Part shown: positions 1 to 46,924 of the stretch, one piece after another | Layout: every line of letters begins with the position of its first letter | How positions within the stretch are numbered: the stretch's first letter is position 1 | DNA from: a virus | Direction: 5' to 3' (one strand) | Virus record (IMG/VR): IMGVR_UViG_3300042904_000367 | Coordinates: 1-46,924 of that record | DNA length: 46,924 nucleotides | Made by a program: the position numbers and the translations under genes | Notes under the pieces: model-generated | Told to the model about the DNA's origin: nothing | Database searches by the model: none | The model's input: only the letters and a program-made list of their open reading frames with translations

Positions 1-195
1 CCTGCCCAGTGTGCGCAGCGGAGCCGGGACTCCTCGACGAGGAGCGCGGGACGCTCGCAGCCTGCCCAAGCTGCAAGAAGGGGCTCTACTGCGACCGGTG
101 CGGCAGGTGCCTCGGGTGCGGAGCCTTCCCCGCGGAGAGGGCGGAGAGAAGGGAGGACCGAGCTCGCCGACGCGTGAGCCCGGAGGTGGACCCCG
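1..195. repeat. Terminal redundancy, left copy
   Basis: These 195 bases recur at 46730-46924 with one difference (A at 68, G at 46797). The junction falls inside a zinc-ribbon gene whose start lies at 46699, so the sequence most simply closes into a circle of about 46,729 bp. This could be an assembly overlap of a circularly permuted genome or a short direct terminal repeat; sequence alone does not decide. Confidence 0.9.
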
Positions 196-467
196 CGTGG
201 GGACACAACAAGCCGACCGGCGGGATCAGGTACACCGACCTCGAGGTCCCGGTCCGGCGGCTCGTCAAGATCGACGGGCGCGAGTACGTGCTGTCGCTGC
301 TGCCGGCTCTGCCGGGACAGGAGGCCCTCATAGAGTTCCGGCAGCGGAGGAAGCACGCGCGCCACCGCTTCTCCCTGGCGTCCGTGCTGATCGCGGCGGC
401 CAGGGAGACGGCGGCCGAGGAGGCGAAGGAGAGGGTCCGCGAGCGGCGTCGCAAGCGGAGCCAGTGA
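3..467 (+). CDS. Zinc-ribbon protein, 3' part (gene starts at 46699 across the junction)
   Basis: Reading frame is open from base 3 to the stop at 467. On the circular map it starts at GTG 46699, preceded by a GAGGAG ribosome site. The N-terminal half carries paired cysteines: CPVC at the start, then CPSC, CDRC and CLGC, enough for two zinc-binding knuckles. The C-terminal half is rich in Arg, Ala and Glu and probably helical, ending in a very basic tail (RERRRKRSQ). The only mismatch between the terminal copies (A68/G46797) is synonymous in this frame and non-synonymous in the competing frame, which weakly supports this one. Nucleic-acid binding is inferred; the family is not recognised. Confidence 0.65.
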   Translation, partial: CPVCAAEPGLLDEERGTLAACPSCKKGLYCDRCGRCLGCGAFPAERAERREDRARRRVSPEVDPAWGHNKPTGGIRYTDLEVPVRRLVKIDGREYVLSLLPALPGQEALIEFRQRRKHARHRFSLASVLIAAARETAAEEAKERVRERRRKRSQ

Positions 468-506
468 GACACGAGAACGAAAGCACACGACGAAAGGAGA
501 CCACAC

Positions 507-968
507 GTGGCGAAGAAGACGGGGAAGCACGGCAAGGAGGGAGCGGGGGACGACCCGATGGGCGACGCCGACCGGCTGGACCGCCTCTGCTGGGCCAAGG
601 CCCTCGAGGCGATCGACCAGATGGGGCTGAACCCGCGCGAGCGGGACAAGGTCGCCAGCGTCGCCGCCCGCCTGGCGTCCATGACCAGCGAGTCGATCGC
701 CCTCACGGCCCAGGCCAATCACATAGACCCAGGCACATCCCTGCGCATGTACGCGCGCGCACTCACCGCGGTGGTCGCCGGACTCGTCGAGGCCGTGCGC
801 ATCAGCGACGGCGTCGCGCTCAAGGCGGGCAAGGACCTAAAGCCGCCCAAGCCGGAGGGCGAGAACGTCGTTCCCGCGAGCGGCGGCTGGTGCGTCCTCA
901 AGAAGCCGCCCCCGCCGAAGATGCGCCAGCCGAGCGCGCGGCAGTGGTCCAAGGGGCCTCAGAACTAG
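507..968 (+). CDS. Hypothetical protein, 153 aa
   Basis: Start is GTG 507, with AAAGGAG about nine bases upstream, the standard ribosome site of this genome. A charged, Gly/Lys/Asp-rich N-terminus is followed by a mostly helical middle (roughly residues 25-105). The C-terminus is rich in proline and lysine (KKPPPPKMRQP), so probably disordered and basic. No catalytic motif or membrane segment is visible. It is the last gene before the control region at 987-1103 and belongs to the transcription unit that began near 44.15 kb. Function unknown. Confidence 0.7.
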   Translation: MAKKTGKHGKEGAGDDPMGDADRLDRLCWAKALEAIDQMGLNPRERDKVASVAARLASMTSESIALTAQANHIDPGTSLRMYARALTAVVAGLVEAVRISDGVALKAGKDLKPPKPEGENVVPASGGWCVLKKPPPPKMRQPSARQWSKGPQN

Positions 969-986
969 CGCGCCAGCGCGCGATCT

Positions 987-1017
987 CGAAAATTCTTCCG
1001 CGACGTAAGCCCTTGCG
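987..1017. repeat. 31-nt upstream control repeat, copy 1
   Basis: This segment aligns without gaps to 44057-44087. Identical blocks are CGAAAATT, GACGTAAG and CCTTGCG, separated by a variable 7-nt spacer and one variable base. In both copies the repeat ends exactly 58 bases before the -35 hexamer of the following promoter. Such fixed spacing suggests one functional control module (terminator plus activator or operator site) rather than chance. Confidence 0.75.
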
Positions 1018-1032
1018 AACCAGGGGCTTACG
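1004..1032 (+). terminator. Hairpin ending the upstream unit
   Basis: A perfect 9-bp stem (1004-1012 with 1024-1032, CGTAAGCCC arm) encloses an 11-base loop, 36 bases after the stop of the 507-968 gene. An outer, imperfect pairing of the flanks can extend it. No long T-run follows, so intrinsic termination strength is uncertain. Confidence 0.5.
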
Positions 1033-1074
1033 GCCGCTCGCGAAAGAATCTCCGACAAAACTCTGAGAAGGCCG

Positions 1075-1103
1075 TGTACAAGCCCGCGGACCCGGTGCAT
1101 GAT
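1075..1103 (+). promoter_or_regulatory. Sigma70-like promoter, early operon 2
   Basis: TGTACA (1075-1080), a 17-base spacer and CATGAT (1098-1103). The same architecture, TGTACG-N17-CATACT, occurs at 44145-44173 at the same distance downstream of the shared 31-nt repeat. It lies 60 bases upstream of the first gene of the unit running from 1164 to the terminator at 3354. Confidence 0.65.
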
Positions 1104-1163
1104 TCATCCATGTTGATCAAACGCTGATCGACGAACGAAAGTACCGAACGAAAGGACCTGACC

Positions 1164-1586
1164 ATGACCACGAAGACCACCACCTCGAAGAACGCCGTCG
1201 GCTACGAGATGTCGAAGCGCGGCCTGCTGATCACGATGCTCGAGGGCATGGTCGCCACGGCCAACGCCAAGAAGACCACCCTCGCCGCGGAGCTGCAACA
1301 GTACGACCTCGTGAGCATCCTCAAGGACGTCAACCACGAGACCATGGTCAAGGCCTACATGGCCCGCTACGCCGCCCGGATGCTAGTCCACGTCAAGGAG
1401 TACAGTGAGGGCGCGATGAACGACTACGTCGCTGAGACCATCGTCGACACGACCCGCAGTCTCCTCACCAGCGAGACCTACCGCCACAACAGCACCGACG
1501 GGATCGACAACCTCCTCGGGGCCGCGGAGCACGCCGCTCAGCAGCGCGTGCTCGCCGCGCTGACCAACTGGTCCAAGTCTAAGTAA
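1164..1586 (+). CDS. Hypothetical protein, 140 aa
   Basis: ATG 1164 has GAAAGGA seven bases upstream. The protein opens with a Thr/Ser/Lys-rich stretch and then looks almost entirely alpha-helical, with no cysteines, membrane segments or recognisable catalytic motif. It is the first gene downstream of the promoter at 1075, and its stop codon directly abuts a hammerhead ribozyme at 1587, so its transcript should be cut from the next cistron. Function unknown; early expression is inferred from the promoter context. Confidence 0.75.
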   Translation: MTTKTTTSKNAVGYEMSKRGLLITMLEGMVATANAKKTTLAAELQQYDLVSILKDVNHETMVKAYMARYAARMLVHVKEYSEGAMNDYVAETIVDTTRSLLTSETYRHNSTDGIDNLLGAAEHAAQQRVLAALTNWSKSK

Positions 1587-1640
1587 GGTCGAAACGCGGC
1601 TCGCGCCGCGTCCAGCCGTCATGCGGCTGCTGACGAGACC
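1587..1640 (+). ncRNA. Type II hammerhead ribozyme
   Basis: Order of parts: 5' strand of stem II GGTC (1587-1590), core GAAA (1591-1594), stem III CGCGGC/GCCGCG with loop TCGC, then U1611 and C1612. Predicted cleavage is after C1612. Stem I follows (CAGCCG/CGGCTG, loop TCATG), then the core CTGACGA (1630-1636) and the 3' strand of stem II GACC (1637-1640). All invariant core bases of the family are present, including the G10.1-C11.1 pair. The stem II ends are open, which defines type II. It begins at the base after the stop codon of the upstream gene. Confidence 0.92.
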
Positions 1641-1686
1641 ACAGTTCATGGGCTCAGGAACTTCCGCTCTTGAAAGGAGCACTATC

Positions 1687-2148
1687 ATGGCCAAGGCACG
1701 CACATCGACCTCCACCTCCACCTCCACCTCCACCGGCGGGGCCGTCAAGGAGATCGCCAAGCGTCCGGGCAAGACCGCGCACCCGGCGACGCAGGTCAAG
1801 AACCCCGACGGCAAGGGCTTCAAGCTGCTCGACTCGCTGCCGACCGACTACGACTTCGAGAAGAACTCCAGCCTCAAGTCGAAGCAGTTCGCGACGAAGG
1901 CCGCGTTCCTCGACTACCAGTCCGCGCTCATGAGCCACAAGGCCGCGCAGTTCAAGGCCAAGGCCGACACCGAGCGCGCGATGCCCGCCGACAAGGAGAC
2001 CAAGAAGGCCGCCGCCCGCCTCCAGCGCATGGCCGCCTCGATGGCCGAGCTGCAGAAGACCCTCGGCGGCAAGGGCGTGGACGTCGCCGCGATCGTCGCC
2101 GCCGCGCAGGCCAAGGCCAACGCCGCCGGCGCGACCCCGACCGCCTAA
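1687..2148 (+). CDS. Hypothetical protein with Ser-Thr repeat N-terminus, 153 aa
   Basis: ATG 1687 is chosen over an in-frame start at 1621 because GAAAGGAGC sits eight bases before it and 1621 would lie inside the ribozyme. Residues 5-16 are alternating Thr-Ser, encoded by a tandem TCCACC-type hexamer near 1710-1737. The rest contains two Lys/Ala-rich helical segments, and the C-terminus (about residue 105 on) resembles a coiled coil. The hexamer array could vary in copy number. It lies between a ribozyme-processed 5' end and the 2291 gene. Function unknown. Confidence 0.75.
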   Translation: MAKARTSTSTSTSTSTGGAVKEIAKRPGKTAHPATQVKNPDGKGFKLLDSLPTDYDFEKNSSLKSKQFATKAAFLDYQSALMSHKAAQFKAKADTERAMPADKETKKAAARLQRMAASMAELQKTLGGKGVDVAAIVAAAQAKANAAGATPTA

Positions 2149-2290
2149 GCATCTTCCCCACGGAGACCCGGGCCGCGCACTGCGGCTCGGGCCCTCCTCC
2201 CGCGCCCGGCGACACGTGTCACGCAGGGCGCGAGGGGAAGGCCCGAAGGAACCGAAAGTACCGAACATACGCAGAAGGGAAGATGCACAC

Positions 2291-2701
2291 ATGTTCCAGC
2301 CCACACGTCTGATAACCCGGTTGCAGGACCTGCGCGAGGACGTCAAGATCGCCGAGGCGCAGTACTCCATGGCGAAGTGGCTCGCCGACGACGCGACCCT
2401 CGCCCACAAGCTCAAGGTGCAGGACGACCTGATCGCCGCCGCCGAGGCCGCTAAGGCCAAGGCGCAGGCCGAGCACGACCGCGCGAAGGCGCAGCTCCCC
2501 GAGCTCGTCAAGGGCGTCGCGGACCGCCGGCGCAAGATGGCCGAGTGGGTCAACCGCAACGAGATCGGCCGGCTCGCCGACCTCGCGACCAAGTCGGCGC
2601 AGCTCGCCGCGCAGCTCGCCAAGGCCAAGGCCGAGAGCGAGGCCACGACGGCGCAGGACGCGCCGCAGGAGCCCACCGGGGGGACAGAGACCACGGACTG
2701 A
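2291..2701 (+). CDS. Coiled-coil hypothetical protein, 136 aa
   Basis: ATG 2291 is preferred to an in-frame GTG at 2216 because an AGAAGGGAAG ribosome site precedes it. Residues 5-115 are almost continuously helical with heptad-like Leu/Ala spacing and many Lys, Glu and Gln, indicating a long coiled coil. The tail (EPTGGTETTD) is disordered and acidic. The 140 bases before it hold only a GC-rich imperfect hairpin near 2170-2205. Function unknown; a structural or inhibitory partner role is possible but unsupported. Confidence 0.75.
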   Translation: MFQPTRLITRLQDLREDVKIAEAQYSMAKWLADDATLAHKLKVQDDLIAAAEAAKAKAQAEHDRAKAQLPELVKGVADRRRKMAEWVNRNEIGRLADLATKSAQLAAQLAKAKAESEATTAQDAPQEPTGGTETTD

Positions 2702-2775
2702 CCAAACGGGCGGGCCCTAGACCAGGGACTCCACCACGGAGACCCGGGGCGCGCCCACCACGAAAGGAGACTACC

Positions 2776-3336
2776 ATGCCCAAGCGTATCGAACCGGACG
2801 AGGTGCAGATGCACCTGATGGGCCTCTGCACGGACCTGGCCCTGGCCCTGCAGTCGGTGCGGGACCGGTGGCTCTACACCGGGTCCTCGTCCAAGGCCAT
2901 CGACGCGTACCTGACCGCCGCGCGGCGGAGGATGAGCCTCCTCGCTAAGGGCGAGTGCCCGGACTCCGCCCCGATGCCGGCGACGCCGCCGGGCTTCGAG
3001 GCCGTCAAGGTCGTCGACGACAACGCCATCACGTGCTACACGGAGATTTGGTGGGTGGAGGACACGCTGTGCCCGGGCGTCGCCGGCTGCGTGATGGGCT
3101 GCAAGACAGCAGCTTCCGCGAAGCAGGCCTACGCGGCGACCGTCCCAGCGAGGGCGGACCAGGGGGCGGGAGACGCGCCCGGCGTCGACGTCGTCGGCCT
3201 GGTGGCGAAGCCGCTACCCTACGCGGCCTTGCCCGTCGTGGCCGGACCGGCTGACCGCGCTCCGGCGTTCTGTTACGACCCCAACGGCTGCAAGGGAAAT
3301 ACCTCGTGCCCCAAGCGGCGCGCCTGCAGCGAGTGA
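2776..3336 (+). CDS. Hypothetical cysteine-containing protein, 186 aa
   Basis: ATG 2776 follows AAAGGAGAC at normal spacing. The N-terminal 60 residues look helical. The middle has a Trp-rich patch (EIWWVED) and two spaced cysteines (CPGVAGC). The C-terminal end is a compact cysteine cluster (CYDPNGC, then SCPKRRAC) that may bind a metal or form disulfides. It is the last gene before the terminator at 3354. No family recognised. Confidence 0.72.
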   Translation: MPKRIEPDEVQMHLMGLCTDLALALQSVRDRWLYTGSSSKAIDAYLTAARRRMSLLAKGECPDSAPMPATPPGFEAVKVVDDNAITCYTEIWWVEDTLCPGVAGCVMGCKTAASAKQAYAATVPARADQGAGDAPGVDVVGLVAKPLPYAALPVVAGPADRAPAFCYDPNGCKGNTSCPKRRACSE

Positions 3337-3353
3337 CGACCTCTCTCCCCTCC

Positions 3354-3396
3354 CCGCCGCGGCCTGGGCACTGGCTCCCAGCCGCGGCGGTCTTTT
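3354..3396 (+). terminator. Rho-independent terminator
   Basis: A perfect 10-bp stem, CCGCCGCGGC (3354-3363) with GCCGCGGCGG (3381-3390), encloses a 17-base loop and is followed directly by TCTTTT. It closes the unit that begins at the promoter at 1075. Confidence 0.85.
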
Positions 3397-3408
3397 CGAG
3401 GACCACGC

Positions 3409-3537
3409 ATGCACAGGCGCAGATGGCAGTACACACCGATCGCGGACCGCGTCACGGAGGCCTCGGCCTACCTGACCTTCGCGCTCATGACCGCCCTGTT
3501 CGCACTCGCGGCGATCGCCGCCCGGGCGGGACGGTAG
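3409..3537 (+). CDS. Small single-span membrane protein, 42 aa
   Basis: An ATG at 3409 opens 42 codons to the TAG at 3537 in the gap between the terminator and the 3564 gene. The N-terminus is basic (MHRRRW). Residues 20-38 are hydrophobic (YLTFALMTALFALAAIAA) and then an Arg-containing tail follows, the pattern of a one-pass inner-membrane peptide. A GAGGACC ribosome site lies a few bases upstream. The reading is short but has the genome's normal third-position GC bias. Role unknown. Confidence 0.5.
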   Translation: MHRRRWQYTPIADRVTEASAYLTFALMTALFALAAIAARAGR

Positions 3538-3563
3538 GACACCCCCACGAAAGGACACACGAC

Positions 3564-4169
3564 ATGCCCAACGACAAGGACCAGTACGCCGGCGACCCGC
3601 GGCTCAGGCCGATGGACGTCGACCTCATGCTGTGGCGGCCGCCGCTCGTGGTCGGCCCGCACCCGAACCGCGACTTCGACCCCGCGCGGCCCGCGCTGCA
3701 GGGCCTCTGCGCCCGCCGGCTCGCCAAGGCGTGCGGGCTGGACGAGGACCACGCCGACTACGAGGCTCGCTTCTTCGAGCTGTTCCAGACCACCAACCTC
3801 ATCGACTGGTGCCCGGCGGACGACCTGCCCGGGGCCGCGCGCGAGGAGCTCAACGAGAACGCCCTCCGCATGAAGCCGCTGCTCCGCCACCGCCTGGTCG
3901 TGGGCGTCGGCCTCGAGGTCGCCGTGGCGTTCGGCTTCCCGACCACGAGGTGGTTCGACCACCTCCACAACAAGGCGTACCAGTTCATCTTCAACGCGAC
4001 CCCGCACCCGAGCGGCCTCAACCGCTGGTGGAACGAGTCGTCGAACGTCGAGCAGGCCGAGCACTACTGGCGTCAGTACCGCCGCCTGGCCGAGAGGAGC
4101 GAGCGCATCCGCGCGGACACCGAGCTAGTGGCCGACCTCCGTCGGCGTGGAGGACACCGTGGCGTTTAA
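3564..4169 (+). CDS. Uracil-DNA-glycosylase-superfamily-like protein, 201 aa
   Basis: ATG 3564 has GAAAGGACAC upstream. Two segments suggest the uracil-DNA glycosylase fold. Near residue 30 is VVGPHPNRDF, resembling the substrate-pocket motif. Near residues 146-156 is TPHPSGLNRWWN, resembling the HPS DNA-intercalation loop. Length near 200 aa fits compact members. Context (ligase, nuclease) fits DNA repair or modified-base handling. The fit is by motif only, and an inactive or divergent relative is possible. The coding end overlaps the next gene by about 11 bases. Confidence 0.5.
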   Translation: MPNDKDQYAGDPRLRPMDVDLMLWRPPLVVGPHPNRDFDPARPALQGLCARRLAKACGLDEDHADYEARFFELFQTTNLIDWCPADDLPGAAREELNENALRMKPLLRHRLVVGVGLEVAVAFGFPTTRWFDHLHNKAYQFIFNATPHPSGLNRWWNESSNVEQAEHYWRQYRRLAERSERIRADTELVADLRRRGGHRGV

Positions 4170-4584
4170 GCTGATCACGACCCTGCGCGGGCAGGGCAAG
4201 ACCCGCATGCTGGTGGACCTGGTCCGGGGCAACCCCGCCCGGGTCCTGGTGGTGCACTCGGTCGACGAGCGGCGCAGGGTGCTCGACGTGTTCCGACTGC
4301 CGTCCGGGCAGGTGGTCACGTGGGAGGACCGCTTGCAGCTCCGCGGACGCGGCGACTACGAGCTGGTGGTCGACAACCTCGACCTGATCCTGCAGGGCGA
4401 GCTCGGCGGCGTGGTCTCGGTGGTCACCGCCACCAGGCCGTTCCCGCACTGCGCGCGGCACCCGCGGGAGGTCGAGCCGTGCCTCGAGTGCGCCAGGATC
4501 AACAGGCTGCGCGGGGACCGGAGCGACCGGGACCCGGAGACAGAGGACGCGGAAGGCAAGACACAGGAGGCCGGCGATGAGTGA
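4159..4584 (+). CDS. Small P-loop protein, 141 aa
   Basis: GTG 4159 is preferred to GTG 4147 because GGAGG lies six bases before it. Residues 4-14 read LITTLRGQGKT, an acceptable Walker A loop, followed by a helix and a beta strand (ARVLVVHSVD). A second strand (YELVVDNLDLI) could be Walker B. The C-terminal third has C/H residues (HCARHPREVEPCLEC) that could bind zinc, then a charged tail. It could be a truncated helicase-like or AAA-type ATPase. It is translationally coupled to the ligase by an 8-base overlap. Confidence 0.6.
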   Translation: MAFKLITTLRGQGKTRMLVDLVRGNPARVLVVHSVDERRRVLDVFRLPSGQVVTWEDRLQLRGRGDYELVVDNLDLILQGELGGVVSVVTATRPFPHCARHPREVEPCLECARINRLRGDRSDRDPETEDAEGKTQEAGDE

Positions 4585-5590
4585 CGAGCTGACGGACTTC
4601 GATGGGCTGACGCGGGACGAGGTCGCGCGTCAGCTGCACCACCCGCCGACCTACGAGCCGCTGCGGGCCAGGGACTGGGCGGACGGCGCGGGCGAGCCGC
4701 GGTACCTCCACGCCAAGCTGGACGGGTGGCGCGTGAGGGCCGTGGTCGACGGCGACGACCTGCTCGGGACCTACACGCGGACCCAGGACTACACGGCGCG
4801 GCTCGAGGCCGGGCGGTGGCCCTGGTGGGACGCGCTGCTGCAGCTGCCGCCGCTGACCGCCGTGGAGCTGGAGCTCTGGGCCCCGGGCGTGCCGGCGACG
4901 AGCGTGCCGACCCTGATCAAGGCCGGGGACCAGAGGCTCAGGGCGACGGCGTTCGCGGTGCCGTTCGCCGCTGGCCTGGACATCCGGGACGCGACGCTGC
5001 AGGTGGCCAGGATGCGGTGCAGGAACTACGGCCTAGAGTTCGCCGAGTACTGGGAGCTCATGGGCCCGTCCGCCGCGCCCGGGGCCTCCGCCTCGCCGAC
5101 GCGCGCGTGGCTGCTGGAGGAGCTGCGGAAGCTCAACGCGGAGGTGGACCACGACCAGAACCTCTACCGCCCCGCGCTCGAGGGCTTCGTGCTGAAGCGG
5201 CGCAACTACGTCGGCTGGTGGAAGTACAAGCCGGAACTGACGGTGGACTGCGTCGTGACGGGCCTGGTCCCAGGCAACGGGAAGTTCAGCGGCGTGGTCG
5301 GCGCGCTCAAGGTCAGCCTACACGACGGGACGCCGGCCCTGGACTCGCTGTACGAGGTCGCGGAGGTAAGCGGCATGGACGACGCTGAGAGGCGGCGCAT
5401 GGGCGACTGGGACCTGGGCCGGGTCTGCGAGGTCGAGTTCCAGTGCGTCGGCTCGCGCGGTCGGCTGCAGCACCCGCGGTTCCTGCGCTGGCGCGAGGAC
5501 AAGCCGCCGGAGGAGTGCACGGCCGCGCAGCTCGAGGCCCTCAAGGGCGTGCTGAACAAGAGCACGTGGAAGGGGAGTGAGCCGTGCTGA
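4577..5590 (+). CDS. ATP-dependent DNA ligase
   Basis: The nucleotidyltransferase signature is clear. Motif I is AKLDGWR with the adenylated lysine at about residue 47. Motif III/IIIa region is VELELWAP, motif IV EGFVLKRR and motif V WWKYKP. An OB-fold-like C-terminus follows (VTGLVPGNGKFSGVVGALKV, then VEFQCVG). It seals nicks during replication and repair using ATP. At 337 aa it is a normal size for a small phage ligase. Start ATG 4577 overlaps the previous stop. The stop overlaps the start of the next gene, so the four-gene run 4159-6208 is tightly coupled. Confidence 0.88.
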   Translation: MSDELTDFDGLTRDEVARQLHHPPTYEPLRARDWADGAGEPRYLHAKLDGWRVRAVVDGDDLLGTYTRTQDYTARLEAGRWPWWDALLQLPPLTAVELELWAPGVPATSVPTLIKAGDQRLRATAFAVPFAAGLDIRDATLQVARMRCRNYGLEFAEYWELMGPSAAPGASASPTRAWLLEELRKLNAEVDHDQNLYRPALEGFVLKRRNYVGWWKYKPELTVDCVVTGLVPGNGKFSGVVGALKVSLHDGTPALDSLYEVAEVSGMDDAERRRMGDWDLGRVCEVEFQCVGSRGRLQHPRFLRWREDKPPEECTAAQLEALKGVLNKSTWKGSEPC

Positions 5591-5802
5591 GCCTGGTGCC
5601 GCTCAACTTCACAATCAATGGCGTCGAATACAAGGCGGTGGCCGGCGTCGACTGCGACCGCTGCGGCGGCGTGTGGCTGCTCCCGTCGCAGAACGGCGTG
5701 GAGTGCGCGCCGGCCAAGTTCTGCCCGTACTGCGGGCTCGAGTTCGTCGGGTACAAGTCCGGCGGCGAGAACCACCCGTTCGAGGAGGTCGACGATGGCT
5801 GA
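5584..5802 (+). CDS. Zinc-ribbon protein, 72 aa
   Basis: GTG 5584 lies inside the end of the ligase gene with GGGAGTGAG just upstream. Two CxxC knuckles (CDRCGG near residue 24 and CPYCGLEF near residue 47) are spaced as in a small zinc ribbon, with an acidic C-terminus. Such proteins usually contact nucleic acid or a partner enzyme; none is identifiable here. The overlap with the ligase suggests coexpression. Confidence 0.7.
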   Translation: MLSLVPLNFTINGVEYKAVAGVDCDRCGGVWLLPSQNGVECAPAKFCPYCGLEFVGYKSGGENHPFEEVDDG

Positions 5803-6208
5803 GCGACTGAGGTGCGGGCCGCGCGTGGAGCAGCCGCGCGGGTCGCGGCTCTGCGGCCAGTGCTGCGTGGCGACGGTCGCCGGCGCGGCCCTGGCGGAGG
5901 TCTGCCGCGTGATGGGCACCCGGGAGGAGACGCACGCCGCGGACCTGGTCGGCGCGCTGGACGCGCTCGGCCTCGAGGCGGAGTGGCGGCGCGGCGGGCC
6001 CGACGACGGCGAGCTCTCGGTGGTCATGCACCGGTGGCCCGACGAGGAGGTCGGACACTGGACCGTCTGGGACCGCGGCGAGTGGTACGACCCGGCCACC
6101 CGGTACGACGCGTCCGGGACCACCACGGGGCGCGTCGTGGTCCTGGGCAGGCGAAAGGTCAGCCGGGAGGCCCGGGAGGTCCTGGATCGCCTCCGGGGAG
6201 CCCTCTAG
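5795..6208 (+). CDS. Peptidase C39-like (papain-fold) protein, 137 aa
   Basis: ATG 5795, overlapping the previous stop, has GAGGAGG upstream. The sequence SRLCGQCCVATVAG near residue 17 matches the Gln-x-Cys active-site segment of C39-like domains. GHWTVWDRGEWYDP near residues 88-101 matches the His and Asp positions. Phage proteins of this type are short, stand-alone domains of unknown substrate. There is no signal peptide, so an exported role is unlikely, though no conventional endolysin is visible elsewhere. Catalytic competence is plausible but unproven. Confidence 0.6.
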   Translation: MAERLRCGPRVEQPRGSRLCGQCCVATVAGAALAEVCRVMGTREETHAADLVGALDALGLEAEWRRGGPDDGELSVVMHRWPDEEVGHWTVWDRGEWYDPATRYDASGTTTGRVVVLGRRKVSREAREVLDRLRGAL

Positions 6209-6250
6209 GGGCGTCCGGAGCACAGTTCTCACTTACGAAGGGAGGCCAGC

Positions 6251-6811
6251 GTGGCCAACGTACCTAACAGGAACCGAACGGAGAGCGAGATCACGGCCGA
6301 CGTGATGCGGACGTGCGAGGCGGCCGGGGCCGTCGTGGTGCCGATCGTGGGGCACATGATGCAGGGCTCGGGCTGGCCGGACCGGCTCGTCCTGCACCGC
6401 AGGTTCCGCGGCTTCGTCGAGGCGAAGCGCGGCTCGAACCCGCTGACGACGCAGCAGGAGGTCAACATCAAGCGCGCGGTGCAGCGCGAGTTCCCCGCGC
6501 TCGTGGCCCGCTACTTCCAGGACGACATGACCCTCCGCGTGGAGGGCGTGCTCCCGGGAGGGCGGTGGATGATCCTCGCCACGTTGGACCTCGTCCGCTG
6601 CTGCAGCGGTCGCCGCGAGGACGGGGCCTGGCTGCTGGACACCCTCCAGCTCGCGTGGAACGAGGTCTTCGTGGAGGTGATCCTGGCGCGCGGCACGGAG
6701 CCCATACCGACGCTGACCTGCGGGCGGTGCCAGGCCCCGGCGGTGAGGATCGGGAACAGCGCGACGCCCAGGTGCCTCCGCGGCTGCGACCGGCACGAAC
6801 CGACCCGCTGA
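6251..6811 (+). CDS. VRR-NUC-type nuclease, 186 aa
   Basis: GTG 6251 follows AAGGGAGG. The N-terminal 80 residues fit the VRR-NUC fold of the PD-(D/E)xK superfamily: SEIT helix, a strand, GWPDRLV carrying the Asp, then FVEAKRGSNPLTTQQ carrying the E-x-K pair and the Gln helix. The C-terminal part adds CGRCQAP and CLRGC, a possible zinc knuckle that is not part of the usual domain. It probably cuts branched or single-stranded DNA in replication or recombination. It is the last gene before the regulatory element at 6851. Confidence 0.78.
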   Translation: MANVPNRNRTESEITADVMRTCEAAGAVVVPIVGHMMQGSGWPDRLVLHRRFRGFVEAKRGSNPLTTQQEVNIKRAVQREFPALVARYFQDDMTLRVEGVLPGGRWMILATLDLVRCCSGRREDGAWLLDTLQLAWNEVFVEVILARGTEPIPTLTCGRCQAPAVRIGNSATPRCLRGCDRHEPTR

Positions 6812-6850
6812 CCCGCGTGCGCTTTCCCAGGGACGCGGTCTGCAAGGCAG

Positions 6851-7086
6851 TTCCACACTACGTACAAGAATCGCCCCGCCCGGGCCCTCCCCCCTTCTTC
6901 AACATTCGCTGCTCGCGGCTCAAACGCTGCAAAGCACGCCTTTTCATAGGCATACAACACACAATCCACAAAATCCGGAAGTATTGATTTCCCTTATATA
7001 TAGATCTCAGTCTATAAGAGAGCGAAGCGAGATTCTCCTGGTTGAGCGCGGGCTCGGCCGGGGCGAAACTCGTACGTAGTGTGGAA
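6851..7086. promoter_or_regulatory. Inverted-repeat-bounded AT-rich control element, copy A
   Basis: Two inward-facing arms of about 31 nt (6851-6881 and 7056-7086) share CCACACTACGTAC and TCGCCCCG, with 27 of 31 positions complementary. Between them lie about 175 noncoding bases, AT-rich from 6940 to 7015, with ACGCCTTTT at 6936, CCTTATATA at 6992 and a small palindrome TATAGA/TCTATA. A second copy with the same order and spacing is at 31061-31294. It separates early from late genes. Possible roles are replication origin, regulator-binding switch or invertible segment; no protein partner is identifiable. Confidence 0.75.
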
Positions 7087-7121
7087 CTGAGCCAGGACAC
7101 GGCAACGAAAGGAGCAAGCAC

Positions 7122-7568
7122 GTGAGCGACGCTAGGGACAAACTTGCAGCCGACCCGCTGGGGTTCAAGGCGGCGAAGCAGACGCTCGACGCGATCAAGC
7201 GTATTGAGGCGAAGAAGCCCGCGCAGACGGAGTGGAAGGACCCGGCCGCGCGTAGGCGTCACCTCGCGCAGCAGGCCAGGGACAGGCGGGCGGCCGCGCT
7301 CGACGCGATCGTGCCGGACCGGCGTTGCCCGCTCTGCACGCTGCAGAAGCTCGCGTCGCGCCAGTGGGTCATGCTGCCGCTCGCGTCGCTCATCGGCGTG
7401 CGGACGGCGCGGCTCGTGTTCGTCCAGGGGGAGACGGCGGTCTGCGTCTCGTGCGTCCGGCTCCACCTGCCGCAGGTGCTGGGGAAGAAGCGCAAGCCGT
7501 CCCACGCCCGGATCGCCCAGAAAAAATTTCCGGTGAGCCGTTTACAAGACGACCCTTTTACGATATAA
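7122..7568 (+). CDS. Hypothetical zinc-finger-like protein, 148 aa
   Basis: GTG 7122 has GAAAGGAGC at standard spacing and begins 36 bases after the right arm of the inverted-repeat element. The N-terminal half is basic and helical. The centre has CPLC (about residue 70) and CVSC (about residue 107), a possible split zinc site. The C-terminus is Lys-rich. The last 28 bases of the gene contain a complete sigma70-like promoter (7541-7569), so coding and promoter functions overlap. A DNA-binding late regulator is possible but only from context. Confidence 0.65.
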   Translation: MSDARDKLAADPLGFKAAKQTLDAIKRIEAKKPAQTEWKDPAARRRHLAQQARDRRAAALDAIVPDRRCPLCTLQKLASRQWVMLPLASLIGVRTARLVFVQGETAVCVSCVRLHLPQVLGKKRKPSHARIAQKKFPVSRLQDDPFTI

Positions 7569-7569
7569 T
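7541..7569 (+). promoter_or_regulatory. Sigma70-like late promoter
   Basis: TTTACA (7541-7546), a 17-base spacer, and consensus TATAAT (7564-7569). The spacer end TTTTACG and the GCCG before the -35 box are also present at 31413-31441, the paralogous promoter of the replication operon. It drives the structured leader and the morphogenesis genes from 7796 onward. Confidence 0.8.
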
Positions 7570-7795
7570 GGGCGCAGACGAAGCGCTCCAGGACCGGACG
7601 CGCTGCGGCAACGCACGGAACGCAACCCGCCACATGCCCTGTGGCCTTGGCCATGACTCGACCCTCGCACGCCCGACGCAAGTCCCGCTGCGAGGGTCGG
7701 TCTCGTTCAGGACCGAGCCGCCAGCATCATGTAGGAGCCCGAGGCGAGATCAACAATCTGCGTGTGACTCGCCTCCGACGAGCGACGGAGCGCGC
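7570..7795 (+). ncRNA. Structured 5' leader of the late operon
   Basis: About 225 noncoding bases separate the late promoter from the first late start codon. They hold an 11-bp perfect stem, CGACCCTCGCA (7659-7669) with TGCGAGGGTCG (7689-7699). A smaller hairpin CGGTC/GACCG (7698-7702, 7711-7715) overlaps its edge. An 8-bp stem GAGGCGAG/CTCGCCTC (about 7741-7775) ends near the ribosome site. It does not match a riboswitch or tRNA that I recognise. A cis-acting antitermination or translational-control RNA is a reasonable guess. Confidence 0.5.
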
Positions 7796-8200
7796 ATGCC
7801 GAACAAGCGAACACCGAGCGACAACCCGCAGGCCAAGGCACTGCGGCCGCCGGGCAGCAAGCACTTCGTCGCCGGCAACCCGGGCGGGCCGGGACGGCAG
7901 AAGGGCCAGGTCAGCGGGCGCAAGCAGGTGGTCAACCTCCTCGACGCGATCCTCACGGACCCGCAGGTCAAGGCCAAGATCGCCGAGGCCATGGTCAACC
8001 AGATCATGAGCGGCGACAAGAACGCGCTGAAGTTCCTCCAGGACCACGTGTACCCGAACACGCCGAAGGAGGTCAGCGTGACCGACGACCGCAGCCAACA
8101 GGGCCGCGTCGCGGTGCGCATCATCATGGGGGACGAGGGCGCAGACAAGCGAGCCGACGGTCAGGAGGCCGGCGCGCCGCCGACAGGAGACCAGACGTGA
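7796..8200 (+). CDS. Terminase small subunit candidate, 134 aa
   Basis: ATG 7796 follows ACGGAG. Residues 25-45 contain FVAGNPGGPGRQKGQ, the Gly/Pro-rich basic motif seen at the N-terminus of phage and prophage DUF5681-type proteins next to terminase genes. The rest is helical (KQVVNLLDAILTDPQV) with an acidic end. Its place as first gene of the late operon and its size fit a DNA-recognition terminase subunit, though the large subunit is 2.6 kb downstream. The assignment is by motif and position. Confidence 0.55.
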   Translation: MPNKRTPSDNPQAKALRPPGSKHFVAGNPGGPGRQKGQVSGRKQVVNLLDAILTDPQVKAKIAEAMVNQIMSGDKNALKFLQDHVYPNTPKEVSVTDDRSQQGRVAVRIIMGDEGADKRADGQEAGAPPTGDQT

Positions 8201-8424
8201 CCGGACCCTCGCGACAGACGTACGCACCGATCGCCGGCCGGAAGGCCGTCGCGGTCAGCAACATCCTTGCAGCCTCCGCCAGCGCGGCACTCGCGCACGG
8301 CACCGACCGCATGGTCGACGGGCGACGACTCGGCGGCTCGGCCGCGTGCGTCGTCGTGAAGCGACTCAAGCGCGAGGATCTGCACCCCAAGGCGATCGGC
8401 GACCGCGCCGACCTGCCCCGCTAG
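8197..8424 (+). CDS. Hypothetical protein, 75 aa
   Basis: GTG 8197 overlaps the previous stop (GTGA) with AGGAGACC upstream, so translation is probably coupled. The protein is small, basic and Ala-rich with no visible motif, membrane segment or cysteine pair. It contains one of the spaced CTTGCAG words (8266), read as Leu-Ala using two codons uncommon here. Function unknown. Confidence 0.6.
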   Translation: MTGPSRQTYAPIAGRKAVAVSNILAASASAALAHGTDRMVDGRRLGGSAACVVVKRLKREDLHPKAIGDRADLPR

Positions 8425-8453
8425 GACCCACCACGCAGACGGGCCCAAGCGGA

Positions 8454-8478
8454 GCGGAGGCCACGGACCGGCCTCCGC
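8454..8478 (+). terminator. Intergenic hairpin
   Basis: GCGGAGGCC (8454-8462) pairs perfectly with GGCCTCCGC (8470-8478) around a 7-base loop. No T-run follows, so it is more likely an attenuator or mRNA-stability hairpin than a full terminator. It sits in the 115-base gap before a probable virion gene. Confidence 0.45.
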
Positions 8479-8539
8479 ATCCCGCGCCCGCTGTTGAAGA
8501 CCTGACGGACCGACACACGCACCCACGGAAGGGGACCAC

Positions 8540-9049
8540 ATGTCAGCCACGCTCGCAGGCGCACTCACCATCTCCGGCAACCTCCAGCCCAGCGGGGAGC
8601 AGGGCCTGATCGCGGCCATCTCCGCCATCTGCGAGTTCCGCCTCGCCTCCACCCTCACCGACGGCACCGGCGCGAACCAGATCCACCAGGGGATCGCGGT
8701 CAGCGGCGCGCTCGCCGCCTCGGCCACAGCCACCCACAAGCTCAACGACGGCGTCGCCACCGACCCGTACGGCAACCTCCTCGCCGTGACCAAGCTGAAG
8801 ATGCTCGTGATCCTCAACACGAGCGCGACGGCCGCGGTCATCTCCCTCACCAACACGAACGCCTACGCGGTCAACAACACGGCCGCCACCAAGCAGTACA
8901 TCGCGCCCGGCGGCGCGCTGGTCGTCTTCAACCCGACCGCGGCGGGCTTCGCCACCGTCGGCGACAACACCGGCACGCTCCTGATCACCAACGAGAGCGG
9001 CGCGCTCGCAGCGACCTACAAGCTCTACGCAGCCGGCTCCGGGGCCTGA
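8540..9049 (+). CDS. Probable virion protein, 169 aa
   Basis: ATG 8540 has GAAGGGGACC upstream. The protein is rich in Ala, Thr, Gly, Asn and Ser with alternating hydrophobic residues, so mostly beta strands. The tail end (GDNTGTLLITNESGALAATYKLYAAG) resembles small phage surface or decoration proteins that bind at the head or tail. There are no cysteines. Its composition resembles that of the 17658-18155 product next to the capsid gene. Exact role not identifiable. Confidence 0.6.
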   Translation: MSATLAGALTISGNLQPSGEQGLIAAISAICEFRLASTLTDGTGANQIHQGIAVSGALAASATATHKLNDGVATDPYGNLLAVTKLKMLVILNTSATAAVISLTNTNAYAVNNTAATKQYIAPGGALVVFNPTAAGFATVGDNTGTLLITNESGALAATYKLYAAGSGA

Positions 9050-9080
9050 GCCTAGCTGAGGCGACCGCGAGGGGACTCCC

Positions 9081-9476
9081 ATGCGCGACAGCATTCGTGC
9101 CGAAGGACCATTCGTCCGTCGCGTACTCATGGGCCTCCTCGCGGCCGCCTCAGCCGCGCTCCCTGCGTGCGGCATCGGCGTGCCGCGCGGCAACGAGCCC
9201 GCGAGCCCGCTCGTGGTCCTCCTGGGCCAGCTGGCCCAGGGGTCGCTGCACGACCCGTACGGGCCGAGCACACTGCGCGACCACAGGAACGAACCACCAC
9301 CCCCGACGGAGACGACACATGGCCAAGCGCAAGCAAGCAACGAAGCCGGTCGACGAGGCCCTGGACGCGCTGTCCGCGCAGCCGCAGGCGCAGGACCAGG
9401 CACCGGCCGCCGACGCGACACCGGACCAGGCACCGGGCGCAACGACCTCGGCCGACGCGGCCAGCACGACCGCTGA
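9081..9476 (+). CDS. Putative lipoprotein, up to 131 aa
   Basis: ATG 9081 follows GAGGGGACTCCC. Residues 13-30 form an Arg-led hydrophobic stretch ending in ALPAC, an acceptable lipobox with Cys at 30, so the mature protein would be an exported lipoprotein. Codon bias is convincing to about 9300. After that the frame overlaps the start of the 9319 gene for 158 bases and turns Arg/Gly-rich, so the real product may matter only in its first 75 residues. It lies near other membrane genes and may belong to a lysis or envelope group. Confidence 0.45.
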   Translation: MRDSIRAEGPFVRRVLMGLLAAASAALPACGIGVPRGNEPASPLVVLLGQLAQGSLHDPYGPSTLRDHRNEPPPPTETTHGQAQASNEAGRRGPGRAVRAAAGAGPGTGRRRDTGPGTGRNDLGRRGQHDR

Positions 9477-9828
9477 CCCGGTTGCAGACGCCGCGGCGCA
9501 GTCCGCCGCCGAACAGGGCGACCCGCCCGCCGACACGATCGCCGACCCGGTGGTCAACGTGACCGACCTCGACGAGGACGACCGCGAGGCCATCGGCGAC
9601 ATCAAGGTGAACCTCGACGCCGAGGCCGTCGCCAAGGCGATGGACGCCGTCGACCCCCGGGACATGCTGCGCGGGGCGGGGTTCACCCACCTCCCTTTGC
9701 GCGACGGGGGAGGGTACCAGGTGTTCGAGAAGGTGAGCTACGCCGGCATGATGATCGAGACCGTGATGGTCCGCGCCGACTTCCGCCGCGTGGGCGACGT
9801 CAAGCCCTCCACGTCGCCGGCCGCCTGA
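9319..9828 (+). CDS. Hypothetical acidic protein, 169 aa
   Basis: ATG 9319 is chosen over in-frame starts from 9097 because GACGGAGACG precedes it and codon bias improves there. The N-terminal 75 residues are low-complexity Ala/Pro/Asp/Gln and probably disordered. The C-terminal part (about 80-165) is a folded-looking segment with a Tyr/Phe-rich sheet (GGGYQVFEKVSYAGMM). No family recognised. The frame one base back (-1) stays open past its stop into the 9930 gene. Confidence 0.65.
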   Translation: MAKRKQATKPVDEALDALSAQPQAQDQAPAADATPDQAPGATTSADAASTTADPVADAAAQSAAEQGDPPADTIADPVVNVTDLDEDDREAIGDIKVNLDAEAVAKAMDAVDPRDMLRGAGFTHLPLRDGGGYQVFEKVSYAGMMIETVMVRADFRRVGDVKPSTSPAA

Positions 9829-9929
9829 TCCTGCTCGCCGCAGTCCTGGCGCACTACGAGCTGACCGCGAGGGCCTATCGACTCTACCTGGCGGCGTGGA
9901 CCCCGAGATTCACCACAGGAGCGAGCCAC

Positions 9930-10184
9930 ATGGCCAGGAACCGAAACCAGCGCGCCGGCATCGGCGAGGAGCCGCAGACCAACGAGTTCATGAGCGAGCG
10001 CGAGATGATCCGCGACCTGCACACGCGGGTCGTCGGGACCGGCTCGACCGACAACCCCGGCCTCGACAAGCGGCTCGACCGCGTCGAGAACAAGATGGCC
10101 GTCATCATCTGGGTCGTGGGCGCGCTCATGACCGGCGGCTTCGCGTTCTTCTGGGACTGGCTCAAGACCAAGATGGGCGTCTGA
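9930..10184 (+). CDS. XhlA-like putative holin, 84 aa
   Basis: ATG 9930 follows AGGAGCGAG. A charged helical N-terminal half (SEREMIRDLHTRV, LDKRLDRVENK) precedes one hydrophobic segment at residues 56-78 (VIIWVVGALMTGGFAFF), then a short basic end. This is the layout of the XhlA/holin-associated family. It would sit in the inner membrane and act in lysis timing. The next gene encodes another tiny membrane protein. The 100 bases upstream are open in the same frame without an ATG or GTG. Confidence 0.6.
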   Translation: MARNRNQRAGIGEEPQTNEFMSEREMIRDLHTRVVGTGSTDNPGLDKRLDRVENKMAVIIWVVGALMTGGFAFFWDWLKTKMGV

Positions 10185-10201
10185 CCCGCAGGAGACCGAC
10201 G

Positions 10202-10336
10202 ATGATGCACGCGCTCGAGCAGATCATGACGCGCAAGATGAACGGCGGCCAGCGGTTCCTGGTGGCCCTCTCGATCATAGGCGGGTGCGCGGCCCTGGCC
10301 CTGGCCCTGCTGACCGTGATCAAGAACATACCCTGA
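10202..10336 (+). CDS. Small membrane protein, 44 aa
   Basis: ATG 10202 has CAGGAGACC upstream and lies 17 bases after the holin candidate. Residues 20-40 are hydrophobic (FLVALSIIGGCAALALALL) between a charged N-terminus and a short basic tail. The pairing with the previous gene suggests a holin/antiholin-like set, but this is inferred from position and topology only. Confidence 0.6.
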   Translation: MMHALEQIMTRKMNGGQRFLVALSIIGGCAALALALLTVIKNIP

Positions 10337-10346
10337 GGAGGCGACG

Positions 10347-10670
10347 ATGGCGAAGCGCAAGCAGAACAACGAGAACGCCGCGGCGACGCAGCCCGAAGAG
10401 GGCGCGACCGTGGTGGACCTCCTTGCAGGCACCGTGGCCCCGCCGCCCGAGCCCGCGCCGCCGACGGCCGAGGAGGTGGCCGCCCAGGTCGTCGCCCGCC
10501 GTGACCGGCTGGGGGACCTGCACGCCGACCTGCAGCGCAGGCGCAACACGATCGCCGGCCTGGAGCAGCAGCTCTCGCTGCAGCGCAGGATCGTCGGCGA
10601 GGACGAGGCACTGATCGCCGAGCACGAGGCCGCGATCGCACGAATGACGGAGGAGCCGCATGGCGCGTGA
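10347..10670 (+). CDS. Coiled-coil hypothetical protein, 107 aa
   Basis: ATG 10347 follows GAGGAGGCG. A disordered Pro/Ala N-terminal third leads into a continuous helix (residues 45-100) with heptad-spaced Leu/Ile (GDLHADLQRRRNTIAGLEQQ), so a coiled coil is very likely. The stop overlaps the next gene by 11 bases. It may be a scaffold or lysis accessory; nothing decides this. Confidence 0.68.
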   Translation: MAKRKQNNENAAATQPEEGATVVDLLAGTVAPPPEPAPPTAEEVAAQVVARRDRLGDLHADLQRRRNTIAGLEQQLSLQRRIVGEDEALIAEHEAAIARMTEEPHGA

Positions 10671-10845
10671 CCCGCACATCGAGGTGGTCCGGGTGGGCGA
10701 CAGGTACTGGTGGCGGCTGGTCGGGGCCAACGGCGAGATCGCCGCGCACAGCCAGCCCTACACCCGCTGGAACGGCGCGAAGCGCGCCGGCGGACGCTGG
10801 GCCAAGCGGTTCGGCCTGAGGCTCGTCGAGAGCGCGGAGGCCTGA
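10660..10845 (+). CDS. YegP/DUF1508-like protein, 61 aa
   Basis: ATG 10660 lies within the end of the preceding gene with GGAGGAG upstream. The sequence WWRLVGANGEIAAHSQPYTR followed by an Ala/Arg helix fits a single DUF1508 repeat: three strands with an N-G-E turn, then a helix. Proteins with this repeat are widespread and of unclear role. It is adjacent to the large terminase start. Confidence 0.6.
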   Translation: MARDPHIEVVRVGDRYWWRLVGANGEIAAHSQPYTRWNGAKRAGGRWAKRFGLRLVESAEA

Positions 10846-10846
10846 C

Positions 10847-12151
10847 ATGGTGCGCTGGGGCGAAGAGGTCGACGGGGCCGTGTGCTACCCGCTGCACGAC
10901 GGCCAGGCCGACGTCATCCGGTCCCGCGCGCGGTTCACCCTCGCGCTCGCCGGCACAGGCGGCGGCAAGACCGCGGTCGGCCCGCTGTGGACGATGAAGC
11001 AGATCAAGAGGGTGCTCGACGCGGTGGACCGCGGCGAGCGGGACCTGCGGACCATGCCCGTGATGGGGATGGTCGTCGCGCCGACGCACCAGATCAAGGA
11101 GCGCGCCACCGCGCCGACGCTGGTCACGATGTTCAAGGGCACGGACCTCGAGGGCGAGTACGTCCCGAGCCGCCTGCGCTACATACTCCCGGGCTACTGG
11201 CAGCCCAACGCCCAGCACGACCCCGACGACCCCGACTCCGAGGAGCACACGTGGGTCGAGTCGATGGGCACCATCTGGGTGCTCTCGGCCGACAACCCCG
11301 GCGGCCTCGAGGGCGGCCAGTTCGACTTCGTGTGGGGCGACGAGCCCGGCCAGTTCAAGTACGACGCGCACGTCGCGATCGAGGGCCGGACCGGCGCGCG
11401 TCAGGCACCGGTGCTCTACACGACGACGCCCTACGGGATCAACTGGCTCAAGTACCGCTTCGTGGACAAGTGGAAGGCCGGCGACAAGGACTACTACGTC
11501 CGCCAGTGGTCCTCGATCAAGAACCCCGCGTACCCGCGCGAGGAGTACGACCGAGCTAAGCGCACGCTGTCCCCGCAGCGGTTCGCCCAGAGGTACGACG
11601 GACTGCTGGTCCGCATGAGCGGCCTGGTCTACCCGGACCTCGACACCTGCAAGGTGAAGCTGGCCGACTGGCCGCAGAACCTGGAGGGCGTGAACCACGG
11701 CGCGATCGACTTCGGCTGGCAGGACCCCTTCTGCGCGCTGGCCGCGACGCTGGACTGGGACGACCACCTGTGGGTCTGGTACTGCCGCTACAAGCGCGTG
11801 ACGCCGCTGGCGAAGCACGCCGAGGCCCTCCCGGCCGACGTGACCTGGTACTGCGACCCGAGCAGACCCGACAACATAAACGAGCTGCGCACCGCGGGGC
11901 ACGCCGCACGCAAGGCCATGAACTCGATCATCCTCGGCGTCGACGCCGTCAACACGCGCGTCTACGAGAACAAGCTGCACATCCTCGAGACCTGCAACCC
12001 GGTGTTCGCGGAGTCCGAGGAGTACCGCTACCCAGAGAAGGACGACGAGACCGTGGGCGACAAGCCCGTCCCCGGGTTCGACCACGCGATGGACACCCTG
12101 CGCTACCTCGTGACCGGGGTCGACAAGAGGAAGATCGCCGCGCGGGACTGA
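10847..12151 (+). CDS. terL: Terminase large subunit
   Basis: This 434-aa protein shows the packaging ATPase and nuclease. Walker A is GTGGGKT at residues 36-42. A second strand VMGMVVAPTH is present, and Walker B is in FDFVWGDEP near residue 165. The coupling motif is probably in LYTTTPYG. The RNase-H-like nuclease follows, with AIDFGWQDP (about 288), WYCDPSRPD (about 340) and DHAMDTLRYL near the end supplying the acidic residues. It cuts and pumps DNA into proheads through the portal encoded just downstream. ATG 10847 is one base after the previous stop. Confidence 0.92.
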   Translation: MVRWGEEVDGAVCYPLHDGQADVIRSRARFTLALAGTGGGKTAVGPLWTMKQIKRVLDAVDRGERDLRTMPVMGMVVAPTHQIKERATAPTLVTMFKGTDLEGEYVPSRLRYILPGYWQPNAQHDPDDPDSEEHTWVESMGTIWVLSADNPGGLEGGQFDFVWGDEPGQFKYDAHVAIEGRTGARQAPVLYTTTPYGINWLKYRFVDKWKAGDKDYYVRQWSSIKNPAYPREEYDRAKRTLSPQRFAQRYDGLLVRMSGLVYPDLDTCKVKLADWPQNLEGVNHGAIDFGWQDPFCALAATLDWDDHLWVWYCRYKRVTPLAKHAEALPADVTWYCDPSRPDNINELRTAGHAARKAMNSIILGVDAVNTRVYENKLHILETCNPVFAESEEYRYPEKDDETVGDKPVPGFDHAMDTLRYLVTGVDKRKIAARD

Positions 12152-12185
12152 CCGGGTTGCAGCACATGGACTGGTGGACCTTCAC

Positions 12186-12461
12186 ATGGCGAGCCGCGCT
12201 GAGGAACTTGAACAAGAGGGAACGCCGACGGTTCCGCTGCCTACTGTGGGCGGCGGGACGATGCGGCGGGACCGAGACGCCGAGGCCGCCGAGGCCGCGG
12301 AAGAGGCCGCCGAGATGGCTCGCCTGATGGAGCACCCGCTGGTGCGCGCCGGCCGCGTGAGGCTCGAGCGAGCTGACCAGCTCTCGGACCGAGACGAGCC
12401 GTGGCTCTCAGTGAACAACCCCGCGATCTTCGTGGGCGACCTGGACGAGGACGACGACTGA
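12186..12461 (+). CDS. Hypothetical acidic protein between terminase and portal, 91 aa
   Basis: ATG 12186 is chosen over GTG 12174, but neither has a strong ribosome site. The middle is Ala/Glu-rich and helical. The C-terminus has a conserved-looking patch (DEPWLSVNNPAIFVGD) followed by an acidic run. The stop overlaps the portal start, so it may be translated to feed the portal gene. No family recognised. Confidence 0.55.
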   Translation: MASRAEELEQEGTPTVPLPTVGGGTMRRDRDAEAAEAAEEAAEMARLMEHPLVRAGRVRLERADQLSDRDEPWLSVNNPAIFVGDLDEDDD

Positions 12462-14803
12462 TGGGCGTGATCGACAGGATCAGCAAGTGGCTCAGCAAGG
12501 GCGCGGCCCCGAGCGGCATCCCCGCCGGCGCGGGCGACGCCCCGCGCACGGACCTGTGGAAGACGCAGCGCGCGCCGTCCCAGGACGACCTGCTCACGCA
12601 GTACAAGGCCGACGTCTACACGTGCGCCAACCTCAACGCCCACGTGTTCGCGTCGCAGCGGCTCCGGCTCTACGCGCTGACCGCCCCCGGCCAGGAGACC
12701 ACCAAGCGGTGGCGCACTCGGTCCGTGACCGGGGCGGAGCTCAAGCGGTTCCGCGAGACGCACAAGAACAGCCGCGCGGTCACCCAGGCCGAGGCCGTCG
12801 AGGAGCTCGTCGACCACCCCGCCCTGCGGGTGCTCGAGCGGCCCAACCCGCACATGGACCTGTTCATGCTGCTGGAGCTGACGGACCTCTACTGCGAGGT
12901 GATCGGCCGGGCCTACTGGTACAAGCAGCGCGGCGCGGACGGCGTGGTCGAGAGCATCTGGCTCGTGCCGCCCACGGAGATCAGCGCGGTCAAGGACCGC
13001 CTGGGCTTCGTCGAGTACTACAACATGGGCGCGAGCAAGACGCGCATCGAGGTCGCCGACGTCGTCATGTTCGCGTTCCCGAGCCTGACCGCCCCCTACA
13101 CCGACGGACGCTCGCCGCTCCAGGCCGGCTGGGACGCCGCCTCGCTGGAGGACAAGCGCGACTCGTACAACCACGCGACGCTGGACAACAAGGCCATGCC
13201 CGCGACACTGATCAGCCCCAAGGAGTCCATCGGCCGGATCGAGGCGGACCGCCTCGAGAAGCGGTGGTCTCGCAAGTTCCGCAAGGGCGGCAACAACGGC
13301 GTGATCGTCGCGGAGTCGGCCCTGGACATCAAGGCCCTGGTGCAGACGAACAAGGACCTGGAGATGTACCAGATGAGCGCGCTCTCCAAGGAGGAGATCG
13401 CGAACGTCTACGGCGTCCCGGTCAGCCTGATCAAGACGGCCGACGTGAACCGCGCCAACGCGGACGCCGGCCACTACCAGCACGCGCGCATGGCGATCAA
13501 GCCGCGCTGCATGCGCTTCACGTCGCGCCTGAACCTGGGCTACGCGTCGGACTTCGACGAGCGGCTCTTCTTCGGGTTCGACGACCCCGTGCCGAAGGAC
13601 GCCGAGGCCGAGGCCCTGCGCCGCAAGACGGACCTGGACTCGGGCGTGACGGTCATCAACGAGGAGCGCGCCGACGAGGGCCTCCCGCCGGTGGACTGGG
13701 GCGACCGCCCCTGGCTGCCGTTCACGGTCGCCCAGCCGGACGTCGGCGGGAACACGCAGTCCGAGAGGACGCCGGACCCCGAGCCGAAGGACGACGACGA
13801 GGACGACGAGAAAGAGAAGCCGCCCGGCAAAGACGACAAGGAGAAGGCCCTTGCAGCCTTCGACGCGCTGACCGCGTACTGGGCCAAGGAGGCCGGACCC
13901 CAGGAGACCGCCGAGAGGCTCGTCGACCTAGGCCTGACGGTCCCGCAGGTGAAGCGGGCCATGACCAGCCACACGCTGCGCGACGAGCTGCAGGACTGCT
14001 CGCACGCGGAGAAGGCACCAAAGGGAGCGGGCCCGCTGCCGAAAGGAGAGAGGATCGCTGAGATATTGCGATCGACCTTTCGCCAGCAGAGGGCCGAGGT
14101 CCTGAGGCGCGTCCGGAAGGACGTGGCCGACGGGGCCGTACAGAAGGGCCCACTGCCGCGCGCCGGCTGGACGGACCTGACGTCCTACCGCAAGGAGATG
14201 AGCCGCAAGGCCAACCCGGTCGTCGCGATGTACTACGACCAAGGAGCTAAGCAACTGCGCAGCAAGCTCAACGTCCAGGGCGACGACTGGAACATCGCGA
14301 ACCCCCAGGCCCGCCGCGCGTACGAGCGCGCCACCATGGAGTTCTGCGACGAGACCAACCGCGCGACCTCGATGCAGCTGGACGACGCCCTGGCGCGACT
14401 CAGGCAGGACCTGGCCGACGGGACCGCGTCGACCGAGAACACCGTGGCCGAGCTGACCAAGCGGGTCAACGCGGTGTTCGACAACGCCGAGAAGTACCGC
14501 GCCAAGCGAATCGCCGTGACCGAGTCGTCGCGCGCCGTCCACCAGGGCGAGGTGCTCTGGGCGGAGCAGTCCGGCCTCAAGCTGCGGATGCGCGTCCTGC
14601 TCAGCACCGACGCGTGCCCCCTGTGCGAGGAGGCCGCGGCCCAGAACGTCGACGGCGTGGAGCCGGGCGGCGAGCTCATGAACGACGGCGGCGACGGGCC
14701 CTACTCCAGCGTGACGAGCGTCCCGCTACACCCGAACTGCCAGTGCTCCCAGACCTGGGAGATCGTCGGGGAGAAGCCCGGCAAGAACGAAGAACAGGAG
14801 TGA
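12461..14803 (+). CDS. Portal protein fused to a MuF-like head domain
   Basis: ATG 12461 directly follows the previous stop. Residues 1 to about 430 fit an HK97/SPP1-type portal: DVYTCANLNAHVFASQRL near the start, a wing region, and SKEEIANVYGVPVSLI late. A disordered Asp/Glu/Lys stretch follows (about 440-470). From about 560 to 780 lies a MuF/SPP1 gp7-like domain with RIAVTESSRAVHQGE, the zinc-like DACPLCEEAA and HPNCQCSQTW. MuF is usually a separate gene, so a single 780-aa fusion is less common. The product forms the DNA entry ring and probably carries a minor head component. Confidence 0.85.
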   Translation: MGVIDRISKWLSKGAAPSGIPAGAGDAPRTDLWKTQRAPSQDDLLTQYKADVYTCANLNAHVFASQRLRLYALTAPGQETTKRWRTRSVTGAELKRFRETHKNSRAVTQAEAVEELVDHPALRVLERPNPHMDLFMLLELTDLYCEVIGRAYWYKQRGADGVVESIWLVPPTEISAVKDRLGFVEYYNMGASKTRIEVADVVMFAFPSLTAPYTDGRSPLQAGWDAASLEDKRDSYNHATLDNKAMPATLISPKESIGRIEADRLEKRWSRKFRKGGNNGVIVAESALDIKALVQTNKDLEMYQMSALSKEEIANVYGVPVSLIKTADVNRANADAGHYQHARMAIKPRCMRFTSRLNLGYASDFDERLFFGFDDPVPKDAEAEALRRKTDLDSGVTVINEERADEGLPPVDWGDRPWLPFTVAQPDVGGNTQSERTPDPEPKDDDEDDEKEKPPGKDDKEKALAAFDALTAYWAKEAGPQETAERLVDLGLTVPQVKRAMTSHTLRDELQDCSHAEKAPKGAGPLPKGERIAEILRSTFRQQRAEVLRRVRKDVADGAVQKGPLPRAGWTDLTSYRKEMSRKANPVVAMYYDQGAKQLRSKLNVQGDDWNIANPQARRAYERATMEFCDETNRATSMQLDDALARLRQDLADGTASTENTVAELTKRVNAVFDNAEKYRAKRIAVTESSRAVHQGEVLWAEQSGLKLRMRVLLSTDACPLCEEAAAQNVDGVEPGGELMNDGGDGPYSSVTSVPLHPNCQCSQTWEIVGEKPGKNEEQE

Positions 14804-14805
14804 GC

Positions 14806-15753
14806 ATGCCGCTCAAGCTGTCCGAAGTGATCGCCAAGACCTACGGCCCGGCCCAGGGCCCGTTCGGCTTCCCCATGCGCGACGACGTAGCGCGCGAGGT
14901 CGACGCCCTGGTCAAGGGCCTGCCGCAGGAGTGCAAGGACGCGGGCTTCGTCCGGGTCGTCACGACCGAGAAGGCCGGCGAGATGAACGACGACGAGCGC
15001 AGCGACGTCTCCTACGTCACGACCGACAGCGTCGACCGCGACATGGAGCTGGTCGACCCCAAGGGCCTCGACTGGTCGCAGTTCAAGAAGAACCCCATCG
15101 TGCCCTTCGGCCACGAGTACCGCGCCCTCCCCGTCGGCCGCGCCGCCTGGTGGAAGCGCGCCAGCCAGAAGATCAAGGACCGCGACGTCAGCGGCTGGAT
15201 CGGCAAGACGATCTACAGCAAGCGGCCCGACGACTGGGCCAGCGACTGGTTCCCCGACGCCGTGTGGCACATGACCAAGGAGGGGATCATCTGCGGCAAG
15301 TCGATCGGCTTCGTGCCGCTCGAGGTGAAGTACCCCACGCCCGAGGAGATCAAGAAGCGGCCGGAGCTCGCCAACGTGCGGCGCATCTGGTCGAAGGCCC
15401 TGGTCCTCGAGTGGTCGGTCGCGCCGGTCCAGAGCAACCCCGACGCGGTCGTGACCGAGGTCGGCAAGATGCGCCAGAAGGGCATCGCCGTCCCGGACAG
15501 CCTGCTCGAGGAGCTCGGCGTCCACATGCCCGACGCGCTGGAGCAGATCGATTGGGCCGCCCTCGAGGGGCGCGCCAAGGGGGCGACCGCGCAGCCGACA
15601 CCCGCCTTGCAGCCCCCGGTCGACGCGCCGGCGTTCACGACGCTGAGCGAGCTCAAGGCCTCGCTCGAGCGGCAGGTGCTGGAGCAGATGGGCGGCATCA
15701 GCCCCGCCGCCCTGGTCAAGGAGGCCATGGCGCGGAGGCACGGCCAGCTCTGA
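14806..15753 (+). CDS. Prohead maturation protease (S78-like)
   Basis: ATG 14806 follows AACAGGAG. The 316-aa protein shows the HK97 prohead protease pattern: DSVDRDMELVDPKGLDW, the catalytic His in FGHEY (residue 103), the catalytic Ser in CGKSIGFVPLE (residue 166), and VLEWSVAPVQSNPDAV. The C-terminal 100 residues are helical (LKASLERQVLEQMGG) and may act as scaffold, a common fusion. It would process the N-terminal delta domain of the capsid protein encoded next. Confidence 0.82.
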   Translation: MPLKLSEVIAKTYGPAQGPFGFPMRDDVAREVDALVKGLPQECKDAGFVRVVTTEKAGEMNDDERSDVSYVTTDSVDRDMELVDPKGLDWSQFKKNPIVPFGHEYRALPVGRAAWWKRASQKIKDRDVSGWIGKTIYSKRPDDWASDWFPDAVWHMTKEGIICGKSIGFVPLEVKYPTPEEIKKRPELANVRRIWSKALVLEWSVAPVQSNPDAVVTEVGKMRQKGIAVPDSLLEELGVHMPDALEQIDWAALEGRAKGATAQPTPALQPPVDAPAFTTLSELKASLERQVLEQMGGISPAALVKEAMARRHGQL

Positions 15754-15770
15754 CCGCCAGGACCCCGATA

Positions 15771-15880
15771 GGAGAGAACCGGGGCGCGTGGCGGAGCCCG
15801 GACAGGAAGAACGACCTAAGGCTCAGGCGAGCCAGAAAACGCGCGCCACGGCGCGTTTTACGAACAGGACCCTAACGCAG
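15771..15880 (+). terminator. Terminator cassette, paralogue of 39628-39733
   Basis: Two parts are shared with 39628-39733: GGAGAGAACCGGG followed by CGTGGCGGAGCCCGGAC, and downstream AAAACGCGCGCC then CGAACAG and CTAAC. Here the second part is a perfect 9-bp hairpin, AAAACGCGC (15836-15844) with GCGCGTTTT (15851-15859), able to terminate in both directions. The remaining gap to 15997 is GC-rich and shows no clear promoter. It would set the ratio of protease to capsid transcript. Confidence 0.7.
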
Positions 15881-15997
15881 GCGACGAGTCAGGCCAGCGA
15901 GCCGAAGCGCGGTAGAGAACGCGACGGGCGCGCGGCTGGAGACGAGAGCCAGGCGACGTGGTGACAACACAGCAAACCCTCACACACGGAGACAGTG

Positions 15998-17524
15998 ATG
16001 AACAAGAAGAAGACGATGCGCGGATTCCTCGCATCAGCGGCCATCCTCGCGACCTCGTTGGTCGGCGCGTTCGGCCTGGACGCAATGGACCTCGCCTACC
16101 AGAACACGCCAGGCGGCGGGACGGCCGGCGGAGGCGGTGCCGGGACGGCCACGCCGCCCGCGCCCGCGAAGAAGTGGTACCTCCTAAAGAAGGAGTTCAT
16201 GGGCAAGCCCGCCGGCGAGAAGCTCGAGATGCTCGAGACGCACGCCAAGACCCTCGTCGACGACGGCACGTTCGAGGCCGTCACCGAGGACCCGACCAAG
16301 GGCCTGGTCGACGGGGTCATGCGCTCCGTCACCGCCCGCATGCAGGAGGTCGTCGACGCGACCCTCGCCGAGGTGGTGAAGCAGGTCAAGGCCCCCGGCT
16401 TCAAGGGCGTCAACATCGAGGTCAAGGACCGCGCCAACGCGGAGAACGACTTCGGCTACGAGAACATGGGCCAGTACGCCCGCGACGTCGCGCTGCACTC
16501 CCACAAGGAGTCGCCCCGCACGTCCGACCGGATGGCGAAGCTCGTCGCGCACCAGGCGCAGACGAAGGACCCGACCGGGATGAACACGCAGACCCTGGAG
16601 GACGGCGGCATCCTGATCCCACCGACGTTCTCGCAGACCATCTTCAAGCGCGTGTTCGAGACGAGCGACATCCTGGGCGCGCTCGACACCTACACGCTGT
16701 CCGGGAACAGCATCGTGTTCCCGCGCATCAACGAGGACTCGCGCGCGACCGGCTCCCGGTCCGGCGGCCTCCGCGCGTACTGGGTCGCCGAGGGCGACAC
16801 GGTCACGGCCAGCAAGATGAAGTTCGACCGGCTGAGCCTCGCCCTGCAGAAGATGATGGCCCTCGCCTACGTCACGCAGGAGCAGCTCGACGACGGCGGC
16901 AACAGCCTCGAGAAGTACCTCATCGACGGGATCAGCGACGAGATCCAGTTCCTCACGCTGGACTCGGTCATCCGCGGCAACGGCGTCGGGAAGCCCACCG
17001 GCATCCTGAACCACGCCTCGCTGATCACGATCACCCAGGAGGCCGCCCAGGCCGCGGCCACCCTGAACGCGAACAACATCAGCAAGATGTGGTCGCGCCT
17101 CTTCCTGCGCTCGCGCGCGGGGGCCAACTGGTACATCAACCAGGACGTCGAGCCCCAGCTGGACCTGCTCGCCCTGAGCATCGGCACCGGCGGCTCCACC
17201 GTCCCGATGTACCTGCCGCCCGGCGGGCTCCGCGACCTCCCCGACGGCCGCCTCAAGGGCAAGGCCGTCAAGGTCATCGAGCACTGCGAGACCCTAGGCA
17301 CCGTCGGCGACGCGATCCTGTGGGACCCGGGGTCCTACTGCTTCGTGACCAAGGGCGGCGTCAAGACCTCCATGTCGATGCACCTCCGCTTCGACTACGA
17401 CGAGATGGTCTACAAGGTCACCTACCGCTGCAACGGCATGCCCTGGTGGCCCAAGGCCCTCACGCCGTACAAGGGCACCAACACCGTCGGCACCGCGGTC
17501 GTCATCGAGACCCGCGCCGGATAA
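15998..17524 (+). CDS. Major capsid protein (HK97 fold)
   Basis: ATG 15998 follows CACGGAGACAG. The 508-aa protein has an N-terminal helical delta region, then the HK97-like core: GGILIPPTFSQTIF, the E-loop region with IVFPRINEDS, the spine helix, and RGNGVGKPTGILN, a hallmark of the family. Cleavage probably falls between the delta domain and about residue 180. Oddly, residues 1-27 (MNKKKTMRGFLASAAILATS) look like a signal peptide or membrane anchor, followed by a Gly-rich linker. That could be a membrane-tethered assembly segment. A strong hairpin follows the stop. Confidence 0.88.
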   Translation: MNKKKTMRGFLASAAILATSLVGAFGLDAMDLAYQNTPGGGTAGGGGAGTATPPAPAKKWYLLKKEFMGKPAGEKLEMLETHAKTLVDDGTFEAVTEDPTKGLVDGVMRSVTARMQEVVDATLAEVVKQVKAPGFKGVNIEVKDRANAENDFGYENMGQYARDVALHSHKESPRTSDRMAKLVAHQAQTKDPTGMNTQTLEDGGILIPPTFSQTIFKRVFETSDILGALDTYTLSGNSIVFPRINEDSRATGSRSGGLRAYWVAEGDTVTASKMKFDRLSLALQKMMALAYVTQEQLDDGGNSLEKYLIDGISDEIQFLTLDSVIRGNGVGKPTGILNHASLITITQEAAQAAATLNANNISKMWSRLFLRSRAGANWYINQDVEPQLDLLALSIGTGGSTVPMYLPPGGLRDLPDGRLKGKAVKVIEHCETLGTVGDAILWDPGSYCFVTKGGVKTSMSMHLRFDYDEMVYKVTYRCNGMPWWPKALTPYKGTNTVGTAVVIETRAG

Positions 17525-17565
17525 CCAAAGCTATTGGGAGCCACACCGGCTTCTGATCCTCCCCT

Positions 17566-17596
17566 CCGGCGAGCGGCGGCACCCGCCGCTCGCCGG
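17566..17596 (+). terminator. Very strong hairpin after the capsid gene
   Basis: A perfect 14-bp GC-rich stem (17566-17579 with 17583-17596) encloses the 3-base loop CAC, 41 bases after the capsid stop. No T-run follows. It likely protects the capsid mRNA 3' end or attenuates read-through. Confidence 0.7.
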
Positions 17597-17657
17597 CTCT
17601 GCGAGACCCGGGTGCGACTGAACCGGACAACAGCAACCGAACAGAAGGAGCTCAGCG

Positions 17658-18155
17658 ATGAGCGCACACAACAACATGAGCCTGCTCGAGCTGGCTCGCC
17701 CCGTGGCGGCCATCATGCCCATCTCGAAGGCGGCCTCCGCCGTCGCGAGCGGCGCGTGGATCAGCCTCAAGAACGTCAACAAGCTCGGCATCATGGTCAT
17801 GGTCGGGGCCGGCGCGGGGACGTTCAACGTCACCCTCCAGCAGGCCACCGCCGTCGCCGGCACCGGGGCCAAGGCCCTCGCCTTCACGAAGGCCGTCGTC
17901 AACTCCTCGGCCATCGCGGCCGACTCGTTCACGCGGACCACCGTGGTGGCCAACAGCCTCCCCCTCACCGCCAACGACGTCGCCCTGATCGACATCGACC
18001 CCGCCGACCTCGACATCAACAACGACTTCGACTGCGTGCAGGTCGTCGTCACCGAGTCCGGCGGCGCGTCCGCGCAGCTCGTCTCGGCGCACTACATCGT
18101 CAAGTCCGGCAAGGTCGAGAGCCTGGACGCCGCGCCGTCCCACATCCTCGACTGA
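17658..18155 (+). CDS. Probable head decoration protein, 165 aa
   Basis: ATG 17658 has AGAAGGAGC upstream. It follows the capsid gene after a hairpin, the usual site of decoration proteins. The protein is Ala/Val/Thr-rich with a mostly beta pattern, including a long hydrophobic strand (LGIMVMVGAGAGTFNVTLQQ) and an acidic loop (DIDPADLDINNDFD). There is no membrane signal or cysteine cluster. Role inferred from position and composition. Confidence 0.6.
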   Translation: MSAHNNMSLLELARPVAAIMPISKAASAVASGAWISLKNVNKLGIMVMVGAGAGTFNVTLQQATAVAGTGAKALAFTKAVVNSSAIAADSFTRTTVVANSLPLTANDVALIDIDPADLDINNDFDCVQVVVTESGGASAQLVSAHYIVKSGKVESLDAAPSHILD

Positions 18156-18237
18156 GCCCGACCCAGCACGGTCACCAAGCAACCGGCCCCGGGACACCAA
18201 CCGCGGCCGGCTCTCGGACACCCTGCAAGGAGCAAGC

Positions 18238-18888
18238 ATGCGCTACAACCTCATCATAGTCGCCCTCATGGTCATGGTCCTGTCGGCCCTCACCGGGTGC
18301 GGCGGCGCGCCCAAGGCCCCGCCGACGTACCGGCCCAGTGAGAAGCTCGTGACCGCCCCGGTCCACCAGGCGCAGACGGACAGCGCGTCCGCGAAGGCGT
18401 ACATCGACGCGGCGGAGGCCCTGACCCAGCAGGTGCTGGACGGGGCCAAGGCCACCGGCGACCGCATCGCCATAGCCCTGCTCGAGGGCGTGTCGCTCAA
18501 CCACGGCAAGGCCACCGAGAAGCAGGGAGCCGTCGAGGCCAAGATGAGCCAGACGCTCGTCGAAAACGGCCAGCTCAAGGCGGAGGCCGTCGAGGCCGTC
18601 GAGGCTGAGCAGGCGCACGCCCGCGCGTGGGAGGACCGGTACACGAAGCTCGACGGCAAGTGGTACGTCCGGTGGGGACGCTGGATCGAGGCCGTCGTGT
18701 TCTGGCTCGTGGTCGGCTGGGCCGCCGCCGGGCTCGCCTCCGTGTTCCTGGGCTTCCAGCCGCTGGGCATGCTGCAGAAGCTGTCCGGCTTCATCGTCCA
18801 CCTCCTCCCGCTCGGGAACGTCTGGGTGTGGATCGAGGACCTGATCAAGTGGGTGCGCGGCGCGCCCGCTCAGAAGCCCGAGCCATGA
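18238..18888 (+). CDS. Unimolecular spanin candidate: lipoprotein with C-terminal membrane span
   Basis: ATG 18238 follows AAGGAGCAAGC. Residues 1-21 form a lipoprotein signal ending in LSALTGC (lipidated Cys 21). Residues 25-140 are a helical periplasmic segment rich in Ala, Glu and Lys. Residues 145-167 form a membrane span (VVFWLVVGWAAAGLASVF), with an amphipathic end. Outer-membrane lipid anchor plus inner-membrane span in one chain is the layout of u-spanins, which fuse the two membranes at lysis. Position inside the head gene block is unusual. The 82-base gap before it holds an imperfect CCGGCC/GGCCGG hairpin. Confidence 0.6.
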   Translation: MRYNLIIVALMVMVLSALTGCGGAPKAPPTYRPSEKLVTAPVHQAQTDSASAKAYIDAAEALTQQVLDGAKATGDRIAIALLEGVSLNHGKATEKQGAVEAKMSQTLVENGQLKAEAVEAVEAEQAHARAWEDRYTKLDGKWYVRWGRWIEAVVFWLVVGWAAAGLASVFLGFQPLGMLQKLSGFIVHLLPLGNVWVWIEDLIKWVRGAPAQKPEP

Positions 18889-18947
18889 CGCGCGACTGAC
18901 CGGCCGCCGACACCCGTTGAACCGCCTTGCAGACCCAGGAGATCGCC

Positions 18948-20474
18948 ATGCCGAAGCCGAAGCTGAACCCGTTCGCCCTGGCCCTCCGGGCCCTCATGCT
19001 CGCGTCGCTGGCGAAGGACCCGCGGCCCGCTCAGGAGCGCGACCAGCACCAGAAGAAGCGCGGCAAGAAGCGCACCACCATCGCCAGCGTCGAGCTCGAG
19101 CCGACCGCCGGGGCGGAGCTGCCCACGAAGGACGTGGACCTCAAGAACCCGTCGGACATGGGGCGAACCCGCTGGGGCATCATGACGTGGGGCGCGCTGC
19201 TCCGCGACGCCGTGCTCCAGGGCCAGCTGCTGGACTGCTACTTGCTCGCCGCCATCCTGGGCATCATCCAGATCGACCCCATGTTCTTCGACGACGTCTT
19301 CGAGCAGATCGACGACAAGACCGTGGTCGTCAAGTACGTCATCCGCGGATACGTCATCCGGATCAAGGTGACTCTCGAGGTCTCCATCGAGTTCAACAAC
19401 CCGAACGACAACGACATCCGCGTGGAGCTGATCGAGAAGACCTACGGCTTCGCGCGCCGCACCGTCGAGAGCATGCACGCCGCCGACTGGGGCAACGGCA
19501 CCGAGGCGGGCATGGCGTGGGGCCTAACCACCACCAAGGCGGTCCAGTCCGCCGAGCGCACCCCGGCCTTCGTGGACGCGATCCACCGCCGCGACGTGAC
19601 CCCGCGCAGCGGGTGGTACGTGACCCTGCTCAGCGCGCCGAGCGCGACGCTCATCACCTACAGCCACGCGTACACCACGGACCGGGTCAAGTTCGCGAGC
19701 CTGCTGCCCGACAACGTCGTGCTCATCAACCCGTGGGCCGGGGCCGCCGACTGCGTGGTCTCGGTCCAGGCCATCAAGGACAGCAAGCAGTTCGCCGCGA
19801 TCTACTACCTGTTCGTCCCGCCCCCGGCCCAGCGGGTGCTCAAGTCGCCGCCGCGCGTGGTGCGCCTCACCGGCGACGCCAACGGCGACGGCCACGTGGA
19901 CTTCAGCGACTTCACCGTCCTGAGCCAGAACTACGGCCGCACGACCACGGCCACCCCGGTCGGCCAGCGACACAAGCTGGGCGACTTCAACGAGGACGGG
20001 GTCGTCGACTTCAGCGACTTCGTCCTCCTGTCCAGGAACTACGCGACGCACGCTGGCAACATGGAACCGCTGCCGGCCAACTTCCCACCCAAGCAGGAGG
20101 AGACCCCCGTGGCAGTCAAGCTCGAAATCACCAGCCCCGCCTTCGCGCCTGGCGCGACACACGTGACCGTGACCGGCAAGCCGGGGACCGCGGTCGCGCT
20201 AGAGCTGGTCACCGACGCCGAGTCCGTGACCATGACCACCCCCCGCAGCTCGCCCCACCCGGTCGCCCTGACTAACGGCGCGCACAAGGGGTGGATCAGC
20301 ACCATCGGCCAGGAGCCGCTGACTGTCACGGTCACGGCGCGCCGCGGCGCCGAGACGACGGCCAGGACGATCACGCTCGCACCGAGCGCGCCGGTCACCG
20401 AGCCCAAGCCGGTCCGGGACTACCAGGACGTCCGGGTCTTCTTCGACGGGCGCGCGCCCGTCAACCTCCCCTGA
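18948..20474 (+). CDS. Calpain-like cysteine protease with two dockerin-type repeats
   Basis: ATG 18948 follows CCAGGAGATC. The 508-aa protein has a calpain (C2) core. GQLLDCYLLAAI supplies the nucleophile Cys 97. ELIEKTYGFAR matches the EKAYAK segment. YSHAYTTD supplies His 240, and VLINPWAG supplies Asn 261, so the full triad is present. Residues 309-365 hold two dockerin type I repeats (GDANGDGHVDFSDF and GDFNEDGVVDFSDF), calcium-binding loops typical of planctomycete secreted proteins. An Ig-like beta domain follows. No signal peptide is seen, so it may be virion-borne. It could cleave surface protein at entry or capsid/tail proteins at assembly. Confidence 0.8.
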   Translation: MPKPKLNPFALALRALMLASLAKDPRPAQERDQHQKKRGKKRTTIASVELEPTAGAELPTKDVDLKNPSDMGRTRWGIMTWGALLRDAVLQGQLLDCYLLAAILGIIQIDPMFFDDVFEQIDDKTVVVKYVIRGYVIRIKVTLEVSIEFNNPNDNDIRVELIEKTYGFARRTVESMHAADWGNGTEAGMAWGLTTTKAVQSAERTPAFVDAIHRRDVTPRSGWYVTLLSAPSATLITYSHAYTTDRVKFASLLPDNVVLINPWAGAADCVVSVQAIKDSKQFAAIYYLFVPPPAQRVLKSPPRVVRLTGDANGDGHVDFSDFTVLSQNYGRTTTATPVGQRHKLGDFNEDGVVDFSDFVLLSRNYATHAGNMEPLPANFPPKQEETPVAVKLEITSPAFAPGATHVTVTGKPGTAVALELVTDAESVTMTTPRSSPHPVALTNGAHKGWISTIGQEPLTVTVTARRGAETTARTITLAPSAPVTEPKPVRDYQDVRVFFDGRAPVNLP

Positions 20475-20522
20475 GGCCGCCGGCCAGGGGCACACAGACA
20501 CACACGAGAGCAGGAGCAGCAG

Positions 20523-20822
20523 ATGCGGATCATCAAGGCAGGAACCACCACCATCGCGGCCACTGACGTGGCGCAGCGACTCGTGCCGGACGCGGCCATC
20601 ACCAACAAGCGGATAACGGGGTGCCTGGTGCGAGCCTGCAAGGTTGCAGCCACCGGGAACACGGCCGACGCCCGCGTCGGGGCCAGCTCCGACGACGAGG
20701 ACATACAGCACCTGGTCGCGGCAGACGATCGTCGCGGTTTTATCATACCGCACGATCAGTCAGGTGAGCTCTACGTTATCGGTACCATCAACGACGTTAT
20801 CGGCTGGGTGTTGTACAACTAA
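20523..20822 (+). CDS. Hypothetical protein, 99 aa
   Basis: ATG 20523 follows GAGCAGGAGCAG. The protein is short, beta-rich, without motifs, and resembles small phage structural proteins. Base composition changes inside it: up to about 20705 codons are GC-ending, but afterwards AT-ending codons (GGT, TTT, ATC, ATA, GTT) become frequent. The left boundary of the imported 20.7-22.65 kb segment therefore falls within this gene. Confidence 0.6.
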   Translation: MRIIKAGTTTIAATDVAQRLVPDAAITNKRITGCLVRACKVAATGNTADARVGASSDDEDIQHLVAADDRRGFIIPHDQSGELYVIGTINDVIGWVLYN

Positions 20823-20869
20823 ACCTTGTTCCACTAATACCGCGGTGGCGACGCAGTAAGGACCATTTC

Positions 20870-22654
20870 ATGTCAACCCTATACTTTGGATCGATTGGTA
20901 ACGCGCAGGGAGACGGCTCTCGGGCTAACCCATGGGACGTCGCGACCGCCATCGCCGCCTTTACCAACGGTAATACTTACCTCTGCATCGACACGGTCAG
21001 TAGTGGCACCCGCGCCCAGCTCTCCCAGGTCATGACGATCCCCAGCGACGTGATCGTGGGATCGGCTGGCGGCTACCTCGATCGAGCCTGCTACCAGCTC
21101 AGCATCATCGTCGCCGCAAATCAGTTCACGAAGACGGCCGGCCGCACCAACGTCTACGAAACAACCTCCGCGTTCCGCGAACCAGGCAACAACAACTCCT
21201 GTTCCGTGATACGGGACAACTCACGCGCGCTCACGCACGTCACCGGCACCTACTCAGCAGACGCCGTCGCGACTGTTGACTCAACCCCCGGTTCGTTCTG
21301 GACCGGTCCCACGTCTGCTGGTGACGCAACCGTCATCACGCTGATTCATCCGATCGACAGCACCGATCCCCGCTCCGATGGAAAAGAATACGACCGCTCC
21401 CAGCTTTTCGGCACCACGCAATCCGATACCAACGCCATAGTCATTCAGTCCGGAGGCATCCTCCAAGATTCCAACTGTTACGGCGTGATGTGGCGAACCC
21501 CCGCGGGCAGCAGCACCACCGGCGTCAACGGCTACATGGTGATGAACGGCGGCGGCTCGATCGTGCGACGTTGCTTCTTTGAGACCGGCGACAAGCACGT
21601 CGTCGGCAACATCAACGGCGCGACCGACGACATCACGATCATTGAGGACGTGCAGGCCGAGCAGTGCAGCCCTTACGCCGCTGGCGCCGGATCCGCAACG
21701 ACGTTCGTCGCCTACGACGACAACGCCGCCCGCACCGGACGCATCGTAATTTTTCGCCGCTGCCGCACCAATAAAAACCTCGGCCTCATCGGATCGGCGG
21801 TTGGCACAACTAATATGTCGCAGCCCGCCATCTTTTCGCACAACGCCGGCTCGGGGACGCAGTTCAAATCGATGCTGGTCGACGCCTGCTACTTCCCCGG
21901 CCAGTCCGTGACGCCCGACGCCCCGGTCACCAATCCGATGGTTATCCGCCGCACGCGGTTCGGATCGTGCGGCACGCTGAACGCGGGTCGCAAGTGCTTC
22001 ATCGACATGTGCTACATGGACGTCTCCACGCCGCAGAACAACGGCGGCACCTACTACATCACGCGGACGGTCATCGCCAACACCATCCCCGCCAACGCCA
22101 ACGGCACCTTCGTTTTCGACCATTGCTCCCTGGACCTGGCGCCCTTCGGCGCACCCTTCACGTCGATCAGCCGGAACGGCACCATCTCTGTCACCGTCAA
22201 GAACAGCATCATTAAGGCCCAATCATTGCTAGTGAACAACCTCGCCGCTGCCACCGACACCTTTGTCAGCACCAACAATCACTGGATCGGCGCCGCCCAC
22301 CCCAACAACCTTTGCGTCCACACGGCCAGCGGCTACTCGGTGAACGGCTACTGCACCCTCGCTCAGATGGTCACCAATGGATTCGACACCGGGTCCACCA
22401 CCGCCGCCAGCTTCACCTGGGAATCGGATTATCGATTGCCCACGCCCACAACGCAGCGATCGATCGAAGGTGTCGACATCGGCGCTTTCCCCTACGGTGA
22501 TGCTCCATCACCAGCGGTCAACGGCGTACTTACCGGGCGTCGCTATGGTTCCGGTAACGCGGATGAGGGCATAGTAGACGTAGACGCCATTGAGACTGCT
22601 GCCACGCTGGTTGGGTCTACCAAAGGCCGCGGCTCCCTGCACCTGCACCTCTGA
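20870..22654 (+). CDS. Parallel beta-helix surface protein, imported segment
   Basis: ATG 20870; only a weak AAGGACC precedes it. The 594-aa protein has the alternating Asn/Gly/Ser/Thr and short hydrophobic strands of right-handed parallel beta-helices (pectate-lyase-like). It ends in EGVDIGAFPYG, the closing signature often seen in such secreted proteins. Repeated Cys-x-F turns (RRCFFETG, DACYFPG, DMCYMD) stack through it. GC is visibly lower and codon use differs from all neighbours. Probably a host-range adhesin or depolymerase acquired by transfer; catalytic residues cannot be assigned. Confidence 0.7.
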   Translation: MSTLYFGSIGNAQGDGSRANPWDVATAIAAFTNGNTYLCIDTVSSGTRAQLSQVMTIPSDVIVGSAGGYLDRACYQLSIIVAANQFTKTAGRTNVYETTSAFREPGNNNSCSVIRDNSRALTHVTGTYSADAVATVDSTPGSFWTGPTSAGDATVITLIHPIDSTDPRSDGKEYDRSQLFGTTQSDTNAIVIQSGGILQDSNCYGVMWRTPAGSSTTGVNGYMVMNGGGSIVRRCFFETGDKHVVGNINGATDDITIIEDVQAEQCSPYAAGAGSATTFVAYDDNAARTGRIVIFRRCRTNKNLGLIGSAVGTTNMSQPAIFSHNAGSGTQFKSMLVDACYFPGQSVTPDAPVTNPMVIRRTRFGSCGTLNAGRKCFIDMCYMDVSTPQNNGGTYYITRTVIANTIPANANGTFVFDHCSLDLAPFGAPFTSISRNGTISVTVKNSIIKAQSLLVNNLAAATDTFVSTNNHWIGAAHPNNLCVHTASGYSVNGYCTLAQMVTNGFDTGSTTAASFTWESDYRLPTPTTQRSIEGVDIGAFPYGDAPSPAVNGVLTGRRYGSGNADEGIVDVDAIETAATLVGSTKGRGSLHLHL

Positions 22655-22667
22655 CACGGACGGGCAC

Positions 22668-23297
22668 ATGCCACAGTACACAGCGACACCCCTGCTCGCG
22701 GACGCCGCGCGCGTCAAGCGGCTCCTGGCCGCCCATGGCGCGTTCAGCGACGAGCTCATCGCCGACCAGCTAGCGGCCGCCAGCAACATGGCCCGCAACT
22801 GGTGCAACCGCCAGTTCAGCTCCGCGACGTACACCGACGAGGCGTACGACGGGGACGGCGAGAACGAGCTGATGCTCAACGAGTTCCCCGTGACGGCCCT
22901 GACCTCCGTCCGCGCCCTCGACGAGTCGGCCGACGAGGTCGCGCTGGTCGTGGCGGACGACGTGATCATGACCGCGCGCGACGCGCAGATGGGCCGGATA
23001 CGGATCAACCCGCGGTCGACCACCGCCCTGTTCCGCCGCTTCCCCCAGGGGGAGGCCAACGTGCTGGTGACGTACACCGCGGGCTTCGCCGAGATACCCG
23101 ACGCCGTCCAGGAGGGAGTCGCGCTCTGGGCGGCCGACCTGTGCCTGCAGCTCAAGCGAGACCCCTCCGTGGCGTCGGAGACCCTGGGCAAGCACTCCTA
23201 CACGAACCGCACCGCGTCGGGCTCGTCGTTCTCCGGGCGCGCCGAGCCGCCCGACAACGTCAAGCTCGCACTCGGCTACTACAGGAACCCACTATGA
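22668..23297 (+). CDS. Head-tail connector (HK97 gp6-like), 209 aa
   Basis: ATG 22668; an upstream in-frame start at 22590 would lie in the imported gene and is rejected. The helical N-terminus (VKRLLAAHGAFSDELIADQL), then FPVTALTSV and VLVTYTAGFAEIPDAVQEGVALWAA are the standard features of phage gp6/DnaT-type connector proteins. It forms a ring under the portal. The start of the next gene overlaps its stop. Confidence 0.78.
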   Translation: MPQYTATPLLADAARVKRLLAAHGAFSDELIADQLAAASNMARNWCNRQFSSATYTDEAYDGDGENELMLNEFPVTALTSVRALDESADEVALVVADDVIMTARDAQMGRIRINPRSTTALFRRFPQGEANVLVTYTAGFAEIPDAVQEGVALWAADLCLQLKRDPSVASETLGKHSYTNRTASGSSFSGRAEPPDNVKLALGYYRNPL

Positions 23298-23647
23298 GCG
23301 TGGCCGCGCTGCTGAACATCAAGTGCGACGTCTACCGCCGGGTCGGCGAGCGGACCCCGACCGGCGGCGTGGCGAGGACCCTCGTGCTGGAGCGGCTGGA
23401 CGTGCCGACCCGCATGGAGGAGATCACCAACGGGTGGTCGGTGAACCTCGGTGCGCGGCGCGTCAAGGGGACCCACACGTTCTACTTCACGTCCGACCCC
23501 GGGCTGGAGTCGATCAAGTCGTCGCTCGTCTACAATGGCGACCAGTACCAGGTGCTCACGTCCGAGAACGTGGCCAACATGGGCCGGCACTGGGAGGTCC
23601 GCGTGACGCACGTCGGCGGCATAGAGGAGGACGGCCTGGAGCCGTAG
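23294..23647 (+). CDS. Head-tail adaptor/stopper-like protein, 117 aa
   Basis: ATG 23294 overlaps the previous stop by four bases. Size, position after gp6 and an all-beta pattern (CDVYRRVGERTPTGG, then YNGDQYQVLTSENV and WEVRVTHVGG) fit the SPP1 gp16/phage H-T-join family, which closes the head after packaging. Assigned by order and fold pattern, since the family has few invariant residues. Confidence 0.65.
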   Translation: MSVAALLNIKCDVYRRVGERTPTGGVARTLVLERLDVPTRMEEITNGWSVNLGARRVKGTHTFYFTSDPGLESIKSSLVYNGDQYQVLTSENVANMGRHWEVRVTHVGGIEEDGLEP

Positions 23648-23651
23648 GACC

Positions 23652-23843
23652 ATGGAGGACTCCGTCAAGATAACGTGGCGCGGCGACCAGGCCAGGCGCG
23701 TCGTGCTGAAGCACGCCAACAACCGCATCTCCGCCGCCGGCGTCCACCTGAGGAACGCCATCCGGCAGAACATCTCGACGCCGTCCAAGTCGGCCAAGGG
23801 GTCGAAGCTCGGGAAGGCGATCACCGAGGCCAAGAAGGGGTAG
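23652..23843 (+). CDS. HK97 gp10-like protein, N-terminal piece, 63 aa
   Basis: ATG 23652 lies just after the previous stop. The sequence VKITWRGDQARRVVLKHANN followed by a helix to NISTPSK resembles the N-terminal half of gp10-like tail-completion proteins, but a TAG ends it at residue 63. The second half of the family pattern appears in the next gene, which starts one base later. This looks like a split gene rather than damage, because both halves keep strong codon bias and their own starts. Confidence 0.55.
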   Translation: MEDSVKITWRGDQARRVVLKHANNRISAAGVHLRNAIRQNISTPSKSAKGSKLGKAITEAKKG

Positions 23844-23844
23844 C

Positions 23845-24216
23845 ATGGCAGCGAAGCACGACAGCTCCGGCAGGACCAAGGCCGCGCGCGTGACGGCCGC
23901 CAAGGCGGAGCACGGCCGAGCGATCAAGCGCGACGCGTCGAAGCTGGCCGAGCGGGCCAAGGCGCGCGGCGGCAAGTACCACCACCGGTCGAAGCCCGGC
24001 GAGTACCCGCACAAGGACAGCGGCCACCTCCGGCGGAACATCGCCATGGAGGAGGACCTCAAGGAGGACGGCAAGAACTCGACCGTCCGCGTCGGCACGA
24101 ACGTGCCGTACGGCAAGGAGCTGGAGTTCAGGATGCGCCGGTCGTTCGTCCGCCGCACGCTGCTGGAGCAGCGGTCGACGCTGAACAGGATCATCACCAC
24201 CGGGAAGGCAGTCTGA
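23845..24216 (+). CDS. HK97 gp10-like protein, C-terminal piece, 123 aa
   Basis: ATG 23845 follows AAGAAGGGG in the end of the previous gene. Residues 1-45 are very Lys/Arg/Ala-rich, absent from ordinary gp10. From residue 48 SKPGEYPHKDSGHLRRNI and then VRVGTNVPYGKELEF match the conserved C-terminal half of gp10-like tail completion proteins. With the 23652 product it could rebuild the whole domain. Role: finishing the head-tail joint. Confidence 0.65.
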   Translation: MAAKHDSSGRTKAARVTAAKAEHGRAIKRDASKLAERAKARGGKYHHRSKPGEYPHKDSGHLRRNIAMEEDLKEDGKNSTVRVGTNVPYGKELEFRMRRSFVRRTLLEQRSTLNRIITTGKAV

Positions 24217-24617
24217 TGGAAGACGTGACGCAGCTGCTCGAGGCCGTGGTCAGCAGGGCCAGCACGGACAAGACCCTTGCAGCCCTCGCGCGCAACGGCC
24301 TGTTCCACGGCTCGGCCGACGACAACGCCCAGCCCCCGTTCATGACCTACGAGATGGTCGGGGCGGCGGGCCAGGAGAACACCGGGAGCGACCGGCCCCT
24401 GACCGTGGAGCTGCAGTTCACGGCCCACTGCAAGACGGACACCCAGGCCCTGGCGGCGGCGAAGGCCCTGCGCAAGGCGTACCACAACAAGCCCCTCTCC
24501 GCGGTCGACGGGGTGGAGTTCGTCGAACTGACGAGCAGGGTCATCGACCAGGACCCAGACGACCTCACGTGGCTCGCGATCGTGGCGTTCACGATCCACT
24601 GCAGCGAAGAGGACTGA
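24216..24617 (+). CDS. Tail terminator-like protein, 133 aa
   Basis: ATG 24216 overlaps the previous stop (TGATG). Order (connector, stopper, gp10, then this, then tail tube) and size fit the gp17/DUF3168 tail terminator. The pattern FMTYEMVGAAG, LTVELQFTAHC and then a helix with Ala/Lys repeats agrees. It would cap the tail tube and bind the neck. Assigned mainly from order. Confidence 0.62.
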   Translation: MEDVTQLLEAVVSRASTDKTLAALARNGLFHGSADDNAQPPFMTYEMVGAAGQENTGSDRPLTVELQFTAHCKTDTQALAAAKALRKAYHNKPLSAVDGVEFVELTSRVIDQDPDDLTWLAIVAFTIHCSEED

Positions 24618-24640
24618 GAGACAACCCAAGGAGACGCAAG

Positions 24641-25051
24641 ATGGCATTCCGGCACGGCAAGAACGGCAACGCTACGGTGGGAGCGGGACCCACCACCCTC
24701 AAGATCACGGGCTGGTCGGCGGACGACCAGAACGACCTGGCCGACTCGTCGAACACGACGGGCGGCGGGTTCAAGGAGTACACCGCAGGCCTCGACGGCT
24801 GCGACTGGTCGATCGACGCCCAGGTCGAGACGACCAAGGTGCCGTACGACGCGACCGGCGGCGCGCTCGTCCCCGGCACCGAGCTGACCAACCTCAAGCT
24901 CTACGTCGGCGCGCCGACCGCGACGCCCAACTTCCACTTCCCCGTGGCGATCGTGGAGAAGTGCTCCATCAAGTCGGTCGTCAACGGCGTGATCACGTAC
25001 ACGGTCACCGGCAAGAACCAGGGCACGTTCACGCGCCCGGCCACGGCCTAG
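24641..25051 (+). CDS. Major tail tube protein, 136 aa
   Basis: ATG 24641 follows CAAGGAGACG. It lies between the terminator-like gene and the tail assembly chaperone, the invariant place of the tail tube gene. The 136-aa protein is all-beta and Gly/Thr-rich (ATVGAGPTTLKITGW, VITYTVTGKNQGTF), as expected of a tube subunit. Confidence 0.72.
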   Translation: MAFRHGKNGNATVGAGPTTLKITGWSADDQNDLADSSNTTGGGFKEYTAGLDGCDWSIDAQVETTKVPYDATGGALVPGTELTNLKLYVGAPTATPNFHFPVAIVEKCSIKSVVNGVITYTVTGKNQGTFTRPATA

Positions 25052-25053
25052 TC

Positions 25054-25115
25054 AACCAGCGGGCGGGCTCAGTCGCGGACGGGCGACTGGGTCCACCACC
25101 CGCGCAACCAGAGCA
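25054..25115 (+). terminator. Hairpin after the tail tube gene
   Basis: CAGTCGC pairs with GCGACTG around a 6-base loop near 25070-25090, inside a weaker outer GCGGG/CCCGC pairing. It is followed by no T-run, so partial attenuation or mRNA protection is more likely than full termination. Confidence 0.4.
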
Positions 25116-25130
25116 CAGGAGCGCAGCCAC

Positions 25131-25679
25131 ATGACGGACGCACTACAGGCGGACCACACCCAGCACATCTCGCGAGTCGGGGTCTACGAGCACACGCCGC
25201 TGGACGCCGACGGCAACCCGAAGCGCGGGGACCTCGGCCAGCCAGTGACGGAGACCATCCAGCTCTCCAAGATCGACCTCAGCCTGCTCACGCAGCTCGA
25301 GGACTTCCTGCGGAGCGAGGCCCTCAACTCGACGTACCCGGTCCTCCAGGGGAAGCCGGACCACGTGCAGCGAATGATGATCGACTCGGCCATGGCCCTG
25401 GGCGACCGGCGGCGCATCGGCACCGCGGAGTTCGACCGGGCGGTCCAGTCGCTCAGCGGCATGACCTACCTGCTGTACCTCTCGATGCTGGCGAAGCAGC
25501 CGGCCACCACGCCCGAGACGGCGCGGCGCATCTTCTCCGAGGCCAACGCGCTCGGGGCCGAGAAGCTGACGGAGCTCACCACGCGGCTGTTCGCCGTGAC
25601 GGGGTTCAACACCGGAGCCCCAAAAGGCGACGCCGGCCAGGAGCTGAAGCTGACGAAGCGGACGAAGGCCGGCCGATAG
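25131..25679 (+). CDS. Tail assembly chaperone, short form
   Basis: ATG 25131 follows ACAGGAGCG. The 182-aa product is mostly helical (IDLSLLTQLEDFLRSEALN, FDRAVQSLSGMTYLLYL) and lies between tail tube and tape measure, the place of the G-type chaperone that coats the tape-measure protein during tail assembly. It ends at TAG 25677. A slippery heptamer 58 bases upstream produces a longer form. Confidence 0.75.
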   Translation: MTDALQADHTQHISRVGVYEHTPLDADGNPKRGDLGQPVTETIQLSKIDLSLLTQLEDFLRSEALNSTYPVLQGKPDHVQRMMIDSAMALGDRRRIGTAEFDRAVQSLSGMTYLLYLSMLAKQPATTPETARRIFSEANALGAEKLTELTTRLFAVTGFNTGAPKGDAGQELKLTKRTKAGR

Positions 25680-25867
25680 AGTTCCGCGGGATATACCGCG
25701 CCCTCTTCAGGGAGCACGGCATACTCCCGGACCAGGTCGACCGACTGACGCTGTCACAGCTGGCCCTCATCCTGACCGGCGAGGACGACGACGCCATCTC
25801 CCCCGAGGACGCCATGGAGATGGTGCGAGAGTGGCAAGAGAAGCAAGAGGCGGCGAAGCGCACGTAG
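25131..25867 (+). CDS. Tail assembly chaperone, -1 frameshift form (about 245 aa)
   Basis: A -1 shift at 25619-25625 bypasses TAG 25677 and continues to TAG 25865-25867. The added 81 residues start with a charged linker. The segment then reads IEFRGIYRALFREHGILP, next LTLSQLALILTGEDDD and an ending helix MEMVREWQEKQEAAKR. This is the typical GT-type extension, and it fills the 188 bases that otherwise hold no gene before the tape measure. The extension in this family recruits tail tube subunits. Confidence 0.75.
25619..25625 (+). other. Slippery heptamer for -1 frameshifting
   Basis: C CCA AAA in the zero frame (Pro-Lys), which re-pairs as CCC AAA after a -1 shift. It matches the X XXY YYZ rule and joins the two chaperone frames at the expected place. 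I see no obvious strong pseudoknot by eye, but the downstream 60 bases are GC-rich. Confidence 0.78.
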
Positions 25868-25876
25868 CGAGGCACC

Positions 25877-27829
25877 ATGGGATTCCAGATCGCAGAGCTG
25901 TTCGTGGACATCACGGTCCGCGGGGCGTCCTTCAACAAGGGCATCAAGGACGTCAAGTCCGGGATAGAGTCCCTCCGCCCCGCGTTCAACTGGCTGCGGG
26001 CGACCTCGCTCGCCGTGCTGGCCGGGCTCGGCGGCGCGGCCGCGTACGCGGTCAAGAACTACGCCGACCAGGAGGACGCGCTGCGGAAGCTCAAGGCGAG
26101 CCTGATCGCCACGGGCCAATACAGCGAGCAGGCCTTCGGCGACCTTGAGCGGTTCGCGTCCAGCATCCAGGACGTCACCACCGTCAGCGACGACGAGATG
26201 GCGAACCTGCTCGCCCGGATGGTCCAGCTCGGCGCGCGGGTCGAGGACCTCCAGTCGCTCGGCCGGATGGGCATCGGGCTCGGCGAGATGCTGTTCGGGG
26301 GCGACGCGGCCCAGGGCATCGAGGCCATCACGCTGGCCCAGCAGGGGAACTTCCGCGCGCTGCAGCGGCTCGTGCCCGAGATCAAGAACGCGGCGAACGA
26401 CCAGGAGCGGTGGCAGATCGTCATGCGCAAGGCGCGCGAGGGCCTGACACTGGCGGAGGAGCGGTCCAACTCGTTCAGCGGCGCGCTCGCGCGGCTGCGC
26501 AACCACGTCGGCGACGCCGCGGAGGCGTTCGGCCAGCGGCTCGCGCCCTACCTCCGGACCGCCTCCGACTTCATCATGCGCTGCACCAGGTTCGTGCGAG
26601 GCCTGAGCGACTCGCAGGCGGACCTCGTGATTAAGATCGCCGCCGTCACGGCCGGCGTAGCCGCGGCCCTCGTGGTCCTGCCCGCACTGGTCAGCGTGCT
26701 CGGCGCGGTCATGACCGTGGCCGGCGGGGTCGGGACGGTGCTGGTCGGCCTGGGCAAGGTGCTCATCGCGGTCGTGACCGGCCCACTTGCAGGCTTCGTC
26801 GCTGGGCTCGTGCTCGCCGCGACCGGGCTCGCGCTCTTCCTGGGCAGCGGGGACACGGTCTTCGGCCGGATCGCCGACGGGTTCCAGGGGCTGCTCGACA
26901 TCGCGGACGTGTTCCTCGGGTCCTGGGAGACGCTCTGGGCCCTGGTCGACACCATCATCACGACCACCGCCGCCAACATGCTCATCGGCTGGGAGCACGT
27001 CAAGCACTTCTTCGAGACCTTCGCGAACTGGTTCCCCACCGTCATGCACACGGCGTTCCTGCTGGTGCTGGACACGGTCTTCGACTGGGCCTTCGCCGTG
27101 GAGGAGACCATCAAGGGCGCGTTCGGCAACGCCATCCACTGGGTCATAGAGAAGGTCCTGGACCTGGAGGACTGGCTGACCTCCTTCTCGGGGGAGGAGA
27201 GCCACACGGGCGACCTGCGCGCGGAGAACACCAGGCAGCGCGACGCCTTCGTACAGGAGGTCCGCGACCGCAAGCAGCGCGTCAAGGACGAGATGGACAA
27301 GGAGTTCTCCAAGGTCGGCACGGGCGTCGTGGCGGAGCAGGGCAAGATCGACTCCGCGAAGAACAAGCGCATCGCGGAGATCAAGAAGCAGCAGCAGGAC
27401 GAGGAGGCCCGCATCCTCAAGGGGCTGGTCGGCCGGCCCACCCTGGGCGGCAACCTGCGCGGCATGATCGAGGGCCTCAAGAAGTCCACCGGCGTGGCCG
27501 ACTTCATGAAGAAGTTCGAGGAGCTCAAGAAGCAGTTCGAGGGCATCAAGGCCGACCCGAACAAGTTCAACCCGATGGACAAGCTCAGCTCCAACAAGGG
27601 GCCCAGCTTCCGCGGCGAGGGCTCCGACGGCAAGCTCAACTTCACCTCGCTCGAGGACACCTTCAAGAAGCAGCTCGCCATCCAGCTGCTCGGCGAGGAC
27701 ATGACCAAGCAGGGCAAGGCGGAGGAGGCGGAGCGGCGTCACAAGGAGTCGCAGAAGAAGCGCGAGGACATGGTCGATAGGCTCAACAAGATCGTCGAGA
27801 ACACGGCCCTAGGCGGAGCGATGGTGTAA
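25877..27829 (+). CDS. Tape measure protein
   Basis: ATG 25877 follows GCGAGGCACC. At 650 aa it would set a relatively short tail. The N-terminal 190 residues are charged helices, and residues 250-335 hold long hydrophobic stretches (AGVAAALVVLPALVSVLGAVM and following segments). Residues 410-500 are coiled-coil (Lys/Glu/Arg/Gln), as usual for this family. Its place after the frameshifted chaperone supports the call. It occupies the tail lumen and may help DNA cross the inner membrane through the hydrophobic region. Confidence 0.85.
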   Translation: MGFQIAELFVDITVRGASFNKGIKDVKSGIESLRPAFNWLRATSLAVLAGLGGAAAYAVKNYADQEDALRKLKASLIATGQYSEQAFGDLERFASSIQDVTTVSDDEMANLLARMVQLGARVEDLQSLGRMGIGLGEMLFGGDAAQGIEAITLAQQGNFRALQRLVPEIKNAANDQERWQIVMRKAREGLTLAEERSNSFSGALARLRNHVGDAAEAFGQRLAPYLRTASDFIMRCTRFVRGLSDSQADLVIKIAAVTAGVAAALVVLPALVSVLGAVMTVAGGVGTVLVGLGKVLIAVVTGPLAGFVAGLVLAATGLALFLGSGDTVFGRIADGFQGLLDIADVFLGSWETLWALVDTIITTTAANMLIGWEHVKHFFETFANWFPTVMHTAFLLVLDTVFDWAFAVEETIKGAFGNAIHWVIEKVLDLEDWLTSFSGEESHTGDLRAENTRQRDAFVQEVRDRKQRVKDEMDKEFSKVGTGVVAEQGKIDSAKNKRIAEIKKQQQDEEARILKGLVGRPTLGGNLRGMIEGLKKSTGVADFMKKFEELKKQFEGIKADPNKFNPMDKLSSNKGPSFRGEGSDGKLNFTSLEDTFKKQLAIQLLGEDMTKQGKAEEAERRHKESQKKREDMVDRLNKIVENTALGGAMV

Positions 27830-27830
27830 C

Positions 27831-28637
27831 ATGCCGAACTACCTGACCTACAAGGGCATCAACTACCTCGAGCTGACGGACGGCTCTGGCCGGATGCGCA
27901 GCGACGGGAAGGCCCAGCGGTCCCTCAAGTGCCTGTGGGCCGACCGCATCAAGCTGCTCATGCTGCTCCGCGGGTTCCAGGTCATGAGCGGCGGCACGTA
28001 CACCGTGATCCCGCCGGCCCTCCACCCGAGCGGCCTGCCGATGTACGCGACCGACGTAGGCATCAGCCCCCTAGGCCGGCCGACCGGCGAGGACGCGTGG
28101 GAGTACGCGAAGCTCGACGTCCAGTACACGTCCGCGACCCCGTCCTCCGACGAGGGGGCGGTCGAGGTGGAGGACGAGGACCTCGACCTGTCCGCGGAGA
28201 TGGTCGACCTGGGGAAGGACGGCTGGTCGTTCGGCGACACGCACGACGACGCGAACGTCAAGGTGGACAAGCCGATCCAGAAAATCGTGCCGATGCTCAC
28301 CTACACGGTGACCCAGTACCACCGCGCCACGCTCCCCCTTGCAGCCATGCGCGGGCTGCTCGGGAAGCTGAACAACGCGGCGTGGAAGGGCGCGCCGGCC
28401 AACTACGTGATGTACTGCGGCGGCCGCGCGCAGCGGAAGACCGTGGCCCTGGCCGGCAACACCACCGTGCTGGACTGGACGATCTCGCACAAGTTCATGG
28501 TCGGGAACCGCGACCTCCTCAAGGAGTGGAAGCCGTCAGGGACCGGGGCCGGGTCGTTCCAGAAGATCGTCAGCACCAACGGCACCTACAAGTTCGAGCT
28601 CGGCGACTTCAGCACCCTGGGGATCAAGACGACATGA
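27831..28637 (+). CDS. Distal tail-like virion protein, 268 aa
   Basis: ATG 27831 follows the tape measure by one base. The protein is mixed alpha/beta with an acidic central run (EVEDEDLDLSAEM) and a basic C-terminal half. Its place immediately after the tape measure is that of the distal tail protein or tip component, but I do not recognise a family motif. Overlaps the next start by four bases. Confidence 0.55.
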   Translation: MPNYLTYKGINYLELTDGSGRMRSDGKAQRSLKCLWADRIKLLMLLRGFQVMSGGTYTVIPPALHPSGLPMYATDVGISPLGRPTGEDAWEYAKLDVQYTSATPSSDEGAVEVEDEDLDLSAEMVDLGKDGWSFGDTHDDANVKVDKPIQKIVPMLTYTVTQYHRATLPLAAMRGLLGKLNNAAWKGAPANYVMYCGGRAQRKTVALAGNTTVLDWTISHKFMVGNRDLLKEWKPSGTGAGSFQKIVSTNGTYKFELGDFSTLGIKTT

Positions 28638-29497
28638 AGATCGGACCCTTCATCGCAGGCCAGCGCGTCGTGGCCGAGTGGCTGCAGTGGATGCTCGAGC
28701 AGGTCATCGAGCTCACGAACATCACCGGCACCGCGCCCGTCCGCGTCGAGAAGACGCCGGGCGGGTACGCGGTCTCGCTGTCCTCCGACTTCGGCATCCG
28801 CACGGGCCGCATCAAGAGCATCAACTACGACGACGGGGACCCCAAGGCCTGCCTCGTCGTCGAGCCGAACTACCCGAACTTCGACACGACCACCGGCCGC
28901 CCGAAGCTGTACGAGCTATCCGGGTGGGAGACCGACCCGGTCCCCGACGACGAGGGCTCGAGCAGCCCGAACCACGTGCTCGTTTACGTGGACGGCTGCC
29001 CGTACGAGCTGGCCGGCGTCTACTTCGCGCCCGGCCAGAGGATCAAGTATTGGACCAGCAACGGGAACGGGAAGTACGTCACGATCCTGGAGGACGACTC
29101 CTTCTGGGCGGAGATCACGCCGGACCCGGCCGGGCCGGCGAACAAGTCCAAGTGGAAGTACAAGTTCAAGGCCAGCAGCCGCTCGGACATACCGTTCACC
29201 GGGACGCTGCACGACGGCGCGGACGACCCGCCGTTCATCGCGTACCTCGACCCCGACGACGCGCCGTGGGAGGGCGAGTGCTACAACATCGGCGAGCTGA
29301 CCAACCGCGCAGTCGGCACAGTCCTCGACCCGGGCATAATCGGCATGAGCATCAACAGCGACGGCACCGTCGAGTCCTCCGCCTGCGTGCTCAAGCAGCT
29401 CGGCCGCCACTTCAACAAGGTCTACCGCTTCTGGAACGCGGCCGAGAACAAGTACATCTACTACTTCGGCGCGGTCCCCAACTCGGCTGGTGAGTGA
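28634..29497 (+). CDS. Tail tip-region protein, 287 aa
   Basis: ATG 28634 overlaps the previous stop (ATGA). The start (FIAGQRVVAEWLQWMLEQVIEL) is helical and the remainder beta-rich, with GKYVTILEDDSFWAEITPD and many Tyr, Pro and Gly residues as in receptor-binding or tip proteins. The gene is packed between two other unknown tail genes. No catalytic motif seen. Confidence 0.55.
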   Translation: MKIGPFIAGQRVVAEWLQWMLEQVIELTNITGTAPVRVEKTPGGYAVSLSSDFGIRTGRIKSINYDDGDPKACLVVEPNYPNFDTTTGRPKLYELSGWETDPVPDDEGSSSPNHVLVYVDGCPYELAGVYFAPGQRIKYWTSNGNGKYVTILEDDSFWAEITPDPAGPANKSKWKYKFKASSRSDIPFTGTLHDGADDPPFIAYLDPDDAPWEGECYNIGELTNRAVGTVLDPGIIGMSINSDGTVESSACVLKQLGRHFNKVYRFWNAAENKYIYYFGAVPNSAGE

Positions 29498-30672
29498 TGC
29501 CTGTCAACGGATGCTGCTGCCCCACAGGAGGCGGGGACTGCGGGTGCTGGACCGCGTGGTGCACGGGGTGGGTCTGCTCCGAGGGCGGCGGGTCGTGGAG
29601 CGAGCCCGCGCTGGTCGACGGGCCCGTGTGCCTGAGCGACGCCGACGCGCTGCTGGCCGGGTGGATCATAACAAACGGGTGGGTAGACGCACCAAACGGG
29701 AAGTGCGGGGTCACGGGGTCGCCGACCGCCTGCAACAAGTACCTGGTACGCAAGGAGCCCGGCTGCACGTGCGGCGCGGGGTGCACCCAGGGCGCGACGC
29801 CGCCGCCGCCGGCCCTGCTGTCCGCGTCCCAGTCCGCCATCTGCTGCGACGAGTGCCTCTGCTGGTACGAGTACGAGGTGACCCACGACTGCGGCGACAG
29901 CGAGGAGGACGAGGAGTGGGGGGAGGTCACCGAGACCGACCGCAGCGGCTTCTGCCGGACGGACGCCGCGGCCGCGGCCCTGGACCCGCCCATGACGGAG
30001 CACGACTGGGAGGTCGACCCGGAGAACCCTTGCAGGTTCACCAAGGTGGTCAAGAGCGGGTCGTCCACGTGCACCTCCGCGCCGGAGCTCGAGGAGGAGG
30101 ACCGGCCCGAGCCGCCGGAGGAGGACTGCTGCACCCCGTGCGAGTGCCCCATCACGCCGGCCTCCGGCGAGGGCGAGGAGTACCCGACCTCCGGGGCCGA
30201 CCCGACGTTCTGGCCGCGCGACGGGTTCAACGAGGTCTACTTCATGGACTTCGACTACGAGGTCCTGGTCTACGACGCGTCCGACCCGACATGCGCGGGC
30301 GCGCCGATCGGCACCCTGACCGGACACGCGCGAAAGCCGATGATCCACTTCCCCGACACGGAGGAGGCGTGCGAGTGGTTCGACGACCTCGTCGTGTCCC
30401 CGACCATAGTGACCGGCGAGACGGCGAGCGGCGATACCACCGGCCTGGACGGCCACATGTTCCTGGACTGCCGCCTGTTCCTGGACACAGAGGCGTGCGA
30501 GTGGCTGTGGCAGTGGAACATCTTCAACGACTTCGGCCTCCGCGTGACGGCCAAGGACGTGCGGACCCACAAGCCGACCGGGGCGTACGCCGACTCGACC
30601 GTGACGTGCGACGTGATCGGTACCGACCCACGGCGGTTCACCGTTAACCTCACCAACCTGGTGCTCTCGTGA
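29497..30672 (+). CDS. Cysteine-rich virion protein, 391 aa
   Basis: ATG 29497 shares a base with the previous stop (TGATG). About 30 cysteines are concentrated in the first 215 residues, in clusters such as NGCCCPTGGGDCGCW, GCTCGAGC, CCDECLCW and CCTPCECP. Acidic low-complexity linkers separate them (GDSEEDEEW, LEEEDRPEPPEED). The C-terminal 170 residues look like a beta domain. Such cysteine density suggests disulfide-stapled repeats outside the cell or metal clusters. Position suggests a tail tip or fibre. No family recognised. Confidence 0.62.
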   Translation: MPVNGCCCPTGGGDCGCWTAWCTGWVCSEGGGSWSEPALVDGPVCLSDADALLAGWIITNGWVDAPNGKCGVTGSPTACNKYLVRKEPGCTCGAGCTQGATPPPPALLSASQSAICCDECLCWYEYEVTHDCGDSEEDEEWGEVTETDRSGFCRTDAAAAALDPPMTEHDWEVDPENPCRFTKVVKSGSSTCTSAPELEEEDRPEPPEEDCCTPCECPITPASGEGEEYPTSGADPTFWPRDGFNEVYFMDFDYEVLVYDASDPTCAGAPIGTLTGHARKPMIHFPDTEEACEWFDDLVVSPTIVTGETASGDTTGLDGHMFLDCRLFLDTEACEWLWQWNIFNDFGLRVTAKDVRTHKPTGAYADSTVTCDVIGTDPRRFTVNLTNLVLS

Positions 30673-31058
30673 AGACCTGCGAACACTACCAGCCAGACGG
30701 GCACGGCGGCGTGCGCTGCCAGAAGTTCCGCTACCAGTGCTCGATGCAGTCGTGCGCCGGCTGCCCGAGCAACACGGCCGCGGGCTGCTGGCCAACCCAC
30801 GTGACCGTCAACGGCAAGCGGACCCCGCGCCCGAAGCGCGAGAAGCCGGAGATCGAGCTGCTCGTCGAGCGGCACTGCGACGACCCGCTGCTCGGCGACC
30901 GCATCGAGGAGTGGGCGAGGCGCGTCGGCGCGGACCGAGCGGCCGCGGAGTGGGAGGCGTGGACCGGCGTGCCGTGCGGGTGCGGCTGGCGCAAGCGCGT
31001 GATCAACCGGCTGCACGAGACCTGGCGCGCGGTACGGGCCCGCGTGTCTGCAACCTGA
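30669..31058 (+). CDS. Small cysteine-rich tail-end protein, 129 aa
   Basis: GTG 30669 overlaps the previous stop. The N-terminal half has CEHYQ, CQKFRYQCS, CAGC and CW, a possible zinc or disulfide cluster. The C-terminal segment TGVPCGCGWRKRVINRL resembles a Cys-x-Cys-x2-Arg-Lys pattern common in short proteins of tail gene clusters. It is the last late gene before control element B. Confidence 0.6.
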   Translation: MKTCEHYQPDGHGGVRCQKFRYQCSMQSCAGCPSNTAAGCWPTHVTVNGKRTPRPKREKPEIELLVERHCDDPLLGDRIEEWARRVGADRAAAEWEAWTGVPCGCGWRKRVINRLHETWRAVRARVSAT

Positions 31059-31060
31059 GC

Positions 31061-31294
31061 CCACACTACGTACGAGATTCGCCCCGCTCGCTCGCCCTCC
31101 CGCTCTGCTGGAAACACGCTCGAATCTAAAACGCGCATCTGAACGCCTTTTGGGTATACCATACCTCTACCACTACCCCACCAAAAACCCGGAGAAGTAA
31201 GTACCTTATATAGGGGTGTCGATATGAGCGAGGCTCTGCGATCGCAGCAGGGCAGGAGCTTAGGTCGGCGGGGCGAAACCTGTACGTAGTGTGG
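31061..31294. promoter_or_regulatory. Inverted-repeat-bounded AT-rich control element, copy B
   Basis: Arms 31061-31087 and 31268-31294 face inward and match at 24 of 27 positions, sharing CCACACTACGTAC and TTCGCCCCGC with copy A. The interior is about 180 bases. ACGCCTTTT (31143) and CCTTATATA (31204) lie 82 and 143 bases from the left arm, against 83 and 139 in copy A. A 12-base palindrome CTGCGATCGCAG also lies inside. No coding frame crosses it. It divides late genes from the replication operon. Confidence 0.75.
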
Positions 31295-31412
31295 AAACCC
31301 ACTTGCAGCACCCCGCCGCCGCGGAGACGTCAGCCGCGACGTCGAGAGGGCGAAGCGAAACGTCGAGCGAGTCGAGCGCGGAAGGCCCCGGGAAAATTAT
31401 TCGCCCGGGCCG
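31295..31412 (+). other. Noncoding spacer with hairpin between element B and promoter
   Basis: No gene is visible. The stretch holds GC-rich repeats of GTCGAG and CGAAGCG and, at 31388-31411, a CCCGGG/CCCGGG hairpin with an AT-rich loop (AAAATTATT) that ends beside the -35 box. It may terminate read-through from the late operon. Copy A has a gene (7122-7568) in the equivalent position. Confidence 0.45.
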
Positions 31413-31441
31413 TTTACAACGGCGCAGTTTTACGCTATGAT
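31413..31441 (+). promoter_or_regulatory. Sigma70-like promoter of the replication operon
   Basis: TTTACA (31413-31418), 17-base spacer, TATGAT (31436-31441). The flanking GCCG and TTTTACG are identical to the late promoter at 7541-7569, so the two are recent duplicates or co-regulated. The first start codon is 69 bases downstream. Confidence 0.75.
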
Positions 31442-31510
31442 CTTAGACGAGCTACGAAGAGGGCCCCAGCCCGGGACCCCGCTCCGAAAGTACACGAAAG
31501 GAACCAGGTC

Positions 31511-33547
31511 ATGAGCAACACCGTCGAGGTCAACAACCAGATCGCGACCATCGCCCGCGGCATCCTCCAGCCGCTGTGCGAGGAGACCGCCAAGGTGCTC
31601 GAGCCGATCAAGCTCGAGGCCGACGACCGCCTCCACATCTCCCTCAACAACACGGCCAAGTCTTTCCTCGTCAAGGCCTACCGCGAGCACCACTCGCCGG
31701 ACGGCCAGCTCGAGATGCTCATGAGCAGCGGCGCGGCCCGCCACTGGTCGCAACGCGTCCCCGAGTGCGTCAAGATCGACGACTTCGGCAGCGAGTGGCA
31801 GATGGCCGCCACCGACATCACCGCCCTCATCATCAACGCGCTGTGGCCCGAGTCGCAGCTGGTCTTCGAGGGCGAGGCCCGCACCGTCTACGACTTCCTC
31901 CTCCTCCGCTTCATGCAGCAGACCATCTCCTCGCAGCAGCGCGCCATCTACGACCTCAACGGCAGCGAGCCCGAGCTGCCCGACGACTGGTTCGACCACT
32001 CGGAGAAGCCGCTCGCGCCGTACCAGCGCGTCGGCTCCCTCACGACCATCGGCCTCGACGGCTCGGGCCTGTTCATGGAGCAGGGCACGGGCAAGACGCC
32101 GACGCAGATCAGCCGCATCATGTACGAGGCCGCGCAGATGCGGCGGAGAGACCCCAACTCGATGATGCGCGTGCTGATCGTCGCGCCGAAGAACGTCCGC
32201 CGCAACTGGCGCAACGAGGTCTACGCCTTCGCCACCCTCCCCGGCAAGGTCACCATCCTGAAGGGCACGCAGCTCGACCGCGTCAAGCTGCTCGTCGAGG
32301 CGATGCAGCCCGACCCCGAGTGCCTCTACTCCATCGTCATCTGCTCCTACGAGGCGGTCGACCGATCGTGGGACGCCATCGAGGTCGTCGGTGAGAACGG
32401 CGGCTGGGACCTCGGCGTGCTCGACGAGTCGCACTTCGTGAAGAACCCCTACTGCAAGCGGCAGCAGACTTTCTTCAAGCTGCGCGACCTCTGCCGCATG
32501 CGCTCCTGCATGACGGGGACGCCGGTCACCAACACGCTGCTCGACCTCTACGGGCAGTTCGAGTTCATGGGTGAGGGGCTGTCCGGGTTCCAGTCGTGGA
32601 AGAAGTTCCGCTCCTTCTACGCGAAGTACGAGCGCGACGCGATCACCGGCCGCGACGAGTTCATGGGCTACAAGAACCTCCCCTTCTTGCAGGAGCGTCT
32701 CGCCCGCCTCTCGTTCATGATCAGCAAGAAGAAGGCCCTGCCCGACCTGCCGCCGAAGAACTACGACACCCTCGAGGTGTCCATGACGCGGCTGCAGGCG
32801 AAGTACTACAAGGACCTCTGCAAGCAGCTCGCCCTCGAGATCGGCGAGGACCTCGACTCCCCGGACGTCAAGAAGATCAACATCAACTGCATCCTCACCA
32901 AGCTGCTGCGGCTCGCGCAGATCACCAGCGGCTTCGTGTCGTGGGACGCGAACGTCGACGACGAGGGCGAGGTCCTCGCGCCGAAGCGCATTGAGTTCCT
33001 CCCCGAGAACCCGAAGCTCGAGGCCCTGATGGAGATCATCAAGACCTCGTCGCCGAAGTCGAAGCTTCAGGTGTGGACCTGCTTCCGCCCGGACATCCAG
33101 CAGATCAGCGCGCGGCTGACCAAGGAGGGGGTCAAGCACGTCGTGTTCTACGGGTCGACGAGCGACAAGGTGCGCGAGCAGGCCGAGCACGACTTCAACA
33201 ACGACCCGGACACGAAGGTCTTCGTCGGCAACCCGGCCGCCGGTGGCGTGGGCCTCAACCTCCGCGGCTACAACCCGGACGCGCCGGTCGACCACGGCAT
33301 GAACTGCGACCACGTGATCTACCTCGCGCAGAACTGGTCGATGGTCGGGCGCGCGCAGAGCGAGGACCGCGCCCACCGCCGCGGCACCCGGGTGCCGGTC
33401 CAGTACACGACGGTCTTCGTGCCGGACTCGATCGACGAGGAGATCTTCAACCGCGTCAACGAGAAGATCCAGGCGGCGATGAGCATCCAGGACGTCAAGA
33501 ACATCATGAAGCGCGTGCTCGAGACCCTGCCCATGGCGGACGACTGA
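31511..33547 (+). CDS. SNF2-family DEAD-box-like helicase/ATPase, 678 aa
   Basis: ATG 31511 follows GAAAGGAACC. A roughly 165-residue N-terminal region of unknown fold precedes the helicase. Motif I is EQGTGKTP (190-197), Ia is VLIVAPKNVRRNW, and motif II is LDESH. Motif III is MTGTPVTN. Motif V is GGVGLNL, and motif VI is MVGRAQSEDRAHRRGTR. This order is the SF2/SNF2 pattern of phage helicases that remodel DNA-protein complexes or restart forks. It is the first gene of the replication operon. Confidence 0.88.
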   Translation: MSNTVEVNNQIATIARGILQPLCEETAKVLEPIKLEADDRLHISLNNTAKSFLVKAYREHHSPDGQLEMLMSSGAARHWSQRVPECVKIDDFGSEWQMAATDITALIINALWPESQLVFEGEARTVYDFLLLRFMQQTISSQQRAIYDLNGSEPELPDDWFDHSEKPLAPYQRVGSLTTIGLDGSGLFMEQGTGKTPTQISRIMYEAAQMRRRDPNSMMRVLIVAPKNVRRNWRNEVYAFATLPGKVTILKGTQLDRVKLLVEAMQPDPECLYSIVICSYEAVDRSWDAIEVVGENGGWDLGVLDESHFVKNPYCKRQQTFFKLRDLCRMRSCMTGTPVTNTLLDLYGQFEFMGEGLSGFQSWKKFRSFYAKYERDAITGRDEFMGYKNLPFLQERLARLSFMISKKKALPDLPPKNYDTLEVSMTRLQAKYYKDLCKQLALEIGEDLDSPDVKKININCILTKLLRLAQITSGFVSWDANVDDEGEVLAPKRIEFLPENPKLEALMEIIKTSSPKSKLQVWTCFRPDIQQISARLTKEGVKHVVFYGSTSDKVREQAEHDFNNDPDTKVFVGNPAAGGVGLNLRGYNPDAPVDHGMNCDHVIYLAQNWSMVGRAQSEDRAHRRGTRVPVQYTTVFVPDSIDEEIFNRVNEKIQAAMSIQDVKNIMKRVLETLPMADD

Positions 33548-33559
33548 GCGAGGCGACGA

Positions 33560-33587
33560 GGGCCGCGGCTGGTACCAGCCGCGGCCC
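33560..33587 (+). terminator. 28-base perfect palindrome
   Basis: A perfect inverted repeat with arms GGGCCGCGGCTGGT and its complement, no unpaired loop, 12 bases after the helicase stop. As RNA it folds into a 10-12-bp hairpin with a small loop; no T-run follows. It could also be a protein-binding site. Confidence 0.6.
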
Positions 33588-33618
33588 GCCCAGTAGGACA
33601 GCACACAGGAGAGCACAC

Positions 33619-33966
33619 ATGTCAGCACGCGTCTTCATCGTAGAGAGCCCGCGCCCGACCATCGACGTCACCTCGGCCCAGCGGTTCGGGGAGCTGGTCC
33701 CAATCTTCGGCCCGGGCTCGAGGCGCGCGAGCGTCTTCCAGCCGGCCGAGTACGCGGCGGACGTCCTTGCAGCCCTCGCGGACCTGCAGTACGACCCGAA
33801 GGTCGACTACTTCATCATGACCGGCGCGCTGCTGCCGACGGCCGTCGCGCTGGCCGCGATCGCCGAGCGGCACCGCGAGGTGCGCCTGCTCATGTTCAGC
33901 TCGCACGAGTCCGTATACGTCTGCCGCCCGTACGTCGTGGACCGAGCGGTCCCAGCGGCGCGGTAG
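33619..33966 (+). CDS. Hypothetical protein, 115 aa
   Basis: ATG 33619 follows CAGGAGAGC. The product alternates strands and helices in a Rossmann-like rhythm (YFIMTGALLPTAVALAAIA, then VRLLMFSSHE) but has no nucleotide-binding signature. The 97 bases after it hold no gene. Function unknown; operon position suggests a replication accessory role. Confidence 0.65.
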   Translation: MSARVFIVESPRPTIDVTSAQRFGELVPIFGPGSRRASVFQPAEYAADVLAALADLQYDPKVDYFIMTGALLPTAVALAAIAERHREVRLLMFSSHESVYVCRPYVVDRAVPAAR

Positions 33967-34063
33967 ACCAGACACGGTCGCGGAGGGTACGGCTGAGAAG
34001 CCAGGAGCGCCCCGCCCGGGAGACAGACCCGGACGCGACCACCACCCCGAAAGGAGACAGCAC

Positions 34064-34735
34064 GTGGCAAGACCAGGAGCCAGGGCGTCGGACATGACGC
34101 CAGCCCAGCGCAAGGAGCTCAGCCGACCGGACGCGCCGGACCGGCCGAGCGAGCCGCAGTACCGCGAGCCCCTCGAGTCGATGGTCAACCTCCTCGAGAA
34201 GTTCAAGCGGGCGCACGCGGCCGTGCTGCTCCGCCTCCGCGAGGTGCGGCCGACCCTGATCAGCGGCTCGGTCGACAACCCCACCATCGTCGACGTCTGC
34301 TGGACCCTCGAGCAGATGAGCGAGCTGTGCGAGGACCTCCGCAAGGAGTGCGACGAGGTGAGCGAGACCGCTGGCCACGTAGTCTGCCTCAGCCACACGG
34401 TGGCTCAGGTGGCGAACCCGCTGCTCGGCGACAAGATCAAGGGCCAGCTCGCTGTGGGCACGCCCGACGTGTCGATGCAGCCGAAGCTGCCGAAGAAGCA
34501 CGAGCCCAACGAAGACAAGGAGGCACCCAAGGTCCTGACGCAGGACTACCGCAACCTCGCGCACGACCTCGGCGTGACGGACGAGGCCCTCGATAACGAG
34601 CTGTTCCACATCCACTGGCCCCGCCTCTGCGACTACGTCACGCGCCTGGTGCAGGCCGGGCGGCCGCTGCCGCGCGGGATCGACCCAGCCAGCCTCAAGG
34701 CCAAGCACGTCCTCCGCATCCGCACGAAGAGGTGA
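34064..34735 (+). CDS. Hypothetical protein, 223 aa
   Basis: GTG 34064 follows GAAAGGAGACAG. Residues 35-120 are helical with scattered Leu and two cysteines (CEDLRKEC). The middle is a Lys/Pro/Glu linker, and the C-terminal 70 residues are helical with a basic end (RIRTKR). No motif recognised. It lies between the helicase and the replication protein at 35016. Confidence 0.65.
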   Translation: MARPGARASDMTPAQRKELSRPDAPDRPSEPQYREPLESMVNLLEKFKRAHAAVLLRLREVRPTLISGSVDNPTIVDVCWTLEQMSELCEDLRKECDEVSETAGHVVCLSHTVAQVANPLLGDKIKGQLAVGTPDVSMQPKLPKKHEPNEDKEAPKVLTQDYRNLAHDLGVTDEALDNELFHIHWPRLCDYVTRLVQAGRPLPRGIDPASLKAKHVLRIRTKR

Positions 34736-34738
34736 CCC

Positions 34739-34882
34739 ATGATCCACTGGACCGTAGACAACGACGGGGTTGCCTGGATAAGCCGTCGCAAAGCGGACGA
34801 GTACGCGACCCATGACTATCAGTGCTCGTGCATGCTCTGCGCCGTATTCTTCTACGCGAGCCCGACCGTGTACGAGTGGTAA
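34739..34882 (+). CDS. Small hypothetical protein, 47 aa
   Basis: ATG 34739 lies three bases after the previous stop with GAGGTGACCC upstream. The 47-aa sequence has a central CSCMLC cluster and an aromatic end (FFYASPTVYEW). Third-position GC bias is weaker than in neighbours, so the call is tentative. The 133 bases after it hold no gene. Confidence 0.45.
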   Translation: MIHWTVDNDGVAWISRRKADEYATHDYQCSCMLCAVFFYASPTVYEW

Positions 34883-35015
34883 AGCTGCTGCAAGAAGGGA
34901 GGTGACCGCCCCAGCCCGGTGACCCACGAATGACTCCAGAGACCTAAGACGAGTGACGAGAAGCCAGACGCGCGTCCGGCCCGCCACCCGAGCACACCGA
35001 ACCAAGGAGACCGTC

Positions 35016-35870
35016 ATGGCCAAGGCCGGACCGTCCACAGACATCAAGAAGGTGACCCCGACCTCCAACAGCCTCGCGCTGCCGGAGTACCTCCGCAACG
35101 AGAAGGTCGAGGGCATAGCCGTCCTCAAGCAGTACGTGATCATCCCGCGGCTGAAGATCATACAGAAGACCGCGGACCCGAAGTTTCGTGAGAAGTTCAG
35201 CACCGGCTCCGTGTGCGTGGTGCCCACGCTGGATCAGGTCGTCCTGAACGTCGTCGACGCGCGCGGTAACCCCGCGGCGCAGGGGCCGACGTTCGAGTTC
35301 GTGCCGCTGTTCTTCTTCCCGTCCTGGGCGACGCTGAACGACTTCAAGCTCAAGGGCAGCGAGCCCACGTTCCTGGACTTCACGCTGGACGAGAACCACC
35401 CGCTCGTGCAGAAGTGCCGCAACCGCGCGCTCCGCGAGGAGAACCACCCGACCCAGGCCGGGATGAAGGTGCGGAACATCGAGATGCTCAACTTCGTCGT
35501 GCTCCTCCGCGGCGTCGAGGCCGTGGCCGCCGACCAGCCGGTCGTCATGACCTTCGCCAAGGGCGAGTACATGAAGGGCCACGACTTCGCGGCCGCGATC
35601 AAGAAGTCGCAGGCCTCCATCTACGCCCGCCGGTGGCTGGCGCGGCCGACCCACCGCCCGGGGACGGGCAAGGGCGACTGGTACGGCTTCGACGTCTACC
35701 CGCCCGAGGGCAACCCCTTCGTGTCACAGGAGGAGTACACCCAGCTGAAGGGCGTGTACGGCGAGCTGAGCGACCAGCACATGAAGAAGGGCTTCAAGCC
35801 CGACACCTCCGACGAGGAGCTCGGCGGCGAGCCGGCCGAGACGCCGGGCGGGGGTGACACCCAGTACTGA
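35016..35870 (+). CDS. Conserved phage protein, possibly ssDNA-binding, 284 aa
   Basis: ATG 35016 follows CAAGGAGACC. Its layout resembles a phage protein often found next to primase/helicase genes. Recognisable parts are LPEYLRNEKVEG, IIPRLKIIQKTADP, the segment FEFVPLFFFPSW, RNIEMLNFVVLLRG, and an acidic, Gly-rich C-terminal tail (DEELGGEP). An acidic tail is usual in single-strand-binding proteins that recruit partners. I cannot identify the family with certainty. Confidence 0.5.
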   Translation: MAKAGPSTDIKKVTPTSNSLALPEYLRNEKVEGIAVLKQYVIIPRLKIIQKTADPKFREKFSTGSVCVVPTLDQVVLNVVDARGNPAAQGPTFEFVPLFFFPSWATLNDFKLKGSEPTFLDFTLDENHPLVQKCRNRALREENHPTQAGMKVRNIEMLNFVVLLRGVEAVAADQPVVMTFAKGEYMKGHDFAAAIKKSQASIYARRWLARPTHRPGTGKGDWYGFDVYPPEGNPFVSQEEYTQLKGVYGELSDQHMKKGFKPDTSDEELGGEPAETPGGGDTQY

Positions 35871-35887
35871 CCCGCAACGTTCTGGTC

Positions 35888-35959
35888 TCGGAGGTAGCTC
35901 AGCGGTAGAGCTTCGGTGCCACCCACCGACGGTCGCGGGTTCGAGTCCCGCCCTCCGCA
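35888..35959 (+). tRNA. tRNA-like gene, anticodon loop noncanonical
   Basis: A full cloverleaf can be drawn. Acceptor 35888-35894 pairs with 35952-35958 (six pairs plus a T-C mismatch at the end). The D arm is GCTC/GAGC with a GG loop. The anticodon stem TCGGT/ACCGA is perfect, a 5-base variable region follows, and the T arm GCGGG/CCCGC has loop TTCGAGT. Loop 35918-35924 is GCCACCC, giving anticodon CAC (Val) by position. However, base 33 is C instead of the near-universal U, and base 37 is C. No CCA end is encoded. It may be degenerate, decoy-like or mis-phased. Confidence 0.65.
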
Positions 35960-35996
35960 TTTAGTCGTCAAGGAAGATGTTGCAGGGAAGGTGACC

Positions 35997-38891
35997 ATGG
36001 AGATGCAGCTCACAGCCATCAGCGTGCTCGCGGAGCTCGAGCGCATCGGCTGGCAGTTCGAGCCGGCCGGCGGGGACGAGCTCCGGGTGTGCTGCCCGGC
36101 GCACCAGGAGAAGAGGCCGTCCTGCGCGGTCAACGTCGTCAAGCGGATGTGGAAGTGCCAGTCCGCCGGCTGCGGCCGGTCCGGGGACATAGTGACGTTC
36201 GTGGCCCTGGCCCTGAGCCAGGCCAGCGGGACCGTGATCACGCGCGGCACCGTCTGGGCGGACATGGTCGAGCGGTACGGAATCAGCACCGACAAGACCG
36301 TGGACATGGGCGTGATCGAGAGGAACCACGATGCGATATGGGCGTGCCCGATCCTGCAGGAGCTCTACGACCGAGGCCTCAGCGACGACACCATCCGCGA
36401 GCGGCGGCTCGGCTTCGACCGCGGCCGCATCCAGATCCCCGTCTTCAACCAGGCCGGCCAGGTCGTCAACGTGCGGCAGTACCTCCCCGGCGCGCCGGGC
36501 CCTCAGAAGATGCGCAACCTCCGCGGCCACGGCTCTCCTCGCCTCTACCCGCTGGACCAGCTGCGCTTCGACCAGGTGGTGGTCACGGGCGGCGAGTGCA
36601 AGGCCCTCGTGCTCGCCCAGCACCTCAACGCCCACGGGGTCGGCTCGGTCTGCCTCACCGCCGGCGAGGGCGAGGGGTGGACGGACGACACGCTCAACAA
36701 GCTCAGGGGCAAGCGGGTCTACTCGTGCTTCGACGTCGACGTCGGCGGCCGCAAGGCGTCCGGGTCGTTCTGCGCCCAGGTCAACTCCCGCGCCGGCTGG
36801 GTCGGCGACGTCGTCCTCGACCTCGACGCGGAGCGGTTCCCCAAGGGCGACCCCAACGACTACTTCGGCGTGCTCAAGCGCACGGCCGACGACTTCCTCC
36901 GCCTCCTCGCGGACACCGCGAAGTGGGAGCCGCCGGTCGAGCGCGCCGAGCCCGACGCCCCGGCCACCCGAGTGCACCTATCCCAGGCGGCCAGCTCCCG
37001 GAACGCTTCTCGACGTATCAGCCTGAGGGCGACCGTCGCGGCGATGGACACCACGCCCTACCTCGTCCCGAAGTCGATCCGCTGCACCTGCACGCGGGAC
37101 CAGCAGCAGTGCGCCCAGTGCCCGATCTACGCCCAGCAGCCCGACGAGAACGGCGCGGTCACCCGCGAGATCGGAGCGGAGTCGCCGGCCCTGTTGCAGA
37201 TGATCGCGACCACGCGCAAGGGGCAGAAGCAGTCCATCACGGAGGGCCTGCGCATGCCGGCCTGCAAGGTGGTCCACTTCAAGGTGACCGAGTTCTACAA
37301 CGTCGAGGACGTGCGCCTGTCGCCACAGCTCGAGATGAGCAGCCGCGCCGCGGACCACGTCGTGCAGCCGTGCATGTACGTCGGCCAGGGCCTCGAGACC
37401 AACTCGTCCTACGACCTCGAGGGCCGGGTCTTCCCTCACCCCGAGACGCAGCAAGCCGTGCTGCTCGCCAGCCGCGCCACCCCGGCCGAGGACGCGCTCG
37501 CGTCGTACAAGCCGGACGCCGACCAGCTCGACGCGCTCGGCGCGTTCCAGCCGGACGAGTGGACGCTCGAGTCGCTGACAGCCCGTCTCGGGTCCATCTA
37601 CGTGGACCTCGCCGCGAACGTGACCAACATCTACCAGAGGCCGGACCTCCACCTGGCCTTCGACCTCGCCTACCACTCGGTGCTCCTGTTCAACTTCGAC
37701 GGCCGCCAGACCAAGGGCTGGGTCGAGGTGCTCATCGCGGGCGACAGCTCGCAGGGGAAGTCCGAGACCCTAATCCGACTCATGGGGCACTACGGCCTGG
37801 GCGAGCGCGTCGACTGCAAGAACGCCACCGTGGCCGGCCTGCTCGGCGGGCTCCAGCCGATGGGCAACCGGTGGATGGTGAGCTGGGGCGTGATACCGCA
37901 GCACGACAAGCGGTTCGTCGCGCTCGAGGAGCTGAAGGGCGCGACCACCGAGGTGATCGGGAAGCTGACCGACATGCGGTCCTCCGGCGTGGCGGAGCTG
38001 CCGAAGATCGAGAAGCGGCGGGCCCACGCCCGCACGCGACTCGCGGCCGTCAGCAACCCACGCGGCGACCGCCCGCTCAAGCGGTACAACTTCGGGATCG
38101 AGGCCATCGTCGAGCTGATCGGCGGGCTCGAGGACATACGCCGCTTCGACTTCTGCTACCTGGTCGCCGGCTCGCAGGTCGACGCGACCGAGATCAACCG
38201 GCTCCAGCGCGACCGGCCGGCCGTGCCCAAGACGTACACGCCGGAGCTCTGCCGCCGGCTGGTGCTCTGGGCCTGGACCAGGACCGAGCCGCAGGTGACC
38301 TTCGAGCCGGACGCCTCCGACGCGATCCTCGCCGCGGCCATCCAGATGTGCGCCGAGTTCACGGAGATCGTGCCGATCGTGGACCGCGGGTCCATGCGCT
38401 ACAAGCTGGCCCGCCTCTCGATCGCCCTGGCCTGCCGGACGTTCTCGTGCCTGGACGACGACCAGGAGGTGGTGGTCGTCCGCCGGTGCCACGTCGAGTA
38501 CGTGGTCGAGTTCCTGCGGCGGACCTACTCCGACCCGGTGTTCGGCTACAAGGACTACTCGGACGCGGTCAAGATGGCCGAGGCCGTGGTGGACCCGGGC
38601 CTGGTCAAGCGGAAGATCCTGGAGACGCCGTTCCCCAAGGACTTCGTCGAGCAGATGATCCACCGCAACGAGATCGAGCCGCGGGACATCGGCGACTGGT
38701 GCGGCTGGGACCGCGGCGACGCGATCAACCTCCTCTCGTTCCTGGTGCGCAAGCACGCGCTCCAGCGGGACGGGCGGAGCTACCGGAAGACGTCAAGCTT
38801 CATCGACCTCTTGAAGGAGCTGCGCGGCTCCAAGGAGATGAAGGAGATGGAAAGGCCCGACTACATCGAGGAGTCGGGTAACCAGTACTAA
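35997..38891 (+). CDS. Primase-Toprim fused to an MCM-like AAA+ helicase, 964 aa
   Basis: ATG 35997 is chosen, with GGGAAGG six bases upstream, over in-frame starts that run through the tRNA. Residues 32-59 form a CHC2-type zinc finger (CCPAHQEKRPSC, then KCQSAGC). A Toprim-like part follows (VVVTGGEC at about 195, then CFDVDVGG at 244). Another Cys cluster lies at 363-375. Residues 575-720 look MCM-like: Walker A GDSSQGKS, Walker B RFVALEEL, sensor NPRG and the RFD triad, in place of the usual DnaB/RecA helicase. One protein would prime and unwind. Confidence 0.75.
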   Translation: MEMQLTAISVLAELERIGWQFEPAGGDELRVCCPAHQEKRPSCAVNVVKRMWKCQSAGCGRSGDIVTFVALALSQASGTVITRGTVWADMVERYGISTDKTVDMGVIERNHDAIWACPILQELYDRGLSDDTIRERRLGFDRGRIQIPVFNQAGQVVNVRQYLPGAPGPQKMRNLRGHGSPRLYPLDQLRFDQVVVTGGECKALVLAQHLNAHGVGSVCLTAGEGEGWTDDTLNKLRGKRVYSCFDVDVGGRKASGSFCAQVNSRAGWVGDVVLDLDAERFPKGDPNDYFGVLKRTADDFLRLLADTAKWEPPVERAEPDAPATRVHLSQAASSRNASRRISLRATVAAMDTTPYLVPKSIRCTCTRDQQQCAQCPIYAQQPDENGAVTREIGAESPALLQMIATTRKGQKQSITEGLRMPACKVVHFKVTEFYNVEDVRLSPQLEMSSRAADHVVQPCMYVGQGLETNSSYDLEGRVFPHPETQQAVLLASRATPAEDALASYKPDADQLDALGAFQPDEWTLESLTARLGSIYVDLAANVTNIYQRPDLHLAFDLAYHSVLLFNFDGRQTKGWVEVLIAGDSSQGKSETLIRLMGHYGLGERVDCKNATVAGLLGGLQPMGNRWMVSWGVIPQHDKRFVALEELKGATTEVIGKLTDMRSSGVAELPKIEKRRAHARTRLAAVSNPRGDRPLKRYNFGIEAIVELIGGLEDIRRFDFCYLVAGSQVDATEINRLQRDRPAVPKTYTPELCRRLVLWAWTRTEPQVTFEPDASDAILAAAIQMCAEFTEIVPIVDRGSMRYKLARLSIALACRTFSCLDDDQEVVVVRRCHVEYVVEFLRRTYSDPVFGYKDYSDAVKMAEAVVDPGLVKRKILETPFPKDFVEQMIHRNEIEPRDIGDWCGWDRGDAINLLSFLVRKHALQRDGRSYRKTSSFIDLLKELRGSKEMKEMERPDYIEESGNQY

Positions 38892-38903
38892 AGGAGACAG
38901 CAC

Positions 38904-39671
38904 ATGCGTGACAAGAACCTGGCACTCACGAGGGCGATGGACGCGGTCCGCGCCTTCCACACCAAGAACGGCTTCACCGTCGGGCGGCCGCTGATCCAGC
39001 CGGTCGCGGACCCGCTCTCCGAGGGCGGGGCGTCGGACCGGATCAAGGGCCTCTCCGGCTGGCTCGCCACGCAGGCGGAGACCATGGAGTCCGGGTGCCA
39101 CGTGCCCGGCACGTTCGACGACCGCGTGCTGCGGACGCACCTGATGCTCGAGGAGCTGGGAGAGTCCTTGCAGGCCCTGGCCGCGCGCGACGAGCGTCTG
39201 CTGTTCGACGGCCTGGTCGACCTGCTCTACGTACTGGTCGGCACCGCGGTGGCGTACGACCTCCCGCTGGCCGAGGGCTTCGAGGAGGTCCACGCGTCGA
39301 ACATGACCAAGTCCCGGCAGAACACGGGCAAGGGGCGGATGTGCAAGACGGTCCAGACGGACGGCGACGTGCGCATCCGCGACAAGGGGCCGAACTACGT
39401 GCCGCCCGACCTCGAGCGCGTGCTACGCGAGTACCGCGCCCGGACCCTGCTCGAGGCGACGGAGGTGGAGCGCAACGCCGACGCGGCCGCGTCCATGACC
39501 GTGGCCATGCGCTGCCTCCGCTGCGAGCGCGTGATCAAGGACCTGGCCCACCTCGGGGACGTGCCGATCGGGACCGAGGTCTGCACCTGCCGGACCCCAG
39601 TGACCCACCCCCACCAGATCGAGCCCAGGAGAGAACCGGGCTCCGTGGCGGAGCCCGGACCGACCAAGTGA
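38904..39671 (+). CDS. MazG-like NTP pyrophosphohydrolase, 255 aa
   Basis: ATG 38904 follows AAAGGAGACAG. Residues 76-135 hold the all-alpha NTP-PPase pattern: HLMLEELGESLQAL with the E-x2-E pair, then LVDLLYVLVGTAVAYDLPL with the D-containing helix, then the substrate-side NMTKS. The C-terminal 90 residues add CLRC and CTC cysteines. The last 45 bases of the gene form the first hairpin of the terminator cassette. Role: nucleotide pool cleaning or signalling-nucleotide removal. Confidence 0.72.
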   Translation: MRDKNLALTRAMDAVRAFHTKNGFTVGRPLIQPVADPLSEGGASDRIKGLSGWLATQAETMESGCHVPGTFDDRVLRTHLMLEELGESLQALAARDERLLFDGLVDLLYVLVGTAVAYDLPLAEGFEEVHASNMTKSRQNTGKGRMCKTVQTDGDVRIRDKGPNYVPPDLERVLREYRARTLLEATEVERNADAAASMTVAMRCLRCERVIKDLAHLGDVPIGTEVCTCRTPVTHPHQIEPRREPGSVAEPGPTK

Positions 39672-39733
39672 CTTCTGGCCCAGGCCGCGCCCGAAAACGC
39701 GCGCCTGGGCCACTTTACCGAACAGACACCTAA
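39628..39733 (+). terminator. Two-hairpin terminator cassette, paralogue of 15771-15880
   Basis: Hairpin 1 is a perfect 10-bp stem CCGGGCTCCG/CGGAGCCCGG with loop TGG (39636-39658), inside the MazG-like coding end. Hairpin 2 (39676-39712) pairs TGGCCCAGG with CCTGGGCCA, extended by CGCGC/GCGCG, then CTTTA. The flanking words GGAGAGAACC, CGTGGCGGAGCCCGG, AAAACGCGCGCC, CGAACAG and CTAAC recur at 15771-15880. Confidence 0.75.
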
Positions 39734-39752
39734 CAAGAAGGGAAGCAAGGGA

Positions 39753-40889
39753 ATGACGACGACATCGGTGCAACTAGGAGGCCACATGCACCAGGCCTCG
39801 GCCTCGCACGTCGCCGCGTGCGTCGACGACCTCTGGGTCGAGACGGCGCGGGACGTGCTCAAGTGGGGCCGCCAGATCGAGAGCCGCGACGGGGACTGCA
39901 AGGAGCTCCTCAACGTGTGCCTCACGCTGACGGACCCCGGGCGGAACGTGGTGACCAACCGCGTCCGCCGCTTCAACGCTACGTACTGCTCGGCCGAGCT
40001 GCTGTGGTACCTCTCCGGGCGGCGGACGGTGGAGATGCTCCTCCCGCTCGCGCCGCACTACAACCGGTTCACGAACGTGATCCACGCGGAGCAGGTCGCC
40101 TACGGGGCGTACGGCCACCGCTGGATGCAGAACCGGTCGGTCCGCCTCTCGCTCGCCGAGCTGGGCCGCCGCATGACGTGGCCGAGCGACCAGCTCAACC
40201 TCGCGGTCCGGCTGCTCAAGGACAAGCCGCTCAGCCGCCAGGCGGTGGTCACGACGTGGGAGGCGACGGACCTGGTCCACGCCGTGGCCGGCGGGATGAA
40301 CGACCTGCCGTGCCAGATAGGCTTCCAGCTCCTGCTCCGCGACGGGCGGCTCCACATGACGGTCTCCCAGCGCAGCAACGACCTGTGGCTCGGCTTCCCC
40401 TGCGACGTGTACATGGCGACCTCGATCCAGCACCTCCTGGCCCAGGAGCTCGGGGCCGGCGTGGGGACGTACCAGCACAACGTCGGGTCCATGCACGTGT
40501 ACGACCGGTTCCGCGACCGCATGGTCCAGGCCATCGACGAGCACGACCGGCTCGTGTCCATTCCGCGCACGCTGCTGACGCACGACTACCTGCTGACGCA
40601 CGACTACGCGCTCGATCGATCTTGCAGCCTCGGCTCCGCCGTCGCCCGCGCGCTGGAGGCGGAGGCAAGCCTCCGCACCGGCCAGTGGTCCTGGGCGCAG
40701 GTCCAGGACTGGATGCTCGGGATGGGCGCGACCGCCGACGTCGGCGACCTGGTCCGCGACTCGGTCGTGCTGCTCGCGTCGCACTACGTGGCCCAGTCCC
40801 CGGACGGACCGCTCGAGGGCATCCGCGAGTGGGCCATGTCCGCGCTCGCCTCGCCCCTGCTGAAGGGGGTGCACCTTGCTGATCGTTGA
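39753..40889 (+). CDS. Thymidylate synthase / dCMP hydroxymethylase family enzyme
   Basis: The family core is clear: LPCQIGFQ with nucleophile Cys 187, the phosphate-binding SQRSND (Arg 207), LWLGFPCDVY and the C-terminal NVGSMHVYDR. The residue that chooses the base is normally Asn in thymidylate synthase (LPFNI). Here it is Asp 218 (FPCDV), as in dCMP hydroxymethylases. A dCMP substrate and 5-hydroxymethyl-dCMP product are therefore possible. ATG 39753 is used; ATG 39786 with AGGAGG before it is an alternative. Neighbouring kinase and deaminase fit either dTMP or modified-C supply. Confidence 0.78.
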   Translation: MTTTSVQLGGHMHQASASHVAACVDDLWVETARDVLKWGRQIESRDGDCKELLNVCLTLTDPGRNVVTNRVRRFNATYCSAELLWYLSGRRTVEMLLPLAPHYNRFTNVIHAEQVAYGAYGHRWMQNRSVRLSLAELGRRMTWPSDQLNLAVRLLKDKPLSRQAVVTTWEATDLVHAVAGGMNDLPCQIGFQLLLRDGRLHMTVSQRSNDLWLGFPCDVYMATSIQHLLAQELGAGVGTYQHNVGSMHVYDRFRDRMVQAIDEHDRLVSIPRTLLTHDYLLTHDYALDRSCSLGSAVARALEAEASLRTGQWSWAQVQDWMLGMGATADVGDLVRDSVVLLASHYVAQSPDGPLEGIREWAMSALASPLLKGVHLADR

Positions 40890-41508
40890 GGGACCCGACG
40901 GCGTCGGCAAGACGACGCTCTGCCGGGCACTGCTCAAGCGGTTCCACGAGAACCACAAGCGGTACTCGGCCTTCCCCGTGATCTACCACCACTTCAGCCG
41001 GCCGCCGTCGTGCTGGCACTTCCCGCGCTCCTACCTGCCCTACGTCACGCGCCACACCGTCTGCGACCGCTTCCACCTGTCGGAGATGTGCTACGCCCTG
41101 GTGCGGCCGGGCGGCGCGGACCCGTTCACGGAGAACATGGTCCGGCTGCTCGAGGCGCACCTGATGCTGGCCGGCTCCTACACGGTGCTGCTGACGGCGA
41201 GCGAGGAGTTCCTCCGCTGGCAGTGGTCGCGCAAGGGCGACAAGCAGGAGATGTACGACGTCGAGCAGGTGGTCCAGGTCAACCGCCTGTACGAGAACCT
41301 GCAGGAGCGGCACCCCGAGGCGCGGGTCGACTTCCACTTCCGGCTGGACGCGTGCAGGGAGGACTCGTTCCTCTCCCTGCGCGAGGACGTTATGGACGAC
41401 ATACTCATGGCGTGGTCGAGCAGGCTCGCGTACATATTCACACACACGGGAGACTTCTATGGAACGGTCCAGAGAGAAGTTGAAGCGGTTCGTCCAGTTC
41501 TGCGATAG
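40876..41508 (+). CDS. Deoxynucleoside monophosphate (thymidylate-like) kinase, 210 aa
   Basis: TTG 40876 is the start, with AAGGGGG six bases upstream, overlapping the previous stop by 14 bases. Walker A is EGPDGVGKTTL (residues 5-15). VCDRFHLSEMCYAL near residue 65 carries the DR-type substrate motif of dTMP kinases, and a lid-like segment (WSRKGDKQEM) follows. It would phosphorylate dTMP or a modified dCMP made by the upstream enzyme. Its end overlaps the deaminase start by 50 bases. Confidence 0.78.
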   Translation: MLIVEGPDGVGKTTLCRALLKRFHENHKRYSAFPVIYHHFSRPPSCWHFPRSYLPYVTRHTVCDRFHLSEMCYALVRPGGADPFTENMVRLLEAHLMLAGSYTVLLTASEEFLRWQWSRKGDKQEMYDVEQVVQVNRLYENLQERHPEARVDFHFRLDACREDSFLSLREDVMDDILMAWSSRLAYIFTHTGDFYGTVQREVEAVRPVLR

Positions 41509-41959
41509 CCTCGCGGAGCTGTCGACCTGCAAGAAGCGGCAGGTGGCGTGCGTGACCTTCGACCCGTGGTTCCGCGGGGTCGGCGCGGTCGGCTACAACG
41601 GGCCGCCGGTCGGTGCGAGCAACGGGTCGTGCCCCGGACGCGAGGAGCAGGACCAGTTCGACCGGTGCGGGTGCGTCCACGCCGAGGTCAACGCCCTGGT
41701 GCGGATGCGGCCCGGCCCGGCCAACATCATGTACGTCACGGCCGCCCCTTGCAGGCACTGCGCCGGGGTGATCGTCAACAGCGGCCTGATCAAGGTCGTG
41801 CTGTGGCGGGACTTCTCGAAGAACGGCGAGGGCCTGGTCGTGCTCAACGCCGCCGACGTCCTGCAGTACCAGGTGGACGACATGTTCGACGAGAGGACCA
41901 TGGCCGGCGTGCGCTTCCACACGATGCTGCTGGTCGCGAAAGGAGACAAGGGATGCTGA
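41459..41959 (+). CDS. dCMP deaminase-family protein, 166 aa
   Basis: ATG 41459 follows CGGGAGAC. The zinc-dependent deaminase motifs are intact: CVHAEVNAL (His 74, Glu 76) and APCRHCAGVIVNSG (Cys 98, Cys 101). An upstream insert CPGREEQDQFDRCGC is typical of phage dCMP deaminases that use a second zinc or allosteric site. It converts dCMP to dUMP for dTMP synthesis. It would compete with the upstream enzyme if that uses dCMP. Stop overlaps the DNA polymerase start. Confidence 0.85.
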   Translation: MERSREKLKRFVQFCDSLAELSTCKKRQVACVTFDPWFRGVGAVGYNGPPVGASNGSCPGREEQDQFDRCGCVHAEVNALVRMRPGPANIMYVTAAPCRHCAGVIVNSGLIKVVLWRDFSKNGEGLVVLNAADVLQYQVDDMFDERTMAGVRFHTMLLVAKGDKGC

Positions 41960-44073
41960 CGTTCAAGAACGGCGGACTGATGGCCGCGACGGCGGCCGAT
42001 CTGCCCGAGGCCGCGCGCGGCGCGAGGGAGCTCTTCCTCGACGTCGAGACCATGCCCGGGGACGGCGACCCGCACCGCTGGGGGAACCGCCCCTACGCGG
42101 GCGACCGCATCTGCGGCTTCGCCCTGACCTGGGACGACGAGCCTAGGTCCTTCTACGTGCCGATCCGCCACCAGTCCGGGGCCAACGTGCCGCTGGAGGC
42201 CGGGCTCGCGTACCTCCGCGACGTGGTCGGCAGCTGCAAGAACTGGGTCAACCCCAACGTGAAGTTCGACGCCCACTTCGCGGCGGTCGACGGCGCGCTG
42301 TTCACCGGCCGCCTGACCGACGTCCAGGTCGAGGCGAAGATGATCGACTCCGACCGCCTGATGAAGGGCGGCTACGGCCTGGACGTGCTCGCGCGGGACA
42401 TCTGCGAGCGCGACATCCGGGACAAGGAGCAGGCCATCACGGTCTACCTCGAGCAGTTCAAGCGCGGCAACAAGAAGTGCAAGGACTACTCCCTGGTCCC
42501 GAGCGACCGGATGGGGGAGTACGGGTGCGAGGACGTGATCTCCAGCCGGCTCGTGCACCGCGCCCTGGTGCGGCGCAGGCCCGAGACGATCGCCCGCATC
42601 TGGGAGGTGGAGAACCTCCTGACCCCGGTGCTGTGGGACATGGAGCGCGTCGGCCTGCGGGTCGACCCGACCACCCTCGAGATCAAGCAGCTCAGCATCA
42701 TGGTGGAGCTGGCCGCCCTGGAGGAGGAGCTGCACCGCGAGACGGGCATGGCGGTGGTGCCGTCCAACCCGGGCCACTGCTACGAGCTGCTCGTCAACAG
42801 GTACGGCCTGCCAGTCCTGGCCTGGACGGACGACGAGGAGAACGACGACAGCGGCAACCCCAGCTTCGACTCGGACGCCATCACGAGCTACCTCTCCCAC
42901 CCGCTCGTCGCGACCGACCCGAAGCTCACGCGGATCATCCGCCTCATCCAGCGGTACCGCGACCAGAACACGCTGCTTAACTTCTTCGTGAAGCCGTACC
43001 TGCGGAAGCACGTCAACGGCGTGCTGAGGCCGACCTACAACCAGATCGTGCGGACCGGCCGCCTGAGCAGCAAGGACCCCAACTCGCAGCAGCTCTCGCT
43101 CGAGGCCAAGGAGCTGATCATCCCGGAGGAGGGCCACGCGTTCCTCTCCGCCGACTACTCGCAGATCGAGTTCCGCATCATCTGCCACTACATGAACGAC
43201 CCCGCCGCGGTCCAGGCGTACAACGAGAACCCGGACACGGACTTCCACACGTTCGTCGCCAAGATGTGCGAGATCGACCGCGACCCCGCGAAGAACGTGA
43301 ACTTCTGCATGGGCTTCGGCGGCGGCAAGGACCGCGTCGTGTCGATGCTCAAGGGGAACATGCAGCTGGTCGGCTCGCTCGGCGACGTGGCCGCGCGCTG
43401 CGTCGACCGCGGCTGGCTGGACAACGACTTCCGCGTGTTCCTCGGCGAGGTCTCGCGCCGCGACCCCGCGAAGTACAGCGACCTGGTCTACGCCTCGCGG
43501 CAGCTGCTCGGCGCGAACGTCGTCGACAACTCCCACCGCAAGACGATCTTCGACCTGCTCTGCCAGCGGCGAGGCGAGGAGGTCTACGCGCGGTACCACT
43601 CCACGTTCCCCGGCCTCAAGCGCGAGACGAAGGCCGCCTACCTGGCCTGCAAGGCGAGGGGCTTCGCGCAGACCGTGATGCGGCGGATGCGCCACATGCC
43701 GGAGAAGGCCGCCTGGCGCGCGTTCAACTCGGCGACCCAGGGCTCGGCCGCCGACACGATCAAGGAGCGCACCATCGCGATCGCCCCGAGGTACAACGCG
43801 GCGGTAAGACATGCAGGTATCGACATACGCGCGCAGGTCCACGACGAGGAGCTGTTCCACGGGCCGACCGAGGTGATGAGCGACCCCGCGACGGCGCACG
43901 CGCTGGTCGCGGTGCTCGAGGACACGGAGTTCCGCTTCCGCGTCCCCATCCGCAGCAGCGCGGCGTGGAGCGACCGGACGTGGGCCGACACCAAGCGGAA
44001 CAAGGTCAAGATCGAGCGGGGCACCGCGGCCTGCGGACGCTTCATGCCGGATAAAACGAAAATTGTCGCGTGA
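41953..44073 (+). CDS. polA: Family A DNA polymerase with 3'-5' exonuclease
   Basis: ATG 41953 follows AAAGGAGAC and overlaps the previous stop. The 706-aa protein has the DEDDy exonuclease: FLDVETM (Asp 30, Glu 32), NVKFDAHF and YGCEDVISSRL. The polymerase then shows motif A FLSADYSQIEFR (Asp about 401), motif B with KNVNFCMGFGGGK (Phe at the 762-equivalent position) and motif C QVHDEELF (about 629). There is no 5' nuclease domain. The last coding bases include the start of the 31-nt control repeat copy 2. Confidence 0.92.
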   Translation: MLTFKNGGLMAATAADLPEAARGARELFLDVETMPGDGDPHRWGNRPYAGDRICGFALTWDDEPRSFYVPIRHQSGANVPLEAGLAYLRDVVGSCKNWVNPNVKFDAHFAAVDGALFTGRLTDVQVEAKMIDSDRLMKGGYGLDVLARDICERDIRDKEQAITVYLEQFKRGNKKCKDYSLVPSDRMGEYGCEDVISSRLVHRALVRRRPETIARIWEVENLLTPVLWDMERVGLRVDPTTLEIKQLSIMVELAALEEELHRETGMAVVPSNPGHCYELLVNRYGLPVLAWTDDEENDDSGNPSFDSDAITSYLSHPLVATDPKLTRIIRLIQRYRDQNTLLNFFVKPYLRKHVNGVLRPTYNQIVRTGRLSSKDPNSQQLSLEAKELIIPEEGHAFLSADYSQIEFRIICHYMNDPAAVQAYNENPDTDFHTFVAKMCEIDRDPAKNVNFCMGFGGGKDRVVSMLKGNMQLVGSLGDVAARCVDRGWLDNDFRVFLGEVSRRDPAKYSDLVYASRQLLGANVVDNSHRKTIFDLLCQRRGEEVYARYHSTFPGLKRETKAAYLACKARGFAQTVMRRMRHMPEKAAWRAFNSATQGSAADTIKERTIAIAPRYNAAVRHAGIDIRAQVHDEELFHGPTEVMSDPATAHALVAVLEDTEFRFRVPIRSSAAWSDRTWADTKRNKVKIERGTAACGRFMPDKTKIVA

Positions 44074-44087
44074 CGTAAGTCCTTGCG
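44057..44087. repeat. 31-nt upstream control repeat, copy 2
   Basis: Partner of 987-1017: CGAAAATT, GACGTAAG and CCTTGCG in the same order, with the final base 58 bases before the -35 box. It overlaps the polymerase stop. A perfect 6-bp hairpin CCTTGC/GCAAGG (44081-44095) begins inside it and may terminate the replication operon. Confidence 0.75.
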
Positions 44088-44118
44088 GGGCAAGGGCCTG
44101 GGTCAGAACCAGAAACAA

Positions 44119-44140
44119 AACGCGCGGTGGAGCGCATTTA
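44119..44140 (+). terminator. Small AAACGCGC/GCGCATTT hairpin
   Basis: AAACGCGC and GCGCATTT pair (one G-T or mismatch) around a 6-base loop just upstream of the promoter. It resembles the hairpin at 15836-15859, so it may be a third, worn copy of the same terminator type. Confidence 0.5.
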
Positions 44141-44144
44141 GTCG

Positions 44145-44173
44145 TGTACGAAGGGCCGAGAGGTCGTCATACT
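44145..44173 (+). promoter_or_regulatory. Sigma70-like promoter, early operon 1
   Basis: TGTACG (44145-44150), 17-base spacer, CATACT (44168-44173), paralogous to the promoter at 1075-1103. It drives the small-gene operon with the hammerhead ribozymes, from 44208 across the junction. Confidence 0.65.
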
Positions 44174-44207
44174 ACATCTCAGTTGATTGATTCGAAAGGA
44201 AACAAGC

Positions 44208-44432
44208 ATGGCTAAGACCGCAAGACCGATCGTGAAGGGACAACAAGTGTGGTTCAAGTCGGAGTGGCAGAACCCCGGCGAGGAGAACAAGGTGTTCGTC
44301 GCGATGGACGACGAGCTAGGTGCTAAGAATCAACTCGGCCAGCCGATCGAACGTAAGACGATCCGCGTGCTTGAGAAGTGTGACCTCGCCTTCCAACCGT
44401 GGAACCACGTCGAATTGTACATGATTGACTGA
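44208..44432 (+). CDS. Small SH3-like hypothetical protein, 74 aa
   Basis: ATG 44208 follows GAAAGGAAAC. The sequence GQQVWFKSEWQNPGEENKVF, then a charged stretch and a hydrophobic strand near the end, resembles small all-beta proteins common in phages and proteobacteria; role unknown. Third codon positions are less GC-rich than in neighbours, so it may be a recent acquisition. Its stop abuts a decayed hammerhead. Confidence 0.7.
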   Translation: MAKTARPIVKGQQVWFKSEWQNPGEENKVFVAMDDELGAKNQLGQPIERKTIRVLEKCDLAFQPWNHVELYMID

Positions 44433-44464
44433 GGTCGAAACCGCGTCGAGTACGCCTGAGAACC
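44433..44464 (+). ncRNA. Hammerhead ribozyme relic
   Basis: GGTC-GAAAC at the start and CTGAGAACC at the end match the core ends of the intact copies, and it sits in the same place, directly after a stop codon. The inner part is only about 16 bases, so stems I and III are lost, and the core reads CTGAGA instead of CTGANGA. It cannot fold into an active ribozyme and appears to be a deletion remnant. Confidence 0.6.
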
Positions 44465-44484
44465 CTAACCCAAAGGAGACCGCC

Positions 44485-44643
44485 ATGAGGACCCTCGACT
44501 ACCGCACGCCCCCGCGCACCGTACCTGTGTGGGTCGTCGCGCTGCTCGCCGCTGGGCTGGCCGCCGCCTTCGCGGGACTGATGGCCCTCGAGTACCTCCG
44601 CGGCCTCTGGGCCCACGGGTACGGTCTGACCGACGCGCTCTGA
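44485..44643 (+). CDS. Small membrane protein, 52 aa
   Basis: ATG 44485 follows AAAGGAGACC. Residues 13-36 form a membrane segment (VPVWVVALLAAGLAAAFAGL) after a short polar N-terminus, followed by an aromatic, mildly polar tail. Early expression and small size suggest a host-takeover or exclusion peptide, but nothing specific shows this. It is followed by a ribozyme two bases after its stop. Confidence 0.65.
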   Translation: MRTLDYRTPPRTVPVWVVALLAAGLAAAFAGLMALEYLRGLWAHGYGLTDAL

Positions 44644-44644
44644 A

Positions 44645-44697
44645 GGCCGAAACCGCCGAGACGGCGGTCCGCGTGTGAGTCACGCGCTGACGAGGCC
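44645..44697 (+). ncRNA. Type II hammerhead ribozyme
   Basis: GGCC (44645-44648), GAAA, stem III CCGCCG/CGGCGG with loop AGA, then U44668 and C44669 (cleavage after this base). Stem I is CGCGTG/CACGCG with loop TGAGT, followed by the core CTGACGA (44687-44693) and GGCC (44694-44697). All invariant core bases are present. It lies between two early genes. Confidence 0.93.
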
Positions 44698-44726
44698 AGT
44701 AGCCGCGAACGAAAGGACACATGCAC

Positions 44727-45098
44727 ATGACCACGAACAACGCCATCCCGACGACCACCCTCCCGACCGCCGAGCCGATGGTGCGCTTCGGCCGCACGAC
44801 CCTCACCGTCGAGCAGGCCAAGGCCCGCCTCGCGGATCTCGAGGGCCTAGAGAAGCGGCTCGCGATGCGCGGCATACGCCCTACGCCCACCGAGCAGATC
44901 GAGGCCGCCTCGCTGCGGACCGCCCTCACCCGCCTCCTCGACCGGAACCGCAGCCTCCCCAACGTGACCGCCGCCGACGTCGACACGATCCTCGCGTCCC
45001 TCGCCCTCATGGCGTGGGGCGCGGACAGCCACCCCGAGGTGCGCCACGCTGCGCAGCAGCTCTTCAACCGCGTGCAGACCGAGACCACCGACGTCTGA
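44727..45098 (+). CDS. Hypothetical helical protein, 123 aa
   Basis: ATG 44727 is preferred to ATG 44721 because its distance from AAAGGA matches other genes here. A Thr/Pro-rich start is followed by helices (LTVEQAKARLADLEGLEKRL and LRTALTRLLDRN), suggesting a small helical bundle. No motif recognised. Its stop TGA is directly followed by a ribozyme at 45099. Confidence 0.68.
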   Translation: MTTNNAIPTTTLPTAEPMVRFGRTTLTVEQAKARLADLEGLEKRLAMRGIRPTPTEQIEAASLRTALTRLLDRNRSLPNVTAADVDTILASLALMAWGADSHPEVRHAAQQLFNRVQTETTDV

Positions 45099-45152
45099 GG
45101 CCGAAACCGCGGGCGACCGCGGTCCGGGCGTGACTCGCCCGCTGACGAGGCC
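45099..45152 (+). ncRNA. Type II hammerhead ribozyme
   Basis: GGCC (45099-45102), GAAA, stem III CCGCGG/CCGCGG with GCGA tetraloop, then U45123 and C45124 (cleavage after this base). Stem I is CGGGCG/CGCCCG with loop TGACT, then the core CTGACGA (45142-45148) and GGCC (45149-45152). Confidence 0.94.
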
Positions 45153-45186
45153 AGACCGACCTCACATCTCGAAAGGAGACAGTACC

Positions 45187-45495
45187 ATGCGCAAGGTGTC
45201 ACAGTCCAACCAGCGGCGGCTCGACGGGCTCGCCAAGGCCCGCGAGGTCCTCGCCCGCCAGCGCGCCGCCGCCCAGCCAGGGGTCGCGTCGTCGTTCGAG
45301 CGGGCCGTCCGGGGCGGCAGCGGGGTCGGGGGCGCACCACCGTCCGGGGACCGACTGACCACGCGGGTCGCCGGAGTCCGTGAGGACGTCCGCAAGCTCC
45401 TGGTCTCCGCGATCCAGGAGAACAAGTGGTCGGAGTCCCACCAGCTGCTCAACGCGCTGGAGAGCCTGAGCCACGCCTTCGGTAGCAGCGAGTAG
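45187..45495 (+). CDS. Hypothetical basic protein, 102 aa
   Basis: ATG 45187 follows GAAAGGAGACAG. The N-terminal third is basic and helical (RRLDGLAKAREVLARQR), then a Gly-rich flexible linker (GGSGVGGAPPSGD), then a helical C-terminus (VRKLLVSAIQENKWSESHQL). Its stop codon shares its last base with the following ribozyme. Function unknown. Confidence 0.65.
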   Translation: MRKVSQSNQRRLDGLAKAREVLARQRAAAQPGVASSFERAVRGGSGVGGAPPSGDRLTTRVAGVREDVRKLLVSAIQENKWSESHQLLNALESLSHAFGSSE

Positions 45496-45565
45496 GCCGA
45501 AACGGCGGCGGGACCCTTGCAGCCTCCCGCCGCCGTCAGCGCGTACGACGCGCTCTGATGAGGCC
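45495..45565 (+). ncRNA. Type II hammerhead ribozyme, long stem III
   Basis: GGCC (45495-45498), GAAA, an 11-bp stem III (45503-45513 with 45525-45535) whose loop contains the spaced word CTTGCAG, then U45536 and C45537 (cleavage after this base). Stem I is AGCGCG/CGCGCT with loop TACGA, then the core CTGATGA (45555-45561) and GGCC. The longer stem III sets it apart from the other copies. Confidence 0.93.
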
Positions 45566-45614
45566 AGGACGAGCCCCGACGAAAGTAGACAGCACCCGAC
45601 GAAAGGACACACGC

Positions 45615-46346
45615 ATGGCACCCACGAGCGACGACTCCAAGGAGCGCATCCTGCGCAGGATCAGGAAGCTGGTGAAGTTCGCCAACGACGGCGCGGCCAG
45701 CGAGGCCGAGGTGGAGAGCTACATGGCGTCCGCCCGCCGCCTGATGGACGAGCACAACGTGGAGGAGCACGAGGCCCTGGCCAGCGACGACGACTCGGCG
45801 CGGCAGACGGCCTACGACTCGATCCGCGACGAGGTCGCCGCGGAGGCCGCGCGCGAGTTCTACCGCTGGGAGTACTCCGTCGCCGCGTGCGCCGGGTACG
45901 TCTGCGACTGCGGGGTCTACTGGCGCAAGACCAGGACCGTCCCCGGCGTGTTCCAGGGCAAGGAGGAGACGCACTTCTACGGGCTGCCGACCGACGTCGC
46001 GGTCTGCAAGGAGTTCTTCATGGAGCTGCGCGCGTCGCTGCGCGTGCTCGCGCGGGTCCGGTACGGCAAGGGCTGGACGACCCAGCACCGCCACTACTGC
46101 GAGGGCTTCGCGGCGCGCATCCAGCACCGCGCCCGGGCGTACAAGGACCAGGTCGGCCAGCGCACGGCCGGGACCGCGATCATCCTCGCGAAGGACACGC
46201 TGCTGCGCCGCTACGCCGCGGACAAGCTCGGGATCAACGGCACGAAGCGGGTCGGCGCGGGACAGCGGCAGTCGAGCGCGAAGAGCCAGGGCTGGAGCGA
46301 CGGGGGGAACTACGACCTAGGCGTCACGGACCGCCTGACGGGCTGA
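45615..46346 (+). CDS. DUF2786-containing protein, 243 aa
   Basis: ATG 45615 follows GAAAGGACAC. Residues 8-50 match the DUF2786 pattern: KERILRRIRKLVKFANDGAA, then SEAEVESYMASARRLMDEHN. Beyond residue 75 are Trp/Tyr-rich segments with cysteines (CAGYVCDCG) and basic helices (HRHYCEGFAARIQHRARA) that may bind nucleic acid. The family is common in phages and its function is unknown. It is the last gene before the hairpin at 46354. Confidence 0.72.
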   Translation: MAPTSDDSKERILRRIRKLVKFANDGAASEAEVESYMASARRLMDEHNVEEHEALASDDDSARQTAYDSIRDEVAAEAAREFYRWEYSVAACAGYVCDCGVYWRKTRTVPGVFQGKEETHFYGLPTDVAVCKEFFMELRASLRVLARVRYGKGWTTQHRHYCEGFAARIQHRARAYKDQVGQRTAGTAIILAKDTLLRRYAADKLGINGTKRVGAGQRQSSAKSQGWSDGGNYDLGVTDRLTG

Positions 46347-46353
46347 GGCCAGA

Positions 46354-46396
46354 GGGCCCTGCTCGGTCGGGACGGCACCAGGCGCGAGCAGGGCCC
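46354..46396 (+). terminator. Strong hairpin after the DUF2786 gene
   Basis: A perfect 12-bp stem, GGGCCCTGCTCG (46354-46365) with CGAGCAGGGCCC (46385-46396), encloses a 19-base loop, 8 bases after the stop. No T-run follows. Probably a terminator or 3'-end protector for the ribozyme-processed operon. Confidence 0.65.
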
Positions 46397-46486
46397 GAGG
46401 CACGGAGCCGAGGGCGTCACCGCCAGGAGGGCGAGCAACCAACACAGGCGGACCGAGGAGCCCGCCGAGTAACGAAGGGAGGCCGC

Positions 46487-46906
46487 ATGGTCTCGAACAA
46501 TAGCACGCCGCCGGGCTCGTCGCCCGCACCGGCTACCGACGCGTGGTACCGCGTCACAGAGGGCGCGTTCGCGGGCCAGCACGGCCCGGGGCGCGCGGTG
46601 GAGGACGTCGTGAACGTCCACGTCCAGGGGGTCGGCGAGATGGCGTTCTCGCGCGACGAGGCCCAGTCCTACACGCCGAGCAGAGAGGAGCGCGAGTCGT
46701 GGCGGATCGTGAACCAGTTGCAGGCGTCGCCTGCCCAGTGTGCGCAGCGGAGCCGGGACTCCTCGACGAGGAGCGCGGGACGCTCGCAGCCTGCCCGAGC
46801 TGCAAGAAGGGGCTCTACTGCGACCGGTGCGGCAGGTGCCTCGGGTGCGGAGCCTTCCCCGCGGAGAGGGCGGAGAGAAGGGAGGACCGAGCTCGCCGAC
46901 GCGTGA
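46487..46906 (+). CDS. Hypothetical protein, about 139 aa, overlapping the zinc-ribbon gene
   Basis: ATG 46487 follows GAAGGGAGG. Residues 18-60 read YRVTEGAFAGQHGPGRAVED, then VVNVHVQGVGEMAFSRDE, a small beta-barrel (KOW/SH3-like) pattern. The last 65 residues are Arg/Ser/Ala-rich and overlap the zinc-ribbon gene in another frame, so they look like a read-through tail rather than a selected domain. A frameshift between the two is conceivable but no slippery site is evident. Confidence 0.55.
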   Translation: MVSNNSTPPGSSPAPATDAWYRVTEGAFAGQHGPGRAVEDVVNVHVQGVGEMAFSRDEAQSYTPSREERESWRIVNQLQASPAQCAQRSRDSSTRSAGRSQPARAARRGSTATGAAGASGAEPSPRRGRREGRTELADA

Positions 46907-46924
46907 GCCCGGAGGTGGACCCCG
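46699..46924 (+). CDS. Zinc-ribbon protein, 5' part (continues at base 3)
   Basis: GTG 46699 has GAGGAG nine bases upstream. The frame (ADREPVAGVACPVCAAE) runs to the window end and continues from base 3 to the stop at 467 on the closed circle, giving about 231 aa. It overlaps the preceding reading frame by 208 bases, unusually long for this genome. See the entry at 3-467 for domain content. Confidence 0.65.
   Translation, partial: MADREPVAGVACPVCAAEPGLLDEERGTLAACPSCKKGLYCDRCGRCLGCGAFPAERAERREDRARRRVSPEVDP
46730..46924. repeat. Terminal redundancy, right copy
   Basis: Repeats bases 1-195 with a single substitution (G at 46797, A at 68). See the left copy for meaning. Confidence 0.9.

Follow-up and report, generated by a model that had tools for sequence, protein, structure and literature searches.

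A divergent calpain-type protease joined to a dockerin among the late structural genes of a likely Planctomycetota phage

Results

The late head operon of a tailed phage contains, between the capsid and decoration genes and the head-tail adaptor, a gene whose product is identified by profile comparison as a very divergent calpain-family (C2) cysteine protease joined to a dockerin. Both modules are known already; by these comparisons it is their union and the viral setting that are new, the two being joined only in this protein among the viruses and bacteria searched and the matches listed. The window analysed is an entire IMG/VR virus record of 46,924 bases rather than a piece of a chromosome. 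The features of the gene and its surroundings are collected in Table 1.

Table 1. Position of the calpain-dockerin gene, its domains and its neighbours in the window
Feature	Position	Strand	Basis
Probable prohead (head maturation) protease	14656..15753	+	phrog_1028/phrog_80, weak
HK97-fold major capsid protein	15998..17524	+	Phage_capsid E=1e-34
Post-capsid small decoration-like protein, left border of variable site	17658..18155	+	phrog_28483 E=1.2e-7
Upstream lipoprotein, C-terminal hydrophobic segment, spanin-like	18238..18888	+	lipobox LTGC, hydropathy
Calpain-dockerin gene (P0001), 508 aa + stop	18948..20474	+	ORF list; GC3 0.97, like core phage genes
N-terminal leader MPKPKLNPFALALRALMLASLA, weak signal-peptide-like, one Arg in hydrophobic core	18948..19013	+	hydropathy
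Calpain (C2) catalytic domain, ~residues 62-290	19131..19817	+	Pfam, alignment, hhalign, HMM
Motif QGQLLDC: oxyanion-hole Gln91 and nucleophile Cys97 (19236-19238)	19218..19238	+	invariant Q, G, C columns
Catalytic His240 (SHAYT)	19665..19667	+	invariant column
Catalytic Asn261 in NPW motif	19728..19736	+	invariant N-P columns
Type I dockerin, residues 309-363, calcium loops 310-321 and 346-357	19872..20036	+	Dockerin_1 E=3.6e-9
C-terminal beta-prone region	20100..20471	+	no Pfam match E<=10
99-aa protein in same insertion	20523..20822	+	GC3 0.79
594-aa beta-helix-like protein in same insertion	20870..22654	+	GC3 0.78; weak Disaggr_assoc E=0.05
Head-tail adaptor, right border of variable site	22590..23297	+	phrog_442 E=3.4e-28

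The calpain domain

The reading frame given in the preliminary description is correct, with an ATG at 18948 and a good ribosome site (AGGAG) six bases upstream. Its numbering of the triad (Cys97, His240, Asn261) is exact and all three residues are on invariant calpain columns; the EKTYGFAR segment is present as described and aligns with the calpain EKAYA motif. In the alignment with 16 genomic calpains the invariant columns are Q91, G92, C97, P111, E163, G182, H240, Y242, N261 and P262. The usual Gly before Asp96 of the Cys motif is Leu in the phage protein, the near-invariant Trp preceding the EK motif is missing and the identity to the aligned calpain relatives is 13-21%.

The match to Pfam Peptidase_C2 (E=0.0024) is under the curated cut-off of the family. 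A hhalign comparison with a profile of seven calpains, built without the phage protein, gave E=5.4e-6 (probability 86%). With an HMM of 17 calpains, also without the phage protein, the score was 33.9 bits (E=2.6e-9), while the top of 2,000 shuffles reached 5.8 bits. Because the HMM score beats all shuffles and the hhalign match is of this strength, the predicted calpain identity is well beyond chance. In the calpain tree the phage protein is nearest the viral calpains L176 and L178, a position that is unreliable because its end branch is very long (4.8 changes per column). AlphaFold2 models of the full protein and of the catalytic domain, made with only 3-4 sequences each, had pLDDT of 34 and 32, too low to lend support to the fold. 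The GC3 of the gene agrees with that of the adjoining core genes, and an assembly artefact was rejected on this ground.

Domains outside the protease

The two dockerin-type calcium repeats reported earlier are borne out. The Dockerin_1 match exceeds the Pfam cut-off and both loops have D/N/D/D/D at positions 1, 3, 5, 9 and 12, which are perfect calcium ligands, as predicted for a dockerin of type I. The duplicated calcium loop and the canonical ligands are shared with the type I dockerins of cellulosomes and Planctomycetota (PF00404), and the identity to Planctomycetota dockerins is up to 51%; the phage dockerin differs in being joined to a protease and in being phage-encoded.

The N-terminal leader is predicted to be a poor signal peptide with Arg in its core, which counts against an extracellular reading, and its hydropathy is comparable to that of the leaders of secreted Planctomycetota calpains. 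An Ig-like domain, described previously at the C-terminal end, was not recovered, as nothing in Pfam, Ig-like families included, matches residues ~385-508 at E<=10.

Calpains and dockerins in other genomes

The calpain comparison set consisted of 18 places in 13 of 392 Planctomycetota genomes, two calpains from a Schlesneria MAG outside the sample and three viral ones. A single Planctomycetes calpain is included in Rawlings' 2015 survey (PMC4631099). The catalytic Gln-Cys-His-Asn and the surrounding motifs are common to the phage protein and the bacterial calpains (MEROPS C2, Pfam PF00648; e.g. Porphyromonas gingivalis Tpr and the Planctomycetota homologues), but the phage protein is no more than 21% identical to these and departs from them in the Leu of the Cys motif. 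Most Planctomycetota calpains start with a signal-peptide-like leader (read by eye), whereas the phage leader is only weakly of this kind. The C-terminal dockerin of the phage protein is found in none of the 18 Planctomycetota calpains examined (16 by Pfam, 2 by eye; places L163 and L170 left out), and a literature search on calpain and dockerin together gave nothing relevant. The preliminary description thus stands in recognising a phage calpain-type protease with a dockerin, complete in its catalytic residues and located in the late structural region, but not in taking the fusion to be known in Planctomycetes.

Single-sequence scans for relatives of the protein found none in the viral contigs, the genome contigs or 50,697 phage records, and a second calpain profile scan of the viral contigs had no match. 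The viral calpains L176-L178 are likewise virus-encoded calpain domains, but they are canonical, without dockerin, and have another gene neighbourhood, adjoining a DNA ligase-like gene. Two of them (L178:7557-8660 and L177:2785-3696) open with an IENLEPR stretch, which we take to resemble a Planctomycetota export motif. Viral calpains are apparently rare, and the phages of Planctomycetota are almost unstudied.

Dockerins, known chiefly from cellulosomes, recur in phage proteins, a portal included. At least five viral dockerin proteins were found by profile scan, among them L186 (940 aa) and the portal-like L187; those of L186-L189 have the dockerin in common with the protein described here but are without a calpain domain. 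The portal-like ORF L187:2-1795 (phrog_2662) has a dockerin and EF-hand repeats at its C-terminus, that is, a dockerin on a virion protein. In L188:5028-6008 an N-terminal dockerin precedes what may be a trypsin-like domain (GGGVLISPRHILYTEHY ... DSGNP), and the same contig bears a collagen-like fibre ORF. The ORF L185:2886-3653, also on a viral contig, combines a dockerin with a leader and with a beta region that looks cohesin-like by eye but has no Pfam match.

The phage genome and its likely host

Profile searches identify the genome as that of a tailed phage with terminase, portal, probable prohead protease, HK97-type capsid, decoration-like protein, head-tail adaptor and tape measure. The placement of the calpain-dockerin gene among head and connector genes, as described earlier, agrees with the phrog and Pfam matches of its neighbours. 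After the head and tail module come genes for an SNF2-type helicase, a primase, a thymidylate synthase and a family A DNA polymerase, and these replication genes suggest a lytic phage. A single-sequence scan with the portal had no match.

A search with a capsid profile gave 12 relatives in bacterial genome contigs. Planctomycetota are likely to be the host, because eight of these 12 relatives belong to this phylum, mostly to Schlesneria MAGs. One phage tRNA-Val is encoded at window 35888-35959 (anticodon CAC); its best matches among Planctomycetota tRNAs are ~80% identical and did not pinpoint the host. At its start (window 15998-16090) the major capsid protein has a leader resembling a signal peptide, MNKKKTMRGFLASAAILATSLVGAFG, which is absent in the nearest relative, L004.

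A variable site in the head operon

The stretch between the decoration-like gene, to which 39 ORFs in related loci are homologous, and the head-tail adaptor varies across related phages. In L004, with a capsid 54% identical, the site holds a lipoprotein gene alone, at the same position. A beta-helix-like protein is found at the site in L086, and a beta-helix-like together with a glycosyltransferase-like protein in L039 (all labels by eye, without family match), while in L002 and L003 the site is empty or nearly so. A search of 50 related virus records for each domain, in sets identical but for one record, gave neither a calpain nor a dockerin; this absence is only indicative because many of the records are fragments.

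The two genes downstream of the calpain-dockerin gene belong to the same insertion. The 99-aa protein has no homologue in related loci and the 594-aa protein no match in phage records. From the difference in GC3 (0.97 against 0.79 and 0.78), the calpain gene looks long resident, whereas the genes at window 20523-22654, with a GC3 below that of the remaining phage genes, are probably recent acquisitions.

Possible function

On balance we favour a calpain-type protease, expressed from the late structural genes of a likely Planctomycetota phage, that would act outside the cytoplasm, held by its dockerin, and cut host surface proteins. That the domain is catalytically active is likely, given the residues kept. 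Extracellular or virion-borne action is rather probable, because secreted-type calpains occur in Planctomycetota, the dockerin is calcium-dependent and the gene position is late. The activity, location, partner and substrate that we infer all derive from sequence comparison.

The protein would be made along with the late structural genes and would most likely act outside the cytoplasm, on the virion or when released at lysis. Calcium would fold the dockerin there, and the dockerin would tether the enzyme to its partner, which may be a complex on the host surface that bears cohesins or some other protein of the virion. Cleavage of host surface proteins by the calpain domain could then help the phage to get to the cell or out of it. 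A virion protein could equally be the partner, since the dockerin-bearing portal of L187 suggests this.

Host cohesins as the partner are plausible, though less likely than not. The preliminary description had proposed looking for cohesins in candidate hosts, and of the 246 Planctomycetota genomes sampled, 29 have such domains above the cut-off; the scanned ORFs of the phage itself showed none. Many Planctomycetota dockerins sit in giant proteins, which weighs against the reading favoured here. For freshwater Planctomycetes a proteolytic cohesin-dockerin surface complex named the 'planctosome' has been put forward (Andrei et al. 2019, PMC6461901). It would hold dockerin-bearing peptidases on a cohesin scaffold at the cell surface, and the phage protein is likewise a dockerin-bearing peptidase. 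The planctosome peptidases are however host-encoded metallopeptidases (M12B and M14) and the complex is itself hypothetical, whereas the phage enzyme is of calpain type and phage-encoded. It is unlikely, though worth stating, that the protease plugs into this hypothetical complex and makes the scaffold a landing or release site; if it did, the virus would be turning cohesin-dockerin recognition to its own use in infection. Through such a dockerin-bearing phage protease one could approach both the role of the many Planctomycetota dockerins and cohesins and the question of how phages pass through, or out of, the protein-rich surfaces of these bacteria.

The surface-cleaving protease favoured here may be virion-borne or released, and a narrower version of it is a lysis-stage enzyme absent from the virion. 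Together with the adjoining spanin-like lipoprotein it would weaken a protein-rich envelope or matrix at release. This restriction to lysis is doubtful. The lipoprotein has a C-terminal hydrophobic segment and the same position in L004, and the scanned phage ORFs include no recognisable endolysin; the family matches of the lipoprotein, those to spanins among them, are however weak (LysC E=0.17, Rz-like E=0.019), and in L004 it is kept without a calpain.

It is less probable still that the protein is a decoration or adhesin on the capsid or connector, with adhesion through the dockerin and the C-terminal beta domain as its main job and proteolysis secondary or lost. The location of the gene after that of the decoration-like protein, the beta-helix-like proteins that L039 and L086 encode at this site and the dockerin on the L187 portal are consistent with such a role, but the retention of all catalytic residues despite great divergence would be unexpected in a pure adhesin.

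Two further explanations are improbable. The gene could be cargo taken from a host (a moron), changing host physiology, such as extracellular protein digestion or defence, and not serving infection, as secreted-type calpains are encoded in Planctomycetota genomes and the gene is absent from related phages. Against this, host homologues are all distant (end branch 4.8, best identity 20%), the GC3 is that of core phage genes and the replication genes suggest a lytic phage. There is a similarly slim chance that the domain is a calpain remnant, an inactive papain-like scaffold. The Leu before Asp96, the missing Trp and the very long branch point in this direction, but Gln, Cys, His, Asn, Glu163 and Gly182 are all kept. 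Inactive calpains usually lose the Cys, whereas Cys97 is present here.

A role as the head maturation protease of the phage, suggested by the location in the head gene cluster, is very improbable. The step already has a candidate enzyme, a probable prohead protease encoded where such genes usually lie, upstream of the capsid gene, and related phages without calpain have strong homologues of it beside their capsid gene. The calpain would thus not be needed for this step, and the idea was rejected.
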